DNA of 64,000 bases from Cutibacterium namnetense. GTDB lineage: Bacteria > Actinomycetota > Actinomycetes > Propionibacteriales > Propionibacteriaceae. Position 1 is the first letter of the stretch. Each line of letters begins with the position of its first letter. Where the stretch lies: contig NZ_LWHO01000005.1 of the NCBI RefSeq assembly GCF_001642025.1, positions 1-64,000 on the forward strand, read 5' to 3'. The notes beneath the pieces were generated by a model, which saw nothing but the letters and a program-made list of their open reading frames with translations, made no database searches and was not told the origin of the DNA. The position numbers and the translations under genes are program-made. This document shows, one piece after another, positions 1 through 64,000 of this stretch.

Positions 1-1
1 C

Positions 2-17
2 GGGGGGGGGGGGGGGG
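2..17. repeat. Homopolymer G16 tract
   Basis: Sixteen consecutive G bases (sixteen C on the other strand). Mononucleotide runs of this length are prone to slipped-strand length change, and in Cutibacterium acnes poly-G/C runs are known near surface adhesin genes. Whether this one lies in a promoter, leader or coding region cannot be decided because it touches the window edge. Confidence 0.9.
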
Positions 18-235
18 ACAACTCACACCCTCGACGGCATCAATCGCCGTCATAGACGCAAATTTCATCCCCACCGACGGGATACGGAGCCACGAGCAGA
101 TCGACTTGTGGCGGGTGGCTTGCCAGCACGGACAGAGCTGCTCAATGCCAGGATTAGATCCGCTGTAGACACTGAACCGCTTTCACCACTGACGATGGGC
201 TTCTGGGTCGATAGGATCAATTCACACTCAGCAGG

Positions 236-263
236 TTGACTAAACCGTATTAGCCACTACACT
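236..263 (+). promoter_or_regulatory. Candidate sigma-A promoter for the mannosidase operon
   Basis: TTGACT (236-241) and TACACT (258-263) are separated by 16 bases and lie about 50 bases before the alpha-mannosidase ATG. This is a reasonable -35/-10 pair for the two-gene glycosidase operon. It was found by eye only. Confidence 0.5.
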
Positions 264-311
264 TCAAACTGAAACTATTCGTTGTCAATGTCGTAACCGC
301 CAGGGACCCCT

Positions 312-3300
312 ATGCATGATCACGCCCCCATTCTTGACGGCAGGGTGCACCGCCACCTCGCCGAGAAGATTCGCCCCGCCGAGACCACCACGGTGTGCCA
401 CCTTGACGTCGAGTGGGCCCCCGTCACCGACACCGTCGAAGGCCCAAACAGCCGGCCCGGGATTCTCGGCCAGGGTGAACCCATCCCAATCAGCGCAGGC
501 CTAGCCCTGAAATATGAGCCGTTCCGGGCAGGTGATAAATGGGGGCCGCCATGGGGAACGACATGGCTCCACCTCACCGCGACCGTACCGCCAGAGCATC
601 GCGACGATCACCTCGAGATGATCGTCGACCTCGGCGGAGTCTGGGACTCCCCCGGATTCCAGTCCGAAGGGTTAGTCGTGCGTCCCGATGGGTCCGTCAT
701 CAAAGCCCTCAATCCACGCAATACCTGGATTCCTGTCGAGACTGACGCCGAGGGGCACATCGACGTCTACGTCGAGGCTGCCTCGAACCCCATTCTGTTA
801 GCCCAGCCGCCCTTTCAACCCACCGAGGATGGCGACAAACTTACCGCCTCTACCGAGAAGTATTACTCCCTCAAACGAGCCGACCTCGTCGTCGTCAATG
901 ACGAGGTACGCGAACTCATTGCCGACATCGTCACCTTGTCTGGTTTGGCCGCCCAGTTGCCGGAGGACTCCGAGCGTCGCTGGGACATTCGCCGCTCTCT
1001 GAACCGTGCCATGGATCGCCTTGATCTAGTCAACGTCGTCTCCACCGCATCAGCAGCTCGCAACGAGTTGGCCCCTGCCTTGGCCCGCCGTGCGCATGAC
1101 TCGGCCCAGACGATGACCGCCATCGGCCACGCCCACATTGACTCCGCCTGGCTGTGGCCACTGCGCGAAACCCGGCGCAAGGTCGCTCGAACAATCTCCA
1201 ACCAGCTCAACCTTATCGACAGCGACCCCGCCCACATCTTCGCCTTCCCAGCCGCCCAACACTCGGCCTGGCTGGAAGAGGACCATCCCGATCTCTTCGC
1301 CAGGTTACAGAAAGCTGTCAAGGATGGTCGCATCATCCCGGTCGGCGGTATGTGGGTGGAATCCGACGCCAATCTTCCCGGTGGCGAGTCGATGTGCCGG
1401 CAACTGTTATACGGGCAGCGCTATTTCATGGCAAAATTCGGCCACCATTGTCCCGAAGTATGGCTGCCCGACTCTTTTGGCTACTCCGGCGCACTGCCCC
1501 AGCTCGCCAAATTAGCCGGAGCCCGCTGGTTTTTAACCCAAAAGATTTCTTGGAATCAGGTCGACAAGTTCCCCCACCACTCGTTCTGGTGGGAAGGAAT
1601 CGACGGCACCCGCATCTTCACCCATTTCCCGCCAGCCGATACCTATGGTTCCGACTTATCGGCTCACGATCTCGAGCACGCCCGAGCCAATTTCCAAGAC
1701 AAGGGCCGTGCCAGTTCCTCCTTAGTACCCTTTGGTTACGGTGACGGCGGTGGCGGCCCCACTCGCGAAATGCTCGCCCAAGCGCACCGAGTTGCTGATC
1801 TTGACGGATCCCCCAAACTAGCCATCGAGCCTCCGGCCTCCTTCTTCTCCCGGGCAGAGTCCGAGCATGAGGATCCGGAAACATGGGTCGGAGAGCTCTA
1901 CCTCGAGCTGCACCGTGGCACCTTCACTAGCCAGTACGAGGTCAAGAAGGGGAACCGGCGCAACGAACACCTGCTGCGTGACGCCGAACTGTGGTGCGCC
2001 ACTGCAGCCGTACGTGGACTCATGGATTACCCCGGGGAGCGCCTGGCTGAAATCTGGCGAACGATCTGCCTGTACCAGTTCCATGACATTTTGCCAGGAT
2101 CGGCCATCGCGTGGGTGTACCGCGAGGTCGTTGCCGATCACCGTCGTATCTCCGACGAGTTGACCGAGCTCATTCACCACGCCCAGGAGCTGCTGGCCGG
2201 GGAGGGACACGAGGAGATCGTCTTTGACTCCGCGCCCATGGCCCGCCCGTGGGCCTCCACGGTCGCCATGGGTGGCGGCAAGGTTCCGTCCATCATGGAG
2301 GGCATCCACGCCGAGGAGACCGAGGAAGGGTTCATCGTCGATAACGGTCTGCTGCGCATGGCTGTTGACGAGCACGGGCTCATCACGCACCTCGTCGACA
2401 CCGCCAGTGGCCGAGACGCCATTCCTGCGGGTCAGCGCGGCAACCTACTCCAAATACACCCAGACTTCCCGAATATGTGGGATGCCTGGGATATTGACCC
2501 CTTCTACGCCAATAATGTCACCGACCTCGATGACGGCTACGCCACCATGAGCCGCAAGGGCGGGTCAGTGACCATCAGCGTCACGCGGACCTTTGGCCAC
2601 TCCAGTGCAACCCAATCTCTGACCGTCAATCCAGGAGATCCTCGTGTCAAGGTGCACACCCATGTCGACTGGCATGAACGGGACAGCCTTTTGAAGCTGG
2701 CCTGGCCGATAGACGTTCACACGGATCATGCCGATTATGAGATCGAGATGGGTCACATCACTCGCCCCACCCACACCAATACTTCGTGGGATGCCTTCCG
2801 GTTCGAAGTCCATGCTCATCGATGGGTGTACTTGTCCGAGCCCGGCTTCGGCGTTACCATCGCCAACTCTGGCACTTACGGATGGAACGTGTCTCGTCAT
2901 CCCAAAGACAACGGGGGTACCTGGTCAGTCGCTCGCGCATCTCTCCTCAAGGGAGCCCGCTTCCCTGATCCTCGTGCTGACGAGGGGGAGCACGACTTCT
3001 TCCATACCCTGCATGTCGGCGCGGATCTGACCGACGCCATCCGCGACGGGTATGCCGCCAACCTGTGTGTACGTCGTCGTCAAGGTTCTCCGGTCGAACC
3101 GCTGGTGAACGTTGAGGGGGTTGCAGTTGAGGCCGTCAAGCTGGCTGAGGACGGCTCTGGTGACGTCATCGTCCGACTCTATGAGCCCTATGGATGCCAT
3201 GTTGACACCACGATGACTCTGGGGTTTGAAGCGACCTCGGCCGTCGAAGTCGACCTGCTCGAGGACCCCCTCGACGGCAATCCGCGCGCCCAAGTAACGC

Positions 3301-3395
3301 CCTCTGTCGTCACCACTGGCCTAGCAGATGGCGTTATCGGTCTGTCGCTACGCCCCTTCCAGGCCGCAACCCTGCGGTTGGGACGTAACCGATGA
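312..3395 (+). CDS. Alpha-mannosidase, glycoside hydrolase family 38
   Basis: A retaining exo-alpha-mannosidase of 1027 residues, the usual length for bacterial GH38 enzymes. The zinc-dependent catalytic domain shows GHAHIDSAWLWP near residue 275 (His and Asp metal ligands) and WLPDSFGYSGALPQL near 385, where the Asp is the expected nucleophile. A helical middle domain and beta-rich C-terminal domains follow. No signal peptide is visible, so a cytoplasmic location is inferred. The ATG at 312 follows CAGGGA. The stop overlaps the next gene's start (ATGA), so the two glycosidases are translationally coupled. The likely role is trimming mannosides from host-derived glycans. The family is clear; the exact linkage is not. 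Confidence 0.93.
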   Translation: MHDHAPILDGRVHRHLAEKIRPAETTTVCHLDVEWAPVTDTVEGPNSRPGILGQGEPIPISAGLALKYEPFRAGDKWGPPWGTTWLHLTATVPPEHRDDHLEMIVDLGGVWDSPGFQSEGLVVRPDGSVIKALNPRNTWIPVETDAEGHIDVYVEAASNPILLAQPPFQPTEDGDKLTASTEKYYSLKRADLVVVNDEVRELIADIVTLSGLAAQLPEDSERRWDIRRSLNRAMDRLDLVNVVSTASAARNELAPALARRAHDSAQTMTAIGHAHIDSAWLWPLRETRRKVARTISNQLNLIDSDPAHIFAFPAAQHSAWLEEDHPDLFARLQKAVKDGRIIPVGGMWVESDANLPGGESMCRQLLYGQRYFMAKFGHHCPEVWLPDSFGYSGALPQLAKLAGARWFLTQKISWNQVDKFPHHSFWWEGIDGTRIFTHFPPADTYGSDLSAHDLEHARANFQDKGRASSSLVPFGYGDGGGGPTREMLAQAHRVADLDGSPKLAIEPPASFFSRAESEHEDPETWVGELYLELHRGTFTSQYEVKKGNRRNEHLLRDAELWCATAAVRGLMDYPGERLAEIWRTICLYQFHDILPGSAIAWVYREVVADHRRISDELTELIHHAQELLAGEGHEEIVFDSAPMARPWASTVAMGGGKVPSIMEGIHAEETEEGFIVDNGLLRMAVDEHGLITHLVDTASGRDAIPAGQRGNLLQIHPDFPNMWDAWDIDPFYANNVTDLDDGYATMSRKGGSVTISVTRTFGHSSATQSLTVNPGDPRVKVHTHVDWHERDSLLKLAWPIDVHTDHADYEIEMGHITRPTHTNTSWDAFRFEVHAHRWVYLSEPGFGVTIANSGTYGWNVSRHPKDNGGTWSVARASLLKGARFPDPRADEGEHDFFHTLHVGADLTDAIRDGYAANLCVRRRQGSPVEPLVNVEGVAVEAVKLAEDGSGDVIVRLYEPYGCHVDTTMTLGFEATSAVEVDLLEDPLDGNPRAQVTPSVVTTGLADGVIGLSLRPFQAATLRLGRNR

Positions 3396-4567
3396 AAATT
3401 GGCGTCAACCACACTCCCTCCCAAGGGTGGTTTCACAGCTGGCTTGATCTTGACCTCGACGCAACCCGCCGTGACTTTGAGGGCATTGCCCAGCTCGGCC
3501 TCGACCATGTGCGTTTGTTCCCGCTGTGGCCGTTGTTACAACCTAACCGCGGTCTCGTCCGCCCACGGGCCCTCGACGACGTTATCGCCGTCGTCCGAGC
3601 GGCGGCGGAGTTTGACCTCGAGGTCAGCGTCGACGCCCTCAACGGGCACCTGTCAAGCTATGACTTCCTGCCAGCATGGGTGATCACGTGGCATCAGTCG
3701 AACCTTTTTACCGACCCGCTAGTCAGATCTGCGCAAAGCGACGTCATTTGTCAGTTGGCGGAGCGTTTGCGAGAGGAACCCAACGCCACTGGCATGACGG
3801 TTGGCAACGAATTTCCGCAGTACGCTGCGCTGGCACCAGGACACACCCATCCGACGCGCAGCGAGTGCACCGTTAATGAGGCACAGACCTGGTTGGAAAC
3901 GATGCAGGAGGTCATGACGAACCAATGGCCTGAGGGGCAGTTCTGGTTCGGCTTCGACGACGACCTATGGTTCGTTGATGATCATCCATTTATTCCACGT
4001 CACGCCGTAACCCAGGGATCCGCTACGACCGTCCACTCTTGGGTGTTTGCGCAAGTAGGGCCCCGGTTTGGAAAGGGACATTCTGCCCTGACATGGTTCC
4101 CGCGCTACCTGCTGGAGCTAGCTCGGGCATGGAGTCCGTACCCAGAACGTCCGCTGTGGCTGCAGGAGGTAGGAGCACCTCGAACCCATGTACCCGACGC
4201 CAGCGCGGCAGCCTTCCTGACGACGACGATGGCGTCACTAGCCTCGACGCGTGGCCTGGAGGCCGTCACTTGGTGGTGCTCCCACGACGTGTCAGCCCAG
4301 CTGCTGGATTTCCCGAAACTGGAATACTCACTCGGCCTATTCACCAACGACGGCAAACCAAAGCCAGAAGCTCTGGCCCTGTCGGACATGCTGCCCGATC
4401 TGCACAACGCCCAGCCCCAGAATCAACCCGATGAGCCATTAGAGTTCAGCGCGGACTGGGTTACCGGTAAAGGCCGCTCAATGTGCTCCCCGATAGGCGA
4501 TCTCTTCGCTCAGTGGGTTGACCAAGCGGAACAAACCGGGAGGGCTCCGCAGCTTCGCCGAGTGTGA
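3392..4567 (+). CDS. Clan GH-A (GH5-like) glycoside hydrolase
   Basis: A 391-residue protein with the layout of a (beta/alpha)8 retaining glycosidase. TVGNEFPQ near residue 136 fits the acid/base Asn-Glu pair after strand 4, and WLQEVGAP near 258 fits the nucleophile Glu after strand 7; both are hallmarks of clan GH-A. There is no signal peptide. The ATG overlaps the stop of the alpha-mannosidase gene, so the two enzymes probably act on the same glycan. Beta-mannosidase or endo-beta-mannosidase activity would complement the partner, but this is inference from context. A GH42-like N-terminal domain is an alternative. Confidence 0.75.
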   Translation: MKIGVNHTPSQGWFHSWLDLDLDATRRDFEGIAQLGLDHVRLFPLWPLLQPNRGLVRPRALDDVIAVVRAAAEFDLEVSVDALNGHLSSYDFLPAWVITWHQSNLFTDPLVRSAQSDVICQLAERLREEPNATGMTVGNEFPQYAALAPGHTHPTRSECTVNEAQTWLETMQEVMTNQWPEGQFWFGFDDDLWFVDDHPFIPRHAVTQGSATTVHSWVFAQVGPRFGKGHSALTWFPRYLLELARAWSPYPERPLWLQEVGAPRTHVPDASAAAFLTTTMASLASTRGLEAVTWWCSHDVSAQLLDFPKLEYSLGLFTNDGKPKPEALALSDMLPDLHNAQPQNQPDEPLEFSADWVTGKGRSMCSPIGDLFAQWVDQAEQTGRAPQLRRV

Positions 4568-4617
4568 ATGTAATATTGCCCCGCCCCCTGAGCGATGGCA
4601 GTGTATTAGCATAGTTT

Positions 4618-5217
4618 ATGCGTATTTTAGTTGAAGGAGCCCGCGGAACAATTGGAAAAGCCGTGACCACCCTGTTCCGCAACCATGGCCATACGGTGAT
4701 TGAGGTAGGCAGGTCTGACGGTGAGATCCTGTGCGACATTAGCGATGAAACACAACTGGAATCATTGTGGCAGCAGGCGGGCCATATTGACGCCGTAGTG
4801 TGCGCATCGGGGACGACGCCCTTCGCACCCTTGGGAGAGTTGACCTCAGCCGATTTCAACAACGCCTGGCAGGACAAGGCGCTTTCCCAAATAAGCCTTG
4901 TGCGCACGGGCATCAACCATATTTCCGAGCGGGGATCCTTCACCTTGACGAGCAGAATCCTCTCCCGCGATCCTATTCTCAAGGGATCGGCAGCAGCTGC
5001 CGCTAACGGCGCGCTCGAGGCATTCACACGCGCAGCAGCGATAGAAATCGCACCTCGCCGCGTTAACATCGTCAGCCCTCCGGTAGTCGCCGAGAGCTTG
5101 GAAGCTTATGACGAATTCTTTCCGGGTTTCCCTGCGGTGAAGACAGCCGATGTCGCCAACGCCTTCCGAAAGTCCGTCGAGGGCGGGGCAACTGGCACGG
5201 TGATAACTCTGCCATGA
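4618..5217 (+). CDS. Short SDR-fold protein lacking the catalytic Tyr-Lys pair
   Basis: A 199-residue Rossmann-fold protein of the compact short-chain dehydrogenase type. The nucleotide-binding glycine motif is at the N terminus (VEGARGTIGKAV), followed by VVCASG and a helix GSAAAAANGALEAF where classical SDRs carry Tyr-x-x-x-Lys. Tyr is absent and no Lys follows at the expected spacing, so ordinary dehydrogenase chemistry is doubtful. I see no Shine-Dalgarno sequence before the ATG; a TAGCAT-like -10 element lies just upstream, suggesting a leaderless transcript. The gene converges on coaD. Substrate unknown. Confidence 0.8.
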   Translation: MRILVEGARGTIGKAVTTLFRNHGHTVIEVGRSDGEILCDISDETQLESLWQQAGHIDAVVCASGTTPFAPLGELTSADFNNAWQDKALSQISLVRTGINHISERGSFTLTSRILSRDPILKGSAAAAANGALEAFTRAAAIEIAPRRVNIVSPPVVAESLEAYDEFFPGFPAVKTADVANAFRKSVEGGATGTVITLP

Positions 5218-5266
5218 GCCCCCAAGGCGGCGTGGTGCAAGGAGGATTCCTCAGCATTCGACAAAA

Positions 5267-5743
5267 TCATTGATGCCGGAATCTTTCGCGCAACGCGACA
5301 TTAACCATTTCCGGGACAAATTCGGAGACGTTGCCGCCATTGCAAGCAGCAGAACGAATCATCGAGGAGCTGATCGTGCCGAATTCACGGCCAGCCGGGA
5401 GCAAAATCGTTTCAATACCGCTCATAGCCTTATTGAGGTGAGCCATCTGGAGTTCGTAGTCGAAATCGCCACCAAATCGCAACCCGCGAATGATCGCGTC
5501 GGCTCCCTTTTCAGTACAGAAATCGACCAAAAGGCCGTCAACAAGCGCCACTTCGACACCGGGGATATCAGCGACAGCATCCTTGACGAAGGCCACCCGC
5601 TCAGCCATGGAGAAGATACCGTTTTTCGCGGAGTTCACGGCCACTCCGACGACGACCTCGTCGACGAGTTCGGCTGCCCGGATCACGATGTCAACATGAC
5701 CGAGGGTGATGGGGTCAAATGATCCTGAAAAAACTGCTTTCAC
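5267..5743 (-). CDS. coaD: Phosphopantetheine adenylyltransferase
   Basis: A 158-residue nucleotidyltransferase for the fourth step of coenzyme A synthesis, transferring AMP from ATP to 4'-phosphopantetheine. GSFDPITLGHVDI at the N terminus is the HxGH-type nucleotide-binding motif, and the C-terminal SSSMIR matches the SSTxVR signature. Length is normal. The start overlaps the rsmD stop by four bases, the common bacterial rsmD-coaD pairing, and implies translational coupling. Confidence 0.97.
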   Translation of the reverse strand: MKAVFSGSFDPITLGHVDIVIRAAELVDEVVVGVAVNSAKNGIFSMAERVAFVKDAVADIPGVEVALVDGLLVDFCTEKGADAIIRGLRFGGDFDYELQMAHLNKAMSGIETILLPAGREFGTISSSMIRSAACNGGNVSEFVPEMVNVALRERFRHQ

Positions 5744-6348
5744 TGCTGCTCCCTGCCCGCATCTGTCTCCGGCTCACCGGCGCGTTGGGCGTAATAGACA
5801 ACCGTCTCACCGTAGCGAGAACTCCACGACTCATATCCGTCTGGGAAGCGGGGATCACGACTGCGCCGTGACCTCTCGATCACCAGCAAGCCGTTTCGGG
5901 CGAGGGACTTCTTACAAGCCGTCGCGATGAGGCTATCGAGGTCGTCGTCGGCGAGGTCATAGGGGGGATCAAACCAGACGACGTCAAAGATGCGTTGGTT
6001 CTCCGCGAGGAATACCGTCACCGCCTGGGACAACACTTGGATCCTCAACCGAGTTGTCCGAGAATTGTCCTTCATGACATTGCAGGCGCAGCGGTCACGA
6101 TCGACGGCGCAAACCATCGTGGCCCCTCTACTGGCAGCCTCTAGGGCCACTGCACCTGATCCAGCGAACAGATCACAGAAGGCTTGACCGGCCAGCTGGT
6201 CTTCGGGAGCTTCGTTAGCGGTCCCGTTCCATGCCGCCAGAGCGGAGAACACAGCCTCGCGTACCCGGTCGGTCGTCGGACGGGTCAATCGTCCCGGCGG
6301 GGTAGCCAGACGCTGCCCACCGGCGCGCCCCGCAATAATCCTGCTCAC
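5740..6348 (-). CDS. rsmD: 16S rRNA (guanine-966-N2) methyltransferase
   Basis: A 202-residue SAM-dependent methyltransferase that modifies G966 of 16S rRNA during small-subunit assembly. It begins with SRIIAGRAGGQRL, typical of the family. The SAM site is FCDLFAGSGAVALEAASRG, and the catalytic DPPY motif (WFDPPYDL) follows near residue 128. It is the first gene of the rsmD-coaD pair and diverges from the flavin-binding protein gene at 6502. Confidence 0.95.
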   Translation of the reverse strand: MSRIIAGRAGGQRLATPPGRLTRPTTDRVREAVFSALAAWNGTANEAPEDQLAGQAFCDLFAGSGAVALEAASRGATMVCAVDRDRCACNVMKDNSRTTRLRIQVLSQAVTVFLAENQRIFDVVWFDPPYDLADDDLDSLIATACKKSLARNGLLVIERSRRSRDPRFPDGYESWSSRYGETVVYYAQRAGEPETDAGREQQ

Positions 6349-6501
6349 TATTTCAGGCTACCGGCCCCCACTGATTACTTCCACGCGGGTGATCGCCCAC
6401 AGCGGAATACAGAATGGTCATGTGAGGCCCCGTGTTAGGAACCTCCGCAACTTTGCGCCGGTCGACTCCCGAAATGCGCCACAGTCAGGAAGAATGGGCG
6501 C

Positions 6502-6924
6502 ATGATCACTGAGGAGAACCCGATCACCGAGGTCCCGGAAGATAGCTGCTGGGGCTACTTGGACACCGCCGAGGTCGGTCGCCTGGCCACCAGCGTCAAC
6601 AACCAGCCTGAGGTATTCCCCGTCAACTACGTCGTTGACGGACAGAGCATCGTCTTCCGCACTGCTGCAGGTAGCAAGCTGGAAGACATTGTCACGAACA
6701 ACCGCGTCGCCTTCGAGGCGGACGGCTGGACCGAGGAGACCGGCTGGTCGGTCGTTGTGCGTGGCAAAGCTGAAGTCATCACCGACGACGCCGAGCTTGC
6801 CTTGTGCGACAAGATGCCGCTATTGCCCTGGGTGCCTACTGTTAAGCGCAATTACGTCCGCGTCCAGGCCGATCAGATCACCGGACGCACTTTCGCATTC
6901 GGGCCGGAGCCGAAACGCAACTAA
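6502..6924 (+). CDS. Pyridoxamine 5'-phosphate oxidase-family flavin-binding protein
   Basis: A 140-residue single-domain protein with the split-barrel fold of the PNPOx-like family. Typical elements are CWGYLDTAEVGRLATS near the start, FPVNYVVDGQSIVFRTAAGSK in the middle and WSVVVRGKAEVI later. Members bind FMN, F420 or heme, and small stand-alone ones like this usually have no known substrate. AGGAAG sits at a normal distance before the ATG at 6502. It is monocistronic and ends in a hairpin shared with the convergent recG. Confidence 0.85.
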   Translation: MITEENPITEVPEDSCWGYLDTAEVGRLATSVNNQPEVFPVNYVVDGQSIVFRTAAGSKLEDIVTNNRVAFEADGWTEETGWSVVVRGKAEVITDDAELALCDKMPLLPWVPTVKRNYVRVQADQITGRTFAFGPEPKRN

Positions 6925-6936
6925 AACTATCTCAGC

Positions 6937-6966
6937 AGGCCCGGATCGCTCTCGCGGTTCGGGCCT
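6937..6966. terminator. Hairpin terminator between convergent genes
   Basis: AGGCCCG (6937-6943) pairs with CGGGCCT (6960-6966) and is followed by TT on the plus strand. It lies 13 bases after the flavin-binding protein stop and before the recG stop, so it can serve the plus-strand gene and perhaps both. Confidence 0.6.
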
Positions 6967-7019
6967 TTGCCACGTCTAATAACCAAGCCAATCTACGGCG
7001 TCATCTGCCGAGGATCGAC

Positions 7020-9269
7020 TCAGCCCTGCTCCATAAGGTTGCCCTCAGCGAGCATCTCGGTGGCGGTAATGACGTCAAGGAGCCTCGGATCGTCGGGGTT
7101 TTCCTGCACCCACCGTTCCGCCAGATCTTTCGACGCCGTCACGATCTCGGCATGGTCAAGCACTCGCAACAGGCGTAGCGGCGAGGAATAACCGGCCTGG
7201 GAGGATCCCAGCACATTGCCTTCATGGCGCTGGGCCAAATCGAGCTCCGCCAATTCAAATCCATCGCGAGTCGAGGCCACGGCGTTCAAACGCTCGCGCG
7301 CCGCCGATCCGGGCGGCGCCGTCGTTACCAGGAGGCATAGACCCGGCAGGTTGCTTCGACCAATACGACCGCGCAGCTGGTGCAGTTGGGATACTCCGAA
7401 CCGGTCGGCATCCATGATGACCATCATGGTGGCGTTGGGGACATCGACGCCGACCTCGATCACTGTTGTGGAGATAAGCACCTGCGACTCGCCCCCGGTG
7501 AACCTGTTCATGACAAGGTCCTTCTCCGATGGGTCCAGCCGGGAGTGCAGGACGTCAATGTTCAGTCCAGCAAGAGGCCCGGTAGCCAGCTGAGGCGCGA
7601 GCTCTTCGACGGCAGCTGCAGGAGAGCGCCCACCCTCGACGTTGTCTGTGTCGTCGGAACTGATGCGGGGGCAGACTACAAACACCTGGTGACCGGCATC
7701 GCATTCCTCTCGGACCCGCTGCCAGGCGCGTGTGAGCCAAGAACTGTGGGCGGGCAGATCGACAACCGTAGTCTGAACGTCGGCACGTCCGGTCGGTAAT
7801 TCTTTCAGGCTCGAGACCTCGAGGTCACCGAAGACCGTCATAGCGACAGTACGCGGGATCGGGGTCGCGGTAAGGACGAGCTCGTGGGGACGCGCGCCGT
7901 CACCGGTGGTAAGAAGACTGCGTTGCTCAACACCGAAGCGATGCTGCTCATCAACAACGACTAACCCAATGTCGTTGTAGATCACTCGACCCGACAACAG
8001 GGAATGGGTACCGACGATGATTCCAGCGGCTCCCGAGGCAATATCTGCCAGTGCGGCCCGGGTGCCGGAAGCCTTCATTGAGCCGGTCAGTAGCGCCACG
8101 CCAGTGGAGATCTCCGGGGCATCCAATCCCCCGCCGGACGCCAAGTCGCCCAACATATTGGTGATGGTTCGGTAATGCTGCTGGGCAAGGACTTCAGTCG
8201 GTGCCAGCAGAACGGCCTGGTGCCCGGCGTCAACAACCTGAAGCATGGCTCGCAGCGCGACGAAGGTTTTTCCCGAGCCGACCTCTCCTTGCAGCAATCG
8301 GTGCATAGGACGATCTGCCGACAGATCGGCGTCGATCACCCGACTCACCTCGTCCTGGCCGGCAGTCGGGGTGAAGGGCAGGCGATCCTCAAAGGCTGCT
8401 AGCAATCCGCCGCCGCGACGCGGACACACCGGGGCATCATGACGCTCTGCGTTGCGGCGCCGCACCGCCATCGTCACCTGGGTGGCTATCGCCTCTTCCC
8501 AGATAAGTCGTTCGGCGCCACGGCCAGCCTCAGCCACCGAATGCGGGTGATGGATAGCGTGGTAAGCCTCCCACAAACTCGGTAGGTCAGCTTCCTGACG
8601 TAACCATTCAGGCAGGGTGTCCTCTAATTCGGGGGTGGACTCGAGCAACATCGATTCGACCGAGGCAATTTCCCAGGTACGCAACTTAGACGTCTGGGGG
8701 TAAAGGCCCAGCAAACCGTGGCGTTGCACCTGAGCAGCCATGACCTTGCCCTCTTCACGGCCGGCCACCACCTTGCCGTCACGGTCGATCATGACGAAAT
8801 CGGGGTGAACAAGCTGTGGGTTTCCGCGGAACTCCCCGACTTTGCCGACAAAGATGCCGTGAGTATGGGCCGAAAAAATACGCTGCCAGTAGGAAACGAT
8901 ATGGGGTTTGCCAAAAAAAGTGACGGGCAGGCGCGCTATACCGTCAGAAAGCATGACTTCCAGACGTTGCCGCGGGCGTCGCTCCCTGCCTGTGACGGTC
9001 TTGTTGGTGTGAACCTCGACGCCGACGACGTCGGCCACCAAGGCGACTTCAGTGTCGATAACTAAGTGGGACAAGTCGGTGGTTTCCGTGCCGGTGAGGT
9101 AGCGACGCGGGAGATGACCGAGGGCCTCACCCACCGTGTCGACATGAAGCGCAGAAAAGGCCTTAGCCGTTTTAGCCCCGACCGCCTCCGCTAACGGACG
9201 GTGAAGCTCCTGCTGGGTGCGGGTATGCCACCGGGTCACTGCATTCACGTCAACACCGTACCGGCCCAT
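7020..9269 (-). CDS. recG: ATP-dependent DNA helicase RecG
   Basis: Superfamily 2 helicase of 749 residues that remodels stalled replication forks and Holliday junctions. An N-terminal wedge/OB domain is followed by the helicase core, with Walker A GEVGSGKTFVAL, the DEQH box (VVDEQHRFG) and the C-terminal motif VI region HQLRGRIGRS. Length is slightly above the E. coli protein. The longest frame starts at 9269, only about ten bases after a terminator-like hairpin on the same strand; a GTG a few codons further in is an alternative start. Confidence 0.95.
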   Translation of the reverse strand: MGRYGVDVNAVTRWHTRTQQELHRPLAEAVGAKTAKAFSALHVDTVGEALGHLPRRYLTGTETTDLSHLVIDTEVALVADVVGVEVHTNKTVTGRERRPRQRLEVMLSDGIARLPVTFFGKPHIVSYWQRIFSAHTHGIFVGKVGEFRGNPQLVHPDFVMIDRDGKVVAGREEGKVMAAQVQRHGLLGLYPQTSKLRTWEIASVESMLLESTPELEDTLPEWLRQEADLPSLWEAYHAIHHPHSVAEAGRGAERLIWEEAIATQVTMAVRRRNAERHDAPVCPRRGGGLLAAFEDRLPFTPTAGQDEVSRVIDADLSADRPMHRLLQGEVGSGKTFVALRAMLQVVDAGHQAVLLAPTEVLAQQHYRTITNMLGDLASGGGLDAPEISTGVALLTGSMKASGTRAALADIASGAAGIIVGTHSLLSGRVIYNDIGLVVVDEQHRFGVEQRSLLTTGDGARPHELVLTATPIPRTVAMTVFGDLEVSSLKELPTGRADVQTTVVDLPAHSSWLTRAWQRVREECDAGHQVFVVCPRISSDDTDNVEGGRSPAAAVEELAPQLATGPLAGLNIDVLHSRLDPSEKDLVMNRFTGGESQVLISTTVIEVGVDVPNATMMVIMDADRFGVSQLHQLRGRIGRSNLPGLCLLVTTAPPGSAARERLNAVASTRDGFELAELDLAQRHEGNVLGSSQAGYSSPLRLLRVLDHAEIVTASKDLAERWVQENPDDPRLLDVITATEMLAEGNLMEQG

Positions 9270-9278
9270 AACGACAAA

Positions 9279-9300
9279 GAACCCGCCCTACGGCGGGTTC
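9279..9300 (-). terminator. Rho-independent terminator after rpmB
   Basis: GAACCCGCC and GGCGGGTTC form a perfect 9-bp stem with a four-base loop. On the minus strand it is followed by TTTGTCGTT. It sits between the rpmB stop (9319) and the recG start (9269). Confidence 0.8.
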
Positions 9301-9318
9301 CATCGTCGAACGTGATGC

Positions 9319-9504
9319 TCAGCGGCTGACGCGACCAGCCTTAAGACACGAAGTGCACACGTTCATACGCTTATGCGTACCGTTCTCGATGACACGGACG
9401 CGCTGAATATTCGGGCTCCACCGGCGATTGGTCTTCTTCTTCGACCAGGGGACGTTGTGTCCGAAACCGGGGCGCTTGGCGCAGATGTCACACACAGCAG
9501 CCAC
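9319..9504 (-). CDS. rpmB: 50S ribosomal protein L28, zinc-ribbon form
   Basis: A 61-residue L28 of the large ribosomal subunit. Two CxxC pairs, CDIC near residue 5 and CTSC near residue 50, mark the zinc-binding (C+) form, which in actinobacteria is often replaced by a cysteine-free paralogue under zinc starvation. The GTG start is preceded by CAGGAGATC at good spacing. It is transcribed alone, with a strong hairpin downstream. No second L28 copy is in the window. Confidence 0.96.
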   Translation of the reverse strand: MAAVCDICAKRPGFGHNVPWSKKKTNRRWSPNIQRVRVIENGTHKRMNVCTSCLKAGRVSR

Positions 9505-9645
9505 TGGGAGATCTCCTGTTCAGGGTCGAGTGCAACACGCACCCGACGCAATCGTTGGGTTCGAGGGTTCCTTCGGGAACTGGACAAGCCTATACGGTTA
9601 AGCGCCCGGAACCCAAATCGGATTCAGGGAGCCGGCGACCGCGCC

Positions 9646-11337
9646 TCAGATTTTGACCACGACAGGCACGATCATGGGGCGACGCCGCAGAGAGCGCGAC
9701 ACCCAGCGTCCGATGGTTCGCCGAACCACCTGCTGCAACCGGTGAGTGTCGTCCATACCACCAGCCATCGCCTTCTCCAGCTCAGCGACGATCTGGTCGG
9801 TGATCTCCGCGAACACCGAATCATCCTCGGCGAAACCACGCGCCTGAACAGCCGGGCGAGACACCACTGACGCCGAGCGGGTGTCGACCGCAGTGACGAC
9901 CGACAAGAATCCCTGTTCGCCCAGGATGCGGCGATCAGTGAGCGTGTCCTCGGTGAGCTCCCCCACCCCAGATCCGTCAACGAGAATATAGGAGGCATCG
10001 ACCTTGCCAACCACGCGCGGCACTCCATCGACAAGATCAATAACCCCACCGTCCTCGACGAGCACCACGTTCTTCTCATCGACGCCGGTGGCTTTGGCCA
10101 GGTCGGCATTCGCAACAAGATGACGCACCTCGCCATGAATCGGCATCACAGCGCGTGGCCGCACGATGTTGTAGGCGTACAGCAGCTCTCCGGCAGCGGC
10201 ATGGCCTGAGACGTGGACCAAGGCGTTGCCTTTATGCACCACGGTGGCGCCAAGCTTCGTCAGACCATTGATCACCCGGTAGACAGCATTCTCATTACCC
10301 GGGATGAGAGAGGACGCCAGCAAAACGGTGTCCCCCTCCCCCACCTCAATGTCTCGGTGCTCCCGGTTGGCGATCCTCGCTAGGGCCGAGAGCGGCTCTC
10401 CCTGGGAACCAGTGGACACGATGACGACCTCGTTGTCCCGATAATGGTCGAGCTCACGCAACTCAATGACAGTGTTCTCTGGAACATCGAGGTAACCCAG
10501 ATCCTGAGCAACAGCCATATTGCGGACCATGGAACGACCGACATAGCAGACCTTGCGATGATGCCGGACCGCCATATTGAGGACTTGCTGAACTCGATGC
10601 ACGTGGGAGGCGAAGCAAGCGACAATAAGCTTCTTGTTCGCCTTCTCGAAGACCCTCTCGATGGCCGGCTCGATCTCGGTCTCGGACTTCACGAACCCCG
10701 GGACTTCGGCATTCGTAGAGTCGACCATGAAGAGATCGACCCCTTCTTCACCGAGTCGCGCAAAGGCGCGCAGATCGGTAATGCGTCCGTCCAGCGGCAG
10801 CTGGTCCATCTTGAAGTCGCCAGTGTTGATGAGAGTTCCGGCATCGGTGCGCACACACACGGCCAGAGCGTCAGGAATGGAGTGGTTGACGGCGATGAAC
10901 TCTAGATCGAACTGCTCGCCAACCTCGGCGACATCACCTTCGTGAACAACATTGAGCTTGTAACCCTTAATACGGTGTTCACGCAGCTTCGCCTCGAGTA
11001 GCGCCAGGGTCAACTTGGACCCGTAAATCGGGATATCAGGGCGACGCTTAAGCAGATAAGGCACCGCACCAATGTGGTCCTCGTGACCGTGAGTGAGCAC
11101 CAGAGCTTTCACCCGGGACAGCTTCTCCTCGTCGAGGTAGTCCAGCCCAGGCAGCAGCAGATCAACCCCAGGGTGGTCATCCTCCGGGAAGAGCACCCCG
11201 CAGTCGATGACAAGCATCTCCCCGTTGATTTCATAGCACGACATGTTGCGCCCAACGTCCCCCAACCCTCCGAGGGGGATGATGCGCAAAACATCCGGTT
11301 GCAGGTCCGGGGGTGTCGTCGGTCCAGTCTCAGCCAC
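9646..11337 (-). CDS. rnj: Ribonuclease J
   Basis: A 563-residue beta-CASP metallo-beta-lactamase nuclease with both 5' exonuclease and endonuclease activity in mRNA decay and rRNA maturation. The metal site LTHGHEDHIGAVPYL is near residue 80; the region around HVSGHAAAGELLY is the beta-CASP/C-terminal metal motif. Actinobacteria usually carry a single RNase J, unlike Bacillus. The GTG start at 11337 was kept because the preceding bases lack a better candidate, although the ribosome binding site is weak. Confidence 0.94.
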   Translation of the reverse strand: MAETGPTTPPDLQPDVLRIIPLGGLGDVGRNMSCYEINGEMLVIDCGVLFPEDDHPGVDLLLPGLDYLDEEKLSRVKALVLTHGHEDHIGAVPYLLKRRPDIPIYGSKLTLALLEAKLREHRIKGYKLNVVHEGDVAEVGEQFDLEFIAVNHSIPDALAVCVRTDAGTLINTGDFKMDQLPLDGRITDLRAFARLGEEGVDLFMVDSTNAEVPGFVKSETEIEPAIERVFEKANKKLIVACFASHVHRVQQVLNMAVRHHRKVCYVGRSMVRNMAVAQDLGYLDVPENTVIELRELDHYRDNEVVIVSTGSQGEPLSALARIANREHRDIEVGEGDTVLLASSLIPGNENAVYRVINGLTKLGATVVHKGNALVHVSGHAAAGELLYAYNIVRPRAVMPIHGEVRHLVANADLAKATGVDEKNVVLVEDGGVIDLVDGVPRVVGKVDASYILVDGSGVGELTEDTLTDRRILGEQGFLSVVTAVDTRSASVVSRPAVQARGFAEDDSVFAEITDQIVAELEKAMAGGMDDTHRLQQVVRRTIGRWVSRSLRRRPMIVPVVVKI

Positions 11338-11458
11338 GTCATCTAGGATATCGGTAGACGGCGACAGCAGTACTACCGATCACGCCATACCCGAACCCAC
11401 TGCACGAATAGACGACACCGGAGCCGATACATCCGGATCACACTTCATGGATCGACGA

Positions 11459-11485
11459 GGGCCGCCACCTATGTGGTGACGGCCC
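11459..11485 (-). terminator. Hairpin after poxB
   Basis: GGGCCGCCACC and GGTGACGGCCC pair with one mismatch around a short loop, 18 bases beyond the poxB stop. There is no run of T after it, so it is either an atypical terminator or an RNA-stabilising hairpin. Confidence 0.5.
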
Positions 11486-11502
11486 CTATCGCGTCTCGCC
11501 GA

Positions 11503-13242
11503 TCAGAAGCGAGGAATGTTTCTCATATTGGACGTAGCCATCGACACCGCCTCACCGGCACCACGATTGAGCACGATCTTGCTCATAGCGGTGGCAAACC
11601 CGATCATCTGCTCGCCCTTGATCTCCGGCGGCAGGGACAGGGCATTGGGATCAGTGAGCACCTCGACTAAGGCCGGGCCGTCGAAGTTCAAGGCGTCGGT
11701 CAAGGCACGGCGAATGTTGCGTGGGTCATCGACCCGCTCGGTGTGAAAACCAATCGCTTCGGCAACACCCGCGTAATTGACATCGTGGACGTCGGTACCG
11801 AAGTCGGGCAACCCGTTCACGAGCATTTCCAGCTTGACCATGCCGAGAGTGGAGTTGTTGAAGACAATCACCTTGATCGGCAGGTTGAGCATACGTGCTG
11901 TCACGAGCTCTCCGAGAAGCATCGAGAGGCCGCCATCACCGGATACCGAAATAACCTGACGTCCTGGGTGGGAGGTCTGAGCACCAATGGCGTGCGGGAG
12001 GGCATTGGCCATCGATCCGTGCAGGAAGGATCCGATAAGACGACGAGTGCCGAGGGGATCGATGTAGCGAGCCGTCCACACGTTGCACATACCAGTGTCG
12101 GCAGTAAAGATGGCATCACGGTCAGCCACCTCGTTAAGAACGTGAGCGACGTACTCCGGGTGGATCGGCTTCATGTGCTCGACGTTGCGGGTATACGAGC
12201 CGATCGGGGCCTTCATGATCTTGGCGTGGCGCTTGACTGTGGCCTTAAGGAACTTATCGTCATGCTGCTTCAGCAGTGGGGTGACGGCGTTGCAAAGCGC
12301 CTTGACGTCGGCGTGGATCGGGAAGGACACGTCGGTGCGACGTCCCAGCCTCTCCGGACGGTTCTCGACCTGGACGGTGAGGGTATCGGGGAGGAATTGG
12401 TTGTAGGGAAAATCGGTTCCTAACAGGATGAGGACGTCGGCATCATTCATGCCCTCAGCAGCGGCACCGTAGCCCAACAGACCGGTCATACCGACGTCAA
12501 AGGGGTTGTCGTACTGGATGAAATCCTTGCCACGCAGGGAGTGGCCAATAGGAGCCTTGAGCTTGTCGGCCAGGGCAAGGACCTCATCGTGGGCACCTTC
12601 GACGCCTGCGCCGGCAAAGATAGCAATCTTCCTGGCGTCGTTAAGTAGCTTGACCAGTTGGCGGACGTCCTCCGGGTTCGGCTCGATAGACGGCCGACGG
12701 CTCGGGATGAAGACCGGGGAGGGGGCGGCAGCCTTCTTATCAGAGACGTCACCCGGAAGAGTGATGACGGAGACGGTGCTACCAGCAACTGCGTACCGGA
12801 TGGCCGAATTCACGACGCGCGGAGCCTGCTCCGGGGTAGAAACCAGCTCGCAGTAGTCGGAACACTCCACAAAAAGACGGTCCGGGTGAGTCTCTTGGAA
12901 GTAGTTCATGCCGATCTGGACGCTGGGAACGTGAGATGCGATAGCCAACACCGGCACTTGGGAACGGTAGGCATCGAACAGACCATTGACAAGGTGCAGG
13001 TTGCCCGGCCCGCAGGAACCCGCGCACACCGCGAGCTCTCCGGTCAAGGAGGCCTCTGCTGCCGCAGCGAATGCCGCCGCCTCTTCGTGACGGACGTGCA
13101 CCCAGTCGATGCCGCCCTTGACGGAACCACCCGTCTTACGAACCGCATCGACGACCGGATTGAGGGAGTCACCGACGATGCCGTAGATCCGTCGCACCCC
13201 CGCATCGAGGAGCTGTTGGACGAGCTGTTCGGCAACATTCAT
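11503..13242 (-). CDS. poxB: Pyruvate dehydrogenase (quinone) / pyruvate oxidase, ThDP-dependent
   Basis: A 579-residue thiamine diphosphate enzyme of the PoxB/YdaP group, which decarboxylates pyruvate to acetate and passes electrons to quinone or oxygen through FAD. The activating Glu is in HVRHEEAAAFAA near residue 52; the central FAD domain contains FAGAGVEGAHDEV; the ThDP/Mg motif is SGDGGLSML near 430 with NN at its end. AGGT-type Shine-Dalgarno (GGAGGT) precedes the ATG. A perfect hairpin (13278-13295) lies in the leader. Acetolactate synthase is a related alternative, but the protein looks closest to PoxB. Confidence 0.88.
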   Translation of the reverse strand: MNVAEQLVQQLLDAGVRRIYGIVGDSLNPVVDAVRKTGGSVKGGIDWVHVRHEEAAAFAAAAEASLTGELAVCAGSCGPGNLHLVNGLFDAYRSQVPVLAIASHVPSVQIGMNYFQETHPDRLFVECSDYCELVSTPEQAPRVVNSAIRYAVAGSTVSVITLPGDVSDKKAAAPSPVFIPSRRPSIEPNPEDVRQLVKLLNDARKIAIFAGAGVEGAHDEVLALADKLKAPIGHSLRGKDFIQYDNPFDVGMTGLLGYGAAAEGMNDADVLILLGTDFPYNQFLPDTLTVQVENRPERLGRRTDVSFPIHADVKALCNAVTPLLKQHDDKFLKATVKRHAKIMKAPIGSYTRNVEHMKPIHPEYVAHVLNEVADRDAIFTADTGMCNVWTARYIDPLGTRRLIGSFLHGSMANALPHAIGAQTSHPGRQVISVSGDGGLSMLLGELVTARMLNLPIKVIVFNNSTLGMVKLEMLVNGLPDFGTDVHDVNYAGVAEAIGFHTERVDDPRNIRRALTDALNFDGPALVEVLTDPNALSLPPEIKGEQMIGFATAMSKIVLNRGAGEAVSMATSNMRNIPRF

Positions 13243-13277
13243 GAAAGGGACCTCCGCGGTACTGACAACATGGGACG

Positions 13278-13295
13278 AGTGGCCGACCGGCCACT
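13278..13295 (-). other. Perfect hairpin in the poxB leader
   Basis: AGTGGCC and GGCCACT flank the loop GACC, just downstream of a TATGCT -10-like element and before the poxB ribosome binding site. No T-run follows, so it may be a terminator for the upstream gene or a leader element. Confidence 0.4.
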
Positions 13296-13349
13296 TCCCA
13301 GCATACGACTTATCGTCTCAGTTTGGCCCCATCCTTCGCGCGAAGCGGA

Positions 13350-14180
13350 TCACCTTCCCGTTCCCGCGAGATCGGACAGTTTCACTTCGGTGCCAACCAA
13401 AGAAAAGTCGAGGCCTTGTGGCGTTGCTTTAAGTGATTCGTAATGCAGATTTCCCAGATCGGGAAGGGTAAACCGTGAGGTGATCCCTTCTAAGATCGGT
13501 TTGAGCAACATGTCAGGAATTCGAATGTCATCGAGGCTCGCTGACGGACTACTCAAGGTCACCCGTCGGGAGGTGGCTTCCACCCCAGGCACAGCGGTAA
13601 TACTGGCGTCTACCCGGGCTCCCAACACCGTCAGTTCCCGCACGATCTTCACCCTGCCGGTTTCCCCAGTGGCGTCGTTAAAGGTGATTTTTCCACCCGC
13701 CAACCGCGATAGCTCAGACCAGTCGATACGGCCAGTAGCCGACATCGTCCCAGCCACTGACTGGGATTTCTCACGGGCATGCCGGATTCCATTGGCATGG
13801 ATGTCGACGTCGTGGAAGGTCACCATAGTGTCATCTCGGACCACAGTCGCCTTCGGAATGGTCGCGTCAAGACCCTGTAACTCGTCGGTAAATAACACTT
13901 CGAGGAAAGGTCGGTTGTGAATCGTCACTCCAACCGTCGAGGCATCGGCTGCCACGGACTTCGCAATAGTCGCCGCAACGTCCTTCTCGGCTCTCGCCCG
14001 AAATGTCTGGTCGACGATCACTGCCGCGACCGCAAGCAATGCGATAACAACGATGGCGATCAGCCACTTAATAAAGCGATGGGGGTGACGGTCCCGTTCG
14101 ACCGTCACCACCGCGCCAGAACCGGGCTGTGGCCTCGGCGGAAGCACCTGAGTCGGCTCGCTTGGCGTCACCGAGAACAT
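13350..14180 (-). CDS. DUF2993/LmeA-family membrane-anchored protein
   Basis: About 276 residues. A Pro-rich N-terminal cytoplasmic stretch is followed by one hydrophobic helix near residues 38-58 (WLIAIVVIALLAVAAVIV) and a large extracytoplasmic domain typical of DUF2993. The family includes mycobacterial LmeA, involved in lipomannan elongation; any such role here is inference. The ATG at 14180 was preferred to a start overlapping dapB because the upstream residues do not look like the family. It follows dapB by seven bases and is probably in its operon. Confidence 0.78.
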   Translation of the reverse strand: MFSVTPSEPTQVLPPRPQPGSGAVVTVERDRHPHRFIKWLIAIVVIALLAVAAVIVDQTFRARAEKDVAATIAKSVAADASTVGVTIHNRPFLEVLFTDELQGLDATIPKATVVRDDTMVTFHDVDIHANGIRHAREKSQSVAGTMSATGRIDWSELSRLAGGKITFNDATGETGRVKIVRELTVLGARVDASITAVPGVEATSRRVTLSSPSASLDDIRIPDMLLKPILEGITSRFTLPDLGNLHYESLKATPQGLDFSLVGTEVKLSDLAGTGR

Positions 14181-14187
14181 AGGACGC

Positions 14188-14928
14188 TCATTCAAGTCCC
14201 AACAACCCTTCAATACCGATAGTCAGACCAGGACGATCAAGGACTCCCCGAACCCCCGTCAACACACCCGACATGAAGGACACTCGGTCCATGGAATCGT
14301 GACGGATCGTGAGAGTTTCTCCCTCGGCTCCGAATAGCACCTCTTGGTGGGCGATGAGGCCACGCAGGCGCACGCCATGGACGTGAACCCCATCAACAAC
14401 AGCTCCGCGAGCCCCGTCGAGCTGACTCTTCGTCGCGTCCGGGACCTCTCCCAAACCAGCCTCTTGTCGTGCCGCGGCAATCTTGGTCGCGGTTGTGCGG
14501 GCAGTACCGGACGGCGCGTCAACCTTATTGGGATGGTGCAGCTCGATGATCTCCGCAGACTCGTAGAACTTTGCGGCTTGCTCAGCAAAGTGCATCATGA
14601 GGACAGCGCCAATAGAGAAGTTCGGGGCCACCAAACAGCCGGTACTCGGATGATTGGCGAGCTGGTCACGCAGAGTCTGGTACCGCTCATCGTCAAACCC
14701 AGTCGTGCCGACGACGGTGTTGATGTCATGGGAGATAGCCCATGAAAGGTTATCCATAACGGCGTCGGGGGTAGTGAAGTCGACGATGACGTCGGCTCCC
14801 AACGCTGCGGAACGATCGTCACCGCTATCAACAGCCCCAACAAGTTCGGTGTCCTCAGCCTCCTCGACGGCCTGGCACACCGCAGCTCCCATCCGTCCCT
14901 TGGCTCCAAATACGGCGACCTTAATCAT
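14188..14928 (-). CDS. dapB: 4-hydroxy-tetrahydrodipicolinate reductase
   Basis: A 246-residue NAD(P)H-dependent reductase of the lysine/diaminopimelate pathway. The nucleotide motif VAVFGAKGRMGAAV is at the N terminus, and HHPNKVDAPSGTA carries the catalytic His and Lys. The ATG at 14928 was chosen: GGAAGG lies just upstream, and the family starts at this Met, whereas the longer frame adds ten residues without a site. It follows pnp on the same strand, separated by a hairpin. Confidence 0.96.
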   Translation of the reverse strand: MIKVAVFGAKGRMGAAVCQAVEEAEDTELVGAVDSGDDRSAALGADVIVDFTTPDAVMDNLSWAISHDINTVVGTTGFDDERYQTLRDQLANHPSTGCLVAPNFSIGAVLMMHFAEQAAKFYESAEIIELHHPNKVDAPSGTARTTATKIAAARQEAGLGEVPDATKSQLDGARGAVVDGVHVHGVRLRGLIAHQEVLFGAEGETLTIRHDSMDRVSFMSGVLTGVRGVLDRPGLTIGIEGLLGLE

Positions 14929-15029
14929 CTGGACCTTCCTTCCTGACGACGGCACCTCTCAGGCGCCTGGTCCAGACTACCTAGCAGGGCTGACGTCTCT
15001 GGACCATGTTCTATCCGCGCATAACGAAC

Positions 15030-15060
15030 GGGCTGCCCCGGCACAATGCTGGGACAGCCC
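15030..15060 (-). terminator. Hairpin terminator after pnp
   Basis: GGGCTG...CAGCCC form the base of an extended, slightly mismatched stem between the pnp stop and dapB. On the minus strand GTTCGTTATG follows, a modest T content. Confidence 0.55.
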
Positions 15061-15093
15061 GAAAACGTCAATTCCCTCGTACGGGATTACGAC

Positions 15094-17301
15094 TCACTCG
15101 TCAGTGTCGTCGTCTTCCTCGTCGGAGGCCAGCACCAAGGAGAGCTTGCCGCGGTCATCGACCTCAGCTATCTCCACCTGAATCTTCTGACCGACCGACA
15201 GCACATCCTCGACAGCCTCGACGCGCCTACCGTCGTTGAGGTCGCGCATCTTAGAGATGTGCAGCAGGCCATCCTTGCCAGGCAGTAGCGAGACGAAAGC
15301 GCCGAAGCTCGTCGTCTTGACGACGGTGCCAAGGTAACGCTCACCGACCTCGGGCATCTGCGGGTTGGCGATCGCATTGATCATCGAACGGGCAGAATCG
15401 GCCGAATCGCCGTCATCAGCCCCGATGAAGATGGTGCCGTCGTCCTCAATGGAGATGTTGGCGCCAGTGTCGTCCTGGATCTGGTTAATCATCTTGCCCT
15501 TGGGCCCGATAACCTCACCGATCTTGTCCACCGGGATGCGCACGGTGATGATACGCGGGGCAGTCGGGGCCATCTCGTCGGGAGAGTCGATGGCGTCGTT
15601 CATAACCTCAAGGATCGCGGTACGGGCTTCCTTCGCCTGCTTGAGAGCACCAGCGAGCACGTCGGCGGGAATCCCGTCGAGCTTGGTGTCCAACTGCAAC
15701 GCGGTGACGAACTCACTAGTACCGGCCACCTTAAAGTCCATGTCGCCGAGAGCATCCTCGGCACCGAGGATGTCGGTGAGGGCCAGGTACTTGGTCTTGC
15801 CGTCCTCATCAGTCTCACTCATGAGGCCCATAGCGATTCCAGCGACCGAGGCGCGCAACGGCACACCGGCGTTGAGCAGGGCCAAGGTGGAGGCACAGAC
15901 CGACCCCATCGAGGTCGAACCATTAGAGCCAATGGCCTCAGAAACCTCGCGGATGGCGTAGGGGAATTCCTCGCGGGTCGGCAACACCGGGATGAGGGCC
16001 CGCTCGGCAAGGTTGCCGTGGCCGATCTCGCGGCGCTTCGGGGAGCCAACACGACCAGTTTCACCGGTGGAGTAGGGCGGCATGTTGTAGTTGTGCATGT
16101 ACCGCCGGGTGTTTTCCGGGGAGAGAGTGTCGAGCTTCTGCTCCATGTCGAGCATGTTGAGGGTCGACACGCCCAGAATCTGGGTCTCGCCACGCTGGAA
16201 CAGAGCCGAACCGTGAACCCGCGGGATGATGCCAACCTCAGCTGACAGGGAACGGATATCACGAGGCCCACGACCGTCGATTCGCACGCCCTCGTCAAGG
16301 ACACGCTTGCGGACGATCTTCTTCATAACGGCCTTAAACGCTCCGGAAACCTCAGCCTCGCGTTCCGGGAAGGTCTCAGCAAGCTCAGCCTTGATGCGGG
16401 CCTTGAGCTCGGACTCAGCCTCCTGACGCTCCAGCTTCGCAGCGATCTGCTCGATGCGGGAGAGTTCCTCAGCAGCCTTCTCCTCGACGGCAGCGTAGAC
16501 GTCATCCTCGTAATCCTTGAAGACCGGGAAGTCGTAGGTCTCCTTGGGTAGCTTGGCTGCCAGGGCAACCTGGGCGTCACACAACACCTTGATGAAGGGC
16601 TTGGCGGCCTCTAGACCAGTAGCGACGACCTCCTCCGTCGGGGCGGTGCGCCCGCCGCGCACGAGGCCCCAGGTAGCCGGGGTCGACTCTGCCTCGACCA
16701 TCATGATGGCGACATCGCCGTCAGCGAGCACGCGACCGGCGACGACCATGTCGAAGGTCGACTCCTTGCGCTGATCGGTGGAGGGGAAACACACCCACTG
16801 GTCATCAATGAGGGCCATCCGGACGCCACCAATCGGCCCGGAGAACGGCAGACCAGCGAGCTGGGTGGACATCGAGGCGGCATTGATAGCCACGACATCG
16901 TAATAGACCGCCGGGTTGAGAGCCATGACAGTGACAACGACCTGAACCTCGTTGCGCAGCCCCTTAACAAAGGACGGACGCAGCGGACGGTCAATAAGAC
17001 GGCAGGCGAGGATGGCCCCCTCAGACGGGCGTCCCTCACGGCGGAAAAAAGAGCCGGGGATACGTCCGGCAGCGTACATGCGCTCCTCGACGTCGACCGT
17101 TAACGGGAAGAAGTCGATGGAATCGCGGGGAGTCTTAGCGGCCGTGGTGGCCGACAACAGCATGGTGTCACCATCAAGATAGACGGCAGCGGATCCATCA
17201 GCCTGCTGGGCCAACAGTCCCGCCTCAAAACGGACGACGTGCTTACCAAACTTGCCGTTGTCGATAATGGCCTCGGTGAATTCGAGTCCGGGTCCCTCCA
17301 C
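15094..17301 (-). CDS. pnp: Polyribonucleotide nucleotidyltransferase (PNPase)
   Basis: A 735-residue phosphorolytic 3'-5' exoribonuclease of RNA turnover. Two RNase PH domains are joined by an alpha-helical linker; the second carries [14 protein letters not shown] and [19 protein letters not shown], the phosphate/metal-binding core. A KH domain ([21 protein letters not shown] split around residue 610) and an S1 domain follow, ending in an acidic tail (DEEDDDTDE). The GTG start has GAAAGGAT at good spacing. A 320-base leader separates it from rpsO, whose terminator is strong, so pnp probably has its own promoter. Confidence 0.97.
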
Positions 17302-17623
17302 AGGGATATCCTTTCGCAGGGCCGACCACCGCCCGCAGGCGCTCCAGAAGGCGCCCCCTGATAAACCACACCGGTCTTCGATCGAAGTCGCCGGGACCGT
17401 GCCCCGGTGACCACTACCGAGGACCCATGTGTCGTGGGGAGGCAGTCGACGGTTACAGTGATTCTTATTGTGGCCTTGAGTCTACGGCATCGGCGGCGAA
17501 TCCCACGAATTGCCAGGGTGTACGTGGTTATCATCGCAGGTTCGGCCAAGGCCTGAGCATGGTGCGAATACAGCAAACGGGGCGCCCCGGTAGGGACACC
17601 CCGTCACATATGATCTATAGCCT
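17302..17623 (-). other. Long pnp leader / rpsO-pnp intergenic region
   Basis: No gene is evident in this 322-base stretch. It holds the rpsO terminator at its right end, a perfect 12-bp palindrome (CTTCGATCGAAG, 17376-17387) and the pnp ribosome binding site at its left end. Promoter-like TAAGAAT and GATAAC elements occur in the middle on the minus strand. A structured 5' leader is plausible, since PNPase represses its own mRNA in E. coli; that such control exists here is inference. Confidence 0.5.
17577..17604 (-). terminator. Rho-independent terminator after rpsO
   Basis: ACGGGG and CCCCGT pair around a longer loop 20 bases after the rpsO stop, and on the minus strand TTTGCTGT follows. 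It separates rpsO from pnp. Confidence 0.7.
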
Positions 17624-17887
17624 TCAGCGGCGCAGACCCAGGCGAGCAATCAACTCACGGTAATGCTCAATATCATTCTTCGCGATGTAATTGAGCAACC
17701 GACGGCGCTGACCAACCATGAGCATCAGGCCACGACGAGAATGGTGATCGCCCTTGTGAACCTTAAGATGCTCGGTGAGCTCGGCAATGCGCTTTGTGAG
17801 GATGGCAACCTGAACATCCGGGGATCCCGTGTCTCCAGGATGGGTCGCATACTCTTCAATGACCTTCTTCTTTTCGGCAGCATCCAT
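17624..17887 (-). CDS. rpsO: 30S ribosomal protein S15
   Basis: An 87-residue primary binder of the 16S rRNA central domain. Recognisable family segments are [27 protein letters not shown] and [16 protein letters not shown] precedes the ATG. It lies between ribF and pnp, the usual bacterial order, but the intergenic spaces on both sides are wide enough for separate promoters. Two small stems sit immediately upstream of the ribosome binding site (17900-17940). Confidence 0.98.
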
Positions 17888-17945
17888 CTCAGTAGATCCC
17901 TTTCTGTCCGTTGCACGGCGTCTCCGACGCTCTTATTGCAGGAGA
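17888..17945 (-). promoter_or_regulatory. rpsO leader with two consecutive stems
   Basis: Read on the minus strand, GCGTC-GGA-GACGC and then CCGT-GCA-ACGG form two short hairpins directly before the AAAGGGAT ribosome binding site. S15 represses its own translation through structured leaders in several bacteria, so these are candidates; no known S15 leader class was recognised. Confidence 0.35.
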
Positions 17946-18120
17946 CTCTTCCTAGGCCGCGGCCGATCTAACGGCAACTGGGAGAGAGTATCAGCTATCC
18001 CCGATTACGCGCGAATCCTTACGCGAGATGAGGTGCCGAGGCGAAGACCCAAGCAAACTCTTCGCCCAGCGGATCCGACTGGTAGCCCCAAACAAACCCG
18101 GACCCGCACAAGCCATGCCC

Positions 18121-19023
18121 TCAGGACAAAGCTCGCTTAGCTGCCTCGACGTCGTGCGCCATCTGAGAGATCAACGGCTTAATCCCGTCGAATTTGATTT
18201 GGCCGCGCAGCCTCTCAGCGAAAGTCACCGCAACGTCGACTCCGTACAGCTCCAGGTCGTCACGATCGATGACGTAGGTCTCGACGCGACGCTCGACCCC
18301 ATCGAAAGTCGGATTCGTGCCGACCGAGATTGCCGATGGAAGGCGCCGGCCAGCGTCCGGGCCGCTGCTGGGCTCCAGCCATCCGGCGTACACCCCGTCA
18401 GAAGGTATGGCGCGATCCCGAGGCATAACGAGGTTAGCCGTCGGGAATCCGAGTTCACGTCCCCGCTGGTCGCCCATGACGACAACCCCACCAACCTCAA
18501 AGGGCCGGCCTAGCAGCTCTGCCGCCTCGGTGACCTTGCCTGCAGCAACGACCTCACGCACCCGCGTTGACGATACCGTCAGCCCTGAGATAGCCACGAG
18601 GTCCATGGCGTGCACTTGGAAGCGACCGCGCCCCACCTCGGTCAGAGTATCCGGCGTGCCTACCGCGTGACGCCCGAAGCGGAAATTCTGTCCCACCAGC
18701 ACATGCCTGGGCTGTAAGGGCCCGAGCACCCGCCCAACAAACGCCGCTGGAGACCAACTGGCGATCTCGGTGGTGAAATTCACCACGCGCACTTCGCTGG
18801 CACCGGCATCCTTGAGCCACTCGATCCGTCGCTCCAGCGGGCACAGCAAGGCCGGGGCATGGTCGGGGGCGAGAACGGTCAGCGGATGAGGCCAGAAGGT
18901 GACGACGACGACGTGGCCGTCCGGATCCAGCCTCGTGGCCTCTTGGACAAGGGCCTGGTGGCCTCGATGCACACCATCGAAGTTTCCGATGACAACAGTC
19001 GACGATTCCTCGGGAACAGACAC
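18121..19023 (-). CDS. ribF: Bifunctional riboflavin kinase / FAD synthetase
   Basis: About 300 residues. The N-terminal FMN adenylyltransferase domain begins GNFDGVHRGHQAL and includes SSTRVREVVAAGKV; the C-terminal flavokinase domain has RELGFPTANL, GVYAGWL and VETYVID. Together they convert riboflavin to FMN and FAD. The GTG at 19023 was chosen because the catalytic motif follows within a dozen residues, as in the family; the longer frame adds about 98 residues with no resemblance to RibF. No clear Shine-Dalgarno sequence precedes this GTG, so a leaderless message is possible. Confidence 0.93.
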   Translation of the reverse strand: MSVPEESSTVVIGNFDGVHRGHQALVQEATRLDPDGHVVVVTFWPHPLTVLAPDHAPALLCPLERRIEWLKDAGASEVRVVNFTTEIASWSPAAFVGRVLGPLQPRHVLVGQNFRFGRHAVGTPDTLTEVGRGRFQVHAMDLVAISGLTVSSTRVREVVAAGKVTEAAELLGRPFEVGGVVVMGDQRGRELGFPTANLVMPRDRAIPSDGVYAGWLEPSSGPDAGRRLPSAISVGTNPTFDGVERRVETYVIDRDDLELYGVDVAVTFAERLRGQIKFDGIKPLISQMAHDVEAAKRALS

Positions 19024-19118
19024 GTTGGGCAGTCTATGGTGCGAATCCGGTTGAACCCGAATCCCACCGGACGCTCTGTCCTCACCCGACCTGTAAGGAT
19101 CAGCGCCGGCGGGATAGG

Positions 19119-19148
19119 CAACGGGCCGCCCACAAGGGCGGCCCGTTG
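19119..19148 (-). terminator. Terminator hairpin of the betaine transporter operon
   Basis: CAACGGGCCGCCC and its exact complement form a perfect 13-bp stem with a four-base loop, 17 bases after the substrate-binding protein stop. It is the strongest hairpin in this part of the window. Confidence 0.75.
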
Positions 19149-19165
19149 TCGTACCGATGCCTGAC

Positions 19166-20185
19166 TCACTTCTTGGCAAGTTGGCCAGTCTTGAGCTTGT
19201 CGACCCAGGTCTTGTTATGTGAGGTCCATTCCTCGACGGCCTTCTCTTGGTTCTTGCCACCGTACTTATCCGCAGAGAACATAGTGTCCTCAAGGTCGGA
19301 CAACTTGTCGTCGTCAAAGGCCATATTGCGCATCAACTGGGCCGCCTTCGGGAAGTCTTGCTCAAAACCCGGACGGCCGAAGCTGTAGATCACCTCAGCA
19401 TTGCCCATAGCCTTCTTAGGATCTTTCAGGTCGCGAACCGGGAAAGCGCCGTAGGCCCAATGCGGGCGCCACAAGGTCACTGCGATGTCCTGATCAGCGT
19501 CGATAGATTTCTTAAGTTGAGCCAACATAGCTGGGGTCGACGAGATCTTGAAGTTGAGGTTCTTCAACCCATACTTCGGGATGGCCGAGTCCTTGGTCGT
19601 CTTGGTTAAACCAGCACCAGCTTCGATGCCGTACAGAGTATTGTCGTACTCATCACCCATGGTCTTGAGGTCGCCGATGGTGCGTGCCTTGGAGTCTTTG
19701 TTGACAGCGATAGTCAACTTAGCGTTGTCGTACCAGCAACCAAGGTTCTCCATCTTGTTGCCATACCGCTTTACGTAGTCGGCGTGGGTGACCGGCAGCC
19801 AGCTGTCAGTGAGGAGGTCGATATCTCCGGCGACAAGTCCGGCATAGCCTGGACCAGCATCAAAGCCCTTGATCGTCACCTTATATCCGTCCTTCTCCAG
19901 GACGTTTTTCATAATCCCGGCAGTCGCGAAGGACTCATCCCAGCCGTTAAAGGCACCAATGGTGATGTCCTTCTTACTGTCAGCCTTCATAGAAGTGGTG
20001 TCCTTCGACCCATGGCCCGGGGTGCAGTCGGCCCACTTCGTGTTGACGTTATCCATGCCGGTGTCGGACCCACCAGGCTCCCCGTTTCCACTGTTGGTGG
20101 CACCGCATCCCGATACGGCTAGGGCCCCCATCGTTACGGCGGATGCCACGGCGATGACCTTGCGTCGAACCATGCTTGTGCTCAT
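19166..20185 (-). CDS. proX: Glycine betaine/proline ABC transporter substrate-binding lipoprotein
   Basis: A 339-residue OpuAC/ProX-type binding protein. The N terminus is a lipoprotein signal with lipobox ALAVSGC near residue 27, so the mature protein is anchored to the outer face of the membrane. The type II fold has several Trp residues suited to a quaternary-ammonium cage (FNGWDES, TDSWLP, LWRPHW). GAGGAAG precedes the ATG. It is the last gene of the proV-proW-proX unit. Choline or other betaines are alternative ligands. Confidence 0.88.
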   Translation of the reverse strand: MSTSMVRRKVIAVASAVTMGALAVSGCGATNSGNGEPGGSDTGMDNVNTKWADCTPGHGSKDTTSMKADSKKDITIGAFNGWDESFATAGIMKNVLEKDGYKVTIKGFDAGPGYAGLVAGDIDLLTDSWLPVTHADYVKRYGNKMENLGCWYDNAKLTIAVNKDSKARTIGDLKTMGDEYDNTLYGIEAGAGLTKTTKDSAIPKYGLKNLNFKISSTPAMLAQLKKSIDADQDIAVTLWRPHWAYGAFPVRDLKDPKKAMGNAEVIYSFGRPGFEQDFPKAAQLMRNMAFDDDKLSDLEDTMFSADKYGGKNQEKAVEEWTSHNKTWVDKLKTGQLAKK

Positions 20186-20215
20186 CGGTACTTCCTCGTG
20201 TTCGTGTGCATCAAC

Positions 20216-21082
20216 TCAGCTCGCCTGCTGTGCTCGGGCGAGCGGGGTGCGATTAGCTAGTCCGCTCGTGATGCGGTCCAGATATACAGCGACGACAACT
20301 ACTGCCAAGCCAGCCTCCATGCCTAGACCGATATCGACCTGAGACAAGGCTGCGACGACGTCACCACCGAGGCCGCCAGCACCGACCATGCCCGAGAGCA
20401 CGACCATAGACAGGGCCAACATGATGACCTGATTGACGCCGGCCATTACCGTCGGCATAGCTAGCGGCATCTGAATGCGCCACAAGATGTGACGGGGGTT
20501 AGCACCGAATGCGGCGCCGGCCTCAACGGTCTCGGTGTCGACTCCACGGATGCCCAATTCGGTGAACCGTACTCCCGGTGGTAGCGCGAAGATAACGGTG
20601 GCGATAGCGCCGGGCACCTGCCCGATACCGAAGAGCACGATGACTGGAACCAGGTACGCCAGCGAAGGCATCGTCTGCATAAAGTCGAGAATCGGTTTGA
20701 TGATGGCCGAGAATCGCTTCGACTTGGCCGCCCAAATACCTAGCGGAATCGCCAGGATAAGGGCCAGAATCACCGCTACTACCACCAGGGCAAGAGTTTG
20801 CATGGTGTTGTTCCACTGGTCCATAGCCCTCACCAGGTAGAAGCCGATGAGGGCGAACAAGCCCACCTTCCAGTTGGCGCAGGCCCACCCGATAGCGGCG
20901 AAGACCACCATCATGACTAGGTACAACGGCTTGGACAGCACCAGATCTAGACCGTGGTACATGCCACCAATAACAACGTTTGTAAACGTGATGAGCCAGT
21001 CGAAAGCGTTCTGGAACCAGTCAAAGAAGGTCTCAATCCAGCTACCGAGCGGAATCCGAGGGTTGGCGAAATTAAAGCCCAT
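20216..21082 (-). CDS. proW: Glycine betaine/proline ABC transporter permease
   Basis: A 288-residue inner-membrane permease with an amphipathic N-terminal stretch and about six to seven hydrophobic helices. The EAA-type loop that docks with the ATPase is EAGAAFGANPRHILWRIQMP (about residue 190). It is four to six bases from the proV stop with AGGAGG inside that stop region, so proV and proW are coupled. Confidence 0.9.
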   Translation of the reverse strand: MGFNFANPRIPLGSWIETFFDWFQNAFDWLITFTNVVIGGMYHGLDLVLSKPLYLVMMVVFAAIGWACANWKVGLFALIGFYLVRAMDQWNNTMQTLALVVVAVILALILAIPLGIWAAKSKRFSAIIKPILDFMQTMPSLAYLVPVIVLFGIGQVPGAIATVIFALPPGVRFTELGIRGVDTETVEAGAAFGANPRHILWRIQMPLAMPTVMAGVNQVIMLALSMVVLSGMVGAGGLGGDVVAALSQVDIGLGMEAGLAVVVVAVYLDRITSGLANRTPLARAQQAS

Positions 21083-21087
21083 AGCAA

Positions 21088-22395
21088 TCAGGCCTCCTTC
21101 TCGATGGTCGCGATCTGGTCAGCCGGCGGAAGACCGACCGGGTCACCGGTATCCCTTATGACGGGAAGCTTTCCGGTGTTCTCCAAGGACATGACAGATC
21201 CCTCTCCTGCCTCGTCGCGAGCTCGTGACATCGCGTCGAGCAGGGCCACCCGAGAGATGACGCCCATGAGGTGAAAATCATCGTCGACGACAGCCAACGG
21301 CACCCTGGCGTTGCTCGTGGGAGCGAAAAGCTCCGACAACGGGGTGTCAGTCCGTGCTGTGAGAATGCCGCTAGTTTCCACCGCATCAGCAATGCTGCGA
21401 TGTCCGTGACGAGCAGCCTCGATGACCTCTTGATCGCCGACCATGCCAAGTAAACGACGATGCTCATCTACGACAAAGACGCCGGACCAATCGCGCTGGT
21501 CCATGATGCGTTGGACTCGTCGAGGATCTGCCGACCGAGAAACGACCGCCTCGGTGGGACGCATGACCGCCGACGCAGTCAACACTCGGCTGCGGTCAAC
21601 GTCTTGGACGAAGTCCGCAACGTAGTCGTCAGCAGGTTGAGTAAGGATCTCGTCGGAGGTACCGATCTGGGCAACACGACCGTTGCGCATCACGGCGATG
21701 TGATCGCCCAAGTACATGGCCTCGTTGAGGTCATGGGTAATGAAGATGATTGTCTTGTTGAGGGTGCCCTGCAGCTCGAGGAGCTGATCTTGCATCTCGC
21801 GACGAATAAGCGGGTCAAGGGCGGAGAAAGCCTCGTCCATGAGCAGGATGTCAGTCTCGGCTGCGAGTGCGCGCGCCAGTCCGACTCGCTGCTGCATGCC
21901 ACCGGAAAGCTGATGAGGATACTTGTCTCCCCATCCGTTAAGGCCCACCGTGTGCAGCCACTCGTTGGCCTTCTCAAGGCGTTCTTTCTGTTTGAGCTTG
22001 CCCTGCAACTTCAGCCCGTAGGCCGCATTTTCACGCACAGTAAGGTGCGGAAGCAGCGCGAAGTGCTGGAACACCATCGAGACGTGGTCCCGGCGCAGTT
22101 CCCGCAACTGAGCGTCATTCATGTCAGAAACGACCTTGCCCGCAACCTCGACCGTGCCTTCAGATGGGGACCACAGCCCATTAATCATCCTGATGAGGGT
22201 GGACTTCCCAGACCCCGACAGGCCCATGACGACGAAGGTCTCTCCCCTAGCGACCTCAAAGCTCACGTCGATAACAGCCGCCGTGCCGAGAGAGGCGAGT
22301 TCTTCTCGAGACTCCCCTGCCTTGAGTCTTTCGATCACTTGGCGCTCGTGTTTACCGAAAACCTTGTACAGGTGGGATGCTCGAACTAGATCCAC
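21088..22395 (-). CDS. proV: Glycine betaine/proline ABC transporter ATPase with CBS domains
   Basis: About 435 residues. The ATPase half has Walker A GLSGSGKST, signature LSGGMQQRVGLARAL and Walker B ILLMDEAFSALDP. The C-terminal half holds two CBS motifs (ending DFVQDVDRSRVL, then LGMVGDQEVIEAA and FHLMGVISRVALLDA), which sense ionic strength in OpuA-type transporters. The GTG at 22395 is preceded by GAAAGGTG at good spacing; the longer frame to 22464 adds an unrelated Cys/Trp-rich stretch. First gene of the osmoprotectant operon. Confidence 0.9.
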   Translation of the reverse strand: MDLVRASHLYKVFGKHERQVIERLKAGESREELASLGTAAVIDVSFEVARGETFVVMGLSGSGKSTLIRMINGLWSPSEGTVEVAGKVVSDMNDAQLRELRRDHVSMVFQHFALLPHLTVRENAAYGLKLQGKLKQKERLEKANEWLHTVGLNGWGDKYPHQLSGGMQQRVGLARALAAETDILLMDEAFSALDPLIRREMQDQLLELQGTLNKTIIFITHDLNEAMYLGDHIAVMRNGRVAQIGTSDEILTQPADDYVADFVQDVDRSRVLTASAVMRPTEAVVSRSADPRRVQRIMDQRDWSGVFVVDEHRRLLGMVGDQEVIEAARHGHRSIADAVETSGILTARTDTPLSELFAPTSNARVPLAVVDDDFHLMGVISRVALLDAMSRARDEAGEGSVMSLENTGKLPVIRDTGDPVGLPPADQIATIEKEA

Positions 22396-22727
22396 GTCGT
22401 ACGGCACCTTTCGTATGGACGATTTGGAAATAACCCAGGCGGCGCAAAAACACCACAGTTTCACGTCACGGCAACATCGAGCACCGAAATAACGGCATCG
22501 ACATCAGCGTAAATGAACTATTTAATGATATCACGCTATATCTATTTCTGCAAATACTAATACCGTTATTTATGCAACTAGAATTGTTGTAGAATATTTA
22601 CTATGCTGCTTTAATCATACCGTAATGCGACATCAATATAGCTCGATGTGTGATATGTCACTCCACGCGGCGGTACGTAGCTGAGCGCACCGTATGGCGC
22701 TGCATCCTGACTGGCGCGACGGCCTCG
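22396..22727 (-). other. AT-rich leader and promoter region of proV
   Basis: No gene is seen in these 332 bases between the proV start and the truB stop. Bases 22500-22650 are strikingly AT-rich for this genome. The region contains the best promoter match for proV and roughly 120 bases of untranslated leader. Part nearest truB is ordinary GC-rich intergenic sequence. Confidence 0.6.
22525..22553 (-). promoter_or_regulatory. Candidate proV promoter
   Basis: On the minus strand TTGCAG and TATCAT are separated by exactly 17 bases, inside the AT-rich block. The predicted transcription start lies about 120 bases before the proV GTG. Confidence 0.6.
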
Positions 22728-23615
22728 TCAAACCAACACGCATATTGCGCGACTCTGGCCATCTTTCTCGTCATCCGGACGATAAAGGGCCAATAATTCC
22801 CCAGTTTCCGCAATCATTGCGGTCACTTCCGCCGGCACGGTGATATTTAGACGTCGACCCACTCGGATGGCGGCTTCTTGGTCCGCAGTGACATGAACAA
22901 TGGGAAAACTCAGTGCAGCAGCCTCAGCCATTGTCATCGGAGTAGGCGTGACAGCGCCCTCAGCGAAAATATCTGGGCAGGCAGCCGTGAGATCGAACGG
23001 CCCGACGCGGGTACGACGCAGCGCGGTGAGATGTCCCCCAACTCCGAGATCTGCACCGACGTCACGAGCTAGCGCCCGCACGTAGGTCCCCGAGGAGCAC
23101 GTGACCTCGACGTCGACGTCAACTACCTGACCCTGCCGTCGAATAGCAGTAGCCTCAAACCGAGAAACGGTGACGGCGCGCGGCTGCAGGACGACGTCCT
23201 CCCCAGCACGCACCTTGGCGTAGGCGCGCTGGCCATTAACCTTGATCGCGCTAACGGCGGTAGGGACCTGCTGAATCTGCCCGGTCTGACGCAACATCGC
23301 GGCACCAATAGCCTCATCATCGATCGCGGAAGCGTCAGTCGTCGCAGTGACCTCCCCCTCAGCGTCGTCGGTGACAGTGCCCACCCCCAACCTCATGGTG
23401 GCGGTGTAGTCCTTGTCGTGCAGAGACAGATGACCCAACAGTCGAGTCGCACGGTTGATCCCAACAATGAGCACGCCGTTGGCCATCGGGTCGAGGGTTC
23501 CGGCGTGGCCGACCTTGCGGGTACCCATGAGGCGCCGCACCCGTCCGACTACCTGGTGAGAGGTGACGCCGGCCGGTTTGTCAACGACAAGGATGCCGGA
23601 GTGGAGAGTATTCAT
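22728..23615 (-). CDS. truB: tRNA pseudouridine-55 synthase
   Basis: A 295-residue enzyme forming pseudouridine 55 in the T-arm of tRNAs. Near the start, GILVVDKPAGVTSHQVV is followed by KVGHAGTLDPMANGVL, which holds the catalytic Asp. SGTYVRALARDVG (about 180) is a second family motif. In relatives truB lies directly after rbfA and before ribF; here both neighbours are displaced by inserted modules. Confidence 0.96.
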   Translation of the reverse strand: MNTLHSGILVVDKPAGVTSHQVVGRVRRLMGTRKVGHAGTLDPMANGVLIVGINRATRLLGHLSLHDKDYTATMRLGVGTVTDDAEGEVTATTDASAIDDEAIGAAMLRQTGQIQQVPTAVSAIKVNGQRAYAKVRAGEDVVLQPRAVTVSRFEATAIRRQGQVVDVDVEVTCSSGTYVRALARDVGADLGVGGHLTALRRTRVGPFDLTAACPDIFAEGAVTPTPMTMAEAAALSFPIVHVTADQEAAIRVGRRLNITVPAEVTAMIAETGELLALYRPDDEKDGQSRAICVLV

Positions 23616-23668
23616 CGCAGCCAGTATCCCGGCTCAGGAGGACCTCAACAAGCTTGGGCTGCCACACG

Positions 23669-23995
23669 TCACGCGGTGATCATGTATAGAGCCATTTTCG
23701 AGGCCTCAACTGCCCTCACCGAGTGGGGCAGACGGGTGGTGAAATGCACCATACCTCCAGGGTTCAGAGTCACTGTGCGACCCTCGGCAGTAATTTCGAG
23801 CTGACCTTCGAGAGCCTCGACGATAACGGGCATTGCAGCCGTGTGCTCCGACAGTTCCTCTCCGGCAGCAAAGGAGAACAGGACGACGTTCACCCCCTCA
23901 GCCCGCATGACAGTCTTGGAAACAGTCGCCCCGTCAGAGTAGTCAATCTGAGCGGCAAGGTCCTCGATGAACCCGAGGTTGTTCATTTCCGTCAT
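23669..23995 (-). CDS. Small cupin-domain protein
   Basis: A 108-residue single cupin barrel. The first cupin motif is degenerate (EELSEHTAAMPVIVEALEG), and the second is LNPGGMVHFTTRLPHSVRA, leaving about three candidate metal ligands (His, Glu, His). The ATG at 23995 follows AAGGGA at ideal spacing; the longer frame adds residues without similarity. Ligand unknown. It lies between truB and the divergent sorbitol regulator. Confidence 0.8.
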   Translation of the reverse strand: MTEMNNLGFIEDLAAQIDYSDGATVSKTVMRAEGVNVVLFSFAAGEELSEHTAAMPVIVEALEGQLEITAEGRTVTLNPGGMVHFTTRLPHSVRAVEASKMALYMITA

Positions 23996-24482
23996 GAGGT
24001 ATCCCTTCATGGTCGTAGCTGTGACGGGATGGTTGTCATGATCCACTCACGGTGACCATGGTCCCGGCAAGATAGTTGCAGACGAAAGCTCCCGCATCGT
24101 CAAGACACGCCTGCCGGCCTAGATCAAGCGCCAGCGCCCTGACGACACCGCCAGTTGGGCAGTCATCCTGAGGGAGAATCACGTGACGTGCCTTCACGCT
24201 CACGCACCATATCAGGATCGGTTTACTCCCATGATCAGCGCCGGGCCTCCCGCCGACGTCAACAACGCGCTCCGAGTAAGGCCGGCATCAGGGAGCAGGC
24301 TCACTCCCACCCATCGGCAACGCACGAGCGTAGGACACAACCGCATAAGCACCAGGTGAATCATCGCACCGCTACCTTTCCGAAACCCGGAAAAAAGTCC
24401 GCCCAATACCGTAAGATCGCGGCGCAGATGCGGTGCTAACTTCATGCCAACCAACGAGGTCGAGCACGAGGAGGTGATCGCC
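23996..24482. other. Divergent intergenic region before the sorbitol operon
   Basis: Nearly 490 bases without a credible gene between the cupin start and the regulator start. Two overlapping reading frames of 94 and 130 codons exist, but their composition (Arg/His/Ser-rich) looks like translated noncoding DNA. It holds the inverted repeat at 24377-24393, TAAGAT-like -10 sequence after it, and the strong AGGAGGTGA site at the regulator. Confidence 0.55.
24377..24393. promoter_or_regulatory. Inverted repeat, candidate operator of the sorbitol operon
   Basis: TTTCCG-AAACC-CGGAAA is a perfect 6-bp inverted repeat with a five-base centre, about 90 bases before the regulator ATG and at the -35 position relative to a GTAAGA-like -10. 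It is a plausible binding site for the PTS-responsive regulator or for a catabolite regulator. Confidence 0.45.
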
Positions 24483-26387
24483 ATGGACCGAGAAATGTGG
24501 ATTCTCAGACAACTAGAGACATCGCTGACCGCCTCCGCCGACGCGCTGGCAGAACGCTTGCAGGTCAGCCCCCGCACCGTCACCAACTCCATCAACACGC
24601 TCAACCAGATGTTGGCCCCGGCAGCGTCCGTACGCCCCGCCGCTGGCCGTTACCGTCTCTACATTCTCGACCCGTAGGGATACAGCCAAGCCCGCGGCCG
24701 TCTGCTTCGCGCCGCGGCCTCCCTCAACGACCCGCGTCATCGCCGCGCACAGGAGTTCAGAACCCTCCTGTGCGCCGAGCGCCCGGTGACCTCGGACGAC
24801 CTGGCCGACACCGTCCGCGCCTCTCGAGTAACCGTCCTCGCCGACATCGCTCGGCTGCGTGAAACCCTAAGACCCTTCGGAGTCCGAGTCGAGGGCCCTT
24901 CCAACTGGGGTTTCAGTCTCACCGCCGAGGAACTCGACTTACGTCTGGCAGAGCTGACCCTCTACCCCGCCGAACTCGTCGACGAATATCCGATCGACGA
25001 TGACATCGTCGCCATCGTCACCCGGATCACTGAGCAGGCTCACCTGTCCAGGCCATCACGTGACTACGTGCGTCGCTGGCTCACCGTTCTGCTCGATCGC
25101 ACCCTCACCGGCCACCCGCTGGACGAGATGCCCGCGCAGTACCAACGCCTGCGCGACAGCCCCGCCCACCACATTGCTTCCGAGCTTCTCTGCGAGGCCG
25201 AAGGTCTCGTATCAACCACCTTCCCGATCGAGGAGGAACTCTTCCTGGCTATGTCGGTCGCCGGAATGCGCACCCCCGACAGTGCACATGGTCGTCAGCT
25301 TTTCCCAGTCGACAGGGAGATCCCCGACCTCGTCGACGCCATCTTCAAACGCATCGCCGAGGTCATGCAGATCCATCTGGACGCCGACGAGCTGGTCGAC
25401 GAATTCGCCCACCACCTTGCTTTCATGCTCAACCGAATGCGTTTCCGCGTCACGATCGACGAGCAGCCAATACATGGCATCCGCGACCAATATCCGGTGG
25501 CCCACCGGATGGCCGAGATAAGCCGCGACGTCATCGAGGAACGCACCGGCATGCGGATCAGTGACTCCGAGACCGGACTGTTGACCGGCTACCATCAGGT
25601 CTTCCTTGACTCCCACCGCACCCCTCCCCATCTCACGTTGGCGATCATCACGGCGACCGGACGGGTCTCGGCCCACCTCATGAGAATCCAACTCGACAAA
25701 GTGCTCCCGCCCGGCACCAAATACCTCATGCTGACCGGAGACGGCGTCAACGAGTCATCGCTGGTCGGAACCGACCTCGTCGTCGCCACTGCCGATGTCG
25801 ACACCGAGGCCTTTACCGTCGGCGATGTCCCAATCATCCAGCTCGGCCAGGTCTTCGATCCTGCCGAGCTCATCAGTCGATTGTCGCGGCTGAACCTGCG
25901 CGGCCACGTCGACCTCCAGCTTGCTGGGGCCAACTCGTCATTGCTCATGTCGATGCTCTCCCCCGACCGTTTCATGGCCATGCCGACGGGGACCGGTTAC
26001 TGGCCGGCAACCGAAGCCCTCGCAGCCCACTTGATCGATCAAGGTCTGGCCGACGAATCCTTCCTGGCCACACTGCGGGCTCGTGAGGAAGAAGCGACCA
26101 TGCTGCTCGATGGCCTCGTCGGGTTCCCCCACGCCACCATTCCGGGAGCCGACCGCATCATCCTGGCGATGGCGACCATCCCACGCAGCCCACAACAGCC
26201 CGGTGCCCGCGTCGTCTTCCTCATGGGAGTCCCCGACAAAACCGACTACGACGACACCATCCTCGTCACCGTCTACGACGAGATCATCCGCCTAACCAAC
26301 GATCCAGATCTGCTCAACCGGCTCAGCACGCTCACCAACCATGAGGACGTCTTCTGGCTCATGGCTTCCCGCCCCTGCAATCCCTGA
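24483..26387 (+). pseudogene. PRD-domain PTS-responsive regulator split by an in-frame amber codon
   Basis: Read as one frame, this is a LicR/MtlR-type regulator. It has an N-terminal helix-turn-helix (ADALAERLQVSPRTVTNSI), a second one (DLADTVRASRVTVLADIARL), two PRD domains, an EIIB-like segment and a C-terminal EIIA domain with the phospho-His in GFPHATIPGAD. A TAG at 24675-24677, codon 65, interrupts it; reading continues in frame as GYSQARGRLLRAAA, and one base change from CAG would restore it. AGGAGGTGA precedes the ATG at 24483. The EIIB-like segment has no Cys (IITATGRVSAHL). It probably controls the downstream sorbitol genes. Suppression or re-initiation cannot be excluded. Confidence 0.8.
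24786..26387 (+). CDS. Downstream open part of the split PRD regulator
   Basis: From a GTG at 24786, 533 codons are open: second helix-turn-helix, both PRD domains, EIIB-like and EIIA domains. Automated annotation may call this as the gene. There is no convincing ribosome binding site before the GTG, and the missing 64-residue N-terminal piece holds the first DNA-binding domain, so a fully functional product is doubtful. Confidence 0.5.
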   Translation: MTSDDLADTVRASRVTVLADIARLRETLRPFGVRVEGPSNWGFSLTAEELDLRLAELTLYPAELVDEYPIDDDIVAIVTRITEQAHLSRPSRDYVRRWLTVLLDRTLTGHPLDEMPAQYQRLRDSPAHHIASELLCEAEGLVSTTFPIEEELFLAMSVAGMRTPDSAHGRQLFPVDREIPDLVDAIFKRIAEVMQIHLDADELVDEFAHHLAFMLNRMRFRVTIDEQPIHGIRDQYPVAHRMAEISRDVIEERTGMRISDSETGLLTGYHQVFLDSHRTPPHLTLAIITATGRVSAHLMRIQLDKVLPPGTKYLMLTGDGVNESSLVGTDLVVATADVDTEAFTVGDVPIIQLGQVFDPAELISRLSRLNLRGHVDLQLAGANSSLLMSMLSPDRFMAMPTGTGYWPATEALAAHLIDQGLADESFLATLRAREEEATMLLDGLVGFPHATIPGADRIILAMATIPRSPQQPGARVVFLMGVPDKTDYDDTILVTVYDEIIRLTNDPDLLNRLSTLTNHEDVFWLMASRPCNP

Positions 26388-26402
26388 CTCCGAGGAGAGA
26401 CG

Positions 26403-26906
26403 ATGTTCTGGCCCGTTCTTGCCACCGTCGCAATCATCTACGTGTGCAACGCCGTCCTGGCCATGCGTCAGATGAAGGATTTCTCCACGACCTACACACT
26501 GCTGCGCACACGCGGGAGAGTCGCCATCGGCAAACAGAAGAACGCACTGAGTCGCGGCGCCATCGTCATGTTCCTGCTCGACGACCGTGACCACGTCGTC
26601 GCGGGCCGTCGCATGAACGGCATCACTGTTCTGGCCCGGTTCAGAGACTTCCCGGTCTGCGACGGGTTGCCTGTCGAGGAGATCGACCCTACAGCCGTGC
26701 GAGCTGACCGGGGAACTCAGCGCGCCATCGCCAACGCCCGCGACAACTTTCTCACGATCCGGGCCGGCGAGATCCCGGTCGAGCCCCCGACCCCGCTTAT
26801 GAAGGTCGTCAACCGAGTCGACGCCAAGGTCGGACACACCCCTGAACGACCTGCGGGTGCCAGCCGGCACGTCGTCGGCAGACGTGGACTCACCGCCGTC
26901 GACTGA
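26403..26906 (+). CDS. gutM: Glucitol operon activator protein, GutM family
   Basis: A 167-residue GutM/SrlM-like protein. A single hydrophobic N-terminal segment (WPVLATVAIIYVCNAVLA) is followed by the conserved region with GRVAIGK and FRDFPVCDGLP. In E. coli this protein activates the gut operon. GAGGAGAG precedes the ATG, 15 bases after the regulator stop, placing it first among the intact operon genes. The C-terminal 40 residues are longer than in E. coli and unrecognised. Confidence 0.85.
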   Translation: MFWPVLATVAIIYVCNAVLAMRQMKDFSTTYTLLRTRGRVAIGKQKNALSRGAIVMFLLDDRDHVVAGRRMNGITVLARFRDFPVCDGLPVEEIDPTAVRADRGTQRAIANARDNFLTIRAGEIPVEPPTPLMKVVNRVDAKVGHTPERPAGASRHVVGRRGLTAVD

Positions 26907-26993
26907 ACGGCTCCGCCCAACACAATTCTCCCCTGCGTCTACACCGCTCGGGACCCGCCCTCAACACCACTACTACACACGAAGGAGTTGATC

Positions 26994-27572
26994 ATGCACT
27001 ACCTGGTGGAGGCCGCCGAATGGTTTGTCGGCCTGTTTCAAGAAGGTGCGAAGACATTCGTGAGCTGGATGGGAAGCATCGTGCCCCTGGTGCTTATGCT
27101 CCTCATCGCCATGAACTCGATCATCCGCCTCATCGGTGAGGACCGGATCAACCGCCTCGCCCAGAAAGCCGGAAACAATCCCGTCAGCCGCTATCTCCTG
27201 CTCCCCTTCATCGGCTCATTTATGCTGTGCAACCCGATGGTGCATTCCCTGGGCCGATTCCTCCCGGAACGCTATAAGCCGAGCTATTTCGCTTCAGCGG
27301 CCCAGTTCTGCCACACCAGCAACGGGATCTTCCCGCACATCAACCCTGCCGAACTATTTATCTGGCTCGGCATTGCCCAGGGCATCACGAAGGCTGGACT
27401 ACCGACCGGGCCGCTGGCGATCCGCTACCTGCTTGTTGGTCTCGTCCTCAACTTCGTCGGTGGCTGGGTGACCGACCTGACCACGAGATACGTGAGCAGG
27501 CAGCAGAAGGTCATCCTCCCCGACACCATGGACGGGAAGATCGTCCATGTCGACACCCTGGTGGAGGCCTGA
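26994..27572 (+). CDS. srlA: PTS glucitol/sorbitol transporter subunit IIC
   Basis: A 192-residue membrane permease of the sorbitol phosphotransferase system. It matches E. coli SrlA along its length ([41 protein letters not shown]). Four or so hydrophobic helices. The ATG at 26994 is preceded by GAAGGAG; a TTG two codons upstream is less likely. srlE follows within two bases. Confidence 0.95.
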
Positions 27573-27573
27573 G

Positions 27574-28602
27574 ATGACCAAGTACCACTCCGTCACCGTT
27601 TCCCATGGCTCCGGCGGCTACGGCGGCCCCCTCACCATCACCCCGACCGAGACTAAACACAAGCTCGTCTACATCGTCGGCGGAGGCGTCCGGCCCACGG
27701 TCGTTGATCGCATCGCCGAGCTGTCTGGTGCCGAACCGGTCAATGGGTTTAACACCTCCGTCCCCGAACAGGAGACGATGGCCGTCATCATCGACTGCGG
27801 AGGAACCTTGAGGTGCGGGATCTACCCCCGTAAAGGAATCCCGACTATCAACGTCATGCCAACCGGCAAGAGCGGTCCGCTGGCCCAGTACATCAACGAG
27901 TCGATCTATGTCTCCGCCGTCGGCGCCGACCAGGTCCGATTGGCTGACTCCCCTACTCCGTCTGAGGTCGTCACCAGCACACCACGGCGGAAAGCGGGAA
28001 CGAGTGGCACCGTCCAAGGGGAATGGAGCACCGACAAGAAGATTTCCGAAGCCGTCGCCGAGAAAAAGAACAAGACCGTCATGGACAAGATCGGTCTGGG
28101 CGCCGGCAAGGTCATTTCAGTGTTCTACCAAGCCGGGCGAGACGCAGTGCAAGCCATGCTGACCACCATCATCCCGTTCATGGGGTTCGTAGCCATGCTC
28201 ATCGGCATCATCAACGCCTCCGGATTCGGCACCTGGTTCACCAAGCTCCTCATCCCACTGGCCGGCAACGGCATCGGGCTCATCGTCCTTGGCCTCATCT
28301 GCTCGCTGCCCTTCCTGTCGCCCCTGCTCGGCCCAGGAGCCGTCATCGGTCAGATCATCGGCACCCTCATCGGCGTGGAGATCGGCAAGCACAACATCCA
28401 TCCCAGCTTGGCCCTTCCAGCGCTGTTCGCCATCAACACCCAGAACGCCTGCGACTTCATCCCGGTCGGCCTAGGACTAGCCGAGGCTGCCCCGGAAACA
28501 GTCGAGGTTGGCGTCCCCAGCGTCTTGTATTCGCGATTCCTTAACGGCATCCCACGAGTCGCCATCGCCTGGCTGTGCAGCATCGGCCTGTACGCATCCT
28601 GA
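27574..28602 (+). CDS. srlE: PTS glucitol/sorbitol transporter subunit IIBC
   Basis: A 342-residue protein with an N-terminal IIB domain and a C-terminal membrane IIC part. The IIB phosphorylation Cys is in [14 protein letters not shown], near residue 75 as in E. coli SrlE, followed by [18 protein letters not shown]. The membrane half has [17 protein letters not shown] and [13 protein letters not shown]. The ATG at 27574, with GGAGG upstream, starts one base after the srlA stop; the longer frame overlaps srlA and adds foreign sequence. Confidence 0.95.
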
Positions 28603-28629
28603 CACTCACACCTGATCCGGAGAACATCA

Positions 28630-28998
28630 ATGTCTGTCATATATCGCAACCAAATCTGCGCCGTCGGCTCGCAGGCCGAATCCTTTCTCGACGAGAACAT
28701 GCTTGTCACATTCGGGGGTAAGGCACCCGACGAACTTCGCGACTTCTGTTACGCCCTACCCGAGGCGACCTCGAGCGGCACCATCGGCGTCGGTGACGTC
28801 CTCGCCATCGGCGAACACCGCTTCCCCATCACAGCAATTGGTGCCCTCGCACAGCGCAACCTCGACTCCTTAGGGCACGTCACCCTCGTCTTCGACGGCG
28901 CCGACGAGCCACGGCTCGAGGGTGCCCTCCACGTACGCTGTGGCGGTGAGCTGCCCAGACCGCAGGCCGGCAGCACAATCCTCATCGAGTCAGCATGA
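28630..28998 (+). CDS. srlB: PTS glucitol/sorbitol subunit IIA lacking the usual phospho-histidine
   Basis: A 122-residue EIIA-Gut protein that aligns with E. coli SrlB without gaps through the first 50 residues and again at LGHVTLVFDG. E. coli is phosphorylated on His43 within CFIHCHGEL. The corresponding stretch here is CYALPEATS: position 43 is Leu and no His is nearby. The next conserved His (GEHRFPI) remains. If the alignment (recalled from memory) is right, normal phosphotransfer through this subunit is impossible or uses another residue. The stop overlaps the next start (ATGA). Confidence 0.88.
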   Translation: MSVIYRNQICAVGSQAESFLDENMLVTFGGKAPDELRDFCYALPEATSSGTIGVGDVLAIGEHRFPITAIGALAQRNLDSLGHVTLVFDGADEPRLEGALHVRCGGELPRPQAGSTILIESA

Positions 28999-29294
28999 TC
29001 CGCACTGAGGTGACAATAGGCCACCCTGCCGGGATCCACGCCAGGGTGGCCGCACAAGCCGTACTACTGGCCTGCGGCCACTCGGCCAGTGTCTTCCTGC
29101 GATCCTCACGCGGGACGGCCAGTCTTACCCGGCTAGCGGACCTGCTGAGATTGGACGTCCGCGAGGGCGCCGTCGTCGAGATCCTGGCCGATGGCCCTGA
29201 CGAGGTCGAGGCACTGCACGAAGTCGCGACATTCCTCACGTCCGCCGCAAACGACCCCACACCACATACTGCATCAAACGAAGGGAACGATTGA
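28995..29294 (+). CDS. HPr-family phosphocarrier paralogue in the sorbitol operon
   Basis: A 99-residue HPr-like protein. The phosphorylation motif is GIHARVAAQ near residue 14: the active His and following Arg are kept, but the usual Pro is Val. The position of the regulatory Ser region reads RGTASLTRLADLLRLDV, close to the family's SIMGVMSL pattern. A dedicated HPr inside a sugar PTS operon may replace the general HPr for this transporter. It overlaps srlB by four bases. Confidence 0.85.
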   Translation: MIRTEVTIGHPAGIHARVAAQAVLLACGHSASVFLRSSRGTASLTRLADLLRLDVREGAVVEILADGPDEVEALHEVATFLTSAANDPTPHTASNEGND

Positions 29295-29296
29295 CC

Positions 29297-30670
29297 ATGA
29301 GCGACGAGATCATCGCGGCAGCCGTCGCGGGCGCCGGGGACACCGACGTCGTCGAAATGGGACGGGGAGTCCTCGATCGTGCCGGAAACGTCCTGGCTGA
29401 GCACATGTGCCGCGCCAGGGGCCACAACCTGCCCGCCCTTGTCGTCGCCGACGAACGCACCTGGGCAGTGGCCGGGAAGGCCGTCAACGCCGGCTTACGC
29501 TCGGCCGGAGTGGCGGCCTGCGACCCGCTGGTCTTCCCTGCCGAGCCTTGCCTGCACGCCTCCTTAGACAACGCCCACACCATCGCCGACCGGCTGCGCA
29601 CCCTGGACGCCGAGACCGGTTCGCCAGTCGTCCCGATCGCGGTCGGGTCAGGAACCGTCAACGACCTGACGAAACTGGCCGCCAAGGATTTGGGACGCCG
29701 TTACGCCGTCGTCGGAACTGCAGCCTCCATGGACGGCTACACGGGGGCCGGGGCGCCCATCAGCGACAACGGGGTCAAAGTGACGATGCAGTGCGTAGCA
29801 CCGCAAGTTGTCATTTTCGACTTGGACATCACCGCCGCCGCACCGCAGGTCATGACAGCATCCGGATATGGCGACTTGGCTGCCAAGATTCCCGGTGGCG
29901 CAGACTGGATCATCGCTGACGCCGCCGGGGTAGAACCACTCAACCAGCATGTATGGACCCTCGTCCAGAGCGGCGTCCGGGACGCCCTATCATGTCCCGA
30001 CGACCTGCGTCGCGGCGATCCGGACGCCTTCTCCGGGCTGGTGGAGGGTCTCATCCTGTCAGGCCTGGCGATGCAGGTTTATGACGGCACTCGTCCGGCG
30101 TCTGGGGCCGAACACTACTTCAGCCACATCTGGGAGCTTGCCCACGTGGGTACCGATCGCAACCCACCACTGTCCCACGGGCACAAGGTCGCCATCGGGA
30201 CCCTCGCCATGCTCGCCTTCTACGAGAAGTTCCTCGACCGAGACCTCTCCAGGCTCGACATCGACGCGGCAGTCGCAGCATGGCCCGACTGGCGGACGGT
30301 GGAGTCCGACATCCGCTCAACCTTTGAGGGTGCGCTGGCCGACCACGCCGTCATGGAGACAAAGGTCAAATACGTTGACGCCGACGGGCTGCGAGCCCGT
30401 CTCAATCGGGTCGTTGACCGATGGCACGAGACCCGAGCAGCCCTTGAGAAACAGCTAGTGAGGGCCCGCGTGTTCGCCGACCAGCTCCGTCGGGCCGGGG
30501 CCCCGTCCCGTCCCGAGGACATTGGACTAACCGCCGCCGACGTGCGGGCAACCTTCCCCAAGGCTATGTACTACCGCTCCCGCTACACCGTCCTGGACCT
30601 GGCACGTGAGGGGAGGTGGTACGAGGAACTCGTCGAGGAGGTGTTCGCCCCGGACGGACTGTGGACCTAA
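29297..30670 (+). CDS. sn-Glycerol-1-phosphate dehydrogenase-family enzyme (EgsA/AraM-like)
   Basis: A 457-residue NAD(P)-dependent polyol-phosphate dehydrogenase. The nucleotide site is VGSGTVNDLTK; metal ligands are expected at Asp in AASMDGYTG, His in HYFSHIWE and His in SHGHKVAIG, matching the AraM/EgsA family. It closes the sorbitol PTS operon, where E. coli has sorbitol-6-phosphate dehydrogenase (srlD), an unrelated SDR. I infer that it oxidises the sugar-alcohol phosphate brought in by the PTS; glycerol-1-phosphate is the alternative. GAAGGGA precedes the ATG at 29297; a TTG at 29291 is possible. Confidence 0.85.
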   Translation: MSDEIIAAAVAGAGDTDVVEMGRGVLDRAGNVLAEHMCRARGHNLPALVVADERTWAVAGKAVNAGLRSAGVAACDPLVFPAEPCLHASLDNAHTIADRLRTLDAETGSPVVPIAVGSGTVNDLTKLAAKDLGRRYAVVGTAASMDGYTGAGAPISDNGVKVTMQCVAPQVVIFDLDITAAAPQVMTASGYGDLAAKIPGGADWIIADAAGVEPLNQHVWTLVQSGVRDALSCPDDLRRGDPDAFSGLVEGLILSGLAMQVYDGTRPASGAEHYFSHIWELAHVGTDRNPPLSHGHKVAIGTLAMLAFYEKFLDRDLSRLDIDAAVAAWPDWRTVESDIRSTFEGALADHAVMETKVKYVDADGLRARLNRVVDRWHETRAALEKQLVRARVFADQLRRAGAPSRPEDIGLTAADVRATFPKAMYYRSRYTVLDLAREGRWYEELVEEVFAPDGLWT

Positions 30671-30690
30671 TTGCTCCGGCACAACGCTGA

Positions 30691-30710
30691 CCTCGGACTC
30701 ATGTCCGGGG
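30691..30710. terminator. Hairpin between the convergent sorbitol operon and rbfA
   Basis: CCTCGGAC and GTCCGGGG form an 8-bp stem with one G-U pair and a four-base loop, midway between the two stop codons. No long T-run follows on either strand. Confidence 0.5.
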
Positions 30711-30733
30711 CCACGCCATGTCGTCAGGAGTTA

Positions 30734-31165
30734 TCACTCCTCCTCGTCGCTATGACGGTAGGGATCAGCCTCACCGGCAGGCATGGCACCTTGGGAGCGT
30801 CGAGCGATCTCGGCATCAGAAGCGGCAGCTCGTGCCAAGGCGTCCTCGATCGACTTGGCGGTCTCAGGAGTGGCATCACGCACGAAGGTCAGGGTCGGGG
30901 CGTAGCGCAGCTTGAGTCTCTTGCCGACGGTGGAACGCAGCATCCCCTTCGCCGACTCAAGTGCCGCTTCCGTTCCGGCGATCTCCTTGTCGGTACCCAT
31001 CGCGGTCCAGAACAAAGTGGCGTCACGGGAGTCCCCGGTCAGACGCACATCGGTGATCGTCACGAAGCCCAGGCGGGGATCCTTGACACGACGCTCAAGG
31101 GTCTCGGCCACCACGACTCGGATCTGATCGGCTAACTTGGCGACACGCGGATTCGGTGTGTTCAT
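30734..31165 (-). CDS. rbfA: 30S ribosome-binding factor A
   Basis: A 143-residue KH-fold cold-shock factor needed for late 30S maturation. Family features include [20 protein letters not shown] and [12 protein letters not shown], with an acidic tail. The ATG at 31165 follows GAGGAGAG; the longer frame adds over 100 unrelated residues. It normally follows infB directly, but here a 3.2-kb cassette separates them, and infB has its own terminator, so rbfA needs another promoter. Confidence 0.95.
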
Positions 31166-31245
31166 GATCTCTCCTCGCCATCGGTGTCCTGAGCGGATCA
31201 ACCATTTTTGCACACCGTCCCCACCGACGCACACGGCAGCCAGTG

Positions 31246-31857
31246 TCAACGCGGGGGTCCGGGGGTACTCCACTGCAGCACCATCCCGACGACGACCAAC
31301 GCGGCCGAAACGGCCAGGCTCAGGGGGGCGAGAGGGCTCTGGTTCAGCAGCGCCCACCAGTAGGGAGTCGCCGCGGAATCCTTGGTACCCAGGATCCAGC
31401 ACGACAGGACGAAGATGGTTCCCGGCAGCCACGCCCAGGCCACCGACAGTACGACGCTGGCGACCATCGCCAGTCCCACCAGCAGGACATGGTTGCGCGC
31501 AAACCACAGCACCCACCACTGAGAAATGGGTTGGTCACCGTTGAACAGGACGGCCCATGCCACTGGCCACACCAGAACGATGACGGCCCACACCACCCTC
31601 ATGGTGCGAATGGGACGGTCGGGGAAGGCCTGCTCCCGTTGTGGGTCCGGGGAGGAGAACAATACGGAGGCGAGGATGCCACTCAGGCTCGAAGGCCCCA
31701 GCCCCACATCAACCGACCTGCTGCCGGCAAACGGGACGGTGACGAGGTCGCCGCCAAGGTGATGGGCACAGACCATTCCCACCGTCAGATAGGCCACTAC
31801 GGCCACCAGACCGCGACTGCGCAGGAACCATCCGAAGCAGGAGAGCCGGCCCGTCAT
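31246..31857 (-). CDS. Membrane protein, last gene of the ABC cassette
   Basis: A 203-residue integral membrane protein with about five hydrophobic helices and a short extracytoplasmic loop after the first. I do not recognise a family; small companion permeases of this kind occur beside bacteriocin-immunity ABC transporters. The ATG overlaps the stop of the preceding permease (ATGA), so its translation is coupled. The first TTG two codons upstream is less likely as start. Confidence 0.75.
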
Positions 31858-33026
31858 GGACAAGCCCTCACCTGTGCCACCATGGATCGCAGCGAGTCCG
31901 GGGCGAGGGGTTGACCGTCCATGACCGACACCAGTGCGTCGTCAAGGATTTCGACCGTCCCGTCACACTGTGAGGACGTGGAATCCTCGACTCCCAATAG
32001 GTTGTCACCCAGCAGGGGTGCGTTGAGATCCCCGGCCCATTCTCTCGCTGTGGAGGAGGTCGACACGTGCGTCCGCACCGGCAGGTAACCGGCCTTCCCT
32101 GGCCCTCCCTCGGGGGCGTAGACAATGCGTCTCTGGACCCCGCTGGCCATCAACAGGTCATCGACGCGGCCCATCGCCGTCGCGTACTCCTCCAGCCGCC
32201 AGGACAGGTCACCGGAGACGCATGCCATGGATCCATGCTTGCCGACCTCACGACACCGCCAATCATCCGTGGATTCCCACACCTCCTCCAACCGAATCGT
32301 CGCTGCGGCGTCAACGATGACCACTGCCACCAGAATCGTCGCCGTGAGCCACCGCCACCAAGGCCCACCACCGGGTGTCGTGATCACGCCCACGAGCACC
32401 AAGGAGACGACGATGACGGCACAATCGAGTCCAGCCCACAACGCGATGGCGTGCCAGGTGAGATGCGAAGGGGCGCCGTCGATGGCCGCAGGACCAGGCC
32501 ATCCGATGAGCAGGTCATAGGCCTCAGGAACGCCCCCCGCCACCAAGTAGACCGCGATGGCAGCGACAGCGGCGAGCAGATAGGAACCAGCCGCCACTCC
32601 AAGGACGGCCCCCAGGGCCAGGAATGCCGTGGCGGCCATGGCGGTGAGGACCGAACCCATCACGAGTCGCGGATCGGCGTCACCGGAAGCCACCAATGCG
32701 AGGATTGCGGTCGTTACCCCCACAGCCAGGAGCAGAACGGCTCCGACACCCACCAGCCAGGTGGTGACGATGGCGGCGGTGGCGCTGCGCGGCCAGGCTC
32801 GGGATGTACGCGTGACCCCGGCGCGGCGAAGACGAGCGCCGTACGCCACCCCGACTCCGCAGCACACTGGAGACAGGATGACCGTGTCCACCGAGACACT
32901 CCCCGTCGTCAAGGCGAAGGACTTCCACACGCGGGGATACATGTGCATCAGGCCAACGCTCGTGGCGACCCACAACACGGCAAGCCCCAGCCCAGACCAG
33001 ACGGCCTGCCGAAGACAGGCTTTCAT
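31854..33026 (-). CDS. Membrane protein, probable ABC transporter permease
   Basis: A 390-residue protein with about six hydrophobic helices in the first 250 residues, then a roughly 130-residue C-terminal domain with four Cys (WRCREVGKHGSMACVSG, SSQCDG, VRACP), likely outside the cytoplasm and disulfide-bonded. No named family was recognised. The ATG overlaps the ATPase stop and its own stop overlaps the next start, both as ATGA, so it is taken to be the membrane partner of that ATPase. Confidence 0.75.
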   Translation of the reverse strand: MKACLRQAVWSGLGLAVLWVATSVGLMHMYPRVWKSFALTTGSVSVDTVILSPVCCGVGVAYGARLRRAGVTRTSRAWPRSATAAIVTTWLVGVGAVLLLAVGVTTAILALVASGDADPRLVMGSVLTAMAATAFLALGAVLGVAAGSYLLAAVAAIAVYLVAGGVPEAYDLLIGWPGPAAIDGAPSHLTWHAIALWAGLDCAVIVVSLVLVGVITTPGGGPWWRWLTATILVAVVIVDAAATIRLEEVWESTDDWRCREVGKHGSMACVSGDLSWRLEEYATAMGRVDDLLMASGVQRRIVYAPEGGPGKAGYLPVRTHVSTSSTAREWAGDLNAPLLGDNLLGVEDSTSSQCDGTVEILDDALVSVMDGQPLAPDSLRSMVAQVRACP

Positions 33027-33805
33027 CGGTCCCCCTCAACGAGCTCGGATTCTGCGCGACCTTGCATCAGGTGCAGGTAGCCTTGCTCAGCCACTGACAC
33101 GTGGTCCTGTGAATCAGATTCTCCTGCTGCAGCCATCAATTCGGGTAGCGTGCCGCTCCAGGTAATGTGTCCCCCATCGACCAGATGCACCTGGTCTGCG
33201 GACAAGGCGACGTCATCCATGAGATGGGTGGACAGCACGACGACCCGTGAGGCCGCCTGCTCGACGACGTGGCGGCGAAACGAGATCCGCTCCCCCGGAT
33301 CCAGCCCCACGGTCGGCTCATCAAGAATGAGCACCTCGGGGTCGTGAACCAGTGCCGCCGCGAGGAAGACCCGACGCTTTTGACCGCCCGACAGAGTACC
33401 GATGGGCTGGTGGGCGAATTGACCGACGTTCAGATCGGACATGACGTCTTGGCACCTGTGCCTGACCTGCGTGGACGGTACTCGATACATGCGCGCACAG
33501 AAGGCGAGAAAGTCTTCGACCGGCCACGACGGTGACCAGGTGCATTCCTGCGGAACGTACCCGATGTGGGCCCGGTACCCAGAGCCCTCCCGTCGTCTCC
33601 TCACGGGTTGCCCGTCACGACGTAGCGTCCCGGCCCTCGGTCGTTTGATTCCGGTGAGCACAGCAAGCATCGTCGTCTTGCCCGCACCGGTGGGGCCGAC
33701 AAGGGCACTCACCCCCACCGGAAAGGTGGCCGATACCGGCCCCAGTTGCCAACCCGACCGGTATCGAACGACCACCTCGTCAAGTTCAATCGTGTCAGAA
33801 CTCAC
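33023..33805 (-). CDS. ABC transporter ATP-binding protein of the cassette
   Basis: A 260-residue ATPase with Walker A GPTGAGKTT, Q-loop VPQECTWSPSWP, signature LSGGQKRR, Walker B VLILDEPTVGLDP and H-loop STHLMDD. It resembles the ATPases of bacteriocin/lantibiotic-immunity and ABC-2 exporters. The GTG at 33805 overlaps the stop of the upstream secreted-protein gene (GTGA), so it is expected to depend on ribosomes arriving from that gene. The longer frame to 33826 lies inside the upstream gene. Confidence 0.88.
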   Translation of the reverse strand: MSSDTIELDEVVVRYRSGWQLGPVSATFPVGVSALVGPTGAGKTTMLAVLTGIKRPRAGTLRRDGQPVRRRREGSGYRAHIGYVPQECTWSPSWPVEDFLAFCARMYRVPSTQVRHRCQDVMSDLNVGQFAHQPIGTLSGGQKRRVFLAAALVHDPEVLILDEPTVGLDPGERISFRRHVVEQAASRVVVLSTHLMDDVALSADQVHLVDGGHITWSGTLPELMAAAGESDSQDHVSVAEQGYLHLMQGRAESELVEGDR

Positions 33806-34331
33806 CAATTCAACCCATCGCTGCACTTATCACGTCGAGCCACTAGGTCGATACAAATCTTAGAAGAACGTTGCCAACCGCCTCTTTGATTACGACCAAC
33901 GCGGATCTTGGCGTCAGCATCCCATCTGTACGCCTGTCCACCAACCAAACGCCCAGTGCTGCCTGATGCCCCGGTTCTTAAGACTTTCGGTATACAGTTT
34001 CCACCCGGCATGGGCTGACAGGTATAATAAAGAACGGAAGCGTCGATCTTGCCGTAACCGCCCCTGTCAGTTTTCTTGTGACCCGCGACAGTGAAAATGT
34101 AATTAGCCTGAGAATGCCAGACACCATCCGATGACATGTAGGCTTTCTTATGTCCTTGGGTTTTTCCTGATGCTTTCGCCGATCCTACTGTGACAGAAAG
34201 ACTCTTCCACGATGTCACAGGAGTCGCTCTGATAGTATCAGCAAGTCCCGGCGCAGCAGAACACAAGCCAAAGACAGACTCGGCAAATGCTAACATACTA
34301 ACATAACTACAATGCGGCTTTTCTTGTACAT
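33802..34331 (-). pseudogene. Secreted cysteine-containing protein, out of frame in its signal peptide (possibly phase-variable)
   Basis: An ATG at 34331 opens MYKKSRIVVMLV and stops after 13 codons. Removing one copy of an 8-bp tandem repeat (34290-34305) joins it to the long frame and gives a 173-residue protein with a clean Sec signal: MYKKSRIVVMLAF, a hydrophobic core, then SAAPGLA before DTIRA. The mature part has four Cys (YYTCQPMPGGNC, KICI, DKCSDG) and many Lys, Gly and Trp. It resembles no family I can name. As written, only starts without a charged signal region are in frame. The gene heads the ABC cassette and its stop overlaps the ATPase start. Its AT content is above its neighbours. 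Confidence 0.75.
34290..34305. repeat. Perfect tandem 8-mer (CTAACATA x2) in the signal-peptide region
   Basis: CTAACATA occurs twice back to back, 25 bases after the start of the secreted protein (TATGTTAG x2 on its strand). Eight is not a multiple of three, so gain or loss of a copy switches the reading frame. Confidence 0.95.
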
Positions 34332-34400
34332 TCGTCAACCATCTCTCCAGTACATCGCGCAACGGGGCAACACCGCCCTATTGTTACCGAATTGTGAATA

Positions 34401-34429
34401 ATAATATCCTTCGGGTCGCAATGGGTCAA
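34401..34429 (-). promoter_or_regulatory. Near-consensus promoter of the secreted-protein/ABC cassette
   Basis: On the minus strand TTGACC and TATTAT are separated by exactly 17 bases, one mismatch each from the sigma-70 consensus. The predicted start lies about 60 bases before the ATG at 34331. It is immediately downstream of the infB terminator. Confidence 0.75.
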
Positions 34430-34445
34430 ATCGGCGGCAAAACAC

Positions 34446-34483
34446 GAACGGGGCGACCACGCTTCCACGTGGACGCCCCGTTC
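34446..34483 (-). terminator. Rho-independent terminator after infB
   Basis: GAACGGGGCG and its exact complement form a 10-bp stem, extended by CCACG/CGTGG above an A-A mismatch. On the minus strand GTGTTTTG follows. It ends infB transcription before the cassette. Confidence 0.85.
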
Positions 34484-34499
34484 AGGACAGTGACCAAGC

Positions 34500-37400
34500 T
34501 CAGTCGCGAGGCTTCTCCACCATCTCGTAGCACTGGACCTCGTCGCCGACACGGATGTCGGAGTAGTTGGTCAAGGTCAGACCACACTCGTAACCCTCAC
34601 GCACCTCGGTGACGGCATCCTTCTCGCGCTGCAGCGTGTTGATCTCGGTCTCCTGGACCACCACGCCGTCGCGCACCAGGCGGGCCTTGGCATGACGACG
34701 GATAGTGCCGTCGGTGATCATGCAGCCCGCGATCGTTCCAACCTTCGAGGAGCGGAAGATCTGGCGGATCTCCGCGGTGCCCATGGCCTTCTCTTCGTAG
34801 ATCGGCTTGAGCATGCCTCGCAGCGCGGACTCGATCTCGCCGATGGCGTCGTAGATGACCGAGTAGTAGCGGATGTCGACATTCTCCTCGTCGGCCATGC
34901 GCTGGGCATGGGCGGTCGGGCGAACGTTGAAGCCCACGATAACGGCGTTGGAAGCGGCAGCCAGCGAGACGTTGGTCTCGGTAATGGCACCGACGCCGCG
35001 GTCAATAACGCGCAAGTCGACTTCGTCGCCCACATCGATCTTGGCCAGGGCATCCTCGAGTGCCTCAACCGAACCAGCGCCGTCACCCTTGAGGATGAGC
35101 AGCAACTCTTCAGTCTCGCCCTTCTCCAACTGCTCAAACAGCTGGTCAAGGGTCTTGCGACGCGACGACTTGGCCTGCTGGGCAGCACGCATACGAGCCT
35201 CACGCTTTTCAGCGATTTGGCGAGCCTTCCGGTCGTCGTCAACAACCAGGAAGTTGTCGCCAGCGCCAGGCACAGAAGTCAATCCCAGAACCTGCACCGG
35301 GGTAGCCGGAGCAGCCTCGTCAACACTGTCACCTTCATCATTAATCATGGCGCGCACACGTCCATAGGAGGACCCAGCAACAATGGAGTCGCCGATGTGC
35401 AAGGTGCCACGCTGAATCAAGGCGGTGGCCACCGGACCACGCCCCTTATCGAGGTGAGCCTCAATGGCAACACCCTGAGCGGCCATATCGGGATTGGCAC
35501 GCAGATCAAGGGCTGCGTCAGCAGTCAGCACGATCGCCTCAAGGAGATCATCGAGGCCCTCATGGGTGCGAGCAGAGACGTTGACGAACATTGTGTCGCC
35601 GCCGTACTCCTCCGGCACCAAACCGTACTCGGTGAGCTGTCCACGGACCCTATCCGGATCAGACTCCGGCTTATCGATCTTGTTGACAGCCACCACGATC
35701 GGCACATCAGCAGCCTTCGCGTGGTTCAGAGCCTCAACGGTCTGCGGCATCACGCCGTCATCAGCAGCCACAACCAGCACCGCGATATCGGTGGACTGGG
35801 CACCGCGGGCACGCATAGCCGTGAACGCCTCGTGACCAGGAGTATCGATGAAGGTGATGGCGCGCTCGGCGTCATCAACCTCGGTCTGGACCTGGTAAGC
35901 ACCAATAGCCTGGGTGATGCCACCGGCCTCGCCTTCCACCACGTGGGTGTGGCGCAGGGCGTCCAGCAGCTTCGTCTTGCCGTGGTCAACGTGACCCATC
36001 ACGGTGACAACCGGCGGACGTGCAACGAGATCGGACTCGTCGCCCTCGTCCTCACCAAACTCGAGGTCAAACGACTCCAGCAACTCGCGGTCTTCATCCT
36101 CTGGGGAGACGACCTGAATCTCGTAGTTGAGCTCGTCACCCAGGACCTGCAGAGTGTCATCGGACACCGACTGAGTAGCCGTCACCATCTCGCCCAGATT
36201 GAATAGCACCTGCACCAGCTGTGCCGGCTCGGCATTAATCTTCTCGGCCAGATCGGTTAGCGAGGCACCACGGCGCAACCGGACAGTCTCGCCATTGCCC
36301 TTACGGACGCGCACACCGCCGACCAGCGGTGCCTGCATCTCATCAAACTCTTGCCTGCGCTGCTTACGGGACTTGCGACCTCGGCGGCCACCGCCACCAC
36401 CGCGCCCAAAGGCGCCCTGGGTACCACGGCCACCACGGCCACCACGGCCGCCGCCGATGGGACCACGAGGTCCACCGCCGAAACCACCGCCGAATCCGCC
36501 ACCGCGGGACCCGCCGCGGCCACGGCCACCACCGCGCCCACCACGGCCAGTAGTGGTTGGGCCGATCTGCGAGGACTGGTGCTTCGGCATCATGGCCGGG
36601 TTCGGGCGCGGTATACCGGAACCGCCGCGCGATCCCTGGCTGCCACCCGGACGGGGCATACGCTCGCCCTGACCGGAGCGCGGGGCTCCACCGGAACGTT
36701 GTCCGCCTTCAGAACGATGACGGCCTTGTCCCATTCCCTGACTGGAGGCGAACGGGTTATTTCCGGGACGCGGAGCGCCGGTGCGACGACCGGCACCCGG
36801 ACGCGGACCGGGACGAGCGCTGGAAGGCAGCCCACCTGATCCGCCCGGGCGCGGTCCCGGGCGGGCACCAGGGGCCGGGGACTTCGATGGTGCGCCCGGC
36901 TTCGGTTTCGGAGTCGGAGCGTGAGGCTTGGGAGCATTCTGACCCGGCTTAGGAGTCGGCTTCGGCTCCGGAGTCGAGGCGGGGGGCTCCTGCTGAGGGG
37001 AGTCACCGGACGACTTTATGAGCCCCGGACGTGGAGTCGCACTGGTACGCGCTGCAGAGCTGCGACCAGGCTTTGGGCCACCACTGGAGCCGGGGCGGGG
37101 ACCAGGCGCTGGCTTCGGCGCGGGCCCCGGTTTCGGACCGGGAGTCGGCTTAGCCGATGTGGTCTCCTTGGAAGTCTTTTTGGAAGATGCCTGCGACGTA
37201 CGAGACGCAGGCTTCGCGGGTTTGGCGTCAGCAGCCGGTTCAGCGGAACCGATCTGATCACGCAGTCGCCGCACAACTGGTGCCTCAATAGTTGAGGAAG
37301 CCGAACGGACGAACTCGCCCATATCGTTGAGCTTCCCCAGAAGCTGCTTGCTTGACAGTCCGAGCTCCTTCGCGAGCTCATAGACGCGGACCTTGGCCAC
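34500..37400 (-). CDS. infB: Translation initiation factor IF-2
   Basis: A 966-residue initiation GTPase. The N-terminal IF2N domain ([18 protein letters not shown]) is followed by a long Pro/Lys/Gly/Arg-rich linker (about residues 60-350) typical of actinobacterial IF-2. A second IF2N region precedes the G domain ([24 protein letters not shown]), and domains II-IV complete it. The GTG start has GGAGAG upstream. It has its own strong terminator, so it does not read through into rbfA as usual. Confidence 0.97.
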
Positions 37401-37620
37401 TACTCTCCTTCGGGCCCGGCCGCGATAGACCTGGGCCTAGTTGTTGTGAATCCTCATTAGTGCGAACTCATCGAGTGTTCATGAGCAACTGCCCACTTCC
37501 TATTCAGTCCCCTTGAGCCGGGCGGGCCGACCCACCGGGAAACACGATTCGGTGAGGCCGCCGGACCTCCCGGCGGACATGCGTAACTGATTTTACCGAA
37601 AATGGCCTGCTGAGCCCAAT
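37401..37620 (-). other. ylxR-infB intergenic region with a GC hairpin
   Basis: A 220-base gap with no gene. CCGCCGG (37558-37564) and CCGGCGG (37570-37576) form a perfect 7-bp stem about 45 bases after the ylxR stop; it could be a terminator or attenuator before infB. Confidence 0.45.
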
Positions 37621-37869
37621 TCACCGCGCTGGCAACTGCTCTTGGCCATCCGAACACACCACGACGCGGGCACGAAATGATCTCGCGAATCCACCGGATA
37701 CCGCGCGTCTCCAACACTCGTTGTTCAGGTGGACGTGGGCTCCCCTGCCCTGAGCGTGTCCCGTCAGATCGGCCACCACAACTCCGTCGACTAGCACATA
37801 CCGCCTCATATTCGCCGGGTCATCGACGCGTCGGCAGCCGACACAGGTGCGCTGAGGTCGTGTGATCAC
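37621..37869 (-). CDS. ylxR: YlxR family RNA-binding protein (DUF448)
   Basis: An 82-residue small protein usually encoded between nusA and infB, as here. RTCVGCR near residue 8 is the family signature, and GRGAHVHLNNECW is its second conserved block. Related proteins bind RNA or RNase P RNA and affect transcription; the role here is not known. The GTG start has GGTGGGGGA upstream. Confidence 0.92.
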   Translation of the reverse strand: MITRPQRTCVGCRRVDDPANMRRYVLVDGVVVADLTGHAQGRGAHVHLNNECWRRAVSGGFARSFRARVVVCSDGQEQLPAR

Positions 37870-37902
37870 TCCCCCACCTTAAGCCAATACACACACGCAC
37901 AA

Positions 37903-37933
37903 CGCCCGACCCTCCGCGCAGGAAGGCCGGGCG
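37903..37933 (-). terminator. Hairpin after nusA
   Basis: CGCCCG...CGGGCG form the base of a long stem with G-U pairs, 28 bases after the nusA stop. The following minus-strand sequence is TTGTGCGTG, so termination is likely partial. Confidence 0.55.
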
Positions 37934-37960
37934 TCGTCGATATGTCTATGCCAGGCAATT

Positions 37961-38932
37961 TCAGACCTGGTTATCTGGACGAATATCGATCCGCCATCCC
38001 GTCAGGCGAGCGGCCAGTCGGGCATTCTGTCCCTCGCGGCCGATGGCTAGCGACAGCTGGTAATCCGGAACAATCGCGCGAGCGGTCTTAGCCTTCGGAT
38101 CAATAACCGTCACCGAAGACACCTTGGACGGAGACAGGGCAGCGCCCACGAATTCGGCCGGGTCTTCCGACCAATCAATGATGTCGATCTTCTCCTCACC
38201 CAACTCGTGCATGACAGCACGTACCCGCTGACCCATCGGGCCAATACAGGCTCCCTTGGCAGAAACGTCGGGATTATGGGAGACGACAGCGATCTTTGAG
38301 CGGTGACCGGCCTCCCGAGCTAGGGCCTTGATCTCAACGACCCCTTGCTCGATCTCAGGCACCTCCATAGCAAAGAGCTTGCGCACCAGGTTCGGGTGAG
38401 TACGCGAAACAATGACCTGCGGGCCACGGACTTCCTTGCGAACGGCCACGACGTAGACGCGGATACGACGCCCGTGGGAGTAATTCTCGCCGGGCACCTG
38501 CTCGGCCGGAGGCATGATGCCTTCCAGCGTGCCCAGGTCAACGCGAACGGTCCGGGTATCGCGGTATGACTGCTGGACGACGCCGGTAATGACGTCACCC
38601 TCAACAGCGACGAAGTGTCCGTACTTCTGCTCGTCCTCGGCCTCACGCAGCCGCTGGAAGATCACTTGGCGGGCAGTTGAGGCGGCTACGCGTCCGAAGT
38701 CCTTGGGAGTGCCGTCGTACCAGCCGACAACCTCACCCTCCTCGTCCTTCTCCGGGAGCATGACCGCGACATTGCCTGTCTTACGGTCCAGCTGAACCTT
38801 GGCCCCCTTAACCGGAGCCTCCGTCTTGTCGTATGCGTTGAGGAGGGCGTCCTCTAGGGTCGTCAGCAGATAATCAAGCGGGATGTCCTTATCCCGCTCG
38901 ATCATGCGCAAAGTTGACAGGTCGATGTCCAT
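37961..38932 (-). CDS. nusA: Transcription termination/antitermination protein NusA
   Basis: A 323-residue NusA without the C-terminal acidic repeats of E. coli, as usual in actinobacteria. The N-terminal RNA-polymerase-binding domain is followed by S1 (EGDVITGVVQQ) and two KH domains, with KGACIGPMGQRVRAVMHELG and AIGREGQNARLAARLTGW. The ATG at 38932 was chosen because CAGGAGGAG lies before it inside the rimP end; the longer frame adds about 30 Arg-rich residues. It starts one base after the rimP stop. Confidence 0.96.
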   Translation of the reverse strand: MDIDLSTLRMIERDKDIPLDYLLTTLEDALLNAYDKTEAPVKGAKVQLDRKTGNVAVMLPEKDEEGEVVGWYDGTPKDFGRVAASTARQVIFQRLREAEDEQKYGHFVAVEGDVITGVVQQSYRDTRTVRVDLGTLEGIMPPAEQVPGENYSHGRRIRVYVVAVRKEVRGPQVIVSRTHPNLVRKLFAMEVPEIEQGVVEIKALAREAGHRSKIAVVSHNPDVSAKGACIGPMGQRVRAVMHELGEEKIDIIDWSEDPAEFVGAALSPSKVSSVTVIDPKAKTARAIVPDYQLSLAIGREGQNARLAARLTGWRIDIRPDNQV

Positions 38933-38933
38933 C

Positions 38934-39470
38934 TCAGTTCTCCTCCTGCGACGCCTGCGCGTCGCGACGATTGAGCTCCACCTGGACAACGGCCTTCGCC
39001 ACGTCAGCAAGCTGGACCTCACGGGTGGTGTACACGGGCTTATGTGGTTTGGAGTTTTCCGCCTCGACCTCGAGGGTCACGGTCTCCTCGCCAGCCTCAG
39101 TGATACGACCGTCAAAGGTTTCCCCAGACTTCTGTCCTTCGGTGGGGTTAAGAGTAAACCGCACCAGGTGCCCAATATTACGTCGGTAGTGGCGCGGCTG
39201 AGTCAAAGGAGTAGAGACCCCGCGCGAAGAGACCTCAAGGGTGTACGGAGATTCTCCCATAGCGCCGGAATCGTCAAGGCAACGCGAGATCTCGGCAGTG
39301 GCCTCAGAAATCTCGTCAAGGCTAGGTCCGTGGCCGTCGGGGCCGTCCCCGTCAACTCTTACACGCACAAGGCGACGGCGTCCGGCGGGTACGACGTCGA
39401 TGCGATCGAGTTCGAGCCCAACCTGGGACACGATCGGTTCCAGCAGGCTTGTCAGCCTCTCTGCATTCAT
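38934..39470 (-). CDS. rimP: Ribosome maturation factor RimP
   Basis: A 178-residue factor for 30S maturation. The N-terminal domain contains GLELDRIDVVPAGRRRLVRV, and YTLEVSSRGVSTPLTQPRHYRRNIG is the hallmark region, given here as spanning about residues 78-102. The C-terminal domain is an SH3-like fold with an acidic tail. AGGATGAG precedes the ATG. It heads the rimP-nusA-ylxR-infB run, with a TATAAC -10-like element upstream. Confidence 0.94.
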   Translation of the reverse strand: MNAERLTSLLEPIVSQVGLELDRIDVVPAGRRRLVRVRVDGDGPDGHGPSLDEISEATAEISRCLDDSGAMGESPYTLEVSSRGVSTPLTQPRHYRRNIGHLVRFTLNPTEGQKSGETFDGRITEAGEETVTLEVEAENSKPHKPVYTTREVQLADVAKAVVQVELNRRDAQASQEEN

Positions 39471-39596
39471 CTGTGTCTCATCCTGTTGTCGTTATAAATT
39501 GTCCGTATCGAGTTTAGCCGCTTACCCCTACTAGCCGGACACCACTTTATCGACGGCTATCGCGATGACGCAGCTGGGTGTCGATAGGCTGAACCC

Positions 39597-40538
39597 ATGA
39601 TCGCCAGGAGAACCATTCTTGCCAGCGGAGCTGCCCTTGTTGCTATTGGGCTGACGGGTTGTGATCACGATTCTCCTAAGAAGAAGGCGACGACGGTTCG
39701 TTCCACAGCAACGACCCCTATGCCGCACCGAAACGACGCGGTGTCGACGGAAGCACTACTAGCCGACCTCGCTAACAAAGCCGCTCGCAGCGCCGCGGAC
39801 GGCCAGCGGACAGTGCTCAACGAAATCGCCGCAGCGCACCATCGCCACGTCCAGGTACTAAGCCAGTCCAACCCCTTCTCCGGCAGTACCGCCGTACCCT
39901 CCGCCACCGTGTCCCCCACCCTTCGCACCCAGGGGTCACCGCTGGCCCTGCTACAACAACACGAAAAGGCTGCCGCTACCCAGTATCTGGAGACCTGCCG
40001 GACAGCTCAGGACTCCTCTGAAACTCTGCTGTGGGCCAGCCTGTCGGTGTTCTGCTCGGCCTTCAATCCCACTGGTCCAGTTCCCCAGCCGACCCCAAAG
40101 GTCGTCCCAGTGACGGTGGGACAAGAACCTCTCGCCGACGCCCAGCAGGCGTTACTGTCCCACCTCAACGCCCTCGTTGCCGGCTTGGAGTGGGGTATCG
40201 GACGCCTTGAGGAGAACGACCCGCTGCGCACCTGGGGGTGGGACCGTCGAGAGAAAGTCCTTGCCCAGCGCGCAGAGGTGCGTCAAAACATTCGAGATGC
40301 TTCAGCAACGCCGACTCCCGACTTGCCCGGGTATCCGATGTCACCTGCCCCCGTCAACGATGCAGCGACCCGATCATTGTGGTCCGGGTTGGAAACGAAT
40401 GTGCTCTCCGGTTGGGGCCGCGTTACAGGCGCCAGTGGGTCAGCAGCACGCCCCCATGCGGTTGCTGCGATGGTGACTCAAACCCAGGTTCTGGCCCAAC
40501 TGGGTACCGGCGTGACGACCTGGCCAGGTTGGGTGTAA
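39597..40538 (+). CDS. Lipoprotein with a ferritin-like DUF4439 domain
   Basis: A 313-residue exported lipoprotein. The signal begins MIARRTILASGA with lipobox IGLTGC near residue 22, and an Arg pair that could also suit Tat export. A spacer rich in Ser, Thr and Lys follows. The C-terminal 150 residues are helical and match the DUF4439 ferritin-like fold (EPLADAQQALLSHLNALVAG, about 190). A TAGGCT-like -10 lies about seven bases before the ATG and there is no Shine-Dalgarno sequence, pointing to a leaderless message. Function unknown; divergent from rimP. Confidence 0.8.
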   Translation: MIARRTILASGAALVAIGLTGCDHDSPKKKATTVRSTATTPMPHRNDAVSTEALLADLANKAARSAADGQRTVLNEIAAAHHRHVQVLSQSNPFSGSTAVPSATVSPTLRTQGSPLALLQQHEKAAATQYLETCRTAQDSSETLLWASLSVFCSAFNPTGPVPQPTPKVVPVTVGQEPLADAQQALLSHLNALVAGLEWGIGRLEENDPLRTWGWDRREKVLAQRAEVRQNIRDASATPTPDLPGYPMSPAPVNDAATRSLWSGLETNVLSGWGRVTGASGSAARPHAVAAMVTQTQVLAQLGTGVTTWPGWV

Positions 40539-40568
40539 GCAAACCCTGAAGCCCCGAATCCCGTCTGA

Positions 40569-41336
40569 TTAGACTCCCCAGATGAGCTGAACGAGCATTC
40601 GCACCGCCAGAACACTGGTAACGATGAGGAACACCGTCCGCACGAAGCTGTTGCCGTGTTTCATAGCCATTCGGGCACCAACCAATCCCCCGACAACGTT
40701 CGCGATAATCAGCGGCCAAGCGACATGCCACCAGACGTGACCGTGGATCGCCAGTGTGATGATGGTGACGAGATTTGTCACCGTGTTGCAAATCTTCGCC
40801 ATTCCCGAAGCCTTGAGGAAGGAGTACCCACCCACGGCCACGTAGGTCAGTACCCAGAAGGTCCCGGCCCCAGGCCCAATAGCGCCGTCGTAGCAACCGA
40901 GGAATAGCCCGATGATCGGAACAAGGATTGGGTGTTTACCAGCCTCGCCATTGTGGCCCGTCCCCAGTGACGGCCTCCTCCAGGTATAGATGCCGATGGT
41001 GACCAGCACCACCAGGAGGATGGGGGTGTATACAGCCCGCGACATGTAAGTGACGATGCGCGCACCCACCACGGCACCCAGACCAGCTAGGCCAGCCGCC
41101 CACAGGAACATTCGCCAATCTGGGCGCTGTCTACGCAGATACCCCACTCCAGCAGTGAGGTTCCCGACGACCTGAGCTGTCTTATTCGTGCCCGCGATCG
41201 TTGCTATCGGCGTCTCGGCCGGCAGACCGACTAGCAGAGACGGCAACATGATGAGTCCGCCTCCGCCGACCACAGCGTTGATCCAACCCGCCCCGAAGGC
41301 GGCAAGGAGAAGACCAGCGAAGACCCAAGACGCCAC
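40569..41336 (-). CDS. TSUP family (TauE/SafE) membrane transporter
   Basis: A 255-residue permease with about eight hydrophobic helices and the duplicated TSUP pattern: GAGWINAVVGGGGLIMLPSLL near the start and GCYDGAIGPGAGTFWV near residue 145. These proteins export or import sulfite, sulfonates or organosulfur anions; the substrate here cannot be told. GAGAGG precedes the GTG start. It appears monocistronic, with a hairpin upstream separating it from the next gene's leader. Confidence 0.85.
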   Translation of the reverse strand: MASWVFAGLLLAAFGAGWINAVVGGGGLIMLPSLLVGLPAETPIATIAGTNKTAQVVGNLTAGVGYLRRQRPDWRMFLWAAGLAGLGAVVGARIVTYMSRAVYTPILLVVLVTIGIYTWRRPSLGTGHNGEAGKHPILVPIIGLFLGCYDGAIGPGAGTFWVLTYVAVGGYSFLKASGMAKICNTVTNLVTIITLAIHGHVWWHVAWPLIIANVVGGLVGARMAMKHGNSFVRTVFLIVTSVLAVRMLVQLIWGV

Positions 41337-41364
41337 GTGTCAACCTCTCTGCGACCCAGCAGTA

Positions 41365-41392
41365 GGGCCCCACCCCCGAAGGGGCAGGACCC
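41365..41392. terminator. Hairpin after the metallophosphoesterase gene
   Basis: On the minus strand GGGTCC...GGGGCCC enclose CCCC-TTC-GGGG, about 30 bases beyond the metallophosphoesterase stop. No T-run follows. Confidence 0.5.
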
Positions 41393-41419
41393 AATTCGTG
41401 TTCTCGGTCAGAAAGTGGC

Positions 41420-43171
41420 TCAGGCCCAAGGATGCGCCAGCAGCAACTCCGTATTGTGATCGACCGATGTACCGAGCCTACCCACCCTCGTATGGAGGTC
41501 GTTCGCGCCAAACTCTCGGTACAGGCTGGCCAGACCGTCCGGGTCGGTCGTGTCGTAGTCGGCCTGGTACGGGGCATTGGACTCAATAAGCGTGGTGAAG
41601 ATACTCACGGTGCCGTCATGATTGTCGGCAAGCTCGATGATGCGGGCCATCTGGGGGAAGTCGACGTGGGAAGCCGTGTTGATCTCCCACCAGCTGCGAC
41701 GGGCATCGAGAGCATGATGGTGTGCGGTGATGTTGTTCGCATGCACGTGTCCATTGACCCAGGCAATCACGTTCGGGTAGTGCGACAGCAGGGAGACCAA
41801 TTCCGGACCGAGGTGACGGATACCGGTGCCGTCGCCAGGGAGGATAGGGTTGTTCATCGTCATCGAGTCGTGGTGACTGAAAAGGACGAACATCGTGTCG
41901 CTCACGTCGTGATGATGACGCACCCCGAGATCGTCGTAATACACGCTGCTACCGGCGCGTAACACAGATTTAAGCCAGTTCCATTGACGGTCGTCGATAG
42001 AACCATCGGTGTACCCGGCCCGGTTGGTCGAGTCCAGGCTGATACCGGTTACGCCGTTGGCAATCGGGAAGGTGTAATAACCGCGCACGGCATTGAGATC
42101 ATCCTCATGGAATCCATGGCCGTGCGGGCCCGCACCATCGATACCGTCGCGCAAATGAGCCTTGATGAACTCGAAGGGCGTGAAGGGCACCCGACGTTCA
42201 TCCGCAGTAATTTGCCGGGTCAGTGAAGCGGCATCGTTGGACAGGGCTACCGGTCCGTTTCCCTGGGCTGCCTGGAGATAGGCCTTAGTATCTTTCTGGC
42301 TGGCGAAGCCGGTGATCTTGCGATCACTGGTGTACATCGCCTTCAGCAGACCCCAGTCAGAAGGCAAGGTGCCCTGGACTGAATCGTCGTGGTTACCGAA
42401 TACCGCGTACCACGGAAGCTTCACGCCGGCGGAAGACACTGGGGCCATGACGCGACGGAAGTAGCCGTCTACCTGGGGGAAACCGGCGCGCTTATACATG
42501 TCGCTGCGATGCGATTCAGGATTGTAGAACAGCGGGTCCCCGAAGGTTTGCACACTTTCCCAGCGATCGCGTGCGCCGGTATTGGGAACGATCGTGCCAC
42601 CAGACAACAACGTGAGGTACCAGTCGAGTTCGACGTGCTCATGATTATCGGTGTTGTCACCAGTGCTGACAAGAGCGTCAAAAGCTCGGCCAGTAGCCGG
42701 ACCGCCCTGGAGAGAATTGACGCGGCGGACCAAGGAGGCCGTAGCTAGCGGACCCAGCGCTTCCTGCGGGCGGAAGGCCGGGCCAGCCAGCGGATGCATG
42801 AACTCGACCCTCATCGGCGACTGCACGTCGGTCACGTGCAAGTCGGTCACCTGAACGAACGACGCCAAACCATCGCGGCGATCGTCGCGCCCGCTCTTGC
42901 CCTTGGCGAGTTCCTCGCGTACGACAAGCGGGTAGCCGCGCTGCGCCTTAAGCCTGCGGTACCCGCTGCCCGGACCTCGCAACCCCACCTGTTCAAGGGT
43001 GGTGCCGGACGTGGAGTGGAGACGCTTCGACGCGTGGGCCAACGCCGGGGTGGTGCCGGTCACCGCCGCAGCGGCGACCAAGGTCACACCGCCGAGGAAC
43101 GTTCGCCGTCCCAGCCTGTTCTTGGCCGTCTTATCGTCGTTTCTGGTCAACTCGTCTTCGTTCTCTGGCAT
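41420..43171 (-). CDS. Tat-exported metallophosphoesterase, PPA1498 family (TIGR03767)
   Basis: A 583-residue calcineurin-like phosphoesterase. The N terminus has a twin-arginine signal (LGRRTFLGGVTLVAAAAV, cleavage near TTPALA), so a folded, metal-loaded enzyme is exported. Metal-binding motifs are in order: VTDLHVTD, STGDNTDNHEH, FGNHDD, FSHHDS and NGHVHANN. This architecture is the actinobacterial family named after the P. acnes protein PPA1498. GAAAGGTG precedes the ATG. The natural substrate is not known. Confidence 0.9.
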   Translation of the reverse strand: MPENEDELTRNDDKTAKNRLGRRTFLGGVTLVAAAAVTGTTPALAHASKRLHSTSGTTLEQVGLRGPGSGYRRLKAQRGYPLVVREELAKGKSGRDDRRDGLASFVQVTDLHVTDVQSPMRVEFMHPLAGPAFRPQEALGPLATASLVRRVNSLQGGPATGRAFDALVSTGDNTDNHEHVELDWYLTLLSGGTIVPNTGARDRWESVQTFGDPLFYNPESHRSDMYKRAGFPQVDGYFRRVMAPVSSAGVKLPWYAVFGNHDDSVQGTLPSDWGLLKAMYTSDRKITGFASQKDTKAYLQAAQGNGPVALSNDAASLTRQITADERRVPFTPFEFIKAHLRDGIDGAGPHGHGFHEDDLNAVRGYYTFPIANGVTGISLDSTNRAGYTDGSIDDRQWNWLKSVLRAGSSVYYDDLGVRHHHDVSDTMFVLFSHHDSMTMNNPILPGDGTGIRHLGPELVSLLSHYPNVIAWVNGHVHANNITAHHHALDARRSWWEINTASHVDFPQMARIIELADNHDGTVSIFTTLIESNAPYQADYDTTDPDGLASLYREFGANDLHTRVGRLGTSVDHNTELLLAHPWA

Positions 43172-43332
43172 CGTTCACCTTTCGCAAGGTTGAGGGGTCG
43201 TTCAGCCTGGTTTACGAACACCATTGTCAGGCCGCTACTGGGTCACTTCCGCACCAGATTTCGAGAACAGTTGGCAACCATGTAGCAACGTGTAGATGTC
43301 GGTCGGTTAAACGATCGATGCCACTTCGGCTC

Positions 43333-45078
43333 TCAGCGGCGTACCTCCTTGAGGACAACGGGCACAGCCTCGGCCACGTCAACCTGACGATTCTCGCCCG
43401 TGGCACGGTCGCGAACTTCGACTAAGCCGTCTTTGAGCCCCCGACCGACGACCACCGAGGTCGGCATACCGAGAATCTCACTATCAGCGAACTTCACTCC
43501 AGGGGACGCCTTGCGGTCGTCTAGAAGGACCTCGAGACCAGCTTCGGCCAGTTCACTGGCAATGCGCGTGGCCTCGTCGAGGACCTCCGCTGCCTTGCCG
43601 GTGGCAAGTACCTGGACGTCGAAGGGAGCGACCTCACGGGGCCAACACAGCCCCTTCTCGTCACAGGTGCCCTCAGCAATAGCGGCCACGGCACGGGAGA
43701 CGCCCAGACCGTAAGACCCCATGGTCACCGTCACAAGCTTGCCATTGTGATCGAGCACCTTAAGTCCAAGAGCATCAGCATATTTCTTACCGAGCTGGAA
43801 AATATGGCCGATCTCGATACCGCGGGATAGGTGAAGCTCGCCGCTGCCGTCAGGGGCCGGGTCACCTTCGCGGATCTCGGCGACGTCAATGACGCCGTCA
43901 GGGGTGAAATCGCGACCAGCTACAAGATTGAAGACGTGCCGATCCTTCTGGTCGGCTCCGGTGATCCAGGAGGTACCGGTCACGACCCGGGGATCAACGA
44001 GGTATCGCACCTTCGAGGAGTTGTTCTCGCCGAGGGCACCCGGCCCAATGTAGCCCTTGACCAGCTGCGGATTGGCAGCAAAATCCTCTTCTGTGAAGGG
44101 CTCAACCACCGCCGGTTCCAGGGCGGCTTCCAGCCGCTTCTCATCAACCTCGCGGTCGCCAGGAAGCCCGATGGCCAGCGGCTCGCGGGTGCCATCAGGA
44201 TGGGCCACCATGAAGACAACGTTTTTGAGGGTATCGGCCCCAGTCCACGGGCGATCCTCTCGCGGACGCACCTCATTGGCCATTCTGACGAGGGATTCGA
44301 TGGTCGGGACGTCAGGGGTATCAACGATCTCGGCCTCCGGTAGCCCGTCGAGGGGCAGCGGATCAGGAGCAGCCATCTGGACGGCCTCCACATTGGCGGC
44401 GTAACCGCCAGAAGAACGGACGAACGTGTCCTCGCCGTTGGCTGCGACAGCCAGGAACTCCTCAGATCGGGATCCACCCATCGGGCCGGACATGGCCTTG
44501 ACAATGGCGTAGTCAAACCCGAGGCGGTTGAAGATCCGAATGTAAGCATCGCGTTGAGCCTGGTAGGCATCATCGAGTCCCTCTTGAGCGACGTCAAAAG
44601 AGTAGGCGTCCATCATGACGAACTCACGACCGCGCAGGATGCCAGCGCGCGGGCGGGCCTCGTCGCGATACTTGTTCTGGATCTGGTAAAGGCACAGCGG
44701 CAGGTCCTTGTACGAGGAGTACAAGTCCTTGACCATGAGAGTGAACATCTCCTCGTGGGTAGGCCCCAACAACATGTCCACCCCCTTACGATCTTTGAGA
44801 CGGAAGAGGTTATCGCCGTACTCGGCCCAACGACCGGTCTCCTTGTAAGGATCGGAAGCCAGCAGCGCAGGCAAGCACACTTCCTGAGCCCCGATGCCGG
44901 TCATCTCCTCACGGCAGATGGCCTCGATCCTACGCATCACCCGGAGCCCAAGCGGGAGCCACGAGTAGACACCGGGAGCGACCCGGCGGATATATCCAGC
45001 CCGAACGAGCCAGCGGTGGCTTGGAACCTCGGCATCAGCCGGGTCCTCTCGCAGGGTTCGGACGAATAGCTGTGACAT
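43333..45078 (-). CDS. proS: Prolyl-tRNA synthetase, bacterial type
   Basis: A 581-residue class II aminoacyl-tRNA synthetase. Motif 1 region [17 protein letters not shown], motif 2 [19 protein letters not shown] / [18 protein letters not shown] (around residues 95-150) and motif 3 [16 protein letters not shown] are present, with the editing insertion between motifs 2 and 3 and a C-terminal anticodon-binding domain. The ATG at 45078 (MSQLFVRTL) is the usual family start; the longer frame adds 23 unrelated residues. It diverges from the zinc locus. Confidence 0.97.
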
Positions 45079-45211
45079 GCGCGTCAACACGACGTGTACC
45101 TTCCCGGCCGTGCTCGACCCTCCGCCGCCCTTCGACGTGACCGGCAACGGCCATGTCGAATCCTAGCGGCACAGGCCAACGGCTCGGGCCAGCACTGCCC
45201 CCAAGTAGCAC

Positions 45212-45226
45212 CGATAACCGTTCTCA
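45212..45226. promoter_or_regulatory. Zur-like palindrome in the zinc-locus promoter
   Basis: GATAAC-C-GTTCTC forms a near-perfect palindrome resembling the actinobacterial Zur operator (TGAtAAcNgTTaTCA-like, from memory). It abuts and overlaps the -10-like CATTAT/TTATAC at 45225-45232, about 45 bases before the first gene. This is where a zinc-loaded repressor would block transcription. Confidence 0.55.
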
Positions 45227-45270
45227 TTATACAGTTGGCCGGACATTACAGGAAGACAATGGAGGCCACC

Positions 45271-47940
45271 GTGAAACGGTTCGCATCGCTCCTTGCCGCC
45301 CTGCTGACGTTCCTGATGATCAACCCGTCATCGACGAACGCGGCAGCGCCGGATCATGAGCACCTGCACAACGGCCATGTCGACGCCACCCACACCGAGT
45401 GGGATCAGGCGACCGACGGGCCCACCACTCAAGCACTCGGGGATAGCAATGCCACCGACGTTCGCCCCTCGCCGGACCCCGCCAATAGCACCAGCACCGT
45501 GCTCGACCACGGTCACGCCGATGTCTTCCGAGTAGGATCGGCCCCCGATGGCGGCATCGACCTCAAACTCAAAGAAGACGTCACCGGCGATGGGGTGCTC
45601 CACACCCCCGAAAACGTCCTCCTCAAAATCAAAGATTCCGCTCTCACTGATATCCCTGCCAACTTTCCTGGCGCTCCTCAGGGATATGTCCTACCGCTGA
45701 CGCAGAACCCGGATGTGCTCTGGCCAGGTTGGGAGACCTTCGACGTCAAACGCAACGGCTTCGATTCGGTCAACATCACGGTAAGCAACGTCAAGGGCCC
45801 CGGCAAGGTGCACCTGTTCTCCCAAGACTCCTTTGGCGAAGTTAAGCCTCTGCTTGACGGCAACACGACCGAACTACCCGGCACCATCACCGTCGCTCAG
45901 CCCTCCCATGTGCACGCCAACTGGGTGTTTGGCAAGACCGGCATTTACACCATGACCGTCCAGGCCACAGCACACAAGTCCGGCAAGAAGTTCCAGACCA
46001 AACCGCACACCTACACCTGGGTGGTCGGCGATACGACTGCCCTCCCTGAGCCGTGGGGACAGCCAACTCCACCACCGACGCCCACGTCAGCCCCAACAAC
46101 TCCAAGCGTCGCCCCAACTCCGTCGCTTTCCCCCGTGCCCCGGCCGACGCCGAGCACCACCGCACCCAAGGCCTCGGTCACACCGACAGCAACCCCCAAG
46201 CCGGCCCCAACGCAGGAGCAAACCCGGCCCCGGAAGCAGACCCGTAAACCCGTTGTGAAGCCGAGAGCCAGCACAACGCCCTGCGCTAAAAAGCTGGTCC
46301 TCGACCACGGTCACTCCGACGTCTTCCGCGTCGGATCGGCTGCCAAGAATGGCCTCGATCTCAAGATCAAGGAAGACGTGACCGGCGAGGGGGTGCTCCA
46401 TACCCCGGAAAGCGTGCTGCTGGCCGTTAAGGACTCTGCCCTAACGACCATCCCGAAGGGATACCCTGGCGCCCCCAAGGGTTACCTGCTGCCCATGACG
46501 CAGAACCAGAATCTGCTGTGGCCGGGCTGGGAGACCTTCGACGTCAAACGCAACGACTTTAATGAGGTCAAGGTCAACATCCGTACCGTCAAGGGCCCAG
46601 GCAAGGTACACCTGTTCTCGCAGAGCTCCTTCGGTAACGTCCAAGCTCTGCTCGACGGTGGTTCAACCACCCTGCCGGGCACTATCACCGTCAAGCAGCC
46701 GTCCCATGTGCATGCCAACTGGGTGTTCACCCAGCCCGGTCGTTACCAGATGACGGTTGATGCCACCGCCATCCGTAATGGCACGACCGTCAGCACTGGA
46801 GCCCACACCTACACCTGGGTCGTTGGTTCCCAGGCCATCACCGCTGCCAAGAGCTGCCCGACCGGTACCGTCGCCGGCACCCCGGCCCGCGGTAACGCTG
46901 ACAACCCGGCCCGGGGCAAAGGCAGCAGCAGAGGTGGTTCCGACAGAGCCTTCGATGACCTTGGCATGGCCAACAGCCCCCGCAACAGCTCGAACAGACC
47001 GACCGGGGTGACAAGCGCCAGCGGCCCTTCCGTCAAGAAGGAAATCTGCCGCCCGGTGAAGATCGCGAACAAGGTAGCCGCAGCGAAAAAGACCGCTGCT
47101 CAGCCTGCTGGCCGGTCGGCATCCATCGCCACTGAGGGCCACTTCGACTGGGGCGTCCAATTGCAGTCCGGCAAGCTCATCTCAGCCGTTAAAGACGACC
47201 GCTCCGCCCCGGCGAAGTGGGTCGATCCATCGAGCATCGTGATGGCTGTTGGCGATAAAGCCAATACCACCGCCCCTGCCGGCATGGACTTCATTGCCAA
47301 GGGCGGCACCAAGGTATGGCTCATCGGTGCCACCCAGGTAGCCGGCGTGCCGTGGCTAGGCGTCAATACAATGCACGAATCCATCATCAACGGAACCACC
47401 GGCCCGGTTCACATGCACCTGGACAAGGTCAGTGGCCCTGGCAAGCTAGCCGTGTTTATGTCCGGCACCTTCGGTGGCGGCGTGGGACAGCGAGTTTTCG
47501 ATAACGTCGGCGGACCCACCAGTTACACCATCCCGGCGAACACCCACGCCCATCCGAACTGGGTGTTCACCGCCCCCGGACACTACGCCGTGACTGTCAC
47601 TCAGTCGGCCACAACCAAGGACGGCAAGAAGGTCAGCGCCACTGGCACCCTCCACTTCGCGGTAGGCATTGATGCCGCGTCGGTGGCGGCTTCCCTGGGC
47701 AAGGTGCCGGCCGCGGCCGGCACCGACGGGAATACCGATCCGGGCTACACCATCGTGGGCCGTACCCCTGATGGCAAGCCGTGTGATCTCAAAGCGACCG
47801 GCCTGCCAGGCTCCGGCGAAAACGGCGAGTCCGGTGACACCGGTATCGCCTCCCAGACCAACCAGGGTCTGGTGGTCGGAGCCTTCGCGGTTCTTGGCTT
47901 AGCCGGCGCTCTCCTCGTGGCGAGGAGACGACGCGGGTGA
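45271..47940 (+). CDS. Wall-spanning surface protein with three anchored-repeat domains
   Basis: About 889 residues, matching the 'ABC transporter-associated repeat protein' type (TIGR03773 with TIGR03769 repeats). After a Sec signal (MKRFASLLAAL to STNA), repeat domains lie near residues 77-253, 343-520 and 623-800. Each begins with His-rich GHxD and ends with H-x-H-x-N-W-V-F then a beta strand before VVG/AVG. A Pro/Thr/Lys linker (254-342) and a Lys/Arg-rich linker separate them. LPGSG and a C-terminal hydrophobic helix with RRRRG anchor it. The conserved His suggest metal binding (inference). The GTG at 45271 has GGAGG at good spacing; ATG at 45259 is possible. GTGA overlap with the next gene. 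Confidence 0.85.
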   Translation: MKRFASLLAALLTFLMINPSSTNAAAPDHEHLHNGHVDATHTEWDQATDGPTTQALGDSNATDVRPSPDPANSTSTVLDHGHADVFRVGSAPDGGIDLKLKEDVTGDGVLHTPENVLLKIKDSALTDIPANFPGAPQGYVLPLTQNPDVLWPGWETFDVKRNGFDSVNITVSNVKGPGKVHLFSQDSFGEVKPLLDGNTTELPGTITVAQPSHVHANWVFGKTGIYTMTVQATAHKSGKKFQTKPHTYTWVVGDTTALPEPWGQPTPPPTPTSAPTTPSVAPTPSLSPVPRPTPSTTAPKASVTPTATPKPAPTQEQTRPRKQTRKPVVKPRASTTPCAKKLVLDHGHSDVFRVGSAAKNGLDLKIKEDVTGEGVLHTPESVLLAVKDSALTTIPKGYPGAPKGYLLPMTQNQNLLWPGWETFDVKRNDFNEVKVNIRTVKGPGKVHLFSQSSFGNVQALLDGGSTTLPGTITVKQPSHVHANWVFTQPGRYQMTVDATAIRNGTTVSTGAHTYTWVVGSQAITAAKSCPTGTVAGTPARGNADNPARGKGSSRGGSDRAFDDLGMANSPRNSSNRPTGVTSASGPSVKKEICRPVKIANKVAAAKKTAAQPAGRSASIATEGHFDWGVQLQSGKLISAVKDDRSAPAKWVDPSSIVMAVGDKANTTAPAGMDFIAKGGTKVWLIGATQVAGVPWLGVNTMHESIINGTTGPVHMHLDKVSGPGKLAVFMSGTFGGGVGQRVFDNVGGPTSYTIPANTHAHPNWVFTAPGHYAVTVTQSATTKDGKKVSATGTLHFAVGIDAASVAASLGKVPAAAGTDGNTDPGYTIVGRTPDGKPCDLKATGLPGSGENGESGDTGIASQTNQGLVVGAFAVLGLAGALLVARRRRG

Positions 47941-49460
47941 AAAAACGCCTGTTATGCGTCGTGGCCGCACTGAGTCTGCTGGCTGGGTGCGGCCACGTTC
48001 CTGCTTCCCGTGACAGGCTTTCCGTGGTGACGACTACGCCTATCCTCGCCGATTTGACCCGTCAGGTCGCCGGTGATCGTGCCACCGTCACCTCCATGGT
48101 GCCTTCCGGGGCAGACCCCCACACTTATGAGCCGTCGCTGCGTGACGTCCGGACCGTCGTGTATTCGAAGGTCGCGCTGTCGAACTACCTCATGCTCGAG
48201 CCTCATTCGGTCATCAAGACCATCGACGCTTCCCTACCCGCTGGGTCCATCAATGTCTCCCTAGCCGAGGAGGCCCAAAAGTACGGCGCACAGGTGATCC
48301 CGCTGGTTGAAAATGCCAACCTGGACACCGTGTGGCTAGGGCTGCGCATCATTGGCAAGGGTGCCGCACGGGGAGCCGACCGTTCCTCCTCGGTCCACCT
48401 TCAGCTGAAGTCGGTTGAAGGACCAGGGGACCTCACCGCCTATATCACTGGAACCTTTGGTCGACCTCAGATCTACTACTCGACGACTGACGGCATCGAC
48501 GAGCGTGACGACGTAGAGCTTCCTACCGACGCCCACACCCACATGTCGTGGGCCTTCAGCAAACCTGGGGTGTACAAAGCGGTGTTCGCGGCCACCTTAT
48601 CGACTCCCAAGGGCAACACGTCGATTGGCACGCAAACCCTGACGATCGCCGTCGGGGCCGATCCGCGAACTAACCCTGAACTCGCCGATCGAACTGTTGT
48701 CGACAAGGGACATGCAGACTTCTGCGCCGACATTGACGAGGCAACGATGACCATCCTGTCCGACCCGACCGGCGGCGGCGTACGCACCCAGAAGCGTCTG
48801 AACCCCGACAAGTCAGTCGTGTGGGTACCCCCGAAAGCCCTCACCGAGATACCGCCGTCACCGGCTTTCCGTTTTCTGGGGCATCCTGGGTCCTCAATCC
48901 ACCAGCTACCTCAGGCTGTTCTCGGCGTCCACGTTCACGGTGAGATCGACCCCCACCTGTGGATGAGCATCAAGAACACCAAGGCCTATGTGCAGGTCAT
49001 CCGTGACTCCCTTATAAAGGCTGATCCTCAAGGGGCGCAGACCTATCGCGAGAACACTACAAAATACCTGGCCAGGCTCGAAGAGACTTCGCACTACGTC
49101 GACCGCAAGATCGCAAGTATTCCGAGGGGACGGCGCCAGCTCATTACCAGTCATGACGCCTACGGTTACCTTGCTCAGGCTCACGGTATGCACATCGCTG
49201 GGTTCGTCACTGCCAACCCTGGCGTGGAACCGTCCATGGCCCAGCGACGCAAACTCAACCAGACCATCGCTGACCTCAAGGTGCCGGCGGTGTTTCTGGA
49301 GCCCAACGTGCTGCGTGGTTCCTCAGTACTAGCCGCGATCGCCGCAGACAACGGTGTCAAGGTGTGCCCCATCTATGGCGACACCTTCGACGACCACGTC
49401 ACCAACTACATCGACCTCATGAGATTCGACGCCGACTCCCTAGCCAAGTGCTTGGGATGA
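47937..49460 (+). CDS. Zinc/manganese-type ABC substrate-binding lipoprotein with an inserted repeat domain
   Basis: A 507-residue cluster A-I metal-binding protein (TIGR03772 type). The lipobox is LLAGC near residue 19. The N-lobe (about 20-118) ends before an insertion of about 210 residues; the ZnuA fold resumes near 329 with GEIDPHLWMS, then SHDAYGYLAQ and YGDTFDDH. Together with ADPHTYEPS near 62, these supply the usual three His and an Asp. The insertion sits where other ZnuA proteins have their His-rich loop and is built from surface-repeat halves in swapped order. It overlaps the upstream gene by GTGA. Zinc is favoured over manganese because of the promoter site. Confidence 0.88.
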   Translation: MKKRLLCVVAALSLLAGCGHVPASRDRLSVVTTTPILADLTRQVAGDRATVTSMVPSGADPHTYEPSLRDVRTVVYSKVALSNYLMLEPHSVIKTIDASLPAGSINVSLAEEAQKYGAQVIPLVENANLDTVWLGLRIIGKGAARGADRSSSVHLQLKSVEGPGDLTAYITGTFGRPQIYYSTTDGIDERDDVELPTDAHTHMSWAFSKPGVYKAVFAATLSTPKGNTSIGTQTLTIAVGADPRTNPELADRTVVDKGHADFCADIDEATMTILSDPTGGGVRTQKRLNPDKSVVWVPPKALTEIPPSPAFRFLGHPGSSIHQLPQAVLGVHVHGEIDPHLWMSIKNTKAYVQVIRDSLIKADPQGAQTYRENTTKYLARLEETSHYVDRKIASIPRGRRQLITSHDAYGYLAQAHGMHIAGFVTANPGVEPSMAQRRKLNQTIADLKVPAVFLEPNVLRGSSVLAAIAADNGVKVCPIYGDTFDDHVTNYIDLMRFDADSLAKCLG

Positions 49461-49480
49461 GGCCCACTGTGGAGGTACCC

Positions 49481-50509
49481 ATGATCAACCGTCCGCTGGC
49501 AGGCGTGTCTGCCATGCTCATTGCGCTCACCACTAGCTTCGCCTTGGTCCAGCCGGCCCAGGCGTCCCCCACTCCTGCGCCCGACCCAGCCCTCAAGCAG
49601 ACCGTCACTGATAATGAGAAGGTGGCGAAAGGCCCGGCTGAGATCAAGCGCGGCCACGTCGACGTCGGCCCCCGCATCGTTGCCGGAAGATTCTCCCTGA
49701 TGGCCCGTGATGACACTGCAAACCCGCCAGTCTGGCGCAGCACTGACGAAGCTGTGCTGCGCGTCGCTGACGCTTCGCGCGTCGACGTGCCCAACGACGA
49801 CAGCTATTCCTTCTTGGGCACTGTGCGCGGGAAGAAGGCTTACGTCATTCCCCAGACCCAAGATCAGAAGGTCGTGTGGCTGGGCTGGAATACCCAGGCC
49901 CCTGAGATCGTCCAAAATTTCCGACGCGGAGCCGATCTCGTCTTCACGGGGCATGAGGGCCCAGGACAAGCCCACATGTTCATTGAGAACGGTTTTGACT
50001 CCCCGATGCCGCTGTACGACTCCACCAAGTCCGGCGAGCAGCTAGTTCACATGGAGGCCAACACTCATGTCCACGCTAACTGGGTGTTCTCTGATCCCGG
50101 TGCGCAGACCATCTCCGTCGATGTTCGCGGTACCGATGGCAAAGGGACTAAGCACTCTTACTCGACGAAGTTGAGGTTCGTTGTCGGCGACAAGGGATCC
50201 GCGAACGAAGCCCGCGCCATAGGGTCTTCACCATCAGCCGCTACATCTGTTGCTCCACCAGCTTCGTCGAGGGCCGCGGCCACTGAGATATCCTCCCCAG
50301 CTTCAACCGCGACTGCGAATTCCTCCGACGACTCCGACGATGACACCCCATGGGGACCTGCAATCGTTGCCGGAGTCGTCATCATTGGCATTATCGTCAC
50401 CGCTTTGGTGGGACGCTCCAGGTCAAAGAAAATGCGCGACGAAGTATGGAATGAGGAAGGCACCGGCGCAAGCGAAACCAACAAGGATTCCGGAGACGAG
50501 CCCAGATGA
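49481..50509 (+). CDS. Membrane-anchored surface protein with one anchored-repeat domain
   Basis: About 342 residues. A Sec signal ends near QPAQA-SP (residue 27). One repeat domain follows (about 50-235), with GHVDVG at its start, VVWLGWNT in the middle and THVHANWVF near its end. A Ser/Ala/Thr linker, a hydrophobic helix near 290-310 and a basic cytoplasmic tail complete it. GGAGGT precedes the ATG at 49481; the longer frame runs back into the previous gene. Its stop overlaps the ATPase start (ATGA). Probably a membrane-proximal partner of the larger wall protein. Confidence 0.83.
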   Translation: MINRPLAGVSAMLIALTTSFALVQPAQASPTPAPDPALKQTVTDNEKVAKGPAEIKRGHVDVGPRIVAGRFSLMARDDTANPPVWRSTDEAVLRVADASRVDVPNDDSYSFLGTVRGKKAYVIPQTQDQKVVWLGWNTQAPEIVQNFRRGADLVFTGHEGPGQAHMFIENGFDSPMPLYDSTKSGEQLVHMEANTHVHANWVFSDPGAQTISVDVRGTDGKGTKHSYSTKLRFVVGDKGSANEARAIGSSPSAATSVAPPASSRAAATEISSPASTATANSSDDSDDDTPWGPAIVAGVVIIGIIVTALVGRSRSKKMRDEVWNEEGTGASETNKDSGDEPR

Positions 50510-51264
50510 ATGACCTCGGATCCATCAAGATCTCTGACGTAGCCGTCAACTTTGGCGGGCTGCAGGTGCTCCACGATGTCAATATGTCGGCCGCCAAGGG
50601 CGACCTGCTAGCTCTACTCGGCCCCAACGGCGCTGGCAAGACCACTATCCTGCGCACCATGCTCGGCCTGGTGAAGCCAGCCAAGGGCACTGTTGAGGTC
50701 GCTGGCGCGTCTCCTGGTAAGGGATGGCGCCACATTGGCTACGTTCCGCAGCGCCACGAGTTTGCGTGGGATTTTCCGATCAGCGTCGCTGACGTCGTCA
50801 TGAGCGGACGTACTCGCCACATCGGGTGGCTTCGTCGCCCTAGCAAGGACGACCACATCGCAGTGCGTGACGCCCTAAGAACTGCTGGAATGGCTGAGCT
50901 GGCTAACCGTACTGTTGGGGAATTATCGGGGGGTCAGCGTCAGCGCGTGCTCATCGCTCGCGCCCTGGCCACCCGTCCGTCGGTGCTACTCCTTGACGAG
51001 CCTTTCACCGGCGTCGATATGCCCACCCAGGAGCAGCTCACCGAGCTATTCATCAAGTTGTCGGAGGCTGGGACGACCCTCGTCATGACGACCCATGACC
51101 TGGCCCAGGCGATGGCCACGGCCGACCGGGTGTGCCTAGTTAACCGGACTGTCATCGCTGACTCGACCCCCCAACAGCTGCGCGACCCGGCCATGTGGAT
51201 GCAGGCCTTCGGGGTCTCCGGCTCGTCGCCCCTGTTGAGGATCGTCGGCGCAAACGCCGCCTGA
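50506..51264 (+). CDS. Metal ABC transporter ATP-binding protein (anchored-repeat type)
   Basis: A 252-residue ZnuC-like ATPase. Walker A is GPNGAGKTT, Q-loop GYVPQRHEFAWDFP, signature LSGGQRQRVLIARAL, Walker B VLLLDEPFTGVD and H-loop TTHDLAQAM. It starts inside the stop of the repeat protein gene and is followed 12 bases later by the permease. It belongs to the TIGR03771-type set. Confidence 0.93.
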   Translation: MNDLGSIKISDVAVNFGGLQVLHDVNMSAAKGDLLALLGPNGAGKTTILRTMLGLVKPAKGTVEVAGASPGKGWRHIGYVPQRHEFAWDFPISVADVVMSGRTRHIGWLRRPSKDDHIAVRDALRTAGMAELANRTVGELSGGQRQRVLIARALATRPSVLLLDEPFTGVDMPTQEQLTELFIKLSEAGTTLVMTTHDLAQAMATADRVCLVNRTVIADSTPQQLRDPAMWMQAFGVSGSSPLLRIVGANAA

Positions 51265-51276
51265 ACGAAGGTAATC

Positions 51277-52134
51277 ATGCTTTCCCCTCTCGACTTCTTA
51301 TCTGACCTCACCAATCCCCTGCTGAGCTTCCTGCCAAAGGCGCTACTCGTCGCCGTGGTGTGCTCAGTAGTTGCCGGGGTCATTGGTTCGCACGTCGTCC
51401 TGCGCGGGATGGCATTCATCGGTGACGCCGTCGCCCACTCGGTGTTTCCCGGGTTGGCGGTGGCCTTCCTCATGCAAGGGTCGCTGCTGCTGGGCGGGTC
51501 CATCGCCGGGTTGACCACCGCGATCCTCGTGGCGATCGTTTCGCAGAATCGGCGCCTCAAAGAGGACTCGGTCATCGGCATCCTCTTCGCCGGGGCCTTC
51601 GCGCTGGGCATTCTCATCATCTCGCGGGCACCGGGGTATTCGGGGTCGCTGCAACAGTTCCTCTTCGGGTCGATCACCGGCATCACCAACGACGACATCG
51701 CCATCGTGTGTGTCACCGGGGCCCTAGTCCTTGCACTGGAACGGGCCGTCCACAAAGAGTTTGTTGCCGTCGGGCTCGACCGTGAGACAGCTAGGGCCTC
51801 AAACCTGCCGGTGTTCGCCCTGGACCTGCTGCTCTACGTCCTGGTGACGATGACTGTCGTCATCTCGGTGCAGGTCATCGGCAACGTCCTGGTACTGGCT
51901 CTGCTGGTGACGCCGGCTGCCACCGTCCGGCTACTCACCGACCGGCTAGGGCGGATGATGGTCCTGGCGCCAGTCATCGGTGGGCTGAGCGCCCTGGTGG
52001 GCCTGTACCTGTCGTGGTCGATCGATCTTCCGGCCGGTGGGACGATCGTCCTCGTGGCAACCACGGTGTTCCTAGCGTGCTGGCTGGTCGCCCCGCGCGG
52101 GTTGCTGGGGGCAGCGCGACGTCGGGCGGCATAG
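51277..52134 (+). CDS. Metal ABC transporter permease (anchored-repeat type)
   Basis: A 285-residue ABC-3 family permease with about eight hydrophobic helices. Family markers are HVVLRGMAFIGDAVAHSVFPG near residue 45 and VIGNVLVLALLVTPAATVRLL near 205. With the ATPase and the lipoprotein it makes a complete ZnuABC-like importer. It is the last gene of the operon (TIGR03770-type set). Confidence 0.92.
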   Translation: MLSPLDFLSDLTNPLLSFLPKALLVAVVCSVVAGVIGSHVVLRGMAFIGDAVAHSVFPGLAVAFLMQGSLLLGGSIAGLTTAILVAIVSQNRRLKEDSVIGILFAGAFALGILIISRAPGYSGSLQQFLFGSITGITNDDIAIVCVTGALVLALERAVHKEFVAVGLDRETARASNLPVFALDLLLYVLVTMTVVISVQVIGNVLVLALLVTPAATVRLLTDRLGRMMVLAPVIGGLSALVGLYLSWSIDLPAGGTIVLVATTVFLACWLVAPRGLLGAARRRAA

Positions 52135-52355
52135 GGGGTCCTGCAGCGCACCCAACTCGACACGGAGAAGACATCTCAAGGACGGCCCCGTTCGCGCCTA
52201 AGGTATAGCGCTCACAACAGCCACGGGGTCATGACATATGATCCGTCAGCATCTGGCAAGGCCAGCGATTCAGCAACTGGAGCGGCCGTCTTCGATGTCA
52301 TGGCCCGACACATCTTCTAAAACATCAGGTCGATCGACTCGCAAGTCGCAGACCC

Positions 52356-53201
52356 TCAGTAGAGAAGCGTCGCCATCGTCCCGATCCGCTCGAACCCGAC
52401 TCTCCGGTAGGTGCGCAAGGCGCGGGTATTGAAGTCGTTGACGTACAGCGAGACGACGTCGTGATCGCGCCGGGCCAGCTCGACGACGGCAGCCATCGCC
52501 GGGGCGGCCAGCCCGCGTCCACGCCAGGCTGGATCCATCCACACTCCCTGAACTTGGCAAACATTCCCCCATGTGACGGCGACGTCGGACTTCCAGCGCA
52601 CGACGCCGTCCGCAACGATGCCGAGGCCACGCCCCTGCCGTACGAGTTCGAGCATGTGACGTCGATACCCACCCCCGGAGTCCAGCGGGCTGACGCCAAC
52701 TTCCTCGGTGTACATGACGACGGCGGCCCGGAAATAGGGCTCAAAGTCTCGCTCATCGATCCGGGTCACCCGAGGGTCCGGAGCCACCCGAGGCTGGCCC
52801 GACATCGCCAGCAGAGGTTGGCAGGAGCGCACCTCACGAGGCCTTCCCCAGGTGTCCGGACTGATCCGGGCCAGCCGCTCATACAGCGCCAGGACGGCCA
52901 CATCCGTGCCCATGATCGACGAGGATCGCCGCCAACGTCCAACCTTCGACGCCAATGCGTCGACGACGGCGTCGTCACGACCGTCGTCGATCACCGGCAC
53001 GAGATTGGCCCCAACGTGAACGAGCCCGACGAGTTCGCCGCCTCGGAAGACGCCGTGAACCGGGCAGCCCAGACGGTCACTGTCCAGCCCGCCCTGACGG
53101 ATCCTCGACAACAGGAAGAGATTGGCGACGGGGGCACGCGAGAGGAACTCGATGGTCTGGCCCAGGTCAGCGTCGTCGAGCTGCCTGACGCGGATCCTCA
53201 C
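52356..53201 (-). CDS. GNAT-family N-acetyltransferase
   Basis: A 281-residue protein with a DUF4081-like N-terminal half and a C-terminal GNAT domain. The acetyl-CoA loop is VWMDPAWRGRGLAAPAM near residue 225, followed by VSLYVNDFNTRALRTYRRVGFE, given here as spanning about 250-271. The GTG at 53201 lies one base after the ispG stop; the longer frame overlaps ispG and looks foreign. Co-transcription with ispG is likely, as in many actinobacteria. Acceptor unknown. Confidence 0.85.
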   Translation of the reverse strand: MRIRVRQLDDADLGQTIEFLSRAPVANLFLLSRIRQGGLDSDRLGCPVHGVFRGGELVGLVHVGANLVPVIDDGRDDAVVDALASKVGRWRRSSSIMGTDVAVLALYERLARISPDTWGRPREVRSCQPLLAMSGQPRVAPDPRVTRIDERDFEPYFRAAVVMYTEEVGVSPLDSGGGYRRHMLELVRQGRGLGIVADGVVRWKSDVAVTWGNVCQVQGVWMDPAWRGRGLAAPAMAAVVELARRDHDVVSLYVNDFNTRALRTYRRVGFERIGTMATLLY

Positions 53202-53202
53202 C

Positions 53203-54345
53203 TCAGGAAACCGTGACCTCGACGGCCCCGGTGGTGTCCATCTCGTCGGACATTCGGTTGGCTTCTTGAACGAGCACCTGGACGATCTCGTTCTCCGGAA
53301 CGGTACGGATGACCTCGCCGTGCTTAAAGATCTTGCCCTTTCCATTACCGGCAGCCACGCCTAGATCAGCCTCGCGGCCCTCCCCAAGCCCGTTGACGAC
53401 GCAGCCCATGACGGCGACGCGCAACGGGGCGTCTATCCCTTCGAGGGCATCGGTTACGTCATTAGCCAGCGAAAGAACGTCCACCTGGCAACGTCCGCAC
53501 GACGGGCAGGAGACAATCTCCAGACCTCGAGGACGCAGGTTGACAGACTCTAGAATCTTGATACCAACCTTGACCTCCTCGACCGGATCAGCCGACAGGG
53601 ATACGCGGATGGTGTCGCCGATACCCTCGGCAAGGAGGTGCCCGAAGGCCACCGCCGACTTGATAGTGCCTTGAAAAGCCGGACCAGCCTCAGTAACGCC
53701 CAGGTGAAGGGGATAATCGCACTTGGCGGCCAGCTGTTCGTAGGCACGGATCATGACGACCGGATCATGGTGTTTCACCGAGATTTTGAAATCCCGGAAC
53801 CCATACTGCTCGAAGAGGCTGGCCTCCCACAGCGCCGACTCCACCATGGCCTCGGCGGTCGGGGCTCCGTACTTGTCGAGCAGACGCTTGTCGAGAGAGC
53901 CAGCATTCACGCCGATGCGGATGCTCGTGCCGTGCTCGGTGGCAGCCTTGCAGATCGATTCAATCTGGTCGTCGAACTTGCGGATATTGCCGGGGTTGAC
54001 ACGCACCGCGCCACAACCGGCCTCAATCGCTTGGAAGACATACTTCGGCTGGAAGTGGATGTCGGCGATCACCGGGATCTGGGACTGTTGGGCGATGATC
54101 GGTAACGCCTCGGCGTCCTTATCGGTTGGGCATGCGACGCGCACGATGTCACAACCTGCAGCGGTCAAGGCGGCGATCTGCTGCAGGGTGGCACCAACGT
54201 CGTGGGTTTTGGTGGTTGTCATGGACTGCACTGAGATGGGTGCGTCACCACCGACGAGCACATCTCCCACCTTGATCTGGTGCGTCTTGCGACGTGGCGC
54301 CAGGGTCGGAACGGGAGGGGTAGGCATACCCAGGTTCACGGTCAT
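53203..54345 (-). CDS. ispG: 4-hydroxy-3-methylbut-2-en-1-yl diphosphate synthase (ferredoxin/flavodoxin)
   Basis: A 380-residue [4Fe-4S] enzyme of the non-mevalonate isoprenoid pathway. It has a TIM-barrel N-terminal domain ([32 protein letters not shown]) and cluster ligands in [11 protein letters not shown] and [11 protein letters not shown]. The ATG at 54345 follows AGGAGTGA at good spacing; the longer frame adds 55 unrelated residues. dxr of the same pathway lies nearby at 56701, with rseP and tenA between. Confidence 0.96.
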
Positions 54346-54387
54346 TGACGTGTCACTCCTGAAATCGCGGATTCTCGTCTCCATTGT

Positions 54388-54413
54388 GTCACCACCGTCG
54401 CCGCCGTGGTGAC
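54388..54413. other. Inverted repeat upstream of ispG
   Basis: GTCACCAC and GTGGTGAC, a perfect 8-bp pair, flank a ten-base centre about 45 bases before the ispG start. It could be an operator or a hairpin in the leader. Confidence 0.4.
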
Positions 54414-54539
54414 GCTGACAGCGAGCACTCCCATCGTCGACCCGGTCGTCGGGCCCGTCAGTTACGGCGCTGAGCTGGGCGGCGAGGACCCTCCAGACCA
54501 CGCCAGGCACCCTTGAGCATTCTCCTTTGACGAATTTGT

Positions 54540-55259
54540 TCAGCCCTCGACCGGAAATGGCACATCGTCGAAGAAGGCCAATTCCAAGTCCACTGCCGCG
54601 TTCCAGAATCGAGTAAGTTCCTCAATATGTTCTTGAGCTGAAGTACGTTCAAGCTCATTAACCAAGAACTGCACCCAGGCACGGAATTCCTCACCCCGAT
54701 GCAGATCCACCCAGCCTAGGAATTTGTTGGGTAAATCAGCTTCTGGTTCCGGGGCCTGAATACGAGACGCCCAGTCAAGGTACAGACCTTCCGCCACCAC
54801 CAACAGCACCAACACCGTGGGATAGTGGTGGGTCTCAACAGCCTCACGCATGAGGTTCTCGAAGGAGCGGGTGGGTTCTGACAGCTGCGGATGGGTACGG
54901 TCAGCTTGGGATACTCCAAGTTCATCAAAAGTAGCCTCAAACCAGCCTGATTCCTCACTGCATATCATGCCTAGCTGACGCCCGAAAACGAGTTTCGCGT
55001 TCACAGCATCGGCACGCACGAGGGCCTCGCCTAACAATTCGAGGAAGGGAACGAAGAACTGGTTGTCCTGAATAATATAGTGAGCCAGTTGAGCATCGCC
55101 GAGTTCACCAGCGAACAGCTCGTTGACAAATCGGTGGTTGATCGCCGTGGTCCAGGCTTCGCGGCGTCCGGCAGCAAGCCGGGTAACACATCCACTCGGG
55201 GCCACAGTGATGCCTGCAGTAGCAAGCGGGGCAGACGAAGATGGGGTGAAACCATTCAT
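54540..55259 (-). CDS. TenA-family protein (thiaminase II-like)
   Basis: A 239-residue all-helical TenA/PQQC-fold protein. [23 protein letters not shown] (about residues 55-77), [10 protein letters not shown] and [18 protein letters not shown] match the family, as does a C-terminal [10 protein letters not shown]...[15 protein letters not shown] stretch. TenA salvages thiamine pyrimidine by hydrolysing aminomethyl-pyrimidines. The ATG at 55259 was chosen because residues before it are Arg/His-rich and lack similarity. No TPP riboswitch was found upstream and no thiamine gene is adjacent, so the role is uncertain. Confidence 0.82.
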
Positions 55260-55390
55260 AGCCCCATCGTGACACTGACGCGGCGCATGCGAACCATCGA
55301 TGGGCAAGACAACACCACCGGAAGCCCAGTGGTCTTCCCTGGGGCCGCCACTACCCGGCGCTCGTCAGGGGGTCGCCGACGGTGAGCGGT

Positions 55391-55409
55391 AATTGACAAC
55401 TAATTGACA
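55391..55409. repeat. Short direct repeat (AATTGACA x2)
   Basis: AATTGACA occurs at 55391-55398 and 55402-55409, 11 bases apart start to start, in the gap between the rseP stop and tenA. One helical turn of spacing would suit a protein dimer or two overlapping -35 elements on the plus strand, but no plus-strand gene follows. Confidence 0.5.
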
Positions 55410-55423
55410 GGTATAAGGCTGGG

Positions 55424-56704
55424 TCAGAAAATTTTCACCGGCGATACGACATCTGCAACGACGAGGACCAGCCCCATAACAAGCATGAGCACCCCAATTG
55501 TCCACGCCACCGGCAGCATCATTGCGGTGTCCGCCGAACCCGGATCGGGCCTTCTGGAAAGTTTAAACAGGCCCCGCTTAGCTGCCTCATAAATGGCACC
55601 GGCGATATGTCCACCGTCCATGGGCAGCAGTGGCACGACGTTGAACCAGAACAAGAAGAGATTGAGGCCACCCAACAGACTTGCCCCGGTGGCAATCTTG
55701 TCGCCTAAGGTCAGCTGGGAACTGCCGGCGACATCCCCAGCCACCCGAGAAGCCCCGACGATGCTCATCGGGCTGTTGGCGTCACGGGCCTTACCAGTCG
55801 CCAGATCGGAGGCAACGTTCCAGGTCAGGACCGGGAGTCTGGCCAACGCGCTTAGCGACTGTTTCGACATCGTCCACATCTGGGAGACGGTATCGCCCGG
55901 CCCAGAATGGACGACGACCATTGTCGGGCTGACACCGAGGTAACCCGCTTCGACTGTGCGACCCGGATTATTGAGGTCAGGCACCTCGGTGAGGAGGGTG
56001 TGCGTGGGCGTGAGGCTGACGGAAACACCGTTGCGTTCCACCCCCAGACGCGCCTCGCCGTCACCATTGCCACGGATGAACTCCTGAAGTTGCGACCACG
56101 AATCCACCTGTCGACCATTAAAAGAGACAATGCGATCCCCCGCTCGCAAACCCGCCTCGGCAGCCGGTGCGCGGCGGTCCTTCTGGGTACACGGGCCGCT
56201 GGCCTGGGCGGACTGGACACACGGTGTGACTGCGGCGACCGTCGTCGTCTGGGCTGCTCGTCCGTGAATACCAAAAACCGCCCAGAACAGCAGGAAAGCC
56301 AGCAGCAGATTGGTAAGAATCCCACCGCTCATGATGATGAGACGCTGCCACACCGGCTTGTCACTGAACAGTCGACCCCGGTCGGCGTCAGTAATGTCCT
56401 CAGCTTCGCCAGCACGCGCCTCATCAGCGAGTTTGGTAAGCCGATTGCTGTGTCGGTGGTGGACTTTGGCGGGGTACATCCCGATGAGGCGCACATAGCC
56501 GCCCAGCGGGATCCACTTAAACCCGTACTCAGTTTCACCGCGCGTAAACGACCAGATCCTCGGCCCGAACCCGGCGAAGAACTCAGTGACCTTTACCCCG
56601 AAGATTTTCGCCGGGATGAAGTGGCCGCACTCGTGAAGCAGCACCGAGAGGATGATGAGGCCGAAGAAGACGATTCCTGCCAGCACCTCGACCACAAGTG
56701 TCAC
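55424..56704 (-). CDS. rseP: Site-2 protease RseP / Rip1-type intramembrane metalloprotease
   Basis: A 426-residue M50 protease that cuts membrane-bound regulators such as anti-sigma factors. HECGHF near residue 26 is the zinc-binding HExxH site in the first membrane helix; the third ligand is in PLLPMDGGHIAGA near 365. One PDZ domain lies between (AGLRAGDRIVSFNGRQVDSW). The GTG overlaps the dxr stop by GTGA, a common actinobacterial pairing. Confidence 0.94.
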   Translation of the reverse strand: MTLVVEVLAGIVFFGLIILSVLLHECGHFIPAKIFGVKVTEFFAGFGPRIWSFTRGETEYGFKWIPLGGYVRLIGMYPAKVHHRHSNRLTKLADEARAGEAEDITDADRGRLFSDKPVWQRLIIMSGGILTNLLLAFLLFWAVFGIHGRAAQTTTVAAVTPCVQSAQASGPCTQKDRRAPAAEAGLRAGDRIVSFNGRQVDSWSQLQEFIRGNGDGEARLGVERNGVSVSLTPTHTLLTEVPDLNNPGRTVEAGYLGVSPTMVVVHSGPGDTVSQMWTMSKQSLSALARLPVLTWNVASDLATGKARDANSPMSIVGASRVAGDVAGSSQLTLGDKIATGASLLGGLNLFLFWFNVVPLLPMDGGHIAGAIYEAAKRGLFKLSRRPDPGSADTAMMLPVAWTIGVLMLVMGLVLVVADVVSPVKIF

Positions 56705-57924
56705 CGGCGAATCCCCTCAGCACACAGCTCAGCAGCGCGACGGCGGCCCCATGCGTCAGCAGCCATCACGGCATCGAGAGTGAGGGCCTCGTCACCGACG
56801 TGTCGAGCACCGGGGAGGTCACTCTCCTCACCGGAGAGGTGCTCGTCAAGGACCGCAGCAATAGTGTCGGTGATGTCGAGGAAGCCAATATGTCCGGCAC
56901 AGAAGGCATCGACACAGGACTCGTTGGCCGCATTGAACACGGCCGGCGCGGTACCCGCAGCGTGGCCGGCACGTCGGGCCAGTTCGACGGCTCCGAAGGT
57001 CTCGTTGTCGAGGGGCTCGAAGGTCCACTGGGTAGCCGTCGACCAGTCGCAGCCGGCGGCCGCGTCCGGAAGGCGATCTGGCCAGGACAGTCCCAGGGCT
57101 ATCGGCAACTTCATGTCGGGCGGCGACGCCTGAGCAATGGTGGCGCCATCCCAGAACTCCACCATTGAGTGGACGATGGATTGAGGATGGACGACGACGG
57201 TGATGTCGTCGAGATCAACGTCATAGAGTAGGGCCGCCTCGAGCAGCTCCAGGCCCTTATTGACCAGAGTCGACGAGTTAATGGTGATGACCCGGCCCAT
57301 ATTCCAGGTGGGGTGCTTCATGGCGTCGGCAGCGCTGACGTCGACCAAGGAGGCACGGTCGCGACCGCGGAAAGGTCCACCGGATGCGGTCAAGATGAGG
57401 CGACGCACCTCGTTGCGCCCGCCTCCTCGCAGACACTGAGCGAAAGCAGAGTGCTCGGAATCCACGGCAACGATTTGCCCAGGAGCAGCGGCCTCAGTGA
57501 CCAGACGCCCGCCGACAACCAAGGACTCTTTGTTGGCCAGAGCGAGGGTAGTGCCGGCAGCCAGTGTGGCGAGGGTGGGACGCAGTCCGGCAGCCCCGGT
57601 GATGGCGTTGCAGACGACATCGGCGGGCATAGCTGCGAGCTCTGTCGAGGCATCCGCACCGGTAAGAATTCGAGGATTGGGCACGGCAAGGCCGCGTGAT
57701 CCAGCCTGCACAGTCAAAGCTCGCTGCAACTCCTCAGTAGCATCCTCGCGCGCAATAGCTACGGCGGGGATGGAAAAATCGAGAATCTGCTGAGCCAGTA
57801 AGCCAACATCCGAACCACCTGCCGATATACCAGCGACCTCAAATTTGTCACGACGTGACGAAATGACTTCTAAGGTTTGCGTTCCGATCGAGCCGGTGGA
57901 GCCGAGAATGATGACCTTCTTCAC
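56701..57924 (-). CDS. dxr: 1-deoxy-D-xylulose 5-phosphate reductoisomerase
   Basis: A 407-residue NADPH-dependent enzyme making MEP in the non-mevalonate pathway. ILGSTGSIGTQTLEVI is the nucleotide motif; ALANKESLVVGG and VDSEHSAFAQCL hold substrate and metal residues; SASGGPFRG-type sequence follows as TASGGPFRGRD. The GTG start is close to the divergent hydrolase gene. It is the first gene of the dxr-rseP pair. Confidence 0.97.
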   Translation of the reverse strand: MKKVIILGSTGSIGTQTLEVISSRRDKFEVAGISAGGSDVGLLAQQILDFSIPAVAIAREDATEELQRALTVQAGSRGLAVPNPRILTGADASTELAAMPADVVCNAITGAAGLRPTLATLAAGTTLALANKESLVVGGRLVTEAAAPGQIVAVDSEHSAFAQCLRGGGRNEVRRLILTASGGPFRGRDRASLVDVSAADAMKHPTWNMGRVITINSSTLVNKGLELLEAALLYDVDLDDITVVVHPQSIVHSMVEFWDGATIAQASPPDMKLPIALGLSWPDRLPDAAAGCDWSTATQWTFEPLDNETFGAVELARRAGHAAGTAPAVFNAANESCVDAFCAGHIGFLDITDTIAAVLDEHLSGEESDLPGARHVGDEALTLDAVMAADAWGRRRAAELCAEGIRR

Positions 57925-58020
57925 TCTGCCAGTCTGTCACGGCGTTACCACAATGGTCGAGGTCCACGGCTCTGTTCTTCGGTGCCCCCAGCACTGGTCA
58001 GCGGTCTTACAGTGGGAACC

Positions 58021-59390
58021 ATGACTGACGGTGTTCTCGACCTCGCTGCAGACGTCCTCGAGCAAGCCGGAGCTCACCCTCACCGGCTCGTCGTGCGCCA
58101 GCACGGTCAGGTTGTCGGTCGACGGCGGTGGGCTCCGTGGAGCCCCGACGTTGCGAGTCTCGTCTACTCCTGCTCGAAGACATTCACCTCAGCTGCCGTT
58201 GGCATCGCCGTGGAGCGGGGAGCCTTCGGATACGACGACACCTTGGCCCAGCTGTGGCCGCAAGCCTGCACTGCCAACACCGGACCAATAGCAAGATCCA
58301 TTACGGTTCGCAATGCCCTGTCTATGTCGACCGGTCACTCCGCGGAGCAGCTCCTGGAACCAACATTGGCGTCCCGCCGTCCGCCTGATCTCAACACCGC
58401 CCAGACCCTGCTAGCGACCGAGCCGGATGGTCGCCCTGGGGTCGACTTCGCCTACAACAATCTGGCTACCTGGATGCTGTCGCGGATTGTTGCCCGGCAC
58501 ACCGGCGAGGATGTCGATACCATCATCAGCAAGGAAGTTCTCACCCCGATCGGGGCAGGGGCACACACCTGGGTTCGTGACGCCGATGGCATCCCGCTGG
58601 GGTTCTCAGGGCTGCACATTGACGCCGAGGATCTCTCTGTGTTTGGCCAGCTTCTCCTCGATGAGGGGGTGCATGACGGCACCCGTCTGTTACCCGAGGA
58701 ATGGATCGCACAGCACCGTGTCCGCCAGGTCGACTGCGCCCACGACACCAGTCCGGAATGGGAAATGGGGTACGGCTGGCAGACGTGGATGTCAAGCCAT
58801 GGGTACCGTCTGGACGGGGCCTTCGGCCAGTACGTCCTCATCATCCCCGAGGTTGACGCCGTCATCGTCATGACTAACGACGCCAATGAAGATCCTGACG
58901 ACAAGCAAGCCATTCTCCAAGCGGTGTGGGACCATCTACTGCCTGCTTTAGCCGATGGGTTCCAGCCACAACCCGAGGAAGTAGTGCGCACCCTGCCCAC
59001 CGTGCCTGGAGTATTCGACTCGACAAGGTCGGTGCAGGGAATCGCCTCTGATGGCTCACACATCGTTGTGTCCCCACACCGGGCGAGCCGGAACTGGACG
59101 ATATCGTGGCGCAGCCCGGGGACCTTCAGCCATACCACCGACGAAACCCTCGAAATCGCCGTGGGCCACGAAGAGTGGCGGGCCTCCCACTGTCAAGTCG
59201 GTGACGATGCCATCGACATCGCGGCCAGCGGCGGGTGGCAAGGCGAGACCTTCGTGGCAAGACTATGCGTCGTCTCGACGCCTCACACCCTCACCTTGCG
59301 GATGGCACCGGAAGCCACAACAACCGAGTGGGACAACGAACCGCTCAACCCTGGTGGCTTGCTAGCCCTGGTGTACCCGGAGCCGCGACG

Positions 59391-59394
<4 letters not shown>
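58021..59394 (+). CDS. Beta-lactamase-family serine hydrolase
   Basis: A 457-residue protein with the class C/penicillin-binding fold. The nucleophile motif S-x-x-K is in YSCSKTFTS near residue 51, and Y-x-N is in FAYNNLATW near 145. The C-terminal 110 residues form a separate beta-rich domain. There is no signal peptide, so it is probably a cytoplasmic esterase or peptidase rather than a beta-lactamase. The ATG at 58021 is preferred to the longer frame, which overlaps dxr. It ends in an ATGA overlap with the next gene. Confidence 0.85.
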
Positions 59395-61851
<2,457 letters not shown>

Positions 61852-61876
61852 CTATCACCGGGGCCGCCGCTTACCT

Positions 61877-63094
61877 TTAACTTCCCAGCCCCTCCGATCG
61901 TCCCACAGCCGCCAACTGGCCACAGGCACCGTCGATTTCAGAGCCTCGGGTATCGCGCACCGTCACCGGGATTTTCCAGCGCTCAAGTGTTTGGACGAAG
62001 GCGTCCTGGTCCTCGCAGCGCGAAGCCGTCCAGCGGGAACCCGGCGTCGGATTGAGAGGGATGAGATTGACGTGAGCCCAGGTCCAATCACCCCGACGAC
62101 GGATCTGACGGGCCAGCACTGCAGCACGATCGGCCTGGTCATTGATGTCTTTCATGAGGGCGTACTCGATGGAGACGCGACGCTTAGTCTTTTCGGCATA
62201 GCGCCAGGCGGCATCGAGCAACTCATCGACTTTCCAGCGCCGGTTAACCGGGATGAGCTCGTCACGCAGCTCGTCGTCAGGGGCATGCAGCGAGACAGCG
62301 AGGGTCACCGGGATCCCCTCCTCGGTCAGGGCTTTGATACGCGGCACCAGGCCAACCGTCGAGACGGTGAGGGCTCGGGCGCTCATCCCGACCCCGTCTG
62401 GACCGTCAGCGGTCAGGGTACGGATAGCAGTGAGCACCGAACGGTAATTGGCCATCGGCTCGCCCATGCCCATAAAGACAATGTTATGGACGCGCCCAGA
62501 TGCTCCGGGAACCTTGCCCGCCGCAATGAGGCGATTGGCCGCCAAAACCTGGCTGACGATTTCGGCAGTGGACATATTGCGCTGAATGCCGCCCTGACCA
62601 GTGGCACAAAATGGGCAGGCCATACCGCACCCGGCCTGTGAGGACAAGCACAAGGTGGTGCGCGCCGCGGAGTGACGAGTGGCTGGATAGTACATGAGCA
62701 CCGACTCGACTAGCGCTCCCCCATGCAGCCGCCACAGGTTCTTGACGGTTGTGCCGCGATCGCAAGACTGCTGGGAAACCTCGGTCAACAAGACCGGAAA
62801 CCACGCGTCGGCGATCTCCTGACGGGCCGCCTTGGGTAGGTCAGTCCATTGAGTCGGGTCTACCTCCCACCGCTCAAAGACGTGGGCGGAAATCTGCCGG
62901 GCACGAAAGGCCGGCAGACCGAGATCCTTGACGGCCTGCACTCTTTCCTCGACGCTCAGATCGATCCAGTGACGAGGAGGCTTCGCACGACTCGGGGTAT
63001 TCACGACGACCGGCATCTCCTTGCCCGGCTCAGCGAGCGGCATGGAGGGCAAGGCGAGGCCTGACGTGCTGACGGGATTTCCAGTCGATGACAT
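61877..63094 (-). CDS. rlmN: Dual-specificity 23S rRNA/tRNA adenine C2-methyltransferase RlmN
   Basis: About 405 residues. A radical SAM enzyme methylating A2503 of 23S rRNA and A37 of some tRNAs. The cluster motif CxxxCxxC is in [16 protein letters not shown] near residue 155. [14 protein letters not shown] is a second hallmark, and [15 protein letters not shown] near the end holds the second catalytic Cys. The ATG at 63094 follows a G-rich site; a GTG ten codons upstream is possible. Confidence 0.95.
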
Positions 63095-63157
63095 CACGCC
63101 CCCATTATCCCCACCCGACCACACAAGTCGACGCTTACTAGGTACGGTACAGCGGCG

Positions 63158-63814
63158 TCATCTCGGCGAGCAGCTCTGCACCAGCTCGTAGCAGGCCGGA
63201 TCACCAGGCAGGAGGAAGTGGAATCCCTCAAGAAAGATGATCATGACGAGGTTCGCCACCACAATGAGCGCAAACAGCCACATGATGACGGCGGATACGG
63301 CGTGGGTCTTGACGCCACGAGGGGTAAGCCACGGGGCGAAAACCATCATGACGCCACAAAACGCTATAACGATAGCAAAGGTGATGAAGGCCCACGTGTA
63401 GGTGCTTAGCCCGAAGGCTTTGGAACCATATCCGGGATCCCCTGGCTGAATATGCAACAGGATATGACGTGCTGATTCCGCTGCGCCGAGGATCGCCGAG
63501 AGGATCGACACACCATAGCCCAAGCAAAACTCCGCCATCGTGACGGACCCGCGCCGGGTACGCACAATGATGTAAAGCGGCCCGAGACACGCAAGCATCA
63601 TCGAATATCTCTGAAGCATGCACAGCGGGCATGGGTATTCATGCAACCCGAATTGCACAATAAATCCACCCGCCAGCACCCCAATGTAGGCCAGCAGGAA
63701 GAGGTTCGCTCCCCAGAAGCCCACGCTTGGCAATATCCGCCGTACTCCAGTCGGGATTCGCTCCGCATCCGACAGCGTCTCGCCGTCGACTCTAGTGTCG
63801 TCGTTCCTCACCAT
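63158..63814 (-). CDS. dsbB: DsbB-family disulfide bond formation membrane protein
   Basis: A 218-residue membrane protein with four to five hydrophobic helices. The quinone-proximal Cys pair is in YPCPLCMLQRYSMM near residue 60, the standard DsbB site. Instead of a Cys pair in the second periplasmic loop, two Cys are at the extreme C terminus (DPACYELVQSC). The start overlaps the stop of the 53-residue membrane protein gene upstream. It would reoxidise an extracytoplasmic thiol oxidase, consistent with the many exported Cys proteins here. Confidence 0.87.
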   Translation of the reverse strand: MVRNDDTRVDGETLSDAERIPTGVRRILPSVGFWGANLFLLAYIGVLAGGFIVQFGLHEYPCPLCMLQRYSMMLACLGPLYIIVRTRRGSVTMAEFCLGYGVSILSAILGAAESARHILLHIQPGDPGYGSKAFGLSTYTWAFITFAIVIAFCGVMMVFAPWLTPRGVKTHAVSAVIMWLFALIVVANLVMIIFLEGFHFLLPGDPACYELVQSCSPR

Positions 63815-63969
63815 GACAGCCCCAGATTACTCGTCGCATGTAACGACAACAGAACCACGCAAAAACCCGCGATAATCATGACGGACACAATGAATATCGA
63901 CTTCCTGATACCACGCAGTATCATTGTCAATACCAACGCAGCAATGAGGACCATAATAGTGATGTCCAT
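63808..63969 (-). CDS. 53-residue two-helix membrane microprotein upstream of dsbB (DUF5993-like)
   Basis: The minus strand from ATG at 63969 encodes 53 residues: two hydrophobic helices separated by a basic turn (RGIRKS), ending HATSNLGLSW. The stop TGA lies inside the dsbB start (ATGGTGA), so translation is coupled. A GGGG-containing site precedes the ATG. Size, topology, the C-terminal HAT...LxLSW pattern and the position beside dsbB fit the DUF5993 family as I recall it. Function unknown; a DsbB partner or stabiliser is inference. Confidence 0.78.
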   Translation of the reverse strand: MDITIMVLIAALVLTMILRGIRKSIFIVSVMIIAGFCVVLLSLHATSNLGLSW

Positions 63970-64000
63970 CTGCGCCCCTATCTATACTTAATAGTTACGA

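Follow-up and report, generated by a model that had tools for sequence, protein, structure and literature searches.

A circularly permuted choice-of-anchor-M domain nested in the ZnuA-like receptor lipoprotein of an actinobacterial anchored-repeat ABC transporter

The window analysed here is a stretch of 64,000 nucleotides from Cutibacterium namnetense. It contains an operon in which the gene for a ZnuA-like receptor lipoprotein is located between the genes of a wall protein and a membrane protein, followed by the ATPase and permease of an ABC transporter:

45212–45226, + strand: candidate operator preceding the operon, the imperfect palindrome CGATAACCGTTCTCA
45261–47940, + strand: wall protein TIGR03773, with three normal-order choice-of-anchor-M domains (45499–46026, 46297–46824 and 47128–47664)
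47937–49460, + strand: receptor lipoprotein
49478–50509, + strand: ZnuE-like membrane protein, with one normal-order domain (49640–50185)
50506–51264, + strand: ABC ATPase TIGR03771 (profile)
51277–52134, + strand: ABC permease TIGR03770 (profile)

The wall protein ends in a hydrophobic and charged C-terminal tail. Assignment of the product of 49478–50509 as ZnuE-like is based on position and domain shared with dip0439 of C. diphtheriae (PMC6711530, PMC12445094), where the orthologous cluster is repressed by zinc and Zur (PMC6711530). The palindrome is kept in four Cutibacterium relatives, in which its flanks vary, and no second copy was found in the genome at up to three mismatches. A Streptomyces-type Zur box was not found near the operon, and the palindrome does not match that box; that it serves as a Zur site is a guess.

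Translation confirmed an open reading frame of 507 amino acids at 47937–49460, with a GTG start that overlaps the stop of the wall protein gene (GTGA). Its product is the TIGR03772 anchored-repeat ABC transporter substrate-binding lipoprotein, known as ZnuA or TroA in C. diphtheriae, in its usual operon together with the TIGR03770, TIGR03771 and TIGR03773 partners. The TIGR03772 profile matched over the entire model (1–486), scoring 846.9 bits (cut-off 350.45), and Pfam ZnuA PF01297 covers residues 30–505 with 210.7 bits. The encoded protein is divided as follows:

47937–47990, + strand: signal peptide and lipobox LLAGC (Cys18), from the translation, the lipobox assigned by eye and not by a prediction program
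48015–48287, + strand: N-terminal lobe of the ZnuA-like host, residues 27–117, with ligand His62 (Pfam, model alignment, homologues)
48294–48656, + strand: first segment of the insert, residues 120–240, corresponding to the second half of the choice-of-anchor-M domain, with HTH (His200, His202) (profiles, strands)
48657–48698, + strand: linker of about 14 poorly conserved residues between what were originally the C and N ends of the domain
48699–48911, + strand: second segment of the insert, residues 255–325, corresponding to the first half of the domain, with GHxD (His259, Asp261) (profiles, strands)
48912–48947, + strand: transition from the insert back to the host, AVLGVHVHGEID, with invariant His332 and His334, adjoining ligand His340
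48948–49457, + strand: C-terminal part of the ZnuA-like host, with ligands His340, His406 and Asp482 (profiles, homologue alignment, structural match)

The cleft ligands His62, His340, His406 and Asp482, whose positions are inferred by alignment, are invariant in 54 of 54 aligned receptors. In the alignment the third ligand is His in the receptor and Glu in Mn receptors, and the putative ligand set is of the zinc type. A model of the receptor has the ZnuA fold of cluster A-I metal receptors and matched solved receptors with Z scores of about 26–30, the best match being holo AztC (5w57), with Z 30.4 and an rmsd of 3.2 over 275 residues. The protein is probably the zinc-receptor lipoprotein of an actinobacterial anchored-repeat, ZnuAECB-like ABC transporter, with zinc binding predicted from the sequence.

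The preliminary description of this locus had claimed that the ZnuA-like fold is split near residue 118, resumes near 329, and carries in between a circularly permuted copy of the wall protein repeat at the site of the ZnuA His-rich loop. All of these claims held. The host helix ends at about residue 116, the inserted domain occupies about 120–324, and the host continues from about 325–329. The insertion point coincides with the His-rich loop of ZnuA and AztC. The Z-loop of AztC (residues 222–229) was rejected as the insertion site, since the insert precedes it and falls at the flexible His-rich loop. By eye only, both ends of the insert resemble the strand at the cut (VIPLVE and SIHQLPQ, compared with YVLPLTQ).

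The order of the two halves was established with two profiles. When the NCBIfam choice_anch_M profile (NF038134) was run against the entire genome, model positions 69–184 matched at 48294–48653 (72 bits) and positions 1–73 at 48696–48917 (25.6 bits, E 1.4e-5), so that the second half comes first; on the insert this profile gave only these two partial matches in swapped order and no full-length match in normal order. An independent profile of length 181, built from 350 normal-order domains with receptors left out, matched the receptor in the same way, positions 63–181 (81 bits) preceding 2–72 (32.9 bits, E 2.6e-10). Rejoining the insert in normal order produced one match covering 2–181 of 181 with 121.2 bits, whereas the best of 346 scored half-shuffle controls reached 5.2 bits. 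At the level of sequence profiles, the swapped-half match is far beyond chance.

AlphaFold2 models of the receptor (pLDDT 85.7) and of wall repeat 3 (pLDDT 96.7) gave the same picture, as the strand orders of insert and repeat agree only after rotation. A rotation scan of secondary structure scored 222.5 at rotation 227–231, compared with 126.5 without rotation and 152 on average, and in the rotated alignment 154 of 179 residues are in the same state and 92 of 105 strand positions are common to both. Strands of the first segment match normal strands 78–182 and those of the second segment match 2–69; the cut falls between normal strands 65–69 and 78–83, and the new ends of the permuted domain lie in one 8-residue strand-to-strand loop. 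A Foldseek search with the normal domain found no solved relative at E < 0.001, the best match (VIA, Z 6.4) being generic beta-sandwich similarity, which leaves the metal site of the normal domain without a solved template.

Two outcomes that the preliminary description named as refuting were also looked for: a pair of unrelated subdomains, and alignment with the repeat in its normal order. Neither occurred. The first is ruled out by the receptor model and the strand matching; the second is ruled out as well, since the whole insert gives no alignment in that order and homologues score a median of 68.8 bits as encoded vs 115.6 bits when rejoined. On this computational evidence, the insert of approximately 200 residues is a complete choice-of-anchor-M beta-sandwich, circularly permuted and nested at the His-rich-loop position of the ZnuA fold.

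The same arrangement, C-half followed by N-half, was found in all 85 homologues examined. The independent profile resolved it cleanly in 82; in the remaining three, which had been labelled NORMAL or N only by the script, the order is unchanged but the C-half match is overlong. Since the 85 loci span at least nine orders and two classes (Actinomycetes and Thermoleophilia), an assembly or gene-model artefact is ruled out. The receptors form one permuted clade in the tree (support 98), a pattern that fits a permutation having occurred once, in the ancestor of the receptor family. No permuted domain was found outside the receptors among the 5829 open reading frames of these loci; the two entries listed are the window receptor itself. 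Furthermore, normal-order domains are also encoded at all 85 loci, the ATPase at 82 and the permease at 81.

Conservation within the insert is uneven. The linker has a pairwise identity of 0.41 and zero invariant columns among homologues, and its length ranges from 10 to 77 residues (median 15, 82 homologues). The exit stretch, at 0.94 pairwise identity, is the remnant of the His-rich loop. HxD/HxH, invariant in 54 of 54 aligned receptors and present in 104 of 117 normal domains, is a putative zinc motif kept in both the permuted and the normal forms. In C. diphtheriae, ZnuE, ZnuF and ZnuG bind zinc, and the HxD/HxH histidines matter for the function of ZnuE and ZnuG (PMC12445094). The motif is described here only as a putative zinc site because a His-to-Ala mutant of ZnuE is still zinc-responsive (PMC12445094). 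Deletion of znuA alone had a weak effect on growth, and ZnuF and ZnuG seemed inhibitory and not helpful with the transporter missing (PMC12445094).

The family is known, and its architecture is newly recognised. TIGR03772, which includes C. diphtheriae ZnuA/TroA (DIP0438), is the same family with the same partners and no structural difference, and the permuted insert characterises the family as a whole. Compared with the NF038134/TIGR03769 repeat of ZnuE, ZnuF, ZnuG and CmrA, the receptor copy is the same domain by profile and has HxD/HxH, but its strand order is rotated (C-half, linker, N-half) and it is nested within another fold. A "reverse order" of HxD and HxH in C. diphtheriae ZnuA was printed in 2025 without explanation (PMC12445094). 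Our literature search, which covered few subscription papers and no TIGRFAM notes, found no paper describing the permutation.

Outside the family, the nearest curated relatives of two components belong to AztABCD: AztC for the receptor (178.4 bits, below the AztC NCBIfam cut-off of 350) and AztB for the permease (211 bits). AztA is among the nearest for the ATPase (192 bits). AztC has a His-rich loop where the window receptor has a permuted beta-sandwich of 200 residues. AztC takes up zinc directly from AztD through this flexible D-loop, a transfer that requires the loop and its His residues (PMC7463823). AztABCD includes AztD, a beta-propeller donor, whereas the window operon genes examined belong to other families; here the donors would be those wall and membrane proteins that carry the domain found in the insert. 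AdcA, a ZinT domain fused to ZnuA, is among the structural matches of the receptor model. In streptococci, Pht proteins with AdcAII, and AdcA, likewise supply a ZnuA-type receptor from zinc proteins at the surface or from an additional zinc domain (PMC12445094), but their domains are of a different kind and end-fused or separate, whereas that of the window receptor is nested in a loop.

By analogy with AztC, the nested domain probably acts as a zinc acceptor and docking module replacing the His-rich loop. The wall and ZnuE-type domains would take up zinc first and pass it to the corresponding site in the receptor insert (His200, His202, His259, Asp261). From there it would reach the cleft site (His62, His340, His406, Asp482) via the invariant loop histidines His332 and His334 and go on to the permease. 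Permutation shifts the ends of the domain into one strand-to-strand loop, suited to insertion in a host loop, and since the new ends share that loop it may simply be the means of nesting a beta-sandwich there. More tentatively, the receptor could be the end point of a zinc relay at the cell surface built from one domain type, leading from normal wall and ZnuE-like copies to the nested permuted copy; permutation would then be the device that let the relay domain replace the His-rich loop of an existing receptor.

It is highly improbable that there is no permutation and that two unrelated inserts, or remnants of two adjacent repeats, mimic swapped halves. A plausible route to such an insert is a tandem pair whose outer halves were lost, and the strand-like stretches noted by eye at both insert ends would fit it, but the halves are complementary (2–72 and 63/76–181 of 181) and rejoin to one full-length match, the model is one confidently predicted sandwich with strands matching one-to-one, and every homologue examined is permuted. 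A tandem origin is compatible with the present-day permuted domain and is not its rival.

The preliminary description had also proposed that the permutation would let the receptor pair physically with wall proteins. The order of the halves alone makes no binding partner. A role in docking only, in which the nested domain binds wall repeats like to like and keeps the receptor near the wall with no zinc handling, fits the presence of the same domain in neighbouring surface proteins at all 85 loci. We regard it as quite unlikely, as docking alone does not need the metal-type HxD/HxH that is invariant in the nested domain, and the several such domains of the wall protein, on long linkers, have no known pairing. 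Also unlikely is that the insert tunes the on- and off-rates of zinc, either as a larger lid above the metal cleft or as a permease-recognition element, and receives no zinc from the wall proteins. It does lie at the loop flanking the metal site, and another loop near the metal site of AztC alters zinc kinetics (PMC7463823), but this leaves unexplained why a lid would copy the co-encoded wall domain with HxD/HxH kept. We favour the acceptor and docking module.

The permutation accounts for the "reverse order" motif of C. diphtheriae ZnuA. It also calls for caution with domain libraries, which detect the nested domain only as fragments (TIGR03769, NF038134) throughout the receptor family. The wider question is how zinc passes across the thick Gram-positive wall to a membrane receptor. 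One putative zinc domain is common to the wall proteins and the receptor, where the copy is permuted and located at the position of the His-rich loop, the kind of loop on which direct transfer from AztD to AztC depends. The shared domain suggests a common means of zinc handling in wall proteins and receptor, and zinc may be handed along between them. Together with the placement in the loop, it makes a so far vague notion of a relay testable, as a path whose residues can be named.

At 47937-49460 lies a 507-residue open frame whose GTG start overlaps the stop of the gene before it. Its product, the receptor, matches the whole of model TIGR03772 (anchored-repeat ABC transporter substrate-binding protein) with 846.9 bits, and the nearest related loci, from Cutibacterium species, are 87-91% identical. 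The neighbours of the receptor gene encode:

Wall protein (TIGR03773) with three choice-of-anchor-M domains
ZnuE-like membrane protein with one choice-of-anchor-M domain
ATPase (TIGR03771)
Permease (TIGR03770)

The insert within the ZnuA-like host fold is matched by the curated domain model NF038134 at positions 69-184 and then at 1-73. A profile was also built from 350 normal-order domains of proteins other than receptors, which were kept out in order to avoid circularity. It matched the window insert at 63-181 (81 bits), followed by 2-72 (33 bits), and found the same swapped order in 82 of the 85 homologous receptors collected by similarity to the window protein. In the other three the second half likewise precedes the first, with the first match extending into the preceding host sequence. 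When rejoined in normal order, the window insert gave a single match covering 2-181 of 181 positions with 121 bits; the median of the 82 homologues was 115.6 bits rejoined versus 68.8 as encoded, and the best score of the half-shuffle control was 5.2 among 346 scored. The reverse order of the halves proposed in the preliminary description is thus borne out. The match of the first half ends at profile position 72 in all 82 homologues, indicating a cut at a single place.

The receptor was modelled with confidence by AlphaFold2 from 54 aligned receptors (pLDDT 85.7 on average; most blocks of the insert reach 76-98, and a single weak one, where the insert begins, has 55), and the third repeat of the wall protein, a normal domain, from 117 aligned domains (pLDDT 96.7). 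Strand patterns were compared in place of a true superposition, and they agree with swapped ends: a rotation scan of the insert against the normal domain scored best (222.5) when started in the linker at model residue 227-231, versus 126.5 unrotated. Once the sequences are aligned in rejoined form, the secondary-structure state agrees at 154 of 179 residues and strand positions at 92 of 105, with 46 identities. The cut falls in the loop of 8 residues that connects normal strand 65-69 to strand 78-83. Among solved ZnuA-type receptors the host is closest to holo AztC (Z 30.4, rmsd 3.2, 275 residues). Alignment with ordinary ZnuA proteins from a phylum search placed the insert, as had been suggested, at the His-rich loop that many of them carry, with up to 25 histidines. 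A Foldseek search with the model of the wall repeat (window 47119-47673) found no solved relative of the normal domain at E 0.001, and hence no experimental structure of the putative zinc site.

In the insert, His200 and His202 (HxH) and His259 and Asp261 (HxD) are invariant in all 54 non-redundant receptors, as are the ligands of the ZnuA-type cleft (His62, His340, His406 and Asp482) and the loop histidines His332 and His334. Conservation peaks, among the stretches measured, in the twelve residues of the return from insert to host, whose pairwise identity is 0.94, compared with 0.61 and 0.54 for the two halves of the insert and 0.41 for the linker. The third cleft ligand is His in the receptor and Glu in the manganese receptors aligned with it, a difference that suggests zinc for the receptor. 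Normal domains carry the full H/D/H/H set in 104 of 117 cases. About 10 of the 117, from wall proteins of the related loci, have lost HxD/HxH, mostly with Arg replacing the first His of HxH; these may be structural copies without metal.

In a FastTree phylogeny (a fast method, about 180 columns, long branches) the permuted inserts of 20 receptors cluster together, apart from 61 normal domains, with support of 98. This is most simply read as a single permutation-and-insertion event that preceded the spread of the family through Actinomycetes and Thermoleophilia. A possible route is a tandem pair whose outer halves were lost, given that domains occur in tandem in wall proteins and that a stretch resembling the strand at the cut occurs at both insert ends, a likeness seen by eye only, on which we place no weight.

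Normal-order domains are also encoded nearby in all 85 receptor loci. An imperfect palindrome, CGATAACCGTTCTCA (45212-45226), lies upstream of the operon and is kept among Cutibacterium relatives while its flanks drift; it occurs once in the genome and is a candidate metal-repressor operator. A TIGR03767 metallophosphoesterase with a Tat-type signal is encoded near the operon (41420-43171, minus strand), a neighbour in only 5 of the 85 loci. Another contig of the genome (C16, 228-1805, minus strand) encodes a second surface protein, which carries two choice-of-anchor-M domains and has a bare C-terminal LPHTG motif without membrane segment. Its gene lies downstream of rpoC; the znu cluster of C. 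diphtheriae is likewise located among rpoB/rpoC genes. The model note of TIGR03769 reportedly suggests a substrate relay between wall protein and receptor.

The orthologous cluster of C. diphtheriae is repressed by zinc and Zur (PMC6711530). ZnuE, ZnuF and ZnuG bind zinc, and the HxD/HxH histidines are important for the function of ZnuE and ZnuG, although proof that they form the zinc site was not reached; in ZnuA the motifs were described as "in the reverse orientation", with no structural explanation given (PMC12445094, 2025). The apparently new point is that this order reflects the complete domain in circularly permuted form, nested at the position of the His-rich loop throughout the family.

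AztC, the nearest curated relative of the receptor, acquires zinc by direct transfer from AztD, for which the flexible D-loop of AztC and the histidines of that loop are essential (PMC7463823). We take the D-loop to be the His-rich loop of the ZnuA alignment, the position where the receptor instead carries a surface-protein-type domain. The nested domain is observed in this architecture, conserved and co-occurring with normal-order domains. The most likely and economical inference is that the nested domain is a zinc acceptor module. Physical pairing of the receptor with wall proteins, as proposed earlier, would be one version of this, and the permutation by itself carries no information on pairing. 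The nested domain would bind zinc received from like domains on surface proteins, possibly through contact with the wall proteins, and would pass it via His332/His334 to the cleft.
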